64,000 nt of DNA, taken from NCBI GenBank assembly GCA_946699065.1, contig CAMPDV010000310.1:293694-357693 (forward strand), read 5' to 3'. The notes under the pieces are model-generated. The model saw only the letters and a program-made list of their open reading frames with translations, was not told the origin of the DNA and made no database searches. Source of the DNA: Loxodes magnus (taxonomy: Eukaryota; Ciliophora; Karyorelictea; Loxodida; Loxodidae). Positions 1 to 64,000 of the stretch are shown in pieces. The first letter of the stretch is position 1, and each line of letters starts with the position of its first letter. A program made the position numbers and the translations under genes.

Positions 1-7
1 TGGTTTG

Positions 8-215
8 GCCTCGAGACATAAGATTCTTAGACCTTCGACACTGCCTTGGCTTGGCTTGGCTTCGTTTATTTTTAATTCTGGAACTAAAAAGAAATAATAC
101 TGCGAGCTTCATCAGAAGTTGAGGAAGTTAAGTACCCATAATTGACAATGTCGTCCTCTGCTTTGTTGATGCAATGAGACACAATCCTGCCATGTCCTTG
201 GACCTCCAGCAAGTA
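8..215. repeat. Structured boundary repeat (two related hairpin modules)
   Basis: This stretch is richer in G+C than its surroundings. A module near 108-166 runs from cttcatcaga to cctctgctttg; its ends pair (CATCAGAGG with CCTCTG...GATG in copy 2) around smaller hairpins (GGG...CCC and GAC...GTC). A diverged second version lies about 140 bp away at the corresponding place in copy 2 (35790-35855 and 35955-36018). The inner GAC/GTC stem varies in loop and stem length between versions while still able to pair. It could be a structured RNA or a transposon end; I do not recognise a named family. Confidence 0.4.
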
Positions 216-240
216 TTAAAGATTACGAGTATTCTAAAAT

Positions 241-333
241 TATATCAGTATTGAACATTTTTATCAGTACTGAATAATTATACCAGTATTGAACAAGGTT
301 TATCAGTAACAAACATTCTTGTCAGTATGAAAC
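241..333. repeat. Degenerate TCAGTA tandem motif, five copies
   Basis: Five spaced copies of a motif like TATCAGTATTGAAC occur at intervals of about 15-25 bp, some partly palindromic (TCAGTACTGA). They lie just upstream of a hairpin element and of the first gene, so a cis-regulatory role is possible but unproven. Copy 2 has one more motif here. Confidence 0.5.
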
Positions 334-341
334 ATTTTTTT

Positions 342-396
342 AAAGAGCTGCGCACCAACGAGAGTGCTATGCGCTCTATAATCAAATTTATTTATG
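342..396 (+). repeat. Hairpin element with (TTTA)n tail
   Basis: Short dispersed element: AAAGAGC, then GCGCACC, a small loop, GAGTGC and GCGCTCT, then ATAATCAAA and a TTTA-repeat tail. AGAGC pairs with GCTCT and GCGCAC with GTGC/GCGC, giving a bulged hairpin. Related copies are at 8588, 19446, 19804, 28450 (reverse) and 33181 (reverse), and at equivalent places in copy 2. The short tandem tail suggests a SINE/LINE 3' end; a conserved RNA terminator is an alternative. Confidence 0.7.
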
Positions 397-549
397 TAAC
401 ACTTTTTATTACCCTTTAGCTAAAAATTTCTGTACTTTAAATATCTTATTAAGATTGCCTGTCTCCTATAATGAGTTATTAGATAGTATCTCCAAAGTAG
501 TGGGCTGGCTGAGAAATAAAATTGATTGAGACAAAATGTAGTATTTTAA

Positions 550-2408
550 ATGCTTAATGATACTTTTAAAGCCCATGATGGTAAAACTGAAGCTGATGAA
601 TATCTTGTGTTCGTTTTTAATTACCAGAAATAGATGTATCATTACAAACGGACACTGTACCTGTTTTTTATGTAGAACAAATAATGGATGAAATTAGGAG
701 GTGTTCTAGGATTATTACCTGCAGAATAATAGATAATGTATTTTGGAGAGAGAAATTTCCAGAGAACGAAAACTGATTAATATCATCTTTCGTACATCTA
801 GAACCTGACGCATAGAATAGATTGATAAGATCAGAGAGGAAAAAAATTCTCTTGAAATGTTTTGTCTTATCTAGCATGTATTCATAGTATTCTAATGGTT
901 TATAATAGATTAGGGGAAGACAAATATTTAACTTATATACGGGCTATGATAACACTGTATAAGAAATTCTAAGAGAATAATCAGTGAAAGTATCTGACTT
1001 GATAAACTTTTAGTAGAAACTATAAGGAATATAGCTATTAGAAGAACTGATGATGAAGAGAGATGACTCTTGAAGCAGCTATAAAATATAAAGATTATAT
1101 AAACTCTCTTCATTCTAGTGACTTTAACTTCATGCTTTATAATATGGGAGATTCTGAAATAGTAAAACGTTCTTAAATAACCAACTTATGGCTTTTTTTA
1201 TGGTTTATTTTTTTCTCATCAATAAAATATAACATTTGATGGATTATCAAGCCTAAGAATGATTTGGGAAAGAATTGCTAGAAATATTCCAAGTCTTGAA
1301 GTGGAAGGCATATTAGAAAGAGACTAACTGATTTAATATTTACACAAAAAAGCAGAAAATTCAGTGCAAAATACGCTAAGAAGTTGTAGTTTTGTATTAG
1401 ATTGTTTCAGAACAGCCTTTTAGAGACTTAGAGGAATGACTAGCTTATATATCACAAGTAAGAATTTATCTTTAGTAAGGGAAAATTGTAAAGATTTGAA
1501 GGGAATTCTACTCTATATTTAGCCATCTCTCCAAGTGTGAAAAACTCCTTAAGTGATGCAGGAGTTGCAGAATTTATTCTAGGAGCTATTAAACTTAATA
1601 GACATGCTGTTCTAATAGGAGAGCTGATGCTTATTTTAGTATAATCAAATGCTTCTACGCCTCTTTTAGATTAGAGAATACGCTAAAATATTTAAAACGT
1701 TCTTAGTGCTCAATAAACTGAATAGGAAAAGTAAAGCAAACTAAATAAATGTCAAATGTTTATCAAACCTTAAGTTCTCACTTTTCAAATCAAATTCATA
1801 CATCCTAAAATAGCAAAGAGTGAAAAATTATTATTTTAAGTCTAGCAAAGGCGAAGAAAGTGCTTGAGCTCTCTAAGAGATATTAGATGTTTGTAAAGAA
1901 GAAAATCTTTCACTACCTTTAGGAGTAAAATTTATTTTACTTATAATTGAAAGAACAGCTTCTTAAGATAGCGCAGTATATGAGGCTTTCAAGAAAAGAC
2001 TTCCTAAGCTTAAAAGTTACGATATGAATTGGGGAAACGAAAGAAAATCAGTTAAAAAATAAGTAAGTCTTATAATAATGTAATTAGGATAAACTATAAG
2101 AACAAAATCAGGATATACAGCAAAAGTAAATAAAAGAAAGTGAAGAAAAACAGGAAGAAATATAAGAGGAAATTGAGAATAATATAGAAAAAGGTATTTT
2201 AATAGTAGGAATCTTCAACCAAGAAAAAGAAAAAATATGGTAGCAAATGGAAGATGAGACAGGATGTCCTATATGTTTTACATCTTTCTCATAAATATTG
2301 AAAGTTGCTTTGCATGATGATCCACGTCATTTGAAATGTGAAATATGTCTATAGAGATTGAATTTTTGTCCTCTATTAGATAGAAACTTTAAAAACATTT
2401 TTAATTAA
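550..2408 (+). CDS. Helical protein with C-terminal RING-like zinc finger
   Basis: I do not recognise the full protein. From about 621 one frame gives a solid helical sequence (starting LPEIDVSLQTD) to about 1090. A second block, SLRMIWERIARNIPSLEVEG, starts near 1250 and runs to 2062. A 25-nt intron (2063-2087, GTAAGT...ATTAG) then joins it exactly in frame to a Glu/Gln-rich coiled coil and a C-terminal finger: CPICFTSF, a His-rich linker, HLKCEICLQ, CPLLD. The finger suggests an E3 ubiquitin ligase (inference). The start and the joins before 1250 are unresolved; 550 is the first plausible ATG. TAA/TAG are Gln and TGA is Trp throughout. Confidence 0.6.
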
Positions 2409-2729
2409 ATTATCAATCTTAAATTGAATATTCTAACACTAATTATAAGCCTTTATTGAAGCAATATTAAAAGCTTAATTTCATTAAGATTATTAACTTT
2501 AAAATTTTTAATTTAATAATTTAAATTGAAAAATAAAATTTAGATTTCAAAACTTAGAATACAAAAACGTTTATGATGCTTTCTTAAAAGTTATAAAACT
2601 TGGTAAGCTTTTTTAAAACTAAATTTTATTTAAAGAGTTTTAATCTAATAATTAATTAGTTTTAAATTATTAACTTTATTGAGTTTTAAGTTTCTTCTAG
2701 CTTGATAATTATAAATTACATCAATTTAT

Positions 2730-3660
2730 ATGTAGCCAAAAAGAATAAACATTCAATAGGGCTTCTTTACCACCTCTTCCAAAGACAAAAAGGAGGAGAG
2801 GAAGCGAGATGCCACTTCTTATAACTTCAAGTCTTTAATTTAATTGTAATCAACTTTTTGATCAGCCAAAAAAATAATAAAAGACCTAACAACTTCCAAA
2901 TCGGGCTAAATGACAAAATATTCCACAAACTCTTAACACGGAAAAGATACCTCGAAAACAACAGAAAATGTTATTGCATGACAAGTTAAGATCATTTAGC
3001 TTCAATTACGAGCAAGTTGATGTAGCGTAGTTTGCATTGATGGTGGTGAATCTCCATGAAGAGGTTTAAAGTTGAAATACTTGAACGAAAAAACTAATTT
3101 TCAAGCTAGAAGAAAATAATTAAATGGACGGGGATTGTATAGACAAAAAAAACTCAATAGATGTGTTCTTCAGCATCCAACACCACAAAGATAAGAACAA
3201 AACTTAGTCGAGGGATTAAGTAGCGAAATAAGAATAGGAAATTCAAATCCTAAAAGATCAAGAATGGAATAGCTGAATAATGGATTTAACCCAATGGTTG
3301 CCGAATACTAAGCTTAACCTCGAATGAGACTAATTCCGATCAGGAAGAGATGCTCTTGATACAGAAACCAATAACACCTATATCAGAACAGTCGGAAGTT
3401 TCAATAGAAATAGCGGGACTTTTAATAAACAAAGCAAACAGAAAAAATTCGGCTAAAAAACATTTTTTGCAGAAAGAATGTATTATTTATAAGAGGAAGT
3501 AGATGGAGTTATAACCAAGACTTGACAGGAATGTAGGATGGAAAACCTATTAAAAAACCCGCGAATGGGAACGTATAATCTTCCTGTTACCCCCAAACAT
3601 TTTTGTGAAAAATGAGGAGTTTAAAGCGATGTACTTGATAAGATGAAATTCCCTAATAAC
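2730..3660 (+). CDS. Lys/Glu-rich protein with gag-like N-terminus
   Basis: The first ATG gives MQPKRINIQQGFFTTSSKD followed by KKEERKR. This matches the N-terminus of the CCHC gag-like protein at 23610 (GFYTTSFQAKKEERKQE). A second shared motif is TEKIPRKQQK here against TEDLPKKQK there. The C-terminal half is clear from 3124 (MDGDCIDK) through WIMDLTQWLPNTK to LLKNPRMGTYNLPVTP. No zinc knuckle is visible. The frame changes between the N-terminal block and the TEKIP block, through an intron or indel I could not place. Copies 1 and 2 differ by one C near 3592, and the copy-2 frame (KNEEFKAMYLI) reads better. Confidence 0.55.
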
Positions 3661-5789
3661 GGAAAAACAATTTTATATAATTATAATTGCATCAATTAAT
3701 ATTTGCTGTTTTATCTAAAATTTTAGATATCAAATGTCCTCGTTTAATATTGTTATTTCTCTTCATTAAAATCATAGACATTTATTTTCCCCTCAAATTT
3801 GGGATTTTTAAGTAAAAAAAAGTGATTTGATAATACTAATAAAAGATTAAAATAATACTATTTTTAATTACTATTATTTCATTGAAACTTAAACTCTCGA
3901 TTCTAGTTTAGAAAAAAAGCCAGATCTGATATTTTAGTAAATAAGATTTAGTAAAATTTATCTGGAATTAAAAAAATGCAAGTAAAAAATTAGCAATAAA
4001 ATAACCTTTTCGAACTTTATAAAGTTTCGGTGCAATTTTTTAATAGAATATGACTATTTGAAAATACATAATTTAAAAATATAGAAACAATATATTAAAA
4101 TGAATTTATTAGTGAAAAAACTTAGTTTATTGAAAGATATTTGCTAGAATTAAATTAATTGAGTCTATATTTTAAGAAAATTAATTAGGATTGAATAATA
4201 AATAAGTTATTATGATAAGAATTTAGCAATTTATAATATAATTTTTATTCTAAAAGAATATGATAAACATTAAAAATGCCATAATTTAATCACAAAATAA
4301 TAACAAAAACAAATGTATTGAAATAAATAAATTCTAAATTATAATATTAAAAATATTTAGAATCTAATAATAAAAACTATAAATAAATAAATATAAAAAA
4401 TAATAATAATAAGCAATAAAAATAATCTTAAATTAAGTTTGAAAGAATTATATTAATTTAATTTAACTATTTGATTATAATTTTTATTAAAATAGTATTA
4501 TTTATTTCTATATATAATTTAAAATTATTTAAAGTTTTACCATGCTTAAAATGTTTAAAATCAAAGAAAATTAAATTAATTTTTTAAGTTATTTAATATA
4601 TTTAATAAGTATAGCTATATTTTCTAAATGCTATTCTAACATAATTTAATACTTTCTTTATTTCTTATTGTAGCTTAAAATAATATGATAATTTTTAGTA
4701 CATTTCTGATAATTTTACAATTACAAATATTTTAAATTTAAAATATAAATATCTTTTAACTTATAGAGATTTTGCTAAGCTAAAATTTTATGAAAAATAA
4801 ATTAGAACTATTATATAAAGATATAAAACAGAAAAATATATTATTTAGAATATAATAAGAAATTAAATATTTGTATAATAGATATAAAGAGTCCATTAAT
4901 GATGCTTATAAATAAAATTATTTATTAATTTCTTTATTTACTATATCATTTCTTGCATAAATTTACTATATATAAAATAAATATTTTATAATGCAAAACT
5001 ATAAAATTCTAGTTTCATTTATTTTTTTAATTTCTTTATATATTTGAAAATATAATAAATGAATCACTTGCTATAATATAATTAGAAAGAACATCTCTTC
5101 GATAAAAGTATAAATTGAATTTTATCAAGTTACCAGAGTTTAAATTATAAAAGAAGTTTTTATAATTAATTTTGTTTGAAATGTTTAGAAAATTAAGTTT
5201 TTATATCATTTTTAATAGAAAGGAATATATTTAAACTAAAAATGAGAAGGGATTATTCTTTATTGATATAATTTATTTTGTAAATAAATAATTTCAAATT
5301 AAAATTTTATTAATATTTTGATTATTTATTAATTTACACTTTATGCTTTTTCTTTTAGTAATATTTTAAATAATTTTCTAGAAACTGATAGAGTCAATTA
5401 AATTATAAGTAGTTTTTATAATCATTTTTAAGGAAAAATTTAATTTTTTAAGTTTTCCATTAGTTATCCTTAACATATTTTTAAAGTTAAATCTAGGTTA
5501 TATAATTTTTTACATACTTTACCTTAACATTTAATTAAAATATTTTAATATTTATTTAAAATATCATTTAAAAGAATAAATTTTCCTAAATTTTCTCTAA
5601 TTATATTTTATTATTTTTTCCAACATTTAGTTTGATTTCTTATAAAACACTAATACATTTTATATATAAAATAATATTTTAAGGATTTATCAACAGAATA
5701 AAAGATATTAATATTTATGAATTTTTATTTAATTTAGTTTTTTTTTCCTTAATAAGATATGCAATAAACTTTGATTGTTTTAAATATAT
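3661..5789. other. A+T-rich spacer, no gene supported
   Basis: About 85% A+T with many homopolymers. Copy 2 differs by numerous indels (for example 24 bp lost near 4818), as expected of non-coding DNA. Parts read as lysine/isoleucine-rich protein on the minus strand (4.7-5.1 kb), but with no stops in the code I cannot separate that from chance. Confidence 0.4.
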
Positions 5790-6926
5790 TTAATTTAAAT
5801 ATTTTTAATCTTTTTTCTTTATTATTATTTAACTAATAATGATGTTTTTTATTATTCAATTATTAAGTTATTTGTGTCATTCTAAATATTTCCTTTTAAA
5901 ATATCTTTACTTTTATCTCCTTCAGTAGTTTTTTTTATTTGATATTTGCAAGCAGCTTAAATTTTTCCAATAGCTAACACTTCTAATATATTTTTTTGAA
6001 AATGCATAAAATAATCTAAATTTTATTAAAATTAAAATATTGTTTAATTTTCTTTTAAATATTTAAATTATATTATATACTAATTTCTTTTCAAAATTAG
6101 TTAGTAAATTTCCAAGATTAATTTGAATTTATTCCTCATTTAAGCCATTATTCATTAACTTGCTATCTTAAGGAGTATTTTAAATAAATTTCAGTATGTT
6201 TAATATAGAAAATATAACTTAGAAAACAGAATTTTAAATATTCTAATGAAATTAAAAAAAATTGATCTAAATATTTATCTTAAATCAATATGATCCAAAT
6301 TTCTCTAAATTTGCTACAAATATTTATTTTATTATCTTTTTTCACACTGTATGTTATAACTTTATAAGTTAAAACATGCACAAACAATTTACCAGGCACT
6401 TTTACAAAAGAATATGCTTTATCTTATGCTTTGGTAGTCAGATAATTGTACTTTTATTAGACTATCTATATTTTCTATAATTAATGATTGATTATGTTCA
6501 TATGTTTAGCTTTACTTAATAAATTATAAGCTTCTTAATTCACTTTATATTGTAAAATCTATTCTATAAGATTTTGAAAATAAAAAATGTTTTTAATTTA
6601 AATATAAAATTAATATAAGCAAATTTTATTTATTAATTCTATCATTTTAACATATTTGTCTCTATGGAATAAATTATTAATATCAACTCATTGCTTTAAG
6701 TTATATTCCTATTGAGAACTATATTAAAAATAAATTTGGGTAAAATTCTATTAAAAAACTACTTTAAATTTTAGAGTCATGCAGACTACATGGATAATCC
6801 AAAAAAAACTAGAAGAATTTAGAAGTTTCCTTAAATTAACTATAACAAATCAATAAGTAATATAGTAAGAAATAATCTCATCTTAAGTTGCGAACTGATT
6901 CATCCAGTTTTAAATATGAATTGCAT
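5790..6926 (-). CDS. Helical protein of unknown function
   Basis: From ATG at 6926 (MQFIFKTGWISSQLK) one frame runs through a hydrophobic stretch and helical blocks (VDINNLFHRDKYVKMIELI, NQEAYNLLSKAKHMNIINHQ) to YSFVKVPGKLFVHVL. Further good blocks follow in other frames (VNEQWLKWGINSNQSWKF near 6130; EVLAIGKIQAACKYQIKK near 5950), implying introns or a second gene. The start lies only 33 bp from that of the divergent gene at 6960. No family is recognised and the end is uncertain. Copy 2 differs by a one-base change near 5932. Confidence 0.45.
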
Positions 6927-6959
6927 TTGCTTTATTATTCTGTGTAAAGTTATTTCTAT

Positions 6960-8221
6960 ATGAGTGAAAGTAAAACATGCTTATATATATCTTCAAATGT
7001 TTCTACTATTAAATTTTATTTTGAAATCTTTCTAAAATTTCCAGGTAAAAATTTGTAAAGACAATAACATAAATCAAATTTACTTAAACTTATATTTTAC
7101 TTTTTTATATTAGAAATAGATCTTCAAATTAAAATTTTTCATAAGAATTTACTGAAAAATAAATTAAATATTTGGAAGAAGTATATCAAATTAAACAGAA
7201 CCGAATGTAGAATAAAAAAAGAGAGATAATGAAAGCAAGAAACGTAAAATGCTAAATGAGAAAAAGAAATTTACATTAATAAACTTAAATTTATATAAAT
7301 TGCAGTATCTGAATTTAATCGGAAATTTCATACAATATAAATGTTATTAAAGTGAACTAATTAATAAGTTTTATACTTTTAGGTTTATTTAATTATTATT
7401 AAAGATTTTCCTTTAAAAATTTCTTTTATGAATTTAGTAAGAAATTTACTAATATAAACTTTTTAATTACTTCTTATGATTCATTATTATCTAGCATTTA
7501 CATAAAATAAATATAAGATATTTATTCTTCTTTATACAAAATAATTTTCTATGATTTTTAGTTTATATTTAGAGAAGAATTATAACTAATCTTTTTAATA
7601 AATTTTTGAGTTAAAGAAACTATTTTGTATTTTATTAATTATTAAAATAAATAGAAAAAATTCAAAATTTCTTGCAAAAAGTCTCTTCTAAACAGAATCC
7701 ATCCCATTCAAATTACAATTAGCAAAACATACTCTAAGAACTCAAAGCTATGTTATAGGAGAATTTTAAATTTTTAAGAAACGTATAAGAGCTTGAAGAA
7801 AAATCGCATACCTAATGTCTAACACATAAATACAAAAAAATAAAAATTTCCAACCAGTCAATCTGAGAATTGAACAAATAAAATCCAAATTAAATAAATT
7901 AGCGGAATTGACTGTAAGCTTATTTCTAAAAATATATATTCTAAGAAGAAGACTCAGGAAGATTAGAAATGGAATAACACTTAAGACAATTTTAAACTTT
8001 AAAATTTTTGATTAATGGCAAACCAAATAAAGGTGACACCACGTTAATAAATTATGTTATATTATAGTTTCTTAAATTATCTAATAGTTATCTTTCAAAT
8101 ATCGAGGAAATCTGCTCTTTTGTTTTTTATTTTGCAAAAAAATTCAAATAGTTAAGAATCAATAAAAATAAATTTTTTTATAAGATGTTAGATTGCAATT
8201 TTTATTGAATTTTTAATTATT
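6960..8221 (+). CDS. Coiled-coil protein with a 69-nt intron
   Basis: ATG at 6960 gives MSESKTCLYISSNVST. A GT...AG intron at 7045-7113 joins in frame (phase 1) to PEIDLQIKIFHKNLLK, then Lys/Glu-rich sequence ending FIQIAVSEFNRKFHTI. Another strong block starts near 7671 (LQKVSSKQNPSHSN, ILQELKAMLQENFKFLRNV, QELEEKSHTQCLTHKYKK) and runs to SNSYLSNIEEICSF near 8110. Between 7330 and 7660 the sequence is A+T-rich and may hold another intron. It is probably a coiled-coil protein; no family is recognised. A hairpin element lies 370 bp downstream. Confidence 0.5.
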
Positions 8222-8587
8222 GAATTTTTTAAAATTTAAGCTATTATAATAAAAAATAATTACTTTGTATGCAATTTTTATTTATTTATTTATTTATTTA
8301 TTTATTAAAAATAGCTATTTTATTAATTATTAATCTTTTAATTTTGCATAAAGCTTTTAACTACATATATCTGGATTCTTAAATTTTAATAATTTTTTGT
8401 TTTTTATCAAGTTATTTTTATTTATCTTTTTTAATTATTTGATATTTTTTGTAAAGATGTTTTGATTTACAATTTATTTATTTTAAAATTACTGTTGATG
8501 AAGGATTTAATTTTTTTAATTTAATATGAAAAAAATTTAAATAGCTTAGTTATTTATAATTTATCATTTATTTTTCTTTTTTATTAT

Positions 8588-8644
8588 AAAGAGCTGCACA
8601 TAAATGAGGTTCTACGCGCTCTATAATCAAATTTATTTATTTAT
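8588..8644 (+). repeat. Hairpin element with (TTTA)n tail
   Basis: Diverged copy (AAAGAGCTGCACATAAATGA, then GGTTCTACGCGCTCTATAATC and the TTTA tail). The outer AGAGC/GCTCT stem is kept; the inner stem is weakened. Confidence 0.65.
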
Positions 8645-11040
8645 GTTCTTTTATTTTAATGTTTAGCTTAATTTAAAATATTTAAAAAAACAACAATTTA
8701 GTAATTAAGCCTTCAAATAGTATTTAATAGTATCTTCATCAGTTTTTACTATGTAATTCTATCTTTTTATTTTTTCTTTTATAATAATTAAATTAAAATG
8801 CAGAGCAGTTAGATTATTCTATAGTGTTAGCCTAATTTTTTTGTCGTTCTTAATTTGTATATTTATTTTATAAAATGATATATTCTGATGCTAAATTAAC
8901 ATATTCTATTGTGTTTTTAAAATTTGTATCATAATTATATAAATTTATTTTATTTAATATAAATATTTATTTTTATTTAAAATTATTAGTATCTTTTATT
9001 ATGTTATTAGATTTAATTTCCGCAACATTTTTATACATTTTTAAAAGATTAACAATATTAAAAAATTTTAGTTTTATAGATTTCAATGTAGTTTTTTATA
9101 GTAATATTAGTTAATATTTAATTATTTTTAATTAACTTCTAAAATTGTTTGGTTTGAAAATAAAAATATTTCAGTTAACTATAATTAAATTTTAAATTTT
9201 TACAGTTAATATTATTAAACACTTAACTTAGATTTAAAATAATTGTTGTGAAAGCAATGCATTAATAATAATAAATTTTACCTTAATATATTAGTTTTTT
9301 TCTAGAATAAACAAATATATTTATTAAAATTTTTCATATCTTCTGCTAAAAAAATGTTTTCTTTCATTATAAAAAATTAAAAATTTTTAAGTTTTTATTG
9401 GTGTATGAATAAAGATTCATATGATATAGTCTAAAAAATTTAAATTTTTATTGCTATTATATTTTTTTCTCATTTTATAATTTAATATTTGCAATTAAAT
9501 TATTTTTAGAAGAAAATAAATTTTCTGATTTTTAATTTGTTTTTTAGCAATTTTTAATTCTTAAATGAACATTAAAATATTTATTATTTTTTAATATTTC
9601 TCAATGAAATATTTATCATCTTTATCACTATTAAGTATAAAAAACTAAATTAATTAATTATTATTAAAAAAAATGTATATAGCATCAGTATAATAAACAA
9701 ATATTTTTATTAAAAACTTAGAGTAAAAAAATTAAATTAAATTATATTTTTTTAATTATTAAAATATTAGTCTATCTTTAAAAGTTCCTGTAGTAAATCT
9801 AAAATAAAAAAACAAAAATATAATTATAAAAATATTTTTTAATATTCCTGATCTCTATATTGTGCATTATCTAAAAAATTCAAAATGGTTTACTTTAATA
9901 AGAATGACTTTAAACTTAAAAACTTGATTCGAAATTTCTAAAATTTTTGTTCCATCCGAAAAATCTTCTATAGTAAAATTCAAAGCGAAAAATAAAAATT
10001 AAATTTTTACATCTTAAATCGATTTTATCAGTTAAGCAAAAATTTACTGATATAGATTATAACTTTCTTAGCCTCACCTCCACTCAAATTATAAAAAATT
10101 ATTTTATTTAAATTAGATTAAAAAAATTTAATTAATAATTAATTATCTTTACTTTTTGAATTTTTCCAATTCATAATCTAAAAAAAAAATTGATTACTAA
10201 AAATCTATAAATTTTATCCTTCTTTTAAAATTCCAAAAAAAAATTTTGTAAGTCTGAAAATTTTCCTGTAGTGTAAAACGCTGAGCAAAAAAACAAAATT
10301 AAAATTTTCACAAATTCTAAACAAAAAACAATTTATATTCAAAAAAAAAATTAATTATTTTAATTATTTTAATTATTTTTAATACTTTAAATAATTTAGA
10401 AATTATCTAATACATATTAAAAAAAAAATTTATATTAGAAAATCTTTAAAAAACAAAAATATCTTTCTCATTTCTTTACAACTACACTCTTTCTGTCCTT
10501 TTATTTTAAAAAATATCTCAGTCTTAATTTACACAATTCTTATCCTTTTACTTTCTTTACCTTTTTACACTTTTATCACTTTTATCACTTTTAGAAAGTA
10601 AAAACAATATAACCTTCCTCTAATTACTCTTTAAAAATATACTTTTACCTTTAAAAAAAATAAATCCTTAACAACTACTTATATTATTATTAAACTACAA
10701 TACAAATATTCTAACTACAATACTTAAAAATACATTATTAAAAAATAACTTAAACATTTTATACTCATTCTCCACACTCATACAACCTTATACAAAATAA
10801 AAAACAAATAAAAAAATATAATAAAAATATCAATTATAATAATATCAATTATAATATCACTTCATAATAAAAAAAACACAATAATATATATTCAAATTAT
10901 AAATTAAGATATATTAAAGATATACAAGATATTTTTAAATATATTTAGATATACTAAAATATACTAAGATATACTATTTTTAATCATTAATTACTTTAAT
11001 ACCCCTTATATATAAATACTTAATTAATAAACTTATATTT
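8645..11040. other. A+T-rich spacer with a thrice-repeated motif
   Basis: No gene could be supported. A degenerate block of about 65 bp recurs near 9775, 9948 and 10245: ttttgttcc(a)tc(t)gaaaa, ttcctgtagt, then a(g)cgaaaaa(t/c)aaaa. A short CTTTTATCA repeat near 10570 has one more unit in copy 2. C-rich, G-poor sequence from 10.45 to 11.0 kb leads into the 16-bp repeats. Confidence 0.35.
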
Positions 11041-11152
11041 AGTAGAGTTCAAATTAAGCAGAGTTTAAATTAAGCAGAGTTTAAATTAAGTAAAGTTCAA
11101 ATTAAGCAGAGTTCAAATTAAGCAGAGTTCAAATTAAGTAGAGTTTAAATTA
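11041..11152. repeat. 16-bp tandem repeat, 7 units
   Basis: Seven head-to-tail units of about AGCAGAGTTCAAATTA (variants AGTAGAG, AGTAAAG, and TTTAAA for TTCAAA), starting every 16 bp. It lies just 3' of the RING-UBL-micro-exon gene, probably in its 3' untranslated region. Copy 2 has eight units. Confidence 0.9.
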
Positions 11153-11171
11153 AGTATTTAAAGTCATTCAC

Positions 11172-13108
11172 TCACTCAGAATATTTCACAGCCATTCGAT
11201 TCTTCAATGAGTCCTATTTTAAACTCATTAAAACACTAACTCACCCCCTTTATAATAACCTTAAACTAACATACATTCTATTTAACATAATTAATAACTC
11301 ACTTCCTATTTTGATTATTCTAAACCTACGATCTAAAAAACAGAAAAAAAACTATAAATACACCTTACATACTATCAATATTAATAAATACACTCTAAAT
11401 TGGAAAATTAAAATACTTACCTTCTATATGTTTAAAGAATATTAAAATACTTACATTCTATATGTTTAAAGAATATTAAAATACTTACCTTCTATATGTT
11501 TAAAGAATATTAAAATACTTACATTCTATATGTTTAAAGAATATTAAAATACTTACCTTCTATATGTTTAAAGAATATTAAAATATTTACCTTCTATATG
11601 TTTAAAGAATATTAAAATATTTACTCACTATATGTTTAAAGAATATTAAAATATTTACTCACTATATGTTTAAAGAATATTAAAATACTTACATACTATA
11701 TGTTTAAAGAATATTAAAATACTTACATACTATATGTTTAAAGAATATTAAAATACTTACATGCTATATGTTTAAAGAATATTAAAATACTTACATACTA
11801 TATGTTTAAAGAATATTAAAATACTTACTCTCTATATGTTTAAAGAATATTATAATACTTACTCCCTATATGTTTAAAGAATATTAAAATACTTACATAC
11901 TATATGTTTAAAGAATATTAAAATACTTACGAACTATATGTTTAAAGAATATTAAAATACTTACTCCCTATATGTTTAAAGAATATTAAAATACTTACCT
12001 TCTATATGTTTTAAAAATGTGACGTACTTCCTAAAATTATTTATATAGTAAACTTACCATCTAATAATACATTTAACTTTTAAACTTACTATATCTCATT
12101 TGAAGCTATTCCACATCGACAATTTATAAACTCGATACTGATTAACCGTTCTTCAGTTTAGTATTGTTCTTTAAGATGTCGAGAGTCCATGATCGTAACT
12201 CAGTTTATTGTCAGATTTATTCTTTTATCTACCTTATCGTTGTTTCTTATTTGACCTAGAGCTTTAATTTCTTCTTGTTCGGCGATACGATGGTTATACT
12301 GATATCCTATTTTTTTGTCTACTTAGGCTTCTTCTAAGGTTGAGAAATTGGCTAATTAGGCTGCACTACTGGCGTTACTTATTAGAACTAGATTAATTAA
12401 CCTTATAACTAAGTCAACTATTATTACTGATTCTAGACTTAATCATTCAACTTCTATATCTCACTCCTCAAATAATCATTTTCCTTAACCATTTACTCTT
12501 TAATCAACTTATAATTGTCCAACTCCTCAAAAACATTAACCGATACCCTCACATCGATGATCCTCTAAACCTCATCTAACAATCTTAACACCTTAGACTC
12601 ATACTTAGAAATGTCCTAACCTTAGTAATTCTAATGGTTATTACTAATAATTATTACAAATAGCTATTACTTACCTCTAGATTTTTAAGAACCTTAACTA
12701 CTCCTATATTTATCGATCCTAGTCAAACAACTACCTTTATAAGCCAATATTGCCCTTTAAAACGTAACTACTCACGTGCCTAATCAACTACTAGATGAAA
12801 GTAAATTAAACCTTAGACAATTAAGTCTAAGCTTAACGCAATCTCAGTGATTGATTCTCCAACAATGATATACTCTCCATGATACTCTTTTACTCAAGAT
12901 ACTTAAGTAACTAACTGTCTTCTTACAACTTTGAAGGATGAATCTTATAAACTTGCTGACAATTGGCACATTTGATATTTTTGGTTTTTAGATACTTCAA
13001 TTGAATGCAATGATAACACATATCATGCTTACATGGCAACAACATGGGAAGCTTATCCTAACCGTCGAAATCTCCGTTACAAGATTGACATTAAACAACC
13101 TAGGACAT
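11172..13108 (-). CDS. RING-coiled coil-ubiquitin-like protein with micro-exon tail
   Basis: ATG at 13108 gives MSQVVQCQSCNGDFDGQ. A RING finger follows (LPMLLPCKHDMCYHCIQ, KCANCQQVYKIHP), then about 110 residues of coiled coil. A 31-nt intron (12644-12674, GTAAGT...TTATTAG) restores the frame into a Leu/Gln coiled coil (LRSEIQKLNDQVQNQQQQL), a Pro/Lys linker and a ubiquitin-like fold (ISITIVSPNKKKLKLQ, TIRQIKEQIW, LKNNTKLKNGQSVSSLQI). This exon ends at 12090 with one base of a split codon. Next come 26 3-nt exons and a final exon (11213-11172) reading GLIEESNGCEIF then TGA. RING plus UBL suggests an E3 ligase or ubiquitin adaptor (inference). It is a paralogue of the genes at 27062 and 30069. 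Confidence 0.75.
11214..12089 (-). other. Chain of 26 three-nucleotide exons and 27 introns
   Basis: Read on the minus strand after the UBL exon. Introns: 12061-12089 (29 nt), 12031-12057 (27), 12002-12027 (26, GTACGT), 17 of 31 nt in the core array, then 11395-11420 (26), 11372-11391 (20), 11333-11368 (36), 11306-11329 (24), 11278-11302 (25), 11248-11274 (27, ends AAAG) and 11214-11244 (31). Every gap between them is exactly 3 nt. Flanking triplets are ATG (12058), GAA (12028), AGT (11392), TAT (11369), ATC (11330), GAA (11303), AAT (11275) and GGG (11245). The flanking introns are unrelated in sequence yet keep GT...AG ends and 3-nt spacing, so the pattern is not just a by-product of the tandem repeat. 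Splicing is inferred, not shown. Confidence 0.7.
11421..12001 (-). repeat. 34-bp core array: 31-nt intron plus variable codon, 18 triplets
   Basis: Seventeen 34-bp units plus a final triplet. The constant 31 nt on the minus strand starts GTAAGTATTTTAATATT and ends AAACATATAG. The variable triplet (minus-strand sense; plus-strand start given) is AAG at 11421, AAT 11455, AAG 11489, AAT 11523, AAG 11557, AAG 11591, TGA 11625, TGA 11659, TAT 11693, TAT 11727, CAT 11761, TAT 11795, AGA 11829, GGA 11863, TAT 11897, TTC 11931, GGA 11965, AAG 11999. Few intron variants occur (GTAAATATT beside TGA units; one TATAATATT), so most variation falls in the triplet. Confidence 0.95.
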
Positions 13109-13280
13109 TTCTTATTATTATTTTTTAGAAAAAACAATTCCTTATATACAAAAACCACGTAAATATACGTCTAACAATATTATGAAATTAAAAAAGCACG
13201 TAGCTAAAAATAATAATAATAATAATTTTATGAAACTTTAGTATTATTAATATAAGAACTACATATCTTGAATTTATATA

Positions 13281-13945
13281 TATCTTCTTGGATTCATCTT
13301 CTTCTACAAAGAAAATTAATAACAAAACTAATATTTAATCTTTTTGTTAAATTTGCTAATTCATATCTATTAGTCTTTTATTACCCTTTTTCTCAAATTA
13401 ATCTTTCTAACTTACCATTCAGATACTCTAAAATAGTAAACCATAATTACCTTATATGAAAACTACTTAAGATTATTTTTTTTAATAAGTATATTAATAA
13501 TCTTTAAGAAACTCTTCTTTAGATTCTCCTTCAAATACATTTGGTATTCAGCTTTACTTCAACACAAAATTTAATATCTCCTTCTATAAACTTTAAAAAT
13601 TTATAACAAACTTTAAAGTAAATCACTTCATATGAATCCTTTACTTGAAACTTAACATTTAAAATTTATAGAAAATTATTTAAGTAGTTAACTTCTTAAA
13701 TAACCATTCAGTCCTAATATCGAAACACTATTACAATAAATAATAATAATTCCATCTTATATTAAGTACTAAACTTAAATATATGAGAATCAGAATGTAT
13801 ACTGCTTGTAGCAGAATTAATTCCATTAACTCTTAAAAGATCTTACCAATAAAACTCTTTTCATCTTAATTTTTCATCAAATAACTTTCAGTTTAACTCT
13901 ATACAAAAACTATTTGTTACAATATAAAATTTTTATAGACTTAGC
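13281..13945 (-). CDS. Unknown protein upstream of the RING-UBL gene
   Basis: Blocks that read as protein on the minus strand: KFQVKDSYEVIYFKVCYKFL with FIEGDIKFCVEVKLNTK (13.55-13.66 kb), SSIHSDSHIFKFSTQYKME (near 13.8 kb) and GESKEEFLKDYQYTYQKKQS (near 13.5 kb). They lie in more than one frame, so there are introns I could not fix, and the start is unresolved. No family is recognised. The 170 bp between it and the RING-UBL start is A+T-rich with TAA/TTA runs and could hold that gene's promoter. Confidence 0.4.
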
Positions 13946-14039
13946 AATATAATTTTAATGCTTAGGGAATTAAAGTATTTCAATTCTTAAAAAATTATAG
14001 AGAAGTTTAAGATATTTACATAATTTATTCACTAGAAAT

Positions 14040-16043
14040 AAGCAAAAGAAAGTCCTGAAATGATCAAAGATATTAAGACTGGGAACTAGGATAAAAGAAC
14101 ATAAAATAGATTTAGTTAGCTACATATAAATAGTCAAATGTATATGATAATAAGAATATTTAGTTAGTCAAATTTAAAATAGAAATATTTTAGTATTAGT
14201 TATTAGAGTACTTACAGTAATATCTATGAATTACTCTATATTCTCAGTTATAGAACTCATTTTCCTGCTTGTATTTTTGGAGAGATAGACTCTTTATAAT
14301 AATTTTCAATTATTACTTTATTAATGAAATATTTATTTTGTCATCCTATCCTTGTATTAACTAAATTTTCTTAATTAAATAATTAAGCAAACATAAAATA
14401 AAATAATTTTAAAGTAGAAATTCTAGAAAATAGCTAACTTAAAGCAAATACTTGAAAGATCATATTCATTAGGATAAAGGTAGATAATAGTAATATGCAA
14501 CTTAACTATATTATGATGCTCTAAAAAACTATTAACAGTTTAAAAGAACTAAGCTAAATATAAAATTTATTAGAAAGCTAATTAACTATCCAACTGGAAA
14601 AAAAATTAAAAGACGTGTAATTTAAGTGAAGTTCCAGTTAAAAACTTAATTTATCAAACTTAGAAATATCATTACAAAATTCGAAATTGACTAAGATGTA
14701 AAACAATAGCGTAAGGATTCAATTATAAATATGAAATGATAAAAGAATGCAAAACAAATTATAGCTCATTGATAAATAAAATTATTTAAATGAACACTAT
14801 CAGGCACTTTTACTCTAAGTTATATACAACATAACTATGAGATAAAAAATTTTGAAATAACAAAAACTTTAGCTATATCTAAACATATGAGAAATAATTT
14901 AAAATATAGTCTGGTTAAACCACTTTTATAAGAAAATGAAATTAGAAATTCATAATAAAAAATTAAAGAAGTGCTTAAAATATTCTAACTCATACTATTA
15001 TTCAATTTAGAAAAAATCTAATAATATGAAAGAAATTAAAATTTTCTACAGATAAGATTTAATACCATCAAAAATAAATTAATTATAAAGTATATCAAAA
15101 TATTCATAGACCGTTTTAAAAGATTTATCTTTCTCATAAAAAGATAAAATAAAAAAAGTATTTAAAAAGATAAATCTATTTTACTATCTTAAATGAAAAA
15201 CTAACAACAAAGTCTCTATGCTAAAAAAGTAGAGATAATTTCATAGAAATATTTAAAGATAGTATTTCTATATACGACTATTAAAGTAAAAATAACTATT
15301 TACCTTTAACTACACATGATAATTATTTATAATTTAAATATCTTAAAGATTATAGATCTTGTAATATTTCAGTTTTTACAAAAAATTATTTAGCATATTT
15401 ATTGCTTTATTAGTTCAAGTTATTACTCTATCTTATCTAATATTATATTTTGAGTTTATAATTATAAGATTTTTAAGATAATTAAAAAGGAAATCAATAT
15501 TTAACAGTTAGTATTTGAAATATCCAATCTCTAGGAAGAGATTAAAGTGCTTAAGTAGGAAAATTAAGAACTAAGAAATTTATTATCGCTTGGATAAGAT
15601 AACTTAGAGATTAGAATTATTAATTAAGAAAGGGAACTCCAAGTATATTGCAACATTTAAACTGAACATAGATAAGAAACAGCAAGGCTTGAAAATATCG
15701 TATAAAAACAAGAGTTGGAGTTTATTAAGCAAAAGAATATTAGCACAAACATAACTAATTAGACAAATTAGATGGAATTAGATCAAAAAGAATTTATAAA
15801 TTGAAAATCAATCAGGTAAGTAAGGAAGAAATGCTACTACTGTAAGAGTAAGTGACATTTGTACAAAAATTGCTAAAAATTTTAGAATTTAAAGAAAAAA
15901 TTTTGGCGAAAAGAATAAGAAAAATACTAGAGTCTCTATTGCAACTAGCATGGAGATATTTACAGAAGAAAATGATGTGAAATATCTTTTGAAATAATAA
16001 GAACAAGAAATCAAAGAAACTAAGAAAACCTTAGTGAAGATAA
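14040..16043 (+). CDS. Coiled-coil protein with CCHC zinc knuckle
   Basis: Helical sequence is readable from about 14.64 kb (NLSNLEISLQNSKLTKMQ). A textbook coiled coil begins at 15492 (EINIQQLVFEISNLQEEIKV, LKQENQELRNLLSLGQ). It runs without a frame change into a zinc knuckle at 15832-15873, CYYCKSKWHLYKNC (C-x2-C-x4-H-x4-C), followed by basic sequence. The TGA in the knuckle is read as Trp. Coiled coil plus CCHC matches the gag-like protein at 23610, pointing to a retroelement gag origin or an RNA-binding role. A second block in another frame (MEIFTEENDVKYLLKQQEQE, 15950-16060) may be the last exon. The start is unresolved. Confidence 0.6.
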
Positions 16044-16045
16044 TT

Positions 16046-16626
16046 TCATTAGAAAGTCAAGAATGATGAGAAGTGTTGCTGATAAAACAACTTATTTTAA
16101 ATGGTGTCCAGATTGGTACTGTTGAACATTTAATTTCATTACTATATGAATGAATTAGAGTCTTGATAGTTACTATAATCACTTCTTTTAAATTTAGTTT
16201 CATTAAATCTAGAAATAAAATGTGGCTTATGTTGGAGATTATTTACAAGCTAAGCTTTAATATAAAGTTAGATTTAAGCATTACCTTTATCTCATAAATT
16301 GAAAGTGAGACTTATTAAGAGGCACAAAAAAATATTAATTGAGAGATTTAAATAATCTTAGCATTGGATTATTCACTAAAAGATAAACTAATAAGTGAAT
16401 AAAATAGCTGCTTTGAGTGTGATAGAAGTTCTATTGCTGTTATTATATTAGATTCATTTCTTTTTATTACTTTAGGAGGTGTTTATTATAGTTATTAGGT
16501 TCTTTATTAGTTTTGTAAGTGGGAAGAAGAAGACTCTTGATACTTTTTTTATGCCTGCTTTTTCTCTAGAGCTTTTTTCTCTTCTTTGCTCAAGAAAATG
16601 CCGGTAACAAGATTTTAAGACTCCAT
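16046..16626 (-). CDS. Small Gln/Ser-rich helical protein, one intron
   Basis: ATG at 16626 gives MESQNLVTGIFLSKEEKKAL, a Gln/Ser-rich stretch (YQESSSSHLQNQQ) and NIITAIELLSHSKQLFYSLI. A 35-nt intron (16250-16284, GTAATG...CTTAG) joins in phase 0 to LVNNLQHKPHFISRFNET, ending HFSSFLTFQ then TGA at 16048-16046. About 180 residues. The exact frame restoration across the intron makes this one of the better supported gene models. It ends tail to tail with the CCHC gene. No family is recognised; the helical/Gln-rich make-up resembles small nuclear or Mediator-type subunits only loosely. Confidence 0.65.
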
Positions 16627-16799
16627 TTTTTTAATTATTTTTATTAATTCATATAGAAAAGAGAAAAATATTAAGATAGACAATAAGAAATAAAATTATA
16701 AATAAAGAACTTTATAAGTAACTGTTTAATAATTAAACTGCATTATTATTTATTTATAAAGGATTAAATAAAATTAATTTAAGTGCCTAGTGAACAGAA

Positions 16800-17546
16800 A
16801 TGCAATTAAATTCTTTATCTTAAGAAATTGCTAAGAAAAGTTTATAATACTAGTCACTTATTTTAAAAATTTTAGATAGATGTGATCAAATCTGAAATAT
16901 ACTCCAATATTAAAATACTTGCATATTTCCAAGATATCTATACTAACAAATCAGACACAAATATTAAGAAGGCTATAACATTAAAAATAATAAATTTGAA
17001 AAGCAGCAAATAGATATAAAAAGACTGAGTAAACTACTATTTTTATAGAATAAATTAACTAAAACACATTGGCCCTATTAGGATCTGCTGGTTAGGACTA
17101 TAAATATTTATAATTATAATATGAATAGAACTGAATATTATGAAATATATTCTATAGATATTTTCATAAAACCAAATACAATCAAAAGAAAGAGATCTAT
17201 ATTATATCGGGATAAAAATGTGTATAATGTAATCATAAAGATGTAAAGAATGCGAAGTCTATGATATTAAAACGAAGACATTCAGAAGTATCAGTTGAAT
17301 TAATCTACCAGTAAATCTTTTTGGATGAGATATATGTGAAGAAAAGATATTTGTGTTTGGAGGATGAAATAACCAAAAAAGGAAGATGAAAAATATAATT
17401 ATATGATTAATTGATCCTAGTTGTAAGATATATTTATGTCTTTAGATTAAAACAACAAGTAAAATTCTTATTATATATATTTGATATAAAAAGAATCATA
17501 AAGTTAGATATTCTATTGAATTAAATCTTAATTTTAGTTCATTTTT
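16800..17546 (+). CDS. Kelch-like protein
   Basis: ATG at 16800 gives MQLNSLSQEIAKKSLQYQS. A further block reads RTEYYEIYSIDIFIKP (near 17.14 kb). At 17250-17400 there is a kelch-type blade: CEVYDIKTKTFRSIS, NLP, then EEKIFVFGGWNNQ, with the expected spacing of about 30 residues between Tyr-Asp and Gly-Gly. The blocks are not all in one frame, so introns are implied. A competing frame over the same stretch also reads as protein, which lowers confidence. The gene faces the minus-strand membrane-protein gene tail to tail. Confidence 0.4.
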
Positions 17547-17957
17547 TCACTTTGGAAAATATCAGTCCTTAGAGTAATTGTCCTATGAATAAAGCTTATT
17601 CACTTGAACTTCATATTTAGATACACATTCTTATGTAGCTCTTTACATATCTGTCATTGAAATAGATATATAAGGAAAAAATTATGACAAACACCAACAA
17701 GTCACATTTGCAATTAAGATTCTATAAAAAACAGCTCTTTGGCTTTGTCCACATTTTTTGCTCCAAACTTTCCAGTCTAAAGTCATAGTAATAGAAAAAA
17801 CTGGAATGGATAGACTTCAATATATATACTTATTTTTTTTATATTCCTTAATAAACTTCTAGTCTATTGGATGAGTAGCGTCAAACTCTAATTTTTTATT
17901 TTCATAAGCGTTAAAGAATCTTTCATATAATTTCTTATTATGCGACCTTTTTTCCAT
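17547..17957 (-). CDS. Small putative membrane protein
   Basis: One uninterrupted frame from ATG at 17957: MEKRSHNKKLYERFFNAYEN, then KLEFDATHPIDQKFIKEYKK, a hydrophobic stretch (YWSLSIPVFSITMTL), DWKVWSKKCGQSQRAV, a second hydrophobic stretch (LIANVTCWCLSQFFPYISI) and a polar tail (MTDMQRATQECVSKYEVQ, VNKLYSQDNYSKD). The last TGA at 17549-17547 is the likely stop; another TGA at 17564-17562 is read as Trp or is the real stop. About 137 residues, basic N-terminus, possibly two membrane segments. It could be an organellar membrane protein; no family is recognised. Composition and absence of frame changes make it one of the best gene calls. Confidence 0.7.
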
Positions 17958-19440
17958 CTTATTATAAATAAAGTAATCCTAAAATATAAGAAACTAGAAT
18001 AAACATTAATTTTAAGTATTAAATTATTTTTACAAAACTAAAGGAGGAAAGTTTTATTTAAGAAATTTGAATGAAATAGTAATAAGAAATAGTTTATTAA
18101 TTAAAATCTATTTCTTACTTATATTTACTCTTTGTAATTTTAAAATAAATTATTTAAAAAATTTAAGATTATGGAAATACTTCTTAATGCATATAAAGTA
18201 GATGAGTTGAAATATCAAGCTGTAATCTTAAAAGTTTCTATTCTTTTCTATCTTAATAATTTTGGTGACTATGAGTAATGCAAATTAAAGCAATTTTTTA
18301 ATTAATAAGTTCTAGATCTATAATTTTAGATCTATAAATTATTTTATATTCAAATTTTGATATTTAATCAAATTTAAAATAATTAATAATTAATTTATCT
18401 TGTCTTATCGATAAATTTATCTCCAGATTTTAGTTTATACTATTTCTAAGACTTTTTTTATAAATAGTTTTGAAATTAAATTTTTATTCAACATTTAGTA
18501 TCTTGTAATATTGTTTTTTTTAACTTTTACACAGAAAAAATCTTAGAGTAAATAAAAATGTTTTGGTCTAAAGATTTTTTTCTTTATTATAGTTATACAA
18601 ACCAATCAATATTATTTGAGTTTATAGTAAATTGCCTTTAAGATATTGGATCGTTGAAAATTTTGAATTTTTAAAAAAAATAATCTGAGAGTCAATGAAG
18701 TTAATATAAGATTTGTTTATTAGAATGATAAATAAATTTTTAATAATAACAAATGAATATATAGCTAAGTATTAATAGATGATAATTTACATTTATTACT
18801 TATAACAGTGTAATTAGAAATGCTATAATAATTTTTTATATTTGCTTCACACAATAAAATGTAAAAAATTTGTAAAAATTATAAAATATATTAATTAGGC
18901 TATAAAAAACACTAAATAATTAATTTTATTTTTATATAGGAAATTAAATTAAATAGTTTGCATGGAAAAAAGCAATTTTAAAAATATTAAAAACATTAAA
19001 AAATATGAAAATTAATAGCTTTATTTATAATAAAATTTAAGATTGAAAATTAATTTTAGAATATTAACACAATGATAATATTTTAAAAAAAAATATTTTT
19101 TAATTAAAAATATAAATAATTAATATTTATCTACTTTTTAGAAAGATTTATTTCAAGTAACTATTTGAATATTTATAATGTTAAAGTTATTTTTTTATTT
19201 GAAATATTTATAATAATAAGAATTAAGAAATTTATTCTAAAAATATAGAATTGATTAATTAATTAATTATAAACCTTATTTTTATAAGTAAGGTTTATTC
19301 TTTATTATATTTTAGGTTTTTATTTATTTTCATATTAATGTGAATAAAATAATATTTTATGTTATTAAGAAATTTTAATCCTGCTTCCAGTGTCCTCCAG
19401 CCTTGGAATTAAGAAATAATTTTATATTATTTTTGCATTA
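17958..19440. other. A+T-rich intergenic region
   Basis: Mostly simple A+T-rich sequence. A short candidate begins at ATG 18171 (MEILLNAYKVDELKYQA), but copy 2 has an extra T 15 codons in, giving KYQACNLKSFYSFL, so I cannot choose a frame. A palindrome lies near 19271-19296. No other gene is supported. Confidence 0.35.
19271..19296. terminator. Perfect 8-bp-stem palindrome
   Basis: AAACCTTA and TAAGGTTT separated by about 10 nt form a strong hairpin in an A+T-rich context, conserved exactly in copy 2 (55037-55062). Function unknown; a transcription end or a small transposon remnant are both possible. Confidence 0.35.
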
Positions 19441-19445
19441 TTTTA

Positions 19446-19490
19446 AAAGAGCTGCGCACAAACGAGGTGCTACGCACTCTATAATCAAAC
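19446..19490 (+). repeat. Hairpin element
   Basis: AAAGAGCTGCGCACAAACGA, then GGTGCTACGCACTCTATAATC; stem kept, TTTA tail diverged. It lies about 35 bp before the structured G+C-richer segment, with another copy just after that segment. Confidence 0.7.
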
Positions 19491-19525
19491 TTACATATTA
19501 TTTATTATATAGTTTAATTTAAATA

Positions 19526-19766
19526 GGGTGGAAAACCCTCTCCATCGGATGCTGCTTGGAGGCCCAGCAAGGCTATTAAAAAAAACGTGGATGGAGGATA
19601 AATAGGAAGAAGAGAAACCAATAACAAGAGAAGGAAGATGTGACAAGCTGGAGAACTCTGAATGCCAGGAGAAAACTTTCTTCATCATAGGTCGGGGAAA
19701 TGTCCCCGTAATCGCATATTGCTTCCTATGCTTTGGAAGGATTACAGGGACGTACCGCAGGAAGAG
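19526..19766. ncRNA. Candidate structured RNA, ~240 nt
   Basis: This stretch is about 48% G+C in a genome near 20%. It can form several stems: CTCCATC with GATGGAG enclosing TGCT/AGCA; CGGGGA with TCCCCG; and TAATC...CTTCC paired with GGAAG...GATTA. Copy 2 differs by one base in an A-run and three C/T changes, which argues against a protein reading. Two hairpin elements flank it. I do not recognise a named RNA family; strand unknown. A decayed gag-type zinc-knuckle protein is the alternative (plus strand, NVDGGQIGRRETNNKRRK). Confidence 0.4.
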
Positions 19767-19803
19767 GAAACAAGAAAAGAGAGAAAAGAGAGAAAATTAA
19801 TTT

Positions 19804-19860
19804 AAAGAGCACCGCACCAACGAGAGTGCTACGCGCTTTATAATCGAATTTATTTATTTG
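19804..19860 (+). repeat. Hairpin element with (TTTA)n tail
   Basis: AAAGAGCACCGCACCAACGA, then GAGTGCTACGCGCTTTATAATC and the TTTA tail. It begins about 12 bp beyond the stop of the minus-strand gene ending at 19872, in opposite orientation to that gene. Confidence 0.7.
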
Positions 19861-19871
19861 TTATTTATTAT

Positions 19872-20247
19872 TCAGATTTTATCCAGCTCTTTTAATTATT
19901 ACTTTCCCTTAATCATTGCTTTCCTTTTCCTTTAGAAATCGTCTGGATCATCGTAGTAAAATTTTTCTTGGAATTCCTGATACTTTTTATAAATATCTTT
20001 TTAATTCTTATTACTTTTTACGGTCGTTTGTTTCCGTATTATTTTTAAAGACAAATTTTTTGTATCTTTCGTATAGATGTTTCTCTGACTTAAAAAAAAT
20101 AGTTTCTTTCTCTTCTTCAAACTTTTGTAACTCAATCCTTTTCTATTTATACATTTTATTTTTCTATTTTCCGAGACTGAATGCTTTATTGACCATTTAG
20201 TTTTTTTGCAGGTTTCAGAAGTCATTTAAACCTCTTTCAAGAGACAT
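19872..20247 (-). CDS. Small basic helical protein, one 25-nt intron
   Basis: ATG at 20247 gives MSLERGLNDFWNLQKNQMVN, then KRIELQKFEEEKETIFF, SEKHLYERYKKFVFKN. An intron at 19997-20021 (25 nt, GTAAAAAG...AAAAAG) joins in phase 1 to IYKKYQEFQEKFYYDDPDDF and KRKAMIKGKQQLKELDKI, then TGA at 19874-19872. About 115 residues, highly charged, helical. No family is recognised. The intron ends in AAG rather than TAG. The exact frame restoration and the sensible TGA end support the model. The plus strand here gives a Phe/Leu/Ser-rich frame that I take as a shadow. Confidence 0.65.
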
Positions 20248-20389
20248 AACTACGAATGAACATGATATGAAAATAGAATAATTATACTATTAAAAGTATT
20301 ATATAAAATTCTAATTAATTGTTTTTTATTTTAATAGTATATAAATTTATAATTTAAAAGGGAATATCAAAAAAGAAGCTAAAGTTAAG

Positions 20390-20641
20390 TATTGTCTTAT
20401 TATAAAGCAAACTATAGAGAGGTATCTGATTGGATTCAAGATCTTGAAGATGATATGTCTAGAATATTATCCGGCCTTAGAAGAGATCTGAAATCTATGA
20501 TTATGGAATATTCACTATTATTTATGAATAATTCCTGTTTGTAGAAATTTATTAGCAAATTAAACCCGTTATGACCATAAAGAATCTATTCGAATTAAGT
20601 TTCACGGAGAGCACTTAGTTGTATTCAAGCATACAAGTTAA
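20390..20641 (+). CDS. Small protein, paralogue of the 28.9-kb gene
   Basis: Reads NYREVSDWIQDLEDDMSRIL, then RRDLKSMIMEYSLLF and SRRALSCIQAYK. It aligns with the gene at 28915-29172 around W-I-x-x-L-E and the IIMEY/IIMEQ motif. Start and end not fixed. A second frame over the same bases is also readable, so confidence is moderate. No family is recognised. Confidence 0.45.
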
Positions 20642-21178
20642 TCATAATCATTATAAATAAAAAGAAAAAAGATATTTAATTATTGAAAAAGAAAATTAAA
20701 AAATGCAACAGGTTTAAAATATTTGCAACGTTTAATTATATAAATAAATTAAAACTAATTTATTAACAAAATTTTCTTTCTTGATTAATATTTTTTATTC
20801 TCGCAAAATGAAATTCAACATTTCTTAAAATTTATTTAAGCACAAGGTAATATTTTTAAATGATTTTATTTACAAAAAAAAATTAACTTTAATTAATTAG
20901 TTATAAACTTAAAAGGTTTCTTTTCAAGGGACTGGAAATTCCTATACAGCTAAAATCAAGGGCACTTCTTAAGACACATAATGCGGTTATCCTGTTGCTT
21001 AAATTAATAAGCTATCGACAGGGAGTTTTAGAGATAAAGAATGATTTAAATTTTTCATATTACATAATTTTATATTTTTCTCTTTATTTTAATTAATCCA
21101 AATTAAATAATTAAGATTTATGATTAAGGAAAAGTAATTTTTATTATATTTTTAAAGTTAAATGTTATAATTAAAAAG
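20642..21178. other. Intergenic region with a conserved mid-section
   Basis: A+T-rich apart from 20925-21040, which has higher G+C and is unchanged in copy 2. That part reads as FQGTGNSYTAKIKGTSQ on the plus strand, or with equal merit on the minus strand, so no gene is called. Confidence 0.35.
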
Positions 21179-22458
21179 ATTGCTGGAGCTGAGTTTGATT
21201 CTCTGATTAATCAAACCTTCTAGTTTTATGGATAATGTTTAAATCTTATCCTTTGTTGAGAAAATCCCTGATTAGAATCAATCTCATTAAGTGAGCAAAA
21301 TCTTTCTGGGTTATCCACTCTTGCTAGCAGTTTGAAGCCTGTCGATTCATAGTTATGGAAAAATTTTATTTAATTATTTTCATTAAAAATCTTTATTTTA
21401 TGTTTTATTTTTTTATCATACTCTTACTCTTTATTTACGATTCTATTTTTTTCAACTTTAATTAATTCATAAATAAATAATTTTTTTACTATTATTTATA
21501 TAAATATTTATTGGTAAATTCTCTGAAAAAATATAAACTTATTATTTCAAATGAAATTATTAGATTTTGTATAGACAAATATATTATTAACTTTTTTGTA
21601 TTGAGTCTAAAACTTTGCATTTATTTTAATATCTTCATCCTTTTTTTAATTTCCCATCTAAAATTTTAAATTTTGCAATCTAAGTTTTAGTTTAAAATAG
21701 CTTTACTTGCACATCATAATTTTTTTATTTGAGAATTTGTTGAAAAAAATACCTTAATCAGAAAAAATGTTTCTTATTAAATTTTTTATTAAAGTATTAA
21801 ATTCTAAAGAAAACTCATTATAAGCTTCTGAATCTTATAATTATCTAAATTAAAATGAAAAAATCTTCTTATATTTACTTAATACTTAATACTTATAAAT
21901 ATTTTAATAGTAACTAAATTGAATATTTCATATTTTATAATTTAAAAGAAAAAGTTAGCAAAAACAGATTTGTATGTTAATATTTATTTCTTCTTGAATA
22001 TATTCTTTAAATTAATTCTTAGTGTTTCTCGTATTTTCTAGCATCATTCTTAAAACATTAGTTATAATTTATAAAAATTGATTAATAGTAACTATAAAAT
22101 AGAGTTTGTTTAACCTTTTATATGATAACTTAAAAATAATTATAAAATTTTATATTCATATTACTTTTATTTTCTAATTTAAATTTTTTTCTCTTCTAAA
22201 AAGGTTGACTTTAGTACTTGATAATATTTATTTTTTATTTTTTTGTAATTTACTTTCTATTTGAGCTATTAAGAAAATAATTTTAATCGTTAAATAAAAT
22301 TTTCATTAAAAACTTTCTATTTATCCATCAAATTAATTTTATTTTGAGCAAATATTTAATATTTTTCGCTATCATTAATTATTTTTCGCTATTTTATACT
22401 TATTTTCTTAAGTAAAGCATAGAATCTTTCCAAAATATTCTATATTTTTGACAATCAT
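21179..22458 (-). CDS. Long helical/coiled-coil protein
   Basis: One frame stays protein-like for about 425 codons without a frame change. From MIVKNIEYFGKILCFTQENK it runs through FLIAQIESKLQKNKK, MMLENTRNTKNQFKEYIQEE, ALYNEF-type helical blocks and VKKLFIYELIKVEKNRIVNK to NYESTGFKLLARVDNPERF, SLNEIDSNQGFSQQ and VWLIRESNSAPAI. The frame continues upstream of the ATG at 22458 to about 22545, so the true start may be further 5'. TGA codons are few. No family is recognised. Copy 2 loses two bases near the C-terminal end. Confidence 0.55.
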
Positions 22459-22679
22459 TTTACTTTAGGCTTTTCTATTATTCTTTTTTAGAATAAGAGG
22501 AACAAATTAATGTTTATCATTCTTAAAGATTCATAGTAAAGTTATAGCAATAATTTAATTTGATAATCTATTTTATTAATCATTTAAATAAATCTTTTAT
22601 CTAATTTATAGCTAAATTAATTTTCTTTTATAATATCACTTTTTTTAATTTTTTTACTATTTCATCGGCATATACTACA

Positions 22680-22708
22680 TTAAATTAAATTAAATTAAAT
22701 TAAATTAA
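22680..22708. repeat. (TTAAA)n microsatellite
   Basis: About five to six TTAAA units immediately 3' of the minus-strand gag-like gene; copy 2 has one more. A short tandem tail right after such a gene resembles the 3' ends of some non-LTR retrotransposons. Confidence 0.8.
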
Positions 22709-22711
22709 GTG

Positions 22712-23610
22712 TTAAAGAAGGATCGTCTACTTAAAAGCTTCCTACTTCCCTATCCAACCAATAGGAACTTGATCTCTAGGTGGTCTTCTCCTCCCTTCAC
22801 TGTCAAGTTTTCGGAATGATTGTCTCTTCATATAGCTTGCTTTCTTCTTATAAATTTCTCCATTCCTGGTTGGGTAAAATTAGGTTAGGTCATTCCATAT
22901 TTTCTATTAAATCTTCTTTCTCTTCCAGCATCGTCTCCATAGGTGGTCTGTTCTCCTGCAGATGTAACATTTTTTCCTAAAATATTTCTCTTTATGCTCA
23001 ATTGGCTTATTATTCTCTTATTCGATCTCCATTGGGATAGATTGCATAGCCTATTATTTTACACTTGTCTCTAATTTTTCCAATTTGATATGAATATTTT
23101 CATTCGATTCGTATAATTGTTCCAGCTGCCTATCGAATTCGTCAATTCTGATATTCATTACAGCCTGGTTTAAGTTTCTAGGAGCATGGGTTTCCTCATC
23201 TTCTAAATGCTCTTGCTGTTCTTAAGCTAGTTCTTCAATCTGTTTTTCCAGATCTTTATTTTTTCCTATTAATGCTAAGATAAGCTTAGTCATTTCCTCC
23301 TTCGTCATTCCTAAGATTTGTTCTTTATTGAGATCTCCGAGGTTCATGTTGGGGTTGAATATCCTAATCTAGGCCTGAAAGTTACTAATCTTTTGCTTCT
23401 TGGGAAGGTCCTCAGTCGATATTGTTGCATGTTAGTGTTTCTAGGGTTGTCTGGGGGTGTTGTTTAGAGTTGCTCCTATATGGTTTAAGAAGAAGGTTTA
23501 GTTTTGGAAGATGACGTGTGGTGTTTAGAAATTTAGGTTTCCTGCTTCCTCTCTTCCTTTTTAGCTTAGAAAGAGGTGGTATAGAAGCCCTTTTTGAAAT
23601 CTTCTACCAT
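22712..23610 (-). CDS. Gag-like coiled-coil protein with CCHC zinc knuckle
   Basis: ATG at 23610 gives MVEDFKKGFYTTSFQAKKEE and a Ser/Thr/Gln-rich stretch. A second block, in another frame, runs TEDLPKKQKISNFQAQIRIF, MNLGDLNKEQILGMTKEEMT, LEKQIEELAQEQQEHLEDEE and YESNENIHIKLEKLETSVK. It ends with CYICRRTDHLWRRC (C-x2-C-x4-H-x4-C, near 22950) and a basic tail (KKKASYMKRQSFRKL, DQVPIGWIGKQEAF). G+C is higher than in neighbours and the gene is followed by (TTAAA)n. This is consistent with ORF1/gag of a retroelement, or a domesticated copy; no reverse transcriptase is nearby. The frame change between the two blocks is unexplained. Confidence 0.7.
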
Positions 23611-23929
23611 ATTTTTTTTTAGCATATACTACATACTATTTATTTATCACATCGTTTATTTCAATCTCAAAAATTTTCAAAAAAGCACTTAATTAAAAAC
23701 TTTAACATTCTTTTGCTTAATTGAATTGCTTCTTTTATTATTAATTTTTTTTATTAGTAATATCTTATATTTGGCAACTTAAAATCAAATTCATTTTTTA
23801 TCTTATCCTTTTATAAATTTTATAGTTTTAAAAACTTTCTTTTTATTAGTATTATAAAATGAAAATTTAGGTATATTGTAATTTTCTAAAATCTTAGATT
23901 TTTTTAATAAAGCTAATTTCATAGAATGT

Positions 23930-24470
23930 AATCTGAGAACCAAAAAATACAGCTAAAAAATTAAATTTTTTGAAAGATTTTCAGATTTTAATAAAATTTT
24001 TATCCACTAACTAATATGGAAAAATCCAAAAGAAAGTTAATAATTTTTACCTTAAATTACCATTTGTACCTATAGATATTATTTTTATATTTCTAATTAC
24101 AGAAAAGGACAAAAATGCTTTAGAAAAACTGTTTTTGCAATAAAATTACTCATTTAGCAGTAATGCATATTTTCAAAAGAAAGTAAAGGTTAGAGAAATA
24201 AGTAGGTTAAGCTTCTATTTAAAATTAATTGTGTATACGATGGCGAATAAGAAGAAAGTAATTTTAAAACGTTGAATTTTTATAAATAGTTATAGATACA
24301 GAAGGAAAGCATAAAAATTAATATTTGGAGAATAATTTGCAGGAAAAAGGTAATTTAAGAAGATCAAGAAGAACAAGATACTTCTAAATACCTATTGAAA
24401 GAACATATAATTTCATGGGAAAAAAATTAATCATAAATTTTAAAATGGTTAATCTAATGAGGCGTATAAT
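23930..24470 (+). CDS. Unknown protein
   Basis: Two protein-like blocks: NNFYLKLPFVPIDIIFIFLI, TEKDKNALEKLFLQQ (24.03-24.15 kb), and YDGEQEESNFKTLNFYKQLQ, EDQEEQDTSKYLLKEHIISW (24.24-24.43 kb). The frame differs between them, so an intron or indel lies near 24.23 kb. Acidic C-terminus; no family recognised; start unresolved. Confidence 0.45.
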
Positions 24471-24920
24471 CCCTCTAATAATTTATTATTAACTTAAAAA
24501 TTTTTTTTTATTGGTTTACATTTTATAAACTAATAATTTCTTCTTTTCTTTATATCATGAAAATATTTGTTTTTACTTTTTACTTTAAAATTATTTCGCT
24601 TATTTATAAAACAAAAAACTCATTTGAGAATTAATTTTTTTAAATAAATTATAGTATTTTTGGATTTTCTAAATTAATAGTAAACTTTATCTCCTAATTA
24701 TTTTCATACATATAATTTTTATTTTATATTATGATATACTTTATAAATATTTAAAAATGTCTTTTTATTATTTAAAATATAAAATTAATTTTATGTTTCT
24801 TTCGTAATAAAGTTTACAAATTAATCTCTTAACTCATTCCTTACTTGAAATCAAGACTCTAAAGCTTTCACTTTTTGACATGCTAACAAACCTTATCTAA
24901 TTTTATTAATAATTTTATCT

Positions 24921-27062
24921 TACTTGCAACACATCCTACACATTTCACTTCCTTATTATGCCATCCTTCGCTTCTGATATTAATCATCTATTGTCACTAG
25001 TCAATGATACTCCACATACTTCTTTTGTATATCCTTCTATTGTTTATATACATTGTCCTGCTTAAAATCCCATAGTTTGATTATATTATCATAACTACCA
25101 CTTATTATATAGTTATCATCATTACTTATTTTGATATTTCATATGCATTTCATATGCCCTCCTAATGTCTATATATATTGTCTAGTTTGATTTTCCATCT
25201 TCGAATTTTATAATCACTTGATTAAGGTGAACCATAATATCCATTACTTGATATCAAACAACTGTTGTTCTTTGATATTGCAAAACTACCCACCAATTCT
25301 GTATGACCCTATAAAGAACACACACATAAACTAGTAGAAGCACTCCAAATCTTAATAGTCTTATCTGCTGATCCCAAAATTATAAACTTGTCATCGCTTA
25401 AAAATATAATCGAATACACTCATCTAAAATTTCAGAAAGAACCTTAAGACATCAGTCAGAAAGGAAGTTCAAAATTCGAAAAGTTGTATCTAAATTTCCT
25501 GAAATTATGACCTTGCCGTCACTTAATTACACTACAGAAGTAACAGAATTTGCGTGACCTCTCATCACACTCAAACATTTTCCCGTAATTCCGTCCCATC
25601 TCCTTATAAATGCAAGTCAGTTTCCGGAAACTATGATTTTACTGTCACTTGATATTGCTACAGCTTAAGCATCAGATGTGTGACAACTCAACACTCTAAA
25701 GCACTCCCCTATAATTCCGTCCCATCTCCACACAGTTTAATCTCCACTTCCGGAAACTATGACCTTACCGTTATTATCACTACAGCTCAGACATAATACG
25801 TGTGACCGGTAAGAATGTGAGGATATTCAGATGAGATTGAAGGTAGATTATCGTTGGATAAGTCGCAGTTGACGAATTTGGAATTTTGAAGATTCGATGA
25901 AGTTAGATTTGAGTTGGAGAAATTAAAGTTAGTGAATGTAGTGTACGAAAGGTACGATTTAGTTAAGTCGATGTTCTGGAAATTTTATCGGGTAAATACG
26001 TAATTCATGTAATTTAAAATAATTATGACTTTGGTAGCTGCTTATTAAATTTAAGGTTAATTCCTTTCTAGATTTAAAATTTATAGCATCCAATGTTGGT
26101 TCTATTCAGATTATAGTTAAACTAAATCAAAAGATTTTCCGTTCTTTGATTGATTTGAATTATATTTATGAGATTCTTAATTATTGAATCTAAATCTACT
26201 CAATTATTTTGAATTTCATTTAATATTTTCCATAAAAACTATATATTTATCTTCTTGCTCTATTATAAATATTAATTTAATTTTTAATAGCTAGTTCTTA
26301 CTCCATTTATATCTTGAGATTTACTTAATCTAACTAATCTCTCACCTGAATAAATTTTTATTAAGTGATCAATAACTAACTCTATATCTGCTAAACCTAA
26401 TTCACTAATTGCTTTATACAAACTTATTCTATTTGATTGCCTTTTTACTTTTTTAATTTTTAACTCTTAATTTGTTATTTTCCTAATTATATTTTCTTCT
26501 TAAAGTTCATTAGATTCCTTATTTCAATTTATGCTTTTTAAATTTAATTATACGTCTTTTCATTTAACTAATCCAATCTAAATTCTGAATGTAAACTTTA
26601 CCATCTCCTACTTTTATCTATTTTAAAATTTTAATAATTTAATATTTTCTTATTTATATGTAGTTACTAAATTTTTTAACTCTCTTTAGATATTTGAAAA
26701 GTTAGCGAAATACTAATTTTCTAAATCTTATATAAGCTTATTAACTAAATTAAGCTTTGCTCTTTTTAAGTTTTATAATCCTACATTTAACTCATTTTCC
26801 TGAATTTGCATAAATTCTAAATTATTTAAAGATAAATTTATTTAATGATATTTAATAACTTTTCTTCACTTCTAAGTTAGGCAGGATGTATTTTAGTATT
26901 TTTTTCACAATTTGTAATTGAACATTAGATTTACTTTTACTATTAAAATTATTTTTAAACACATTCGTAGCATAATTAGTGATTACAAGGAAGGATCATT
27001 GGAATCTTTACTTAAATATAAAATTCACTCTTACAATCTCAACATTAGCATTTTACTGACAT
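24921..27062 (-). CDS. RING-coiled coil-pentapeptide-WD40 protein (frame breaks)
   Basis: ATG at 27062 gives MSVKCQCWDCKSEFYIQ with a RING finger (PMILPCNHQLCYECVQ, CSITNCEKNTKIHP). A coiled coil follows (LNLVNKLIQDLENQYFANFS), then a helical region (KAISELGLADIELVIDHLIK). From 26008 come pentapeptide-type repeats (NFSNSNLTSSNLQNSKF, NCDLSNDNL) and at least six WD40 blades (VYSIIFLSDDKFIILGSADK, TIKIWSAS, DNYIISGSYDNIIKLWDF). Single-base frame changes occur near 25780, 25425 and 25090, identical in both tandem copies. RING plus WD40 recalls TRAF7-like E3 ligases, in which WD40 blades bind partners (family knowledge). Confidence 0.7.
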
Positions 27063-28449
27063 CTTAAACTTTTATGATTTACTTAAAAATATTTAAATTA
27101 ATATATTAGATTAAACCTTTAAACTTAGAAATTAATCTTTAAATTACCTAAACTGCATTAATAAAAAAATAGTTATAATATAAAAAATTAATATTAAATT
27201 TCACAATATTAATACTATATATTAAAAATAGACAAAAAGATAATAATTAAATTAAAAGAATTAAAGAAACATTTATCTTAAAAAAGAAAATATTTATTTA
27301 TCTGTTACTAAAAAGTGTAACTACAAAAAATAAAATAATAAAATAAATATTAATTAATTATATATAATAATAAAATCTAAGAATTATTATTTTAATACTA
27401 AAAAACTGAAATATATCATTATCTAATTTTAGAATTTGATGCATATAAAATAAACTAAACTAATTAGTTCAAATTACTAGACATTTATTTTGTTCAAATT
27501 ATAGAATTATTATTTACATTTCTACCTAGAAATTAAGAAAAAAATATTATAAGGAACCAAAAAATATTTTTATTGTAGAAAATATTTATATTCTTAAAGA
27601 TAATGATAAAGATACTAACAAAAATAACAAATAAGATAGATTTATGATAAGCAAAATAATAAATAAATAATATTAATTTCATATACACCATTATACAGAT
27701 AAAATAAGTATTATTTAAGTGAAATTTATATGAATATTACATTTTCACTAAAAAGAAAAAAATTAAAAAATAAATATAAAAGAACATGAATGAAGAAAAA
27801 ATCTTATAAAAAACAAGATTATTGTAGTATGAACAGATATTTAATTAAAGCAAATTATTTTAACAAAGATTGTAATCAAACTATTTAACCAAGAAAAAAA
27901 AAAATGATAAAAAGAATTAAAATTAATTTTTTTTATTCTTTAAAATCATATTATAAAATATTAATTAAAAAATTTGAAGCACTTGAAAAAAACTAATAAA
28001 TAGAAAAATAATAGTTTTTATAAAATTAACAATTTAAATAAAAATTTTATTAAAAATAATTATTTTTGCTAATTAATATAAAATTATAATAAATTTAAAA
28101 AAAAATTATGGAAATTTAAATAGTAAAAAATAAGTTGGGATTGTATAATCCTTATAAAAAATAAATACTTCTACACTTCTGATAATTCATTTTATTGTAC
28201 TTGTCATAAAAAATACTTAAAAACTCAAGAAAGCTTATTTTAATGTACTTAATATAATTAAATATTAAAACTCTCGCAATAACTTTTTTAATAGTGCTTA
28301 TCATAATTAATCACTTAAAAACTTGTGACAACTTATTTTATAATAAGTATCAAGAAAAAATAATTAAACACTCGTGTTGATTTTTTTTAAGTTTTATTAA
28401 TAAGAAAATACTTAAACTCTCGTTATATTTAATTTATATTGCATGAAAT
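27063..28449. other. A+T-rich spacer
   Basis: Mostly poly-A/T-rich sequence with many small indels against copy 2. Several ACTTAAAAACTC-like runs occur near 28160-28420 (aatactt...aaactc spaced about 60 bp), a weak tandem pattern. No gene is supported. Confidence 0.35.
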
Positions 28450-28511
28450 AATAAACAATAAATAAATTTGATTATAGTGTGCTTAGCACCTTCGTTGGTA
28501 GCCAGTTCTTT
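28450..28511 (-). repeat. Hairpin element, reverse orientation
   Basis: Reverse-strand copy: AAAGAACTGGCTACCAACGA, AGGTGCTAAGCACACTATAATC, TTTA tail. The outer stem is partly lost. It directly follows the 3' end of the Trp-rich gene and may supply its 3' untranslated region. Confidence 0.65.
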
Positions 28512-28515
28512 CATT

Positions 28516-28872
28516 ATTAATATTAAGAAAGTGTTCTCATACTTCTTGCTTTCATTCTAACCTTCCAATTAGTCACGTCAATTTCTCCAAATGGGGAATC
28601 TGCTTATTAAAGATTATTCTCAAATTTTGAACCAAATGTTCCACTCTTCTTGTATAAAATTCAAATAAGTACCAATAATTAAGTCATTAATAGACTCGTC
28701 AGTCAAACTTTCATACTACAAAGAGAACCCTTGGACAAGTTAGGCTTACCTTTTGCAAATTTGTCCACTCTTCCTCTTTGTGGCATCTAGTACGAAGTTA
28801 CTCGCAATTCAATATACACTGAACCAGATTATCTAATAGTTCTCCAAACCACAGCCTACATCTATTTTATTA
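28516..28872 (-). CDS. Trp-rich protein, one 34-nt intron
   Basis: Reads LWFGELLDNLVQCILNCEQL, RTRCHKEEEWTNLQK, then a 34-nt intron (28716-28749, GTAAGC...TTTGTAG) and, in frame, YESLTDESINDLIIGTYLNF, IQEEWNIWFKIWEQSLISRF, PIWRNW. A diverged paralogue at 33250-33610 keeps most residues of the second exon. At three positions TGG here is TGA there, supporting TGA as Trp. Start unresolved (an ATG lies out of frame at the 5' end); no family recognised. It diverges from the gene at 28915. Confidence 0.6.
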
Positions 28873-28914
28873 TATATAAAAAGATTAAATTTATACTTTA
28901 ATAATCAAAAGAAT

Positions 28915-29172
28915 GGTGTGAGCAAGATTTTGAATTGTTTGATTATATCTCTAATCTTAGAAAGTTTACTTGTTGGATAAAATTTCTTGAAGAAAGGGCA
29001 TCTGGAAGATTACATAGAGGCTTCAAGTATATAATTATGGAGTAAAAACTAATTTATCATGGTGTTCCATGTTTTCAGAAACCGATCAACAGAATAATCC
29101 TATTATGTTCGTAACGAGGCCATTCAGAGAATGAGCAAGACGAGTGCTTAGCTGTCCTCAAAACTTAAGGTT
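28915..29172 (+). CDS. Small protein, paralogue of the 20.4-kb gene
   Basis: Reads CEQDFELFDYISNLRKFTCW, IKFLEERASGRLHRGFKYII, MEQKLIYHGVPCFQKP, then ENEQDECLAVLKT. It matches the 20390-20641 product around the Trp-Ile-x-x-Leu-Glu and IIME motifs. The start is not fixed. It is divergent from the Trp-rich gene with only about 40 bp between them. Confidence 0.5.
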
Positions 29173-29430
29173 TATGATTATAATTTTTAAATTTAGACTT
29201 TTCTTGGTGGCGATATATAAATATTTCTGATTTAAGTAATAAATAAAGTTTGATTTTTGTGTATATTAATTAGATTAAAAATTCTTCTTATCTTAAACGA
29301 TCTTATCAAGCTGCAGTCCAAGAGTCAAAAAGGAAAACTTGAAATTAAAATATTTGGAATCAAATTAAAATTTTTAACAATAAAATCTCTTGATTGATTA
29401 ACTGTTTAGCATAACTTCAACAGAAAGTAA

Positions 29431-29873
29431 ATGAACACCTAAATTGTAATTAGAGATAATATGAACATTAAACCTAAAATAACAATTTGTAGTAATGAAT
29501 AAAAGAGACTTAAAAGATTCTTGTACACAAAAATGAAATATGATATTTAATAATAAACTGCAGATTTTTTAAGGTAGATAAAGATAATAAAAAACAAAGA
29601 AGATTAATCTAATAAACAAAACTTATTAAGAAAACTATAGTAAGCTTTTTACTGTTAAATATAGTTCCAGAATAGTAATAGAAACAAATTGAAAATAATT
29701 AAATTACATAATTAAAAGAATAACTAAGATGAGAAAGATAATAAACAAAATGGAGAAAAATTAAGAAGCTTTTTTTAAATACCTACGGCAAAGTATGTAA
29801 TCCCAAAAAAAGATAAAGATGAGAAAGAATTAAGGATTAAAGTGGCTGACTTACTAATAGGCTATACTTTTAT
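29431..29873 (+). CDS. Basic helical protein
   Basis: ATG at 29431 (in frame with a second ATG at 29461) gives MNTQIVIRDNMNIKPKITIC, EQKRLKRFLYTKMKYDI, a Lys/Gln/Asn-rich middle, and NGEKLRSFFQIPTAKYVIPK, KDEKELRIKVADLLIGYTF. One frame throughout, about 140 residues. No family is recognised; end uncertain. Confidence 0.5.
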
Positions 29874-30068
29874 AATTAATTTAATATTATTATTACTGAG
29901 TTTTAATTCTAACTATTAAATTATAGTTCTTTATATGCTTAGTATATTGATAAATAAGAGAATTTTTAAGCATTAACTGATGTTAAGTGCTAAAATAAAA
30001 GTAGCAAGTTTAAGAGTTTAAGATATTATTTAAAATCTAATTTTTAATTAATAAAAATAATAGTTAAA
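29874..30068. promoter_or_regulatory. A+T-rich leader of the RING-WD40 gene
   Basis: 195 bp of A+T-rich sequence between two plus-strand genes; the only place for the RING-WD40 promoter unless the two are co-transcribed. No specific motif recognised. Confidence 0.25.
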
Positions 30069-32887
30069 ATGTTCGTAAACATCAAATGTAAAGCTTGTAA
30101 CGGAGATTTTGATGACTAGGTGAAGGTTCCTATGATACTTGAATGTAGTTCATAAAATGTATTAAGAGTGTATTCATAACTAGTTCTTAAGGTCTAAATA
30201 AATCTAATGTTTGGATATTAACTGCAAAATTCATACTAAATCTCACCTACTTAATTATAAAGTGATAAACTATTAATAGACACTATCAAGCAAAGCTTTA
30301 AATAATCAAATATAGTATAGTTAAAATCATTAGAGAATAGAGTAAGTTAAGAGTTATAGAAGATAAAAAAGATAAAGCTGGCTATAGTAAATAAACTTCT
30401 AGAGGACCTCGAAAATTATTTATTTACAGATAGTTCTAAAATATATGAAGAACTATAAGTCACTAAGTAACAACAAAGAAGGAGATAAATAAATTACAGG
30501 AGTTATAAAGCTAATTGAAATGGAATAAACGACATGTTGCTTCAAATTTAGAATATTCCTAAATAATTTAAGAAGTTTAAAGTGCAATATTAAAAGCTTA
30601 GCAGGCCTATATTGTTTTAATTAACCACGACTAAAATTATTTTTAATTAAGCAATAACTTTAAATGTAAGATATAAGATTACCGTAGACAGATAGAATAA
30701 CATAAAGAGATTATTAAACATTAAACGAATTAGATAAAACTATTATCAAGCTAGTTAATGAAATTTTAAAATATATCAATCTAAGAAAGAGACTAATTAA
30801 AGTAGATGTACCAAGAATTCTATAAAGAATATTTATAAAAACCAGAAGTAACTTTAATATAAATTTCAGAGGTAATGGATAAAATCTTAAGAATCATAAA
30901 TTTAATGTACTTATTTTAAAATATTTATATAGAAACAAAACAGTAAATAATTAATAGAAAGCTATTAATTAATTTAATTAATTTTAAGATTAAGGTATCT
31001 TTTTATACACAGATCAAATAAGGTAGGGACATACAAAAAATATATTATCTGTAACTATATCTAGAGACAAAAATGAATTGTTTCTGTAAGCGATTATAAT
31101 AAGATAAAAATATGGGACTTTAATAGTGACTAATTAAAGAGTACTTTGAAGGGACATTCAGGTTCTGTTTTAACTGCATCTATATCGAGTGACAGCAACT
31201 ATATAATATCTGGAAGAGATTACAATACTATAAAGATATGTGATTTAGTGTCCGGTTAGTTAAAGAGTACTTTATTTGGACATAATAGTTCTGTTTACTT
31301 AGTAGTTCTAACAAATGACCAGAAGTGAATAGTTTCTTGTATTTATGATAATACGATAAAAATTTGGAATTTCAAAACTAATTAATTAAAAGTTCCTTGT
31401 AGGGACATACGAGTAAAGTTTTATCTATAGCAATTTCAAGTGAAAACAACTATATTGTATCTGGAAGTATAGATAATACAATAAAGATATGAAATTTACA
31501 AGCTAACTAGTTAAAGAGTACTTTGAAGGGACATAAATAATCTGTAAATTATGTAGTAATATCAAGTGACCAGAGAAGAATCGTTTCTGGAAGTTCTGAT
31601 AAGATGATTAAGATATGGAATTTTAAGACTGGATAGTGTATAAGAACAATAACAGGAAATTAAGGTTGAATAGAAGTACTTACATTGACAAGCGACAATA
31701 GTTTTATAATATCAGGAAATGGAGATAAAACAATAAAGATATGGGAATTCTAAACAGGAGAATGTGTATGTACTTTAACGGGGCATACAGCTGAAGTAAG
31801 GACTGTGGTACTTAGTAGTGATGACTAGTGAATAACATCAGGTAGTTTGGATAAAAATGTGAGGAAGTGAAATATGTAGAGAAAGTATGTAAATAGCATA
31901 TTGAACAAGTAAGTAAAGGTAAAATATTTTAGTTCAGATTTAAAAGAGAATATCTAGGGAAGGGAGAAAAATTTAGAAGGAGAGTAGATGAGAAAAAAAT
32001 AGAACTTTAAGAAGAAAAATGATAAATTTAAAAAATTTAAATAAATAAAGGATATATATGCAAAGCTATTTAATTATAAAAAGAGGATATATGAAACCAA
32101 TGAAAGAATAATTAAGTTTCTAACTATAAAAATTAAAAAAAAAGTAATTAATTTAATAATTTAAATTTATAAATTTGATAAATATAAAAATGAGAATCAA
32201 AAAAACTTTATATACTTAATGGAAAGGAAGAATACATCTTAAAAAGAGAAAATTATCAAATATTTTTTAATGGAGAGTTGAAATTATAAAAAGAGAGTAG
32301 TAAAGCATTATTAAAAGTGCATAATTTGATTTATAAAAATTAGGAGTTTTATTTAAAATCTAAATATGGAAAATAATTTTAGAATTATTTATTACTTAAA
32401 AATTATATAAAGAGCATTAGCTAGAATTAAAAAAGAAAGGTTATTAAATAATTAAAATATATTAAAATTGTTGTAATTAAATTTGAATTAAACTGCTAAA
32501 AACGAGTAAATAAATAAGGAGGAAATCTTGAGCTAATTTTTTAGAAGATATTATATAAAGAAAACGTTTAAGTAAATAAAAAGATTTAAGAAAAAATATT
32601 TACTGGTATACAAAAGTGAAAGTTAATAAAAATAAATTAAGAAATTTATGTTTAAAAAGTAAAGGAACAGTAATTTGTTAATTTCTACTTTCTTAATAAA
32701 AAATTATTTTTTCGATAAAATTAAAAAAATCAAAAGATAAAATATAAAAATAGTTAAAATATATGTAAAATAATTTAAAGCAATGTATTAACTCACTGAA
32801 TTTAGAGATGTTTATAAAATTAATTACTTTTTATTAAGTTTCATTGAACCTCGAAAGAAATTAAATAATTAAAAGTCTATTAAAAGT
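30069..32887 (+). CDS. RING-coiled coil-WD40 protein (TRAF-like), with frame breaks
   Basis: ATG at 30069 gives MFVNIKCKACNGDFDDQ and a RING finger (PMILEC, HKMYQECIHNQ, KIHTK). Next are a coiled coil (KLAIVNKLLEDLENYLFTDS) and seven WD40 blades from about 31030 (GHSGSVLTASISSDSNYIIS, DNTIKIWNFKT, GHTAEVRTVVLSSDDQ). TGA stands at the blade Trp in several places. A helical tail follows (RALARIKKERLLNNQN, KDKIQKQLKYMQNNLKQ) to about 32887. Single-base breaks: an extra T near 30152 inside the RING, and a missing base near 31074 and near 31390, both in short homopolymers. Decay, sequence error or frameshifting cannot be separated here. The architecture resembles TRAF7-type E3 ligases. Confidence 0.7.
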
Positions 32888-33180
32888 CTAACCATAATAA
32901 TAAAATTATGAAGTAATTTACATAAATTAAAAATAGAATCAGACTAAAACAAATAAGTTTGTAATGAGTTATTCAATAATAAAGATAAAAATAGTAACAA
33001 AATAATATATAGTTAGTGAAGTATATTCATGTATAAGTCTTTTATTTTATGAATTTTAAAAATTTCCTTTTTTATTAATTAACTATTAATTTGAAACACG
33101 CAAAACTTAGTTATTATTTTTTTTGTTATACATATAGTTATAGAAATTTATTAGGCTGTTCTTTAATTATAAAATTTTGA
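32888..33180. other. A+T-rich intergenic region
   Basis: About 290 bp of A+T-rich sequence between the RING-WD40 gene and a reverse hairpin element. I see no gene or motif. Confidence 0.4.
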
Positions 33181-33244
33181 TAAATAAATAAATAAATAAA
33201 AATGATTATAGAGCGCGTAGCACCTCATTGGCGCGCAGCTCTTT
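33181..33244 (-). repeat. Hairpin element with (TTTA)n tail, reverse
   Basis: Reverse copy with the strongest stem in the window: AAAGAGCTGCGCGCCAATGA, GGTGCTACGCGCTCTATAATC, then a long TTTA tail. It lies at the 3' end of the decayed Trp-rich gene, the same arrangement as at 28450. Confidence 0.7.
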
Positions 33245-33249
33245 CAATA

Positions 33250-33610
33250 TTAATATTTAATATTAAGAAAATGTTCTCATATTTCTTGTTAAAATTCTAA
33301 GAGGTCCGATGAGTTATGTCAGCTTCTTCAAATGGGGAATCTTCTTATTAAAAATTATTCTTAAATATTGAGTCAAATGCTTCAGTCTTCTTGAATAAGG
33401 TCCAAATAAGAATTAGTTATTAAGTCGGTAATTAGAAGGCCCGTCAGTCAAACTTTCATACTACTAGAGAGAACCCTCGGGGTAAGTTAGGTATGTCTCA
33501 ACGGAGCTTATTCACACTTTCCCGTGGTGGCATCTAGTTCGAGATTACTTGTAATGCAGTATACATTGCACTAGATTTCCTACTAGTTTTTCTGATGCGG
33601 CCAACATCCA
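33250..33610 (-). pseudogene. Decayed paralogue of the Trp-rich gene
   Basis: Aligns with 28516-28872 throughout (EKLVGNLVQCILHYKQSRTR; ITDLITNSYLDLIQEDWSIW; RFPIWRSW). The 5' splice site of the intron is gone (ACATACC in place of GTAAGCC) and four extra bases lie just after the intron. Exon 1 and the exon 2 core are therefore in different frames. The hairpin element at its 3' end was duplicated with it. Confidence 0.6.
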
Positions 33611-34036
33611 TTTTATATATTTTTATAATAATATAAAGAACAAAATATGAGTTTCAATATTTGAAATATTGAGACATAATTGAATAATTATTAGTTAAAA
33701 CCAATAAAATTATGTAAATTTAAAAGTTTCTGAAATTTCAATCATAGCTCCCTTTTTATCTCATTTTGATAAGGATTTTATTAGATAGTTAAATATATTT
33801 ATTAGTTCTTTTAATAGGATATATTCTTTTAGACTTTAGTCTGTAAAATATTTAAACTTTTCTAAATAATTAGTGATAGAATATTTTTTGTATTTATTAA
33901 CTTCAACCATCTTCTTTTATAATTTTTTATTAATAAAGTTTTTAAATTTAAAAATTAAGATTTAATCTATGTTTTTAAAACTGATAAAGAAAAAAACAAA
34001 GAAAAGTCTTAATGTATTTTAATAATAAAATAAATT
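33611..34036. other. A+T-rich spacer
   Basis: No gene supported. An inverted pair lies near 33655-33675 (CAATATTTGAAATATTG). Confidence 0.35.
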
Positions 34037-35025
34037 TTATTTTTGTAAGATGAAAAGCAAAAAATATCTTAAAAAATAAAAAATAATATAACAAAAAAAA
34101 TTTAAGATAAAAATTTTTAAAATTAAAAACAAGAAAATCATAAGATAAAACTGAAGCCTAAAACAATAAACATAAATTAAGCCTAAACTGAAAAACAAAA
34201 ACTTGAAGAAAAATAAAAAAATAAAATAAAAGAAAAAAATATAAAAAATAAAAAGACATAAGCAAGAAATATAAAAACAAATAGCTAGAAACAAAAAAAC
34301 TAAAAACTAAAACCTACAAATGAAAAAAAAATTATAGAAAATTATAAATAAAATGCAAGCAACAAAAGAAAGCTTAAAAAAAACAAAAAAAAATATAGAC
34401 GAAAACAAGTAAATCAAAAATAAAAGTAAAGAAAAAACTAAAAACAAAAACCAAAAACCAATATTTAAAATTAAGAAACCAAACAACAACATAAAAATAA
34501 GAGCAAGTAACCAAAAACAAAAACAAAAGTAAAAAGAAAAACTAAAAACTAAAACAAATAAACAAAAAACAAAAAACAAAAAACAAAAAGCCAAAATCGA
34601 GAAAAATTAACCAAAATCAAGATATCTAAAACCAAAATAAAGAAATCAAATACAAAAAACTAAAAGTTAGAAACTAAAAACTAAAAGCAAAAAAACAAAA
34701 ATCTAAATCAAGAACAAGAAACCAAAAACAAAAACAAGAAACTAAAAAGTAAAAAGTAAAAACTTAAAAAAACCAAGAACCCAAAAACCAAAAACTGAAA
34801 GCAAAAAAACAAAAATCTAAATCAAGAACAAGAAACCAAAAACCAAAACCAAGAAAAAGAACAAAAAACAAAAAACAAAAACAAGAAACCAAAAAGTAAA
34901 AACCAAGAAACCAAAAACCAAAAACTAAAAGCAAAAAACAATAAACCAAAAACCAAAAACCAAAAACTTAAAGCAAGAAACCAAAAACTAAAAGCAAAAA
35001 ACAAGAAACAAGAAACCAAAAATTA
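34037..35025. repeat. T-poor CAAAAA low-complexity tract
   Basis: About 1 kb built from degenerate AAACCAAAAAC, AAACAAGAAACC and AAACTAAAAGC units. T is scarce on the plus strand throughout, most strongly from 34440 on. Read on the minus strand it gives artefactual Phe/Leu/Trp-rich frames, which I do not take as genes. On the plus strand it would be a Lys/Asn/Gln/Pro-rich protein. The extreme strand asymmetry is the notable property. The CCAAAAA core recalls ciliate telomere-like repeats but is too irregular to call one. Confidence 0.8.
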
Positions 35026-35219
35026 AATACTATTTTCATCCTTTTTGCTGCTTTTCCAACATTATAATTTAAATTTCTCATATTTACTTTCTTTTACTCT
35101 TTTTATTATATTAATAATAAGATTCCGCTTTTATCAATTTTCTTTTTACATCTTATAAATTTTTACGTTTATTAAATTTCTAATTTATTTTATACTTCAT
35201 ATTTATTTTTATTTGTTTA
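35026..35219. other. A+T-rich spacer
   Basis: Short T-rich stretch between the T-poor tract and the coiled-coil gene; composition switches sharply at about 35030. No gene supported. Confidence 0.35.
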
Positions 35220-35757
35220 TTTTAACAATAATATTTAATTAAAGATTTAATTTTTTATTTATAAATTTGATTTTCCCTTTTACTTATTTATTTCGAATAG
35301 TAGTTTGACATTTAAATTATTCTTTAATCTTTTTTATATTTAATTTTTTCTATTTTTGTTTTAAAATATATCTTTCAATTATTTTTAATATTTAAATATT
35401 TAAAATTTTATTTTCGTTTATTTACAAATTTTATCTTTTAATTTCAATTTAATGATAATTTTTTTCTAAGTTAAATCTTTTATTTTTCTCTCTATTTACA
35501 CTCTTTCTATCGTACATCCATGTATTATCAAATCGATTTCCCTTAATATCCTCTTCAGTCTACCATTAGTCTTCTTTTAATTTATAATCATCTCCAAATT
35601 TTTTTTGTTTCTTATTTTCATTTGCTATCATCGCAGACCTTATTTTATCAGTGCTTCTTTTTAATTTCTTAAATAAATTTTCTGTCTTAATATCACATAT
35701 TCTTATTATTTTTATAATTTCTTTCTTATATTATATATTTATTAAATATTTTTTAAA
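35220..35757 (-). CDS. Lys/Glu-rich coiled-coil protein
   Basis: Minus strand, one frame: INIQYKKEIIKIIRICDIKT, ENLFKKLKRSTDKIRSAMIA, GDDYKLKEDQWQTEEDIKG, NRFDNTWMYDRKSVNREKNK, NLEKNYHQIEIKRQNLQINE and further Lys/Ile/Asn-rich helix. TAA/TAG read as Gln. The N-terminus runs into the structured boundary repeat and is not fixed; the C-terminus fades into A+T-rich sequence. No family is recognised. Confidence 0.5.
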
Positions 35758-36075
35758 ATCGCCATAGTTGTTCGAAGGTGAACAACAAGGTCATCTTCAT
35801 CAGAGGTTGGGGAAGTTAAGTACCCATAGTCGACTTCGTGTCTTCCTCTGCTTTGGTTTTGCCTCGAGACATAAGATTCTTAGACCTTCGACACTGACTT
35901 GGTTTGGCTTCGTTTATTTTTAATTCTGGAACGAAAAAGAATCAATATTGCGAGCTTCATCAGAGGTGGGGAATTTAAGTACCCATAATTGACACATGTC
36001 GTCCTCTGCTTTGGTGATGCAATGAGACACAATCCTGTCATGTCCTTGGACCTCCAGCAAGTATTAAAGATTACG
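35758..36075. repeat. Structured boundary repeat at the unit junction
   Basis: Junction of the two tandem units. Two versions of the hairpin module (tcttcatcag...cctctgctttgg) flank the sequence that corresponds to the left end of the window. It begins with a further inverted repeat (ttgttc...gaacaa near 35767-35784). The minus-strand coiled-coil gene to the left seems to run up to it. Nothing here matches a tRNA or 5S RNA that I can recognise. Confidence 0.4.
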
Positions 36076-36089
36076 AGTATTCTAAAATT

Positions 36090-36200
36090 ATATCAGTATT
36101 GAACATTTTTATCAGTACTGAATAATTATACCAGTATTGAACAAGGTTTATCAGTATCTGATAATTTTATCAGTAAGAAACATTCTTGTCAGTATGAAAC
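36090..36200. repeat. Degenerate TCAGTA tandem motif, six copies
   Basis: Copy-2 version of the motif cluster at 241-333. It has an inserted unit (tatcagtatctgataatttt) near 36150, so the cluster varies in copy number between tandem units. Confidence 0.5.
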
Positions 36201-36208
36201 ATTTTTTT

Positions 36209-36265
36209 AAAGAGCTGCGCACCAACGAGAGTGCTATGCGCTCTATAATCAAATTTATTTATTTA
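36209..36265 (+). repeat. Hairpin element with (TTTA)n tail, copy 2
   Basis: Equivalent of the element at 342-396, identical over the hairpin core. The tail differs (tttatttaaat rather than tttatgtaac). Confidence 0.7.
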
Positions 36266-36416
36266 AATCTTTTTATTACCCTTTAGCTAAAAATTTCTGT
36301 ACTTTAAATATCTTATTAAGATTGCCTGTCTCCTATAATGAGTTATTAGATAGCATCCCCAAAGTAGTGGGCTGGCTGAGAAATAAAATTGATTGAGACA
36401 AAATGTAGTATTTTAA

Positions 36417-38273
36417 ATGCTTAATGATACTTTTAAAGCCCATGATGGTAAAATTGAAGCTGATGAATATCTGATGTTCGTTTCTAATTACCAGAAATAG
36501 ATGTATTATTACAAAAGGACGCTGTACCTGTTTTTTATGTAGAAGAAATAATGGATGAAATTAGGAGGTGTTCTAGGATTATTACCTGCAGAATAATAGA
36601 TAATGTATTTTGGAGAGAGAAATTTCCAGAGAACGAAAACTGATTACTATCATCTTTCGTACATCTAGAACCTGACGCATAGAATAGATTGATAAGATCA
36701 GAGAGGAAAAAAATTCTCTTGAAATGTTTTGTCTTATCTAACATGTATTCATAATGTTCTAGTGGTTTATAATAGATTAGGGGAAGACAAATATTTAGCT
36801 TATATACGGACTATGATAGTACTGTATAAATAATTCTAAGAGAATAATCAGTGAAAGTATCTGACTTGATAAACTTTTAGTAGAAACTATAAGGAATATA
36901 GCTATTAGAAGAACTGATGATGAAGAGAGATGACTCTTGAAACAGCTATAAAATATAAAGATTATATAAACTCTCTTCATTCTAGTGACTTTAACTTCAT
37001 GCTTTATAATATGGGAGATTCTGAAATAGTAAAACGTTCTTAAATAAACAACTTATGGCTTTTTTATGGCTTATTTTTTTCTCATCAATAAAATATAACA
37101 TTTGATGGATTATCAAGCCTAAGAATGATTTGGAAAAGAATTGCTAGAAATATTCCAAGTCTTGAAATGGAAGGCATATTAGAAAGAGACTAACTGATTG
37201 AATATTTACACAAAAAAGCAGAAAATTCAGTGCAAAATACGCTAAGAAGTTGTAGTTTTATATTGGATTGTTTCAGAACAGCATTTTAGAGACTTAGAGG
37301 AATTACTAGTTTATATAATACAAGTAAGAATTTATCTTTAGTAAGGGAAAATTGTAAAGATTTGAAGGGAATTCTACTCTATATTTAGCCATCTGCCCAA
37401 GTGTGAAAAACTCCTTAAGTGATGCAGGAGTTGCAGAATTTATTCTAGGAGCTATTAAACTTAATAGATATGCTGCTTTAATAGGAGAAATGATGCTTAT
37501 TTTAGTATAATCAAATGCTTCTACGCCTCTTTTAGATTAGAGAATACGCTAAAATATTTAAAACGTTCTTAGTGCTCAATAAACTGAATAGGAAAAGTAA
37601 AGCAAACTAAATAAATGTCAAATCTTTATCAAACCTTAAGTTCTCCCTTTTCAAATCAAATTCATACATCCTAAAATAGCAAAGAGTGAAAAATTATTAT
37701 TTTAAGTCTAGCAAAGGCGAAGAAAGTGCTTGAGCTCTCTAAGAGATATTAGATGTTTGTAAAGAAGAAATTCTTTCACTACCTTTAGGAGTAAAATTTA
37801 TTTTACTTATAATTGAAAGAACAGCTTCTTAAGATAGCGCAGTATATGAGGCTTTCAAGGAAAGACTTCCTAAGCTTAACAGTTACGATATGAATTGGGG
37901 AAACGAAAGAAAATCAGTTAAAAAATAAGTAAGTCTTATAATAATGTAATTAGGATAAACTATAAGAACAAAATCAGGATATACAGCAAAAGTAAATAAA
38001 AGAAAGTGAAGAAAAACAGGAAGAAATATAAGAGGAAATTGAGAATAATATAGAAAAAGCTATTTTAATAGTAGGAATCTTCAACCAAGAAAAAGAAAAA
38101 ATATGGTAGCAAATGGAAATAAGACAGGATGTCCTATATGTTTTACATCTTTCTCATAAATATTGAAAGTTGCTTTGCATGATGATCCACGTCATTTGAA
38201 ATGTGAAATATGTCTATAGAGATTGAATTTTTGTCCTCTATTAGATAGAAACTTTAAAAACATTTTTAATTAA
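36417..38273 (+). CDS. Helical protein with C-terminal RING-like finger, copy 2 (frame break)
   Basis: Copy-2 version of the gene at 550-2408, including the 25-nt intron (37929-37953). It lacks one base near 38115 (atggaaataag versus atggaagatgag), which puts the RING finger out of frame just before its first Cys pair. A T-run near 37063 is also one base shorter. Either this copy is decaying or these are sequence errors. Confidence 0.5.
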
Positions 38274-38594
38274 ACTAGCAATCTTAAATTGAATATTCTA
38301 ACACTAATTATAAGCCTTTATTGAAGTAATATTAAAAGCTTAATTTAATTAAGATTATTAACTTTAAAATTTTTAATTTAATAATTTAAATTGAAAAATA
38401 AAATTTAGATTTCAAAACTTAGAATACAAAAAAGTTTAAGATGCTTTCTTAAAAGTTATAAAACTTTGTAAGCTTTTTTAGAACTAAATTTTATTTAAAG
38501 AGTTTTAATCTAATAATTAATTAGTTTTAAATTATTAACTTTATTAAGTTTTAAGTTTCTTCTAGCTTGATAATTATAAATTACATCAATTTAT

Positions 38595-39527
38595 ATGTAG
38601 CCAAAAAAGAATAAACATCCAATAGGGCGTTTTTACCACCTCTTCCAAAGACAAAAAGGAGGAGAGGAAGCGAGACGCCACTTCTTATAACTTCAAGTCT
38701 TTAATTTAATTGTAATCAACTTTTTGATCAGCCAAAAAAATAATAAAAGACCTAACAACTTCCAAAGCGGGCTAAATGACAAAATATTCCACAAACTCTT
38801 AACACGGAAAAGATACCTCGAAAACAACAGAAAATGTTATTGCATGACAAGTTAAGATCATTTGGCTTCAATTACGATCAAGTTGATGTAGCGTAGTTTG
38901 CTTTGATGGTGGTGAATCTCCATGAAGAGGTTTAAAGTTGAAATACTTGAACGAAAAAACTAATTTCCAAGCTAGAAGAAAATAATTAAATGGACGGGGA
39001 TTGTATAGACAAATATGAGCACTCAATAGATGTGTTCTTCAGCATCCAACACCACAAAGATAAGAACAAAACTTAGTCGAGGGATTAAGTAGCGAAATAA
39101 GAATAGGAAATTCAAATCCTAAAAGATCAAGAATGGAATAGCTGAATAATGAATTTAACCCAATGGTTGTCGAATACTAAGCTTAACCTCGAATGAGACT
39201 AATTCCGATCAGGAAGAGATGCTTTTGATACAGAAACCAATAACACCTATATCAGAACAGTCGGAAGTTTCAATAGAAATAGCGGGACTTTTAATAAACA
39301 AAGCAAACGGAAAAAATTCGACTAAAAAACATTTTTTGCAAAAAGAATGTAGTATTTATTTGAGGAAGTAGATGGAGTTATAACCAAGACTTGACAGGAA
39401 TGTAGGACGGAAAACCTATTAAAAAACCCGCGAATGGGAACGTATAATCTTCCTGTTACCCCAAACATTTTTGCGAAAAATGAGGAGTTTAAAGCGATGT
39501 ACTTGATAGGGTGAATCTAATAACAGA
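38595..39527 (+). CDS. Lys/Glu-rich protein with gag-like N-terminus, copy 2
   Basis: Copy-2 version of the gene at 2730-3660. After MDGDCIDK it has three extra bases (YEH replacing K-N), an in-frame change consistent with coding. One extra A in the run near 38602 and one missing C near 39461 are frame-changing relative to copy 1. The latter gives the better C-terminus (KNEEFKAMYLI). Confidence 0.5.
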
Positions 39528-41635
39528 AAAACAATTTTATATAATTATAATAGCATCAATTAATATTTGCTGTTTTTTCTAAAATTTTAGAGTATCAAAT
39601 GTCCTCATTTAAAATTGTTATTTCTCTTCATTAAAAGATAGAAATTTATTTTCCCCTCAAAATTTGGATTTTTAAGTAAAAAAAGTGATTTGATAATACT
39701 AATAAAAGATTAAAATAATACTATTTTTAATTACTATTATTTCATTGAAACTTAATCTCCCGATTCTAGTTTAGAAAAAAAACCAGATCTGATATTTTAG
39801 TAAATAAAATTTAGTAAACATTTTTTGGAATTAAAAAAATGTAAGTAAAAAATTAGCAAAAAAATAATCTTTTCGAACTTTATAAAACTTCGGCGTAATT
39901 TTTTAATAGAATATGACTATTTGAAAATACATAATTTAAAACTATAGAAACAATATATTAAAATGAATTTATTAGTGAAAAAACTTAGTTTATTGAAAGA
40001 TATTTGCTAGAATTAAATTAATTGATTCTATATTTTAAGAAAATTTATAAGGATTGAATAATAAATAAGTAATTATGATAAGAATTTAACAATTTTTATT
40101 CTAAAAGAATATGATAAACATTAAAAATATCATAATTTAATCACAAAATAATAAAAAAAACAAATGCATTTAAATAAATAAATTCTAAATAATAAATTAT
40201 ACTATTAAAAATATTTAGAATCTAATAATAAAAACTATAAATAAATAAATATAAAAAATAATAATAATAAGCAATAAAAATAATCTTAAATTAAGTTTGA
40301 AAGAATTATATTAATTTAATTTAACTATTTGATTATAATTTTTATTAAAATAGTATTATTTATTTCTATATATAATTTAAAATTATTTAAAGTTTTACCA
40401 TGCTTAAAATGTTTAAAATCAAAGAAAATTAAATTATTTTTTAAGTTATTTAATATATTTAATAAGTATAGTTAAATTTCTAAATGCTATTCTAACATAA
40501 TTTAATACTTTCTTTTATTTCTTATTGTAGCTTAAAATAATATGATAATTTTTAGTACATTTTTGATAATTTTACAATTAAAAATATTTTAAATTTGAAA
40601 TATAAATATTTTTTAACTTATAGAGATTTTGCTAAGCTAAAATTTTATGAAAAATAAATTAGAACTATTATATATTATTTAGAATATAATAAGAAATTAA
40701 ATATTTGTATAATAGATATAAAGAGTCCATTAATGATGCTTATAAATAAAATTATTTATTAATTTCTTTATTTACTATATCATTTCTTGTATACATTTAC
40801 TATATATAAAATACATTTCTTATAATACAAAACTTTAAAATTCTAGTCTAATTTATTTTTTTAATTTCTATATATATTTGAAAATATAATAAATGAATCA
40901 CTTGCTATAATATAATTAGAAAGAATATCTCTTTGATAAAAGTATAAATTAAATTTTATCAACTTAATAGAGTTTTTAATTAATTATAAAAGAGATTTTT
41001 ATAATTAATTTTGTCTGAAATGTTTAGAAAAATAAGTTTATATTATTTTTAATAGAAAGGAATATATTTAAACTAAAAATAAGAAGGAATTTATTCCTTA
41101 TTGATTCAATTTAGATTGTAAATTAGTAATTTAAAATTAAAATTTTATTAATATATTTTTTTGATTATTTATTAATTTACACTTTATGTTTTTTCTTTTA
41201 CTAATATTTTTAAATAATTTTTTAGAAACTGATAGCGTCAATTAAATTATAAGTAGTTTTTATAATCATTTTTATGGAAAAATTTAATTTTTTAAGTTTT
41301 CCATTAGTTATCCTTAACATATATTTAGAGTTAAATCTAGGTTATATAATTTTTTACAACTTTATCTTAACATTTAATTAAAATATTTTAATATTTATTT
41401 AAAATATCATTTAAAATAATAAATTTTCCTAAATTTTCTCTAATTATATTTTATTATTTTTTCCAACATTTAGTTTGGTTTCTTATAAAACACTAATACA
41501 TTTTATATATAAAATAATATTTTAAGGATTTATCAACAAAATAAAAGATATTAATATTTATGAATTTTTATTTAATTTAGTGTATTTTTTTCCTTAATAA
41601 GATATGCAATAAACTTTGGTTGTTTTAAATATATT
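39528..41635. other. A+T-rich spacer, copy 2
   Basis: Equivalent of 3661-5789, with many substitutions and indels against it. No gene supported. Confidence 0.4.
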
Positions 41636-42773
41636 TAATTTAAATATTTTTTATCTTTTTTCTTTCTTATTATTTAACTAATAATGATGTTTTTTATTAT
41701 TCAATTATTAAGTTATTTGTGTCATTCTAAATATTTCCTTTTAAAATATCTTTACTTTTATCTCCTTCAGTAGTTTTTTAATTTGATATTTGCAAGCAGC
41801 TTAAATTTTTCCAATAGCTAACACTTCTAATATATTTTTTTGAAAATGCATAAAATAATCTAAATTTTATTAAAATTAAAATATTGTTTAATTTTCTTTT
41901 AAATATTTAAATTATATTATATACTAATTTCTTTTCAAAATTAGTTAGTAAATTTCCAAGATTAATTTGAATTTATTCCTCATTTAAGCCATTATTCATT
42001 AACTTGCTATCTTAAGGAGTATTTTAAATAAATTTCAGTATGTTTAATATAGAAAATATAACTTCAAAAACAGAATTTTAAATATTCTAATAAAATTAAA
42101 AAAAAATATAATCTAAATATTTATCTTAAATAAGTATGATCTAAATTTCTCTAAATTTGCTACAAATATTTATTTTATTTTATTTTTTCACACTGTATTC
42201 TATAACTTTATAAGTTAAAACATTGCACAAACAATTTACCAGGCACTTTTACAAAAGAATATGCTTTATCTTATGCTTTGGTAGTCAGATAATTGTACTT
42301 TTATTAGACTATCTATATTTTCTATAATTAATGATTGATTATGTTCATATGTTTAGCTTTACTTAATAAATTATAAGCTTCTTAATTCACTTTATATTGT
42401 AAAATCTATTCTATAAGATTTTGAAAATAAAAAATGTTTTTAATTTAAATAAAAAATTAATATAAGCAAATTTTATTTATTAATTCTATCATTTTAACAT
42501 ATTTGTCTCTATGGAATAAATTATTAATATCAACTCATTGCTTTAAGTTATATTCCTATTGAGAACTATATTAAAAATAAATTTGGGTAAAATTCTATTA
42601 AAAAACTACTTTAAATTTTAGAGTCATGCAGACTACATGGATAATCCAAAAAAAACTAGAAGAATTTAGAAGTTTCCTTAAATTAACTATAACAAATCAA
42701 TAAGTAATATAGTAAGAAATAATCTCATCTTAAGTTGCGAACTGATTCATCCAGTTTTAAATATGAATTGCAT
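41636..42773 (-). CDS. Helical protein of unknown function, copy 2
   Basis: Copy-2 version of the gene at 5790-6926. The first 500 bp (42.3-42.77 kb) is virtually identical. Towards the 3' end a T-run near 41779 is altered by one base, which would shift the EVLAIGKIQ block, so the C-terminus may differ. Confidence 0.4.
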
Positions 42774-42806
42774 TTGCTTTATTATTCTGTGTAAAGTTAT
42801 TTCTAT

Positions 42807-44066
42807 ATGAGTGAAAGTAAAACATGCTTATATATATCTTCAAATGTTTCTACTATTAAATTTTATTTTGAAATCTTTCTAAAATTTCCAGGTAAAAATT
42901 TGTAAAGACAATAACATAAATCAAATTTACTTAAACTTATATTTTACTTTTTTATATTAGAAATAGATCTTCAAATTAAAATTTTTCATAAGAATTTACT
43001 GAAAAATAAATTAAATATTTGGAAGAAGTATATCAAATTAAACAGAACCGAATGTAGAATAAAAAAAGAGAGATAATGAAAGCAAGAAACGTAAAATGCT
43101 AAATGAGAAAAAGAAATTTACATTAATAAACTTAAATTTATATAAATTGCAGTATCTGAATTTAATCGGAAATTTCATACAATATAAATGTTATTAAAGT
43201 GAACTAATTAATAAGTTTTATACTTTTAGGTTTATTTAATTATTATTAAAGATTTTCCTTTAAAAATTTCTTTTATGAATTTAGTAAGAAATTTACTAAT
43301 ATAAACTTTTTAATTACTTCTTATGATTCATTATTATCTAGCATTTACATAAAATAAATATAAGATATTTATTCTTCTTTATACAAAATAATTTTCTATG
43401 ATTTTTAGTTTATATTTAGAGAAGAATTATAACTAATCTTTTTAATAAATTTTTGAGTTAAAGAAACTATTTTGTATTTTATTAATTATTAAAATAAATA
43501 GAAAAAATTCAAAATTTCTTGCAAAAAGTCTCTTCTAAACAGAATCCATCCCATTCAAATTACAATTAGCAAAACATACTCTAAGAACTCAAAGCTATGT
43601 TATAGGAGAATTTTAAATTTTTAAGAAACGTATAAGAGCTTGAAGAAAAATCGCATACCTAATGTCTAACACATAAATACAAAAAAATAAAAATTTCCAA
43701 CCAGTCAATCTGAGAATTGAACAAATAAAATCCAAATTAAATAAATTAGCGGAATTGACTGTAAGCTTATTTCTAAAAATATATATTCTAAGAAGAAGAC
43801 TCAGGAAGATTAGAAATGGAATAACACTTAAGACAATTTTAAACTTTAAAATTTTTGATTAATGGCAAACCAAATAAAGGTGACACCACGTTAATAAATT
43901 ATGTTATATTATAGTTTCTTAAATTATCTAATAGTTATCTTTCAAATATCGAGGAAATCTGCTCTTTTGTTTTTTATTTTGCAAAAAAATTCAAATAGTT
44001 AAGAATCAATAAAAATAAATTTTTTTATAAGATGTTAGATTGCAATTTTTATTTAATTTTTAATTA
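42807..44066 (+). CDS. Coiled-coil protein, copy 2
   Basis: Almost base-identical to 6960-8221, including both splice sites of the 69-nt intron. This is among the best conserved stretches between the tandem units, which suggests recent gene conversion or constraint. Confidence 0.5.
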
Positions 44067-44430
44067 TTGAATTTTTTATAATTTAAGCTATTATAATAAA
44101 AAATAATTACTTTGTATGCAATTTTTATTTATTTATTTATTTATTTATTAAAAATAGCTATTTTATTAATTATTAATCTTTTAATTTTGCATAAAGCTTT
44201 TAACTACATATATCTGGATTCTTAAATTTTAATAATTTTTTGTTTTTTATCAAGTTATTTTTATTTATCTTTTTTAATTATTTGATATTTTTTGTAAAGA
44301 TGTTTTGATTTACAATTTATTTATTTTAAAATTACTGTTGATGAAGGATTTAATTTTTTTAATTTAATATGAAAAAAATTAAAATAGTTTAGTTATTTAT
44401 AATTTATAATTTATTTTTCTTTTTTATTAT

Positions 44431-44487
44431 AAAGAGCTGCACATAAATGAGGTTCTACGCGCTCTATAATCAAATTTATTTATTTAT
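44431..44487 (+). repeat. Hairpin element with (TTTA)n tail, copy 2
   Basis: Same as the element at 8588-8644. Confidence 0.65.
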
Positions 44488-46890
44488 GTTCTTTTATTTT
44501 AATGTTTAGCTTAATTTAAAATATTTAAAAAAACAACAATTTAGTAATTAAGCCTTCAAATAGTATTTAATAGTATCTTCATCAGTTTTTACTATGTAAT
44601 TCTATCTTTTTATTTTTTCTTTTATAATAATTAAATTAAAATGCAGAGCAGTTAGATTATTCTATAGTGTTAGCCTAATTTTTTTGTCGTTCTTAATTTG
44701 TATATTTATTTTATAAAATGATATATTCTGATGCTAAATTAACATATTCTATTGTGTTTTTAAAATTTGTATCATAATTATATAAATTTATTTTATTTAA
44801 TATAAATATTTATTTTTATTTAAAATTATTAGTATCTTTTATTATGTTATTAGATTTAATTTCCGCAACATTTTTATACATTTTTAAAAGATTAACAATA
44901 TTAAAAAATTTTAGTTTTATAGATTTCAATGTAGTTTTTTATAGTAATATTAGTTAATATTTAATTATTTTTAATTAACTTCTAAAATTGTTTGGTTTGA
45001 AAATAAAAATATTTAAGTTAACTATAATTTAATTTTAAATATTACAGTTAATATTATTAAACACTAAACTTAGATTTAAAAATAATTGTTGTGAAATCAA
45101 TGCATTACTAATAATAAATTTTAGCTTAATATATTTAGTTTTTTTCTAGAATTAACAAATATATTTATTAAAATTTTTATCTTCTGCTAAAAAAATGTTT
45201 TCTTTCATTATAAAAAATTAAAAATTTTAAGTTTTTATTGGTGTATGAATAAAGATTCATATGATATAGTCTAAAAAATTTAAATTTTTTTTGCTATTAT
45301 ATTTTTTTCTCATTTTATAATTTAATATTTGCAATTAAATTATTTTTAGAAGAAAATAAATTTTCTGATTTTTAATTTGTTTTTTAGCAATTTTTAATTC
45401 TTAAATGAACATTAAAATATTTATTATTTTTTAATATTTCTCAATGAAATATTTATCATCTTTATCACTATTAAGTATAAAAAACTAAATTAATTAATTA
45501 TTATTAAAAAAAATGTATATAGCATCAGTATAATAAACAAATATTTTTATTAAAAACTTAGATTAAAAAAATTAAATTAAATTATATTTTTTTAATTATT
45601 AAAATATTAGTCTATCTTTAAAAGTTCCTGTAGTAAATCTAAAATAAAAAAACAAAAATATAATTATAAAAATATTTTTTAATATTCCTGATCTCTATAT
45701 TGTGCATTATCTAAAAAATTCAAAATGGTTTACTTTAATAAGAATGACTTTAAACTTAAAAACTTGATTCGAAATTTCTAAAATTTTTGTTCCATCCGAA
45801 AAATCTTCTATAGTAAAATTCAAAGCGAAAAATAAAAATTAAATTTTTACATCTTAAATCGATTTTATCAGTTAAGCAAAAATTTACTGATATAGATTAT
45901 AACTTTCTTAGCCTCACCTCCACTCAAATTATAAAAAATTATTTTATTTAAATTAGATTAAAAAAATTTAATTAATAATTAATTATCTTTACTTTTTGAA
46001 TTTTTCCAATTCATAATCTAAAAAAAAAATTGATTACTAAAAATCTATAAATTTTATCCTTCTTTTAAAATTCCAAAAAAAAATTTTGTTCCGTCTGAAA
46101 ATTTTCCTGTAGTGTAAAACGCTGAGCAAAAAAACAAAATTAAAATTTTCACAAATTCTAAACAAAAAACAATTTATATTCAAAAAAAAAATTAATTATT
46201 TTAATTATTTTAATTATTTTTAATACTTTAAATAATTTAGAAATTATCTAATACATATTAAAAAAAAAATTTATATTAGAAAATCTTTAAAAAACAAAAA
46301 TATCTTTCTCATTTCTTTACAACTACACTCTTTCTGTCCTTTTATTTTAAAAAATATCTCAGTCTTAATTTACACAATTCTTATCCTTTTACTTTCTTTA
46401 CCTTTTTACACTTTTATCACTTTTATCACTTTTATCACTTTTAGAAAGTAAAAACAATATAACCTTCCTCTAATTACTCTTTAAAAATATACTTTTACCT
46501 TTAAAAAAAATAAATCCTTAACAACTACTTATATTATTATTAAACTACAATACAAATATTCTAACTACAATACTTAAAAATACATTATTAAAAAATAACT
46601 TAAACATTTTATACTCATTCTCCACACTCATACAACCTTATACAAAATCAAAAACAAATAAAAAAATATAATAAAAATATCAATTATAATAATATCAATT
46701 ATAATATCACTTCATAATAAAAAAAACACAATAATATATATTCAAATTATAAATTAAGATATATTAAAGATATACAAGATATTTTTAAATATATTTAGAT
46801 ATACTAAAATATACTAAGATATACTATTTTTAATCATTAATTACTTTAATACCCCTTATATATAAATACTTAATTAATAAACTTATATTT
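44488..46890. other. A+T-rich spacer with repeated motif, copy 2
   Basis: Equivalent of 8645-11040, with the same thrice-repeated block (near 45615, 45790 and 46085). One motif keeps gttccgtctgaa where copy 1 has gtaagtctgaa. An extra CTTTTATCA unit lies near 46430. Confidence 0.35.
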
Positions 46891-47018
46891 AGTAGAGTTC
46901 AAATTAAGCAGAGTTTAAATTAAGCAGAGTTTAAATTAAGTAAAGTTCAAATTAAGTAAAGTTCAAATTAAGCAGAGTTCAAATTAAGCAGAGTTCAAAT
47001 TAAGTAGAGTTTAAATTA
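46891..47018. repeat. 16-bp tandem repeat, 8 units
   Basis: Copy-2 version of the 11041-11152 array with one additional AGTAAAG-type unit. Confidence 0.9.
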
Positions 47019-47037
47019 AGTATTTAAAGTCATTCAC

Positions 47038-48872
47038 TCACTCAGAATATTTCACAGCCATTCGATTCTTCAATGAGTCCTATTTTAAACTCATTAAAAC
47101 ACTAACTCACCCCCTTTATAATAACCTTAAACTAACATACATTCTATTTAACATAATTAATAACTCACTTCCTATTTTGATTATTCTAAACCTACGATCT
47201 AAAAAACAGAAAAAAAACTATAAATACACCTTACATACTATCAATATTAATAAATACACTCTAAATTGGAAAATTAAAATATTTACTCACTATATGTTTA
47301 AAGAATATTAAAATATTTACTCACTATATGTTTAAAGAATATTAAAATACTTACATACTATATGTTTAAAGAATATTAAAATACTTACATGCTATATGTT
47401 TAAAGAATATTAAAATACTTACATACTATATGTTTAAAGAATATTAAAATACTTACACCCTATATATTTAAAGAATATTAAAATTCTTACATACTATATG
47501 TTTAAAGAATATTAAAATACTTACACCCTATATATTTAAAGAATATTAAAATACTTACATACTATATGTTTAAAGAATATTAAAATACTTACTCTCTATA
47601 TGTTTAAAGAATATTATAATACTTACTCCCTATATGTTTAAAGAATATTAAAATACTTACATACTATATGTTTAAAGAATATTAAAATACTTACTCTCTA
47701 TATGTTTAAAGAATATTAAAATACTTACTCCCTATATGTTTAAAGAATATTAAAATACTTACCTTCTATATGTTTTAAAAATGTGACGTACTTCCTAAAA
47801 TTATTTATATAGTAAACTTACCATCTAATAATACATTTAACTTTTAAACTTACTATATCTCATTTGAAGCTATTCCACATCGACAATTTATAAACTCGAT
47901 ACTGATTAACCGTTCTTCAGTTTAGTATTGTTCTTTAAGATGTCGAGAGTCCATGATCGTAACTCAGTTTATTGTCAGATTTATTCTTTTATCTACCTTA
48001 TCGTTGTTTCTTATTTAACCTAGAGCTTTAAGGTCTTCTTGTTCGGCGATACGATGGTTATACTGATATCCTATTTTTTTGTCTACTTAGGCTTCTTCTA
48101 AGGTTGAGAAGTTGGCTAATTAGGCTGCACTACTGGCGTTACTTATTAGAACTAGATTAATTAACCTTATAACTAAGTCAACTATTATTACTGATTCTAG
48201 ACTTAATCATTCAACTTCTATATCTCACTCCTCAAATAATCATTTTCCTTAACCATTTACTCTTGACTCAACTTATAATTGTCCAACTCCTCAAAAACAT
48301 TAACCGATACCCTCACATCGATGATCCTCTAAACCTCATCTAACAATCTTAACACCTTAGACTCATACTTAGAAATGTCCTAACCTTAGTAATTCTAATG
48401 GTTATTACTAATAATTATTACAAATAGCTATTACTTACCTCTAGATTTTTAAGAACCTTAACTACTCCTATATTTATCGATCCTAGTCAAACAACTACCT
48501 TTATAAGCCAATATTGCCCTTTAAAACGTAACTACTCACGTGCCTAATCAACTACTAGATGAAAGTAAATTAAACCTTAGACAATTAAGTCTAAGCTTAA
48601 CGCAATCTCAGTGATTGATTCTCCAACAATGATATACTCTCCATGATACTCTTTTACTCAAGATACTTAAGTAACTAACTGTCTTCTTACAACTTTGAAG
48701 GATGAATCTTATAAACTTGCTGACAATTGGCACATTTGATATTTTTGGTTTTTAGATACTTCAATTGAATGCAATGATAACACATATCATGCTTACATGG
48801 CAACAACATGGGAAGCTTATCCTAACCGTCGAAATCTCCGTTACAAGATTGACATTAAACAACCTAGGACAT
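47038..48872 (-). CDS. RING-coiled coil-UBL protein with micro-exon tail, copy 2
   Basis: Copy-2 version of the gene at 11172-13108, with the same RING, coiled coils, 31-nt intron, UBL and final exon. A short run near 48032 differs (aaggtcttctt versus atttcttctt), with a few other substitutions. The main difference is the micro-exon chain: 23 rather than 26 exons, with several different triplets. Both versions remain in frame to the same final exon. Confidence 0.7.
47080..47853 (-). other. Chain of 23 three-nucleotide exons, copy 2
   Basis: Same organisation as 11214-12089, with the same heterogeneous introns on both sides of a core of 15 triplets. The total of 69 nt again keeps the phase of the UBL exon into the final exon at 47079. 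Confidence 0.7.
47287..47765 (-). repeat. 34-bp core array: 31-nt intron plus variable codon, 15 triplets
   Basis: Fourteen 34-bp units plus a final triplet. Triplets in minus-strand sense (plus-strand start): TGA 47287, TGA 47321, TAT 47355, CAT 47389, TAT 47423, GGT 47457, TAT 47491, GGT 47525, TAT 47559, AGA 47593, GGA 47627, TAT 47661, AGA 47695, GGA 47729, AAG 47763. GGT occurs only here, always with an intron ending ATATATAG. The unit at 47695 (AGA) corresponds to 11931 (TTC) in copy 1: all three bases differ while the introns on both sides match. Confidence 0.95.
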
Positions 48873-49044
48873 TTCTTATTATTATTTTTTAGAAAAAACA
48901 ATCCCTTATATACAAAAACCACGTAAATATACGTCTAACAATATTATGAAATTAAAAAAACACGTAGCTAAAAATAATAATAATAATAATTTTATGAAAC
49001 TTTAGTATTATTAATATAAGAACTACATATCTTGAATTTATATA

Positions 49045-49709
49045 TATCTTCTTGGATTCATCTTCTTCTACAAAGAAAATTAATAACAAAACTAATATTT
49101 AATCTTTTTGTTAAATTTGCTAATTCATATCTATTAGTCTTTTATTACCATTTTTCTCAAATTAATCTTTCTAACTTACCATTCAGATACTCTAAAATAG
49201 TAAACCATAATTACCTTATATGAAAACTACTTAAGATTATTTTTTTTAATAAGTATATTAATAATCTTTAAGAAACTCTTCTTTAGATTCTCCTTCAAAT
49301 ACATTTGGTATTCAGCTTTACTTCAACACAAAATTTAATATCTCCTTCTATAAACTTTAAAAATTTATAACAAACTTTAAAGTAAATCACTTCATATGAA
49401 TCCTTTACTTGAAACTTAACATTTAAAATTTATAGAAAATTATTTAAGTAGTTAACTTCTTAAATAACCATTCAGTCCTAATATCGAAACACTATTACAA
49501 TAAATAATAATAATTCCATCTTATATTAAGTACTAAACTTAAATATATGAGAATCAGAATGTATACTGCTTGTAGCAGAATTAATTCCATTAACTCTTAA
49601 AAGATCTTACCAATAAAACTCTTTTCATCTTAATTTTTCATCAAATAACTTTCAGTTTAACTCTATACAAAAACTATTTGTTACAATATAAAATTTTTAT
49701 AGACTTAGC
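49045..49709 (-). CDS. Unknown protein, copy 2
   Basis: Nearly identical copy of 13281-13945; I saw no disabling change relative to copy 1. Confidence 0.4.
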
Positions 49710-49803
49710 AATATAATTTTAATGCTTAGGGAATTAAAGTATTTCAATTCTTAAAAAATTATAGAGAAGTTTAAGATATTTACATAATTTATTCACTAGA
49801 AAT

Positions 49804-51807
49804 AAGCAAAAGAAAGTCCTGAAATGATCAAAGATATTAAGACTGGGAACTAGGATAAAAGAACATAAAATAGATTTAGTTAGCTACATATAAATAGTCA
49901 AATGTATATGATAATAAGAATATTTAGTTAGTCAAATTTAAAATAGAAATATTTTAGTATTAGTTATTAGAGTACTTACAGTAATATCTATGAATTACTC
50001 TATATTCTCAGTTATAGAACTCATTTTCCTGCTTGTATTTTTGGAGAGATAGACTCTTTATAATAATTTTCAATTATTACTTTATTAATGAAATATTTAT
50101 TTTGTCATCCTATCCTTGTATTAACTAAATTTTCTTAATTAAATAATTAAGCAAACATAAAATAAAATAATTTTAAAGTAGAAATTCTAGAAAATAGCTA
50201 ACTTAAAGCAAATACTTGAAAGATCATATTCATTAGGATAAAGGTAGATAATAGTAATATGCAACTTAACTATATTATGATGCTCTAAAAAACTATTAAC
50301 AGTTTAAAAGAACTAAGCTAAATATAAAATTTATTAGAAAGCTAATTAACTATCCAACTGGAAAAAAAATTAAAAGACGTGTAATTTAAGTGAAGTTCCA
50401 GTTAAAAACTTAATTTATCAAACTTAGAAATATCATTACAAAATTCGAAATTGACTAAGATGTAAAACAATAGCGTAAGGATTCAATTATAAATATGAAA
50501 TGATAAAAGAATGCAAAACAAATTATAGCTCATTGATAAATAAAATTATTTAAATGAACACTATCAGGCACTTTTACTCTAAGTTATATACAACATAACT
50601 ATGAGATAAAAAATTTTGAAATAACAAAAACTTTAGCTATATCTAAACATATGAGAAATAATTTAAAATATAGTCTGGTTAAACCACTTTTATAAGAAAA
50701 TGAAATTAGAAATTCATAATAAAAAATTAAAGAAGTGCTTAAAATATTCTAACTCATACTATTATTCAATTTAGAAAAAATCTAATAATATGAAAGAAAT
50801 TAAAATTTTCTACAGATAAGATTTAATACCATCAAAAATAAATTAATTATAAAGTATATCAAAATATTCATAGACCGTTTTAAAAGATTTATCTTTCTCA
50901 TAAAAAGATAAAATAAAAAAAGTATTTAAAAAGATAAATCTATTTTACTATCTTAAATGAAAAACTAACAACAAAGTCTCTATGCTAAAAAAGTAGAGAT
51001 AATTTCATAGAAATATTTAAAGATAGTATTTCTATATACGACTATTAAAGTAAAAATAACTATTTACCTTTAACTACACATGATAATTATTTATAATTTA
51101 AATATCTTAAAGATTATAGATCTTGTAATATTTCAGTTTTTACAAAAAATTATTTAGCATATTTATTGCTTTATTAGTTCAAGTTATTACTCTATCTTAT
51201 CTAATATTATATTTTGAGTTTATAATTATAAGATTTTTAAGATAATTAAAAAGGAAATCAATATTTAACAGTTAGTATTTGAAATATCCAATCTCTAGGA
51301 AGAGATTAAAGTGCTTAAGTAGGAAAATTAAGAACTAAGAAATTTATTATCGCTTGGATAAGATAACTTAGAGATTAGAATTATTAATTAAGAAAGGGAA
51401 CTCCAAGTATATTGCAACATTTAAACTGAACATAGATAAGAAACAGCAAGGCTTGAAAATATCGTATAAAAACAAGAGTTGGAGTTTATTAAGCAAAAGA
51501 ATATTAGCACAAACATAACTAATTAGACAAATTAGATGGAATTAGATCAAAAAGAATTTATAAATTGAAAATCAATCAGGTAAGTAAGGAAGAAATGCTA
51601 CTACTGTAAGAGTAAGTGACATTTGTACAAAAATTGCTAAAAATTTTAGAATTTAAAGAAAAAATTTTGGCGAAAAGAATAAGAAAAATACTAGAGTCTC
51701 TATTGCAACTAGCATGGAGATATTTACAGAAGAAAATGATGTGAAATATCTTTTGAAATAATAAGAACAAGAAATCAAAGAAACTAAGAAAACCTTAGTG
51801 AAGATAA
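49804..51807 (+). CDS. Coiled-coil protein with CCHC zinc knuckle, copy 2
   Basis: Copy of 14040-16043, essentially identical over the coiled coil and the zinc knuckle (51596-51637). Confidence 0.6.
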
Positions 51808-51809
51808 TT

Positions 51810-52390
51810 TCATTAGAAAGTCAAGAATGATGAGAAGTGTTGCTGATAAAACAACTTATTTTAAATGGTGTCCAGATTGGTACTGTTGAACATTTAATTT
51901 CATTACTATATGAATGAATTAGAGTCTTGATAGTTACTATAATCACTTCTTTTAAATTTAGTTTCATTAAATCTAGAAATAAAATGTGGCTTATGTTGGA
52001 GATTATTTACAAGCTAAGCTTTAATATAAAGTTAGATTTAAGCATTACCTTTATCTCATAAATTGAAAGTGAGACTTATTAAGAGGCACAAAAAAATATT
52101 AATTGAGAGATTTAAATAATCTTAGCATTGGATTATTCACTAAAAGATAAACTAATAAGTGAATAAAATAGCTGCTTTGAGTGTGATAGAAGTTCTATTG
52201 CTGTTATTATATTAGATTCATTTCTTTTTATTACTTTAGGAGGTGTTTATTATAGTTATTAGGTTCTTTATTAATTTTGTAAGTGGGAAGAAGAAGACTC
52301 TTGATACTTTTTTTATGCCTGCTTTTTCTCTAGAGCTTTTTTCTCTTCTTTGCTCAAGAAAATGCCGGTAACAAGATTTTAAGACTCCAT
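51810..52390 (-). CDS. Small Gln/Ser-rich helical protein, copy 2
   Basis: Copy of 16046-16626 with ATG at 52390, intron equivalent to 16250-16284, and the terminal TGA at 51812-51810 conserved. Confidence 0.65.
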
Positions 52391-52563
52391 TTTTTTAATT
52401 ATTTTTATTAATTCATATAGAAAAGAGAAAAATATTAAGATAGACAATAAGAAATAAAATTATAAATAAAGAACTTTATAAGTAACTGTTTAATAATTAA
52501 ACTGCATTATTATTTATTTATAAAGGATTAAATAAAATTAATTTAAGTGCCTAGTGAACAGAA

Positions 52564-53310
52564 ATGCAATTAAATTCTTTATCTTAAGAAATTGCTAAGA
52601 AAAGTTTATAATACTAGTCACTTATTTTAAAAATTTTAGATAGATGTGATCAAATCTGAAATATACTCCAATATTAAAATACTTGCATATTTCCAAGATA
52701 TCTATACTAACAAATCAGACACAAATATTAAGAAGGCTATAACATTAAAAATAATAAATTTGAAAAGCAGCAAATAGATATAAAAAGACTGAGTAAACTA
52801 CTATTTTTATAGAATAAATTAACTAAAACACATTGGCCCTATTAGGATCTGCTGGTTAGGACTATAAATATTTATAATTATAATATGAATAGAACTGAAT
52901 ATTATGAAATATATTCTATAGATATTTTCATAAAACCAAATACAATCAAAAGAAAGAGATCTATATTATATCGGGATAAAAATGTGTATAATGTAATCAT
53001 AAAGATGTAAAGAATGCGAAGTCTATGATATTAAAACGAAGACATTCAGAAGTATCAGTTGAATTAATCTACCAGTAAATCTTTTTGGATGAGATATATG
53101 TGAAGAAAAGATATTTGTGTTTGGAGGATGAAATAACCAAAAAAGGAAGATGAAAAATATAATTATATGATTAATTGATCCTAGTTGTAAGATATATTTA
53201 TGTCTTTAGATTAAAACAACAAGTAAAATTCTTATTATATATATTTGATATAAAAAGAATCATAAAGTTAGATATTCTATTGAATTAAATCTTAATTTTA
53301 GTTCATTTTT
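52564..53310 (+). CDS. Kelch-like protein, copy 2
   Basis: Nearly identical to 16800-17546. The indel-rich patch of copy 2 begins just beyond it, near 53380. Confidence 0.4.
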
Positions 53311-53718
53311 TCACTTTGGAAAATATCAGTCCTTAGAGTAATTGTCCTATGAATAAAGCTTATTCACTTGAACTTCATATTAGATACACATTCTTATGTA
53401 GCTCTTTACATATCTGTCATTGAAATAGATATATAAGGAAAAAATTATGACAAACACAACAAGTCACATTTGCAATAAGATTCTATAAAAAACAGCTCTT
53501 TGGCTTTGTCCACATTTTTTGCTCCAAACTTTCCAGTCTAAAGTCATAGTAATAGAAAAAAACTGGAATGGATAGACTTCAATATATATACTTATTTTTT
53601 TTATATTCCTTAATAAACTTCTAGTCTATTGGATGAGTAGCGTCAAACTCTAATTTTTTATTTTCTAAGCGTTAAAGAATCTTTCATATAATTTCTTATT
53701 ATGCGACCTTCTTTCTAT
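53311..53718 (-). pseudogene. Broken copy of the small membrane-protein gene
   Basis: Counterpart of 17547-17957. The start ATG is ATA here (53718-53716). One-base indels disrupt the frame: a lost base near 53664 (attttctaagc versus attttcataagc), others near 53380, 53458 and 53475, and an extra A near 53560. The neighbouring sequence remains close to copy 1, so decay or error is concentrated in about 350 bp. Confidence 0.65.
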
Positions 53719-55211
53719 TTTATTTATAAATAAAGTAATCCAAAAATATAAGAACCTTATAATAACATTAACTTTAAATATTAAATTATTTTTTGCAAAT
53801 ACTAAAAGAGGAAAATTTATTTAAGAAATTTAGATGAAATAGTAATAAGAAATAGTTTATTAATTAAAATCTATTTCTTACTTATATTTACTCTTTGGTA
53901 ATTTTAAAATAAATTATTTAAAAAATTTAAGATTATGGAAATACTTCTTAATGCATATAAAGTAGATGAGTTGAAATATCAAGCTTGTAATCTTAAAAGT
54001 TTCTATTCTTTTCTATCTTAATAATTTTGGTGACTATGAGTAATGCAAATTAAAGCAATTTTTTAATTAATAAGTTCTAGATCTATAATTTTAGATCTAT
54101 AAATTATTTTATATTCAAATTTTGATATTTAATCAAATTTAAAATAATTAATAATTAATTTATCTTGTCTTATCGATAAATTTATCTCCAGATTTTAGTT
54201 TATACTATTTCTAAGACTTTTTTATAAATAGTTTTGAATTAAATTTTTATTCAACATTTAGTATCTTGTAATATTGTTTTTTTTAACTTTTACACAGAAA
54301 AAATCTTAGAGTAAATAAAAATGTTTTGGTCTAAAGATTTTTTTCTTTATTATAGTTATACAAACCAATCAATATTATTTGAGTTTATAGTAAATTGCCT
54401 TTAAGATATTGGATCGTTGAAAATTTTGAATTTTTAAAAAAAATAATCTGAGAGTCAATGAAGTTAATATAAGATTTGTTTATTAGAATGATAAATAAAT
54501 TTTTAATAATAACAAATGAATATATAGCTAAGTATTAATAGATGATAATTTACATTTATTACTTATAACAGTGTAATTAGAAATGCTATAATAATTTTTT
54601 ATATTTGCTTCACACAATAAAATGTAAAAAATTTGTAAAAATTATAAAATATATTAATTAGGCTATAAAAAACACTAAATAATTAATTTTTATTGTTTAT
54701 ATAGGAAATTAAATTAAATAGTTTGCATGGAAAAAAGCAATTTTAAAAATATTAAAAACATTAAAAAATATGAAAATTAATAGCTTTATTTATAATAAAA
54801 TTTAAGATTGAAAATTAATTTTAGAATATTAACACAATGATAATATTTTAAAAAAAAAATATTTTTTAATTAAAAATATAAATAATTAATATTTATCTAC
54901 TTTTAGAAAGATTTATTTCAAGTAACTATTTGAATATTTATAATGTTAAAGTTATTTTTTTTATTTGAAATATTTATAATAATAAGAATTAAGAAATTTA
55001 TTCTAAAAATATAGAATTGATTAATTAATTAATTATAAACCTTATTTTTATAAGTAAGGTTTATTCTTTATTATATTTTAGGTTTTTATTTATTTTCATA
55101 TTAATGTGAATAAAATAATATTTTATGTTATTAAGAAATTTTAATCCTGCTTCCAGTGTCCTCCAGCCTTGGAATTAAGAAATAATTTTATATTATTTTT
55201 GCATTATTTTA
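53719..55211. other. A+T-rich intergenic region, copy 2
   Basis: Equivalent of 17958-19440 with many one-base indels near 53720-53830. The palindrome is retained at 55037-55062. Confidence 0.35.
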
Positions 55212-55256
55212 AAAGAGCTGCGCACAAACGAGGTGCTACGCACTCTATAATCAAAC
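55212..55256 (+). repeat. Hairpin element, copy 2
   Basis: Same as the element at 19446-19490. Confidence 0.7.
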
Positions 55257-55291
55257 TTACATATTATTTATTATATAGTTTAATTTAAATA

Positions 55292-55532
55292 GGGTGGAAA
55301 ACCCTCTCCATCGGATGCTGCTTGGAGGCCCAGCAAGGCTATTAAAAAAACGCGGATGGAGGATAAATAGGAAGAAGAGAAACCAATAACAAGAGAAGGA
55401 AGATGTGACAAGCTGGAGAACTCTGAATGTCAGGAGAAAACTTTCTTCATCATAGGTCGGGGAAATGTCCCCGTAATCGTATATTGCTTCCTATGCTTTG
55501 GAAGGATTACAGGGACGTACCGCAGGAAGAGG
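55292..55532. ncRNA. Candidate structured RNA, copy 2
   Basis: Copy of 19526-19766. The changes are one A fewer in the A-run, GTG to GCG near 55353, and C to T in two loops; the predicted stems are kept. Confidence 0.4.
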
Positions 55533-55568
55533 AAACAAGAAAAGAGAGAAAAGAGAGAAAATTAATTT

Positions 55569-55625
55569 AAAGAGCACCGCACCAACGAGAGTGCTACGCG
55601 CTTTATAATCGAATTTATTTATTTG
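55569..55625 (+). repeat. Hairpin element with (TTTA)n tail, copy 2
   Basis: Same as the element at 19804-19860. Confidence 0.7.
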
Positions 55626-55636
55626 TTATTTATTAT

Positions 55637-56012
55637 TCAGATTTTGTCCAGCTCTTTTAATTATTACTTTCCCTTAATCATTGCTTTCCTTTTCCTTTAG
55701 AAATCGTCTGGATCATCGTAGTAAAATTTTTCTTGGAATTCCTGATACTTTTTATAAATATCTTTTTAATTCTTATTACTTTTTACGGTCGTTTGTTTCC
55801 GTATTATTTTTAAAGACAAATTTTTTGTATCTTTCGTATAGATGTTTCTCTGACTTAAAAAAAATAGTTTCTTTCTCTTCTTCAAACTTTTGTAACTCAA
55901 TCCTTTTCTATTTATACATTTTATTTTTCTATTTTCCGAGACTGAATGCTTTATTGACCATTTAGTTTTATTGCAGGTTTCAGAAGACATTTAAACCTCT
56001 TTCAAGAGACAT
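55637..56012 (-). CDS. Small basic helical protein, copy 2
   Basis: Copy of 19872-20247. Two substitutions in the N-terminal exon change Asp to Val and Lys to Gln; splice sites and the final TGA are kept. Confidence 0.65.
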
Positions 56013-56153
56013 AACTACGAATGAACATGATATGAAAATAGAATAATTATACTATTAAAAGTATTATATAAAATTCTAATTAATTGTTTTTTATTTTAAT
56101 AGTATATAAATTTATAATTTAAAAGGGAATATCAAAAAAGAAGCTAAAGTTAA

Positions 56154-56406
56154 GTATTGTCTTATTATAAAGCAAACTATAGAGAGGTATCTGATTGGAT
56201 TCAAGATCTTGAAGATGATATGTCTAGAATATTATCCGGCCTTAGAAGAGATCTGAAATCTATGATTATGGAATATTCACTATTATTTATGAATAATTCC
56301 TGTTTGTAGAAATTTATTAGCAAAGTAAACCCGTTATGACCATAAAGAATCTATTCGAATTAAGTTGCACGGAGAGCACTTAGTTGTATTCAAGCATACA
56401 AGTTAA
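56154..56406 (+). CDS. Small protein, copy 2
   Basis: Copy of 20390-20641 with two or three substitutions (for example ttaagtttcac to ttaagttgcac) and no indels. Confidence 0.45.
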
Positions 56407-56942
56407 TCATAATCATTATAAATAAAAAGAAAAAAGATATTTAATTATTGAAAAAGAAAATTAAAAAATGCAACAGGTTTAAAATATTTGCAACGTTTAA
56501 TTATATAAATAAATTAAAACTAATTTATTAACAAAATTTTCTTTCTTGATTGATATTTTTTATTCTCGCAAAATGAAATTCAACATTTCTTAAAATTTAT
56601 TTAAGCACAAGGTAATATTTTTAAATGATTTTATTTACAAAAAAAATTAACTTTAATTAATTAGTTATAAACTTAAAAGGTTTCTTTTCAAGGGACTGGA
56701 AATTCCTATACAGCTAAAATCAAGGGCACTTCTTAAGACACATAATGCGGTTATCCTGTTGCTTAAATTAATAAGCTATCGACAGGGAGTTTTAGAGATA
56801 AAGAATGATTTAAATTTTTCATATTATATAATTTTATATTTTTCTCTTTATTTTAATTAATCCAAATTAAATAATTAAGATTTATGATTAAGGAAAAGTA
56901 ATTTTTATTATATTTTTAAAGTTAAATGTTATAATTAAAAAG

Positions 56943-58219
56943 ATTGCTGGAGCTGAGTTTGATTCTCTGATTAATCAAACCTTCTAGTTTTATGGATAAT
57001 GTTTAAATCTTATCCTTTGTTGAGAAAATCCCTGATTAGAATCAATCTCATTAAGTGAGCAAAATCTTTCTGGTTATCCACTCTTGCTAGCAGTTTGAAG
57101 CTGTCGATTCATAGTTATGGAAAAATTTTATTTAATTATTTTCATTAAAAATCTTTATTTTATGTTTTATTTTTTTATCATACTCTTACTCTTTATTTAC
57201 GATTCTATTTTTTTCAACTTTAATTAATTCATAAATAAATAATTTTTTTACTATTATTTATATAAATATTTATTGGTAAATTCTCTGAAAAAATATAAAC
57301 TTATTATTTCAAATGAAATTATTAGATTTTGTATAGACAAATATATTATTAACTTTTTTGTATTGAGCCTAAAACTTTGCATTTATTTTAATATCTTCAT
57401 CCTTTTTTTAATTTCCCATCTAAAATTTTAAATTTTGCAATCTAAGTTTTAGTTTAAAATAGCTTTACTTGCACATCATAATTTTTTTATTTGAGAATTT
57501 GTTGAAAAAAATACCTTAATCAGAAAAAATGTTTCTTATTAAATTTTTTATTAAAGTATTAAATTCTAAAGAAAACTCATTATAAGCTTCTGAATCTTAT
57601 AATTATCTAAATTAAAATGAAAAAATCTTCTTATATTTACTTAATACTTAATACTTATAAATATTTTAATAGTAACTAAATTGAATATTTCATATTTTAT
57701 AATTTAAAAGAAAAAGTTAGCAAAAACAGATTTGTATGTTAATATTTATTTCTTCTTGAATATATTCTTTAAATTAATTCTTAGTGTTTCTCGTATTTTC
57801 TAGCATCATTCTTAAAACATTAGTTATAATTTATAAAAATTGATTAATAGTAACTATAAAATAGAGTTTGTTTAACCTTTTATATGATAACTTAAAAATA
57901 ATTATAAAATTTTATATTCATATTACTTTTATTTTCTAATTTAAATTTTTTTCTCTTCTAAAAAGGTTGACTTTAGTACTTGATAATATTTATTTTTTAT
58001 TTTTTTGTAATTTACTTTCTATTTGAGCTATTAAGAAAATAATTTTAATCGTTAAATAAAATTTTCATTAAAAACTTTCTATTTATCCATCAAATTAATT
58101 TTATTTTGAGCAAATATTTAATATTTTTCGCTATCATTAATTATTTTTCGCTATTTTATACTTATTTTCTTAAGTAAAGCATAGAATCTTTCCAAATATT
58201 CTATATTTTTGACAATCAT
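56943..58219 (-). CDS. Long helical/coiled-coil protein, copy 2 (C-terminal frame breaks)
   Basis: Copy of 21179-22458. Near 57070-57105 it lacks one G (ctggtt versus ctgggtt) and one C (gaagctgtc versus gaagcctgtc), shifting the frame between RVDNPERF and the N-terminal part. The rest is nearly identical. Confidence 0.5.
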
Positions 58220-58438
58220 TTTACTTTAGGCTTTTCTATTATTCTTTTTTAGAATAAGAGGAACAAATTAATGTTTATCATTCTTAAAGATTCATAGTAA
58301 AGTTATAGCAATAATTTAATTTGATAATCTATTTTATTAATCATTTAAATAAATCTTTATCTAATTTATAGCTAAATTAATTTTCTTTTATAATATCACT
58401 TTTTTAATTTTTTTACTATTTCATCAGCATATACTACA

Positions 58439-58472
58439 TTAAATTAAATTAAATTAAATTAAATTAAATTAA
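58439..58472. repeat. (TTAAA)n microsatellite, copy 2
   Basis: Same repeat as 22680-22708 with one additional unit. Confidence 0.8.
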
Positions 58473-58475
58473 GTG

Positions 58476-59375
58476 TTAAAGAAGGATCGTCTACTTAAAA
58501 GCTTCCTACTTCCCTATCCAACCAATAGGAACTTGATCTCTAGGTGGTCTTCTCCTCCCTTCACTGTCAAGTTTTCGGAATGATTGTCTCTTCATATAGC
58601 TTGCTTTCTTCTTATAAATTTCTCCATTCCTGGTTGGGTAAAATTAGGTTAGGTCATTCCATATTTTCTATTAAATCTTCTTTCTCTTCCAGCATCGTCT
58701 CCATAGGTGGTCTGTTCTCCTGCAGATGTAACATTTTTTCCTAAAATATTTCTCTTTATGCTCAATTGGCTTATTATTCTCTTATTCGATCTCCATTGGG
58801 ATAGATTGCATAGGCCTATTATTTTACACTTGTCTCTAATTTTTCCAATTTGATATGAATATTTTCATTCGATTCGTATAATTGTTCCAGCTGCCTATCG
58901 AATTCGTCAATTCTGATATTCATTACAGCCTGGTTTAAGTTTCTAGGAGCATGGGTTTCCTCATCTTCTAAATGCTCTTGCTGTTCTTAAGCTAGTTCTT
59001 CAATCTGTTTTTCCAGATCTTTATTTTTTCCTATTAATGCTAAGATAAGCTTAGTCATTTCCTCCTTCGTCATTCCTAAGATTTGTTCTTTATTGAGATC
59101 TCCGAGGTTCATGTTGGGGTTGAATATCCTAATCTAGGCCTGAAAGTTACTAATCTTTTGCTTCTTGGGAAGGTCCTCAGTCGATATTGTTGCATGTTAG
59201 TGTTTCTAGGGTTGTCTGGGGGTGTTGTTTAGAGTTGCTCCTATATGGTTTAAGAAGAAGGTTTAGTTTTGGAAGATGACGTGTGGTGTTTAGAAATTTA
59301 GGTTTCCTGCTTCCTCTCTTCCTTTTTAGCTTAGAAAGAGGTGGTATAGAAGCCCTTTTTGAAATCTTCTACCAT
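58476..59375 (-). CDS. Gag-like CCHC protein, copy 2
   Basis: Copy of 22712-23610. ATG at 59375 and the zinc knuckle are conserved, with one or two isolated single-base differences (for example ggcctatta versus gcctatta near 58813). Confidence 0.65.
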
Positions 59376-59694
59376 ATTTTTTTTTAGCATATACTACATA
59401 CTATTTATTTATCACATCGTTTATTTCAATCTCAAAATTTTCAAAAAAGCACTTAATTAAAAACTTTAACATTCTTTTGCTTAATTGAATTGCTTCTTTT
59501 ATTATTAATTTTTTTTATTAGTAATATCTTATATTTGGCAACTTAAAATCAAATTCATTTTTTATCTTATCCTTTTATAAATTTTATAGTTTTAAAAAAC
59601 TTTCTTTTTATTAGTATTATAAAATGAAAATTTAGGTATATTGTAATTTTCTAAAATCTTAGATTTTTTTTAATAAAGCTAATTTCATAGAATG

Positions 59695-60235
59695 TAATCT
59701 GAGAACCAAAAAATACAGCTAAAAAATTAAATTTTTTGAAAGATTTTCAGATTTTAATAAAATTTTTATCCACTAACTAATATGGAAAAATCCAAAAGAA
59801 AGTTAATAATTTTTACCTTAAATTACCATTTGTACCTATAGATATTATTTTTATATTTCTAATTACAGAAAAGGACAAAAATGCTTTAGAAAAACTGTTT
59901 TTGCAATAAAATTACTCATTTAGCAGTAATGCATATTTTCAAAAGAAAGTAAAGGTTAGAGAAATAAGTAGGTTAAGCTTCTATTTAAAATTAATTGTGT
60001 ATACGATGGCGAATAAGAAGAAAGTAATTTTAAAACGTTGAATTTTTATAAATAGTTATAGATACAGAAGGAAAGCATAAAAATTAATATTTGGAGAATA
60101 ATTTGCAGGAAAAAGGTAATTTAAGAAGATCAAGAAGAACAAGATACTTCTAAATACCTATTGAAAGAACATATAATTTCATGGGAAAAAAATTAATCAT
60201 AAATTTTAAAATGGTTAATCTAATGAGGCGTATAA
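59695..60235 (+). CDS. Unknown protein, copy 2
   Basis: Copy of 23930-24470, nearly identical over both protein-like blocks. Confidence 0.45.
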
Positions 60236-60685
60236 TCCCTCTAATAATTTATTATTAACTTAAAATTTTTTTTTTATTGGTTTACATTTTATAAACTAAT
60301 AATTTCTTCTTTTCTTTATATCATGAAAATATTTGTTTTTACTTTTTACTTTAAATTATTTCGCTTATTTATAAAACAAAAAATTCATTTGAGAATTAAT
60401 TTTTTTAAATAAATTATAGTATTTTTGGATTTTCTAAATTAATAGTAAACTTTATCTCCTAATTATTTTCATACATATAATTTTTATTTTATATTATGAT
60501 ATACTTTATAAATATTTAAAAATGTCTTTTTATTATTTAAAATATAAAATTAATTTTATGTTTCTTTCGTAATAAAGTTTACAAATTAATCTCTTAACTC
60601 ATTCCTTACTTGAAATCAAGACTCTAAAGCTTTCACTTTTTGACATGCTAACAAACCTTATCTAATTTTATTAATAATTTTATCT

Positions 60686-62830
60686 TACTTGCAACACATC
60701 CTACACATTTCACTTCCTTATTATGCCATCCTTCGCTTCTGATATTAATCATCTATTGTCACTAGTCAATGATACTCCACATACTTCTTTTGTATATCCT
60801 TCTATTGTTTATATACATTGTCCTGCTTAAAATCCCATAGTTTGATTATATTATCATAACTACCACTTATTATATAGTTATCATCATTACTTATTTTGAT
60901 ATTTCATATGCATTTCATATGCCCTCCTAATGTCTATATATATTGTCTAGTTTGATTTTCCATCTTCGAATTTTATAATCACTTGATTAAGGTGAACCAT
61001 AATATCCATTACTTGATATCAAACAACTGTTGTTCTTTGATATTGCAAAACTACCCACCAATTCTGTATGACCCTATAAAGAACACACACATAAACCAGT
61101 AGAAGCACTCCAAATCTTAATAGTCTTATCTGCTGATCCCAAAATTATAAACTTGTCATCGCTTAAAAATATAATCGAATACACTCATCTAAAATTTCAG
61201 AAAGAACCTTAAGACATCAGTCAGAAAGGAAGTTCAAAATTCGAAAAGTTGTATCTAAATTTCCTGAAATTATGACCTTGCCGTCACTTAATTACACTAA
61301 AGAAGTAACAGAATTTGCGTGACCTCTCATCACACTCAAACATTTTCCCGTAATTCCGTCCCATCTCCTTATAAATGCAAGTCAGTTTCCGGAAACTATG
61401 ATTTTACTGTCACTTGATATTGCTACAGCTTAAGCATCAGATGTGTGACAACTCAACACTCTAAAGCACTCCCCTATAATTCCGTCCCATCTCCTCACAG
61501 TTTAATCTCCACTTCCGGAAACTATGACCTTACCGTTATTATCACTACAGCTCAGACATAATACGTGTGACCGGTAAGAATGTGAGGATATTCAGATGAG
61601 ATTGAAGGTAGATTATCGTTGGATAAGTCGCAGTTGACGAATTTGGAATTTTGAAGATTCGATGAAGTTAGATTTGAGTTGGAGAAATTAAAGTTAGTGA
61701 ATGTAGTGTACGAAAGGTACGATTTAGTTAAGTCGATGTTCTGGAAATTTTATCGGGTAAATACGTAATTCATGTAATTTAAAATAATTATGACTTTGGT
61801 AGCTGCTTATTAAATTTAAGGTTAATTCCTTTCTAGATTTAAATTTATAGCATCCAATGTTGGTTCTATTCAGATTATAGTTAAACTAAATCAAAAGATT
61901 TTCCGTTCTTTGATTGATTTGAATTATATTTATGAGATTCTTAATTATTGAATCTAAATCTACTCAATTATTTTGAATTTCATTTAATATTTTCCATAAA
62001 AACTATATATTTATCTTCTTGCTCTATTATAAATATTAATTTAATTTTTAATAGCTAGTTCTTACTCCATTTATATCTTGAGATTTACTTAATCTAACTA
62101 ATCTCTCACCTGAATAAATTTTTATTAAGTGATCAATAACTAACTCTATATCTGCTAAACCTAATTCACTAATTGCTTTATACAAACTTATTCTATTCGA
62201 TTGCCCTTTTTACTTTTTTAATTTTTAACTCTTAATTTGTTATTTTCCTAATTATATTTTCTTCTTAAAGTTCATTAGATTCCTTATTTCAATTTATGCT
62301 TTTTTAAAATCCAATTATACGTCTTTTCATTTAACTAATCCAATCTAAATTCTGAATGTAAACTTTACCATCTCCTACTTTTATCTATTTTAAAATTTTA
62401 ATAATTTAATATTTTCTTATTTATATGTAGTTACTAAACTTTATAACTCTCTTTAGATATTTGAAAAGTAAGCGAAATACTAATTTTCTAAATCTTATAT
62501 AAACTTATTCACTACATGAAGCTTTGCTCTTTTTAAGTTTTATAATCCTACATTTATCTCATTTTCATGAATTTGCATAAATTCTAAATTATTTAAAATT
62601 AAATTTATTTAATGATATTTAATAACTTTTCTTCACTTCTAAGTAAGGTAGGATGTATTTTAGTATTTTTTTTCACAATTTGTAATTGAACATTAGATTT
62701 ACTTTGACTATTAAAATTATTTTTAAACACATTCGTAGCATAATTAGTGATTACAAGGAAGGATCATTGGAATCTTTACTTAAATATAAAATTCACTCTT
62801 ACAATCTCAACATTAGCATTTTACTGACAT
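60686..62830 (-). CDS. RING-coiled coil-pentapeptide-WD40 protein, copy 2
   Basis: Copy of 24921-27062 with ATG at 62830. The WD40 frame changes are the same as in copy 1. The RING-coiled coil part differs by scattered substitutions and some one- to two-base indels near 62200-62310, so this copy may be more damaged. Confidence 0.65.
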
Positions 62831-64000
62831 CTTAAACTTTTATGATTTACTTAAAAATATTTAAATTAATATATTAGATTAAACCTTTAAACTTAGAAAT
62901 TAATCTTTAAATTACCTAAACTGCATTAATAAAAAAATAGTTATAATATAAAAAATTAATATTAAATTTGCATAATATTAATACTATATATTAAAAATAT
63001 ACAAAAATTAATAATTAAATTAAAATAATTAAAGAAACATTTATCTTAAAAAAGAAAATATTTATTTATCACTTACTAAAAAGTGTAACTACAAAAAATA
63101 AAAAATAAAATAAATATTAATTAATTATATATAATAATAAAATCTAAGAATTATTATTTTAATACTAAAAAACTAAAATATATCATTACCTAATTTTAGA
63201 ATTTGATGCATGTAAAATAAACTAAACTAATTAGTTTAAATTACTAAACATTTATTTTGTTCAAATTATAGAATTATTATTTACATTTCTACCTAGAAAT
63301 TAAGAAAAAAATATTATAAGGAACCAAAAAATATTTTTATTGTAGAAAATATTTATATTTTTAAAGATAATGATAAAGATACTAAAAAAATAACAAATCA
63401 GATAGATTTATGATAAGCAAAATAATTAATAAATAATATTAATTTCATATACACCATTATACAGATAAAATAAGTATAATTTAGTGAAATTTATATGAAT
63501 ATTACATTTTCACTAAAAAGAAAAAAATTAAAAAATAAATATAAAAGAACATGAATGAAGAAAAAATCTTATAAAAAATAATATTATTGTAGTATGAACA
63601 GATATTTACTTAATGCAAATTATTTATAAAAAGATTGTTATCAAACTATTTAACCAAGAAAAAAAATTAAAAAATAATAAATAGAATTAAAATTAAATTA
63701 TTTTATTCTTCAAGCCATATTATAAAATATGAATTAAAAAAATTGAAGCACTTTAAAAAAGCTAATAAATACAAAAATAATAGTTTTTATAAAATTAAAA
63801 ATTTAAATAAAATTTTATTAAAAATAATAATCTTTTGTTAATTAATCATAAAGGTATAATAAATTTTAAAAGAATTATGGAAATTTAAATAGTAAAAAAT
63901 AAGTTGGGATTGTATAATCCTTATAAAAAATAAATACTTCTACACTTCTGATAATTCATTTTATTGTACTTGCCATAAAAAATACTTAAAAACCTAAGAA
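62831..64000. other. A+T-rich spacer, copy 2, to window end
   Basis: Equivalent of 27063-28230. The window ends here, before the copy-2 versions of the Trp-rich and RING-WD40 genes. Confidence 0.4.

Follow-up and report, generated by a model that had tools for sequence, protein, structure and literature searches.

Chains of predicted single-codon exons between tiny introns in a hypervariable RING and ubiquitin-like protein family of the ciliate Loxodes magnus

Microexons of 3 nt exist in animals. In plants, exons down to 1 nt have been proven, as in APC11 (PMC4674806, PMC8831610), and such few-nucleotide exons, demonstrably spliceable at 1 to 3 nt, lie between ordinary GT–AG introns much like the triplets that we describe here. 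Microexons come as one or two per gene, however, a reported rice gene having two adjacent ones of 5 and 12 nt (PMC8831610), whereas the arrays of Loxodes magnus, as parsed from the genomic sequence, would each string together some 17 to 125 introns, separated by hypervariable exons of 3 nt, at 30 loci. The MEG genes of Schistosoma are alike in being made largely of short exons, 3–81 bp, with variable products, but differ in having introns of up to 5 kbp and secreted proteins (PMC10526429). The Loxodes arrays show no such long introns; their introns are tiny, as a rule 17–37 nt, almost all their predicted exons are exactly 3 nt, the protein begins with a RING finger and carries a ubiquitin-like (UBL) domain, and we saw no homology to the Schistosoma genes.

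Two further systems share parts of the pattern. The WD repeats of the fungal NLR-type HET-E/NWD genes are homogenised, polymorphic in number and hypervariable at a few codons per unit (PMC4986451); there, the repeat itself is coding, whereas in Loxodes the homogenised part would be the intron and only one codon per unit would be coding. In recursive (ratchet) splicing, successive splice sites are used stepwise through a long stretch (PMC13149111), but recursive sites leave 0 nt and the Loxodes array would leave 3 nt per step; at one Loxodes locus, c78b, the ATG exon has been lost exactly, and the resulting junction, with AG abutting GT, is in effect a recursive site. No chain of single-codon exons was described in the open-access journal papers searched, and the available portions of the L. 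magnus genome paper (PMC11441545) make no mention of such arrays.

The window, that is, the whole stretch of 64,000 nt analysed, holds two copies of an array of this kind within genes of one layout: RING finger, coiled coil, UBL domain and predicted microexon tail. The features are as follows.

12675..13108, minus strand: exon 1, RING finger and start of the coiled coil (MSQVVQCQSCNGDFD...); Pfam zf-C3HC4, E 4e-5, 23.8 bits, cut-off 21
12644..12674, minus strand: ordinary 31-nt intron, GTAAGT...TTAG, joining two reading frames
12090..12643, minus strand: exon 2, coiled coil and ubiquitin-like domain, ending in phase 1; Rad60-SLD/ubiquitin-like profile
12002..12089, minus strand: 5' edge of array copy 1, introns 1–3 (29, 27 and 26 nt) with predicted triplet exons ATG and GAA; from the parse, shared by most of the 30 loci
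11424..12001, minus strand: hypervariable core, introns 4–20 (17 × 31 nt) with the triplets between and beside them; triplets vary, introns are constant
11214..11423, minus strand: 3' edge, last core triplet, introns 21–27 and triplets AGT TAT ATC GAA AAT GGG
11176..11213, minus strand: predicted last exon, (G)LIEESNGCEIF then TGA; parsed in the phase of exon 2
47854..48872, minus strand: RING, coiled-coil and UBL exons of copy 2, from the alignment of both copies
47080..47853, minus strand: array copy 2, 24 introns and 23 triplets in 774 nt, from the parse

The initial annotation had read the minus strand from 12089 to 11214 as 27 GT..AG introns of 20–36 nt enclosing 26 triplets, and our re-parse confirmed this letter for letter, returning the 876 nt and the 26 exons of 3 nt that it had claimed; a greedy parse puts the last acceptor at 21 nt, and the full-length parse closes the last intron at 11214 (31 nt). 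The UBL exon had likewise been said to end with one base of a codon and to carry this phase through to a last exon that reads sensibly. Both statements hold: because exon 2 ends in phase 1, every 3-nt exon keeps phase 1, and the tail, GLIEESNGCEIF, is confirmed. The predicted tail peptide of copy 1 is NGKGILWKISLLLMKEEQEQELYRKWGLIEESNGCEIF, and right behind it the segment TGAGTGAGTGAATGAC (11163–11178) offers TGA in all three frames; GTGAGTGAATGAC, a part of this segment, recurs in most of the paralogues printed. By size (at most 51 nt) and GT–AG flanks, the 26 triplets between the 27 introns classify as predicted microexons.

Of the domains, the RING finger scores above the curated zf-C3HC4 cut-off, a role as a ligase being putative. 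The UBL profile covers 70 of its 72 positions with E 1e-4 and 22.4 bits when TGA is translated as tryptophan, just below the curated cut-off of 23.8, which it clears with TGA read as C, R or Q. AlphaFold2, given a single sequence, modelled the UBL piece with low confidence (pLDDT 54), and the model was left unused. A protein search with the RING/UBL protein gave 1010 candidates, none at E 0.001. The 31-nt intron between exons 1 and 2 aligned in five of the six loci compared, c78b being the exception.

Chance gives a poor account of the chain. In 20 shuffles of the 64-kb strand, the longest run of introns separated by 3-nt exons was 3 in 19 cases and 4 in one, against an observed 28, a figure that counts one chance intron upstream. 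Introns 4–20 are near-identical 31-mers, and introns 1–3 and 21–27 lie outside this tandem repeat; the initial annotation had stated that the 3-nt spacing persists there, which is upheld both by the parse and by chance tests on the non-repeat edges. The 3' non-repeat part (210 nt) contains 7 introns in a row, a number reached in none of 2000 shuffles (maximum 5); strong donors, GTRNGT, number 9 in 301 nt of non-repeat sequence against 0.17 expected; and, with GT found at +3 after AG in 11 of 267 local cases, the 8 non-repeat junctions would arise by chance with a probability of about 8e-12. A fixed walk that starts from GT at the end of exon 2, takes the first AG at least 18 nt on, skips 3 nt and requires GT next gets through all 27 introns of copy 1 and all 24 of copy 2; if the minimum is lowered to 17 nt, the walk halts after 23 and 20 steps, respectively. 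Viral contigs used as background gave 34 single matches to a two-intron pattern, with longest chains of 3–6 and one of 11 in a plain repeat, and no match to the core 31-mer. That the edge introns are decayed copies of the core was also considered; on alignment, only intron 3 (p 0.03), intron 22 (p 0.04) and, weakly, intron 21 (p 0.06) resemble it, and the idea is unsupported for most of them.

The array belongs to a large gene family, which we searched for in 705,730,643 bases on 7,843 contigs. The 31-nt core intron has 759 exact copies in the genome (control, 0), and exon 2, the main exon, has at least 41 matches at 84–100% identity. We read the arrays at 30 loci, comprising the two window copies, four on C78, one more on C310 and 23 others, with a parser that allowed exons of 3 nt only, so that any break would appear as an early stop. 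The chain ran unbroken from intron 1 to the GGG exon in 30 of 30 loci, representing 25 distinct arrays, although paralogue counts such as these are not independent. Altogether the loci contain 761 introns, 450 of them of 31 nt; they measure 20–37 nt, except for two irregular ones of 55 nt. The longest array (L046, C78:231496–235762) has 125 introns and its triplets include 87 AAT and 14 TCT; in the reading phase these would give a glutamine run encoded by TAA (from AAT) with scattered phenylalanine. In c78b the core introns vary from 29 to 32 nt and the exons stay 3 nt. The same locus, L044 (G000:C78:113000-122900), has its UBL domain and array joined to a different RING/coiled-coil half, and the 3' module thus appears to move between genes. 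Constraint on exon 2 is not strong, given a median pN/pS of 0.6 (210 pairs, four arrays left out), and a genome-wide search for a spliced retrocopy came up empty.

When the phase of exon 2 is carried on, every one of the 25 arrays would encode a variable stretch that leads into Y-x-[E/K]-W-G-L, and 24 of 25 reach an in-phase TGA within the stretch read, c78b being without one. After the GAC triplet, many paralogues (L043, L044, L045 and others) have an extra small intron that is missing in others, and it alters the tail to GLIDW, GLWN or GLIN in place of GLIEESNGCEIF. The 3'-edge triplets are conserved across the family and in a second subfamily, to which we turn because within the first (subfamily A) the shared motif could simply reflect DNA kinship; subfamily B is the test. 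At C310:199531 (minus strand), a gene of comparable RING/coiled-coil/UBL layout continues into a chain whose introns are different and in which 23 of 24 exons are 3 nt and one is 6 nt. The parser used for subfamily B also admitted exons of 0, 6 and 9 nt, and the three loci read gave 23/24, 37/39 and 27/29 exons of 3 nt. The terminal triplets, TAT ATC GTG AAT GGG GAC in B and TAT ATC GAG AAT GGG GAC in A, agree in 17 of 18 letters, and the sole difference amounts to CGA/CGT in the phase of exon 2, both arginine. The 3'-block introns, in contrast, are barely alignable between the subfamilies (score 15.0 against 2.3 shuffled, p 0.013). Exon letters kept, intron letters lost and a synonymous change are the behaviour of coding exons. 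The predicted ends of the three subfamily B proteins, YREWGLMK (C310:199531), YREWGLRS and YCEWGLRS, show Y-x-[E/K]-W-G-L in 3 of 3. The doubt whether the spacing is a repeat artefact, which the initial annotation had itself addressed, is answered by one architecture in 30 loci and by a subfamily that keeps the terminal triplets and their reading with diverged introns. The core intron of subfamily B has 6,078 exact copies in the genome, which in the places listed are spread over many contigs and usually recur every 32 nt (29 + 3); by extrapolation, if the remaining copies are alike, there would be some thousands of single-codon exons.

Within the core, introns and triplets have evolved in opposite ways. 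Outside c78d, the 277 core introns of 31 nt fall into 16 forms and are 99.3% identical, with a mean entropy of 0.047 bit per site; the three exon positions reach 1.82, 1.79 and 1.76 bit, and 34 kinds of triplet occur among the 335 of the core. In the window cores, it takes at least 10 changes to link the 9 triplet kinds, whereas 4 intron sites vary (P 2e-8, or 1e-6 with a generous count). Between paralogues whose exons 2 are 94–98% alike, agreement in the order of core triplets is no better than in random lists (0.27 against 0.25; 51 pairs), whereas their edge exons are 0.88 identical. Pairs at least 98% alike share 0.77 of their core triplets in order (6 pairs) and differ by whole units gained, lost or exchanged. 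The array thus behaves as a concerted repeat that is homogenised while chosen codons are hypervariable, a pattern that fits selection or a raised mutation rate of the triplets alike. GC is more frequent in triplets (17/51) than in intron interiors (25/203; p 7e-4), and codon usage by phase does not single out the reading phase.

Core triplets of a kind that would create a competing splice site nearby are few or absent. TAG, CAG and GAG occur 0 times among the core triplets against 20.2 expected, GTN 3 times against 20.8 and NGT 6 times against 31.7; when each kind is counted once per array, the figures are 0/12.1, 2/13.5 and 4/20.4 (observed/expected). Rarity of the GTN and NAG sets is what splicing predicts, whereas NGT and TAA were included post hoc; AAG is common (25 against 13.8 expected).

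The genetic code is that of karyorelicts (NCBI table 27), in which TAA and TAG encode glutamine and TGA is tryptophan or stop; code 27 and a 706 Mbp macronuclear assembly are given for L. magnus (PMC11441545). One gene of the window encodes WD40 repeats and has TGA at positions of tryptophan; its Pfam WD40 score is 138.8 bits with tryptophan against 123.9–127.5 with five other residues; the related WDR3 profile scores R and G above W at the TGA of this gene. For the TGA of the window UBL domain, tryptophan (22.4 bits) is the lowest of five residues, C, R, Q and S giving 26.8 to 23.5. Among 25 paralogues, 4 codon columns of exon 2 include TGA, one of which contains TGG 7, TGA 4 and TAT 7 times and another TGA 11 and TAT 9 times; a TGG of the window gene is TGA in c78a. 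In the core, read in the UBL phase, 4 of 311 codons are TGA, against a mean of 9.45 in shuffles, of which 23 in 500 go as low; this depletion is modest (p about 0.05) and does not extend to the other two phases (15/335 and 24/311). The variable part nonetheless contains an in-phase TGA in 5 of 25 arrays (c310e, L067, L074, L075 and L077), and also in L081 of subfamily B; under code 27 such a TGA may be tryptophan, but a stop near the end. The size of the family, the hypervariability of the core triplets and the use of TGA also as a sense codon go beyond what the initial annotation had claimed.

The architecture, the conservation of edge triplets and of phase, the homogenised introns and the scrambled triplets are best explained, we suggest with a probability of roughly 0.85, by the array being a series of real single-codon exons between tiny spliceosomal introns that would encode the C-terminal tail of a RING/coiled-coil/ubiquitin-like protein. 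The tail would read NG-[variable]-(L/I)Y-x-(E/K)-WGL-[short end]-stop. As 3-nt exons are too small for exon definition, the pre-mRNA would probably be spliced by intron definition, and likely stepwise along the transcript. The near-identical core introns would act as DNA repeats at which recombination, slippage or gene conversion adds, removes or swaps units, recombination at the introns being suggested by the differences in copy number and order between near-identical paralogues. Each unit corresponds to exactly one codon position, and any gain, loss or swap of a unit therefore keeps the frame. The outcome would be a peptide that changes quickly while the domain before it and the motif after it stay constant, perhaps with selection for variety acting at the triplets. 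Against this reading count the silent codon usage, the modesty of the TGA depletion and the in-phase TGA of some arrays, the poor fit of tryptophan in the window UBL domain, the c78b array without a stop, the missing retrocopy, the limited constraint on exon 2 and intron size: mapped introns of L. magnus average 19.3 nt, 93% being at most 25 nt (PMC11441545), which places the 31-nt array introns in the upper tail. Introns of Paramecium-like ciliates have a median of 24–25 nt (PMC12862383), but an affinity to these was dismissed, TGA being a sense codon here. Least certain is the function, for which we can offer an analogy: a rapidly changing end on a RING protein with a coiled coil is reminiscent of recognition proteins, and the tail might be a variable binding or recognition end on an E3-ligase-like protein.

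Splicing could also treat the array differently. It could be removed as one (or nearly one) large intron from 12089 to 11214, the triplets being absent from the product; the phases of exon 2 and the tail match and the triplets are symmetric, so that such a skip keeps the frame, and exons of 3 nt are hard to define (PMC4674806). An intron of 866–876 nt would, however, lie far beyond the lengths reported for such ciliates (PMC11441545), and intron sequence would not be expected to keep its terminal triplets, but for a synonymous difference, in two subfamilies whose introns have diverged, nor to be depleted of TGA in the reading phase only; we consider this improbable. A distinctly better chance, though still short of even, goes to splicing that is real but partial, with variable subsets of microexons turning one gene into many in-frame tails. 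All exons being 3 nt and of phase 1-1, any subset would stay in frame, and any product would be terminated by the TGA present in each frame behind the tail. On the other side, orderly splicing is favoured by the shortness and regularity of neighbouring intron pairs. Partial splicing is a variant of the single-codon-exon reading, not its opposite.

Readings without splicing fare worse. As an unspliced minisatellite with a 34-nt unit, coding or non-coding, in or behind the gene, the array would sit well in a genome rich in tandem repeats (PMC11441545); the window copies differ by whole units, and each array length (876 and 774 nt) is divisible by 3, so that unspliced read-through also keeps the frame. 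Yet in the unspliced translation no Pfam domain reaches its cut-off (best E 0.048), and a plain repeat explains neither the 3-nt spacing in the non-repeat edges, nor the confinement of variation to the triplets, nor the absence of triplets that make splice sites, nor the conservation of edge triplets across subfamilies; a control repeat found by pattern (L030, with a chain of 11) has only three triplet kinds, GAA, TAA and TTA. This makes a minisatellite very unlikely, and less weight still goes to the 31-nt pieces being cut from DNA as internal eliminated sequences instead of from RNA. Ciliates do eliminate short DNA pieces, but such sequences are TA-bounded and absent from the somatic genome, whereas the pieces here, judged by eye, end in GT..AG with strong donors and are present in an assembly that we take, from its size, as somatic (macronuclear); no eliminated sequences of the classical kind are reported for L. 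magnus in the sections available of PMC11441545.

If the single-codon-exon reading is true, the arrays represent an architecture in which exon equals codon dozens of times in succession, and the spliceosome would have to handle up to about 125 successive introns 3 nt apart, which would severely challenge current ideas on how introns and exons are defined. The introns would provide homology for recombination without constraining the protein, and coding changes would come as whole, frame-safe codons; part of the genome's tandem-repeat load, such as the copies of the subfamily B core intron, would be genes. More tentatively, and with the odds in our view slightly against it, one may picture a genome-wide single-codon diversity generator of hundreds of genes in at least two subfamilies, with introns as the recombination substrate and 3-nt exons as the payload, the tails serving self/non-self, mating or pathogen recognition by RING-type proteins and exon skipping perhaps adding somatic variety.

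Both window copies lie in a direct duplication, in which positions 1–28231 and 35854–64000 are 97.6% identical. It spans at least 28 kb at a spacing of 36 kb and its divergence is uneven, 3–4% in parts of kb 0–6 and about 0.3% in kb 12–25. Over those 14 kb (kb 12–25) the copies differ at 40 sites, and their arrays differ by three units (102 nt) and in triplet kinds. Directly downstream of each gene is a 16-nt tandem repeat, at 11033–11154 (about 7 copies) and 46887–47022 (about 8.5 copies), with one unit more in copy 2 than in copy 1. Elsewhere in the window, at 30060–31905 (plus strand) and 24826–27000 (minus strand), there are RING-like and WD40 reading frames that are interrupted by frame breaks and have TGA in tryptophan positions; they look like relatives of the RING half fused to WD40 repeats and are possibly decayed. 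The gene at 1–3400 and the other reading frames of the window gave no clear Pfam families. An ordinary 25-nt intron at 2063–2087 (plus strand; GTAAGTCTTATAATAATGTAATTAG) joins two frames of another gene, with a RING-like end, and about 600 nt at 34428–35032 consist of an A-rich tandem repeat with a 7/14-nt unit and a strong strand bias.
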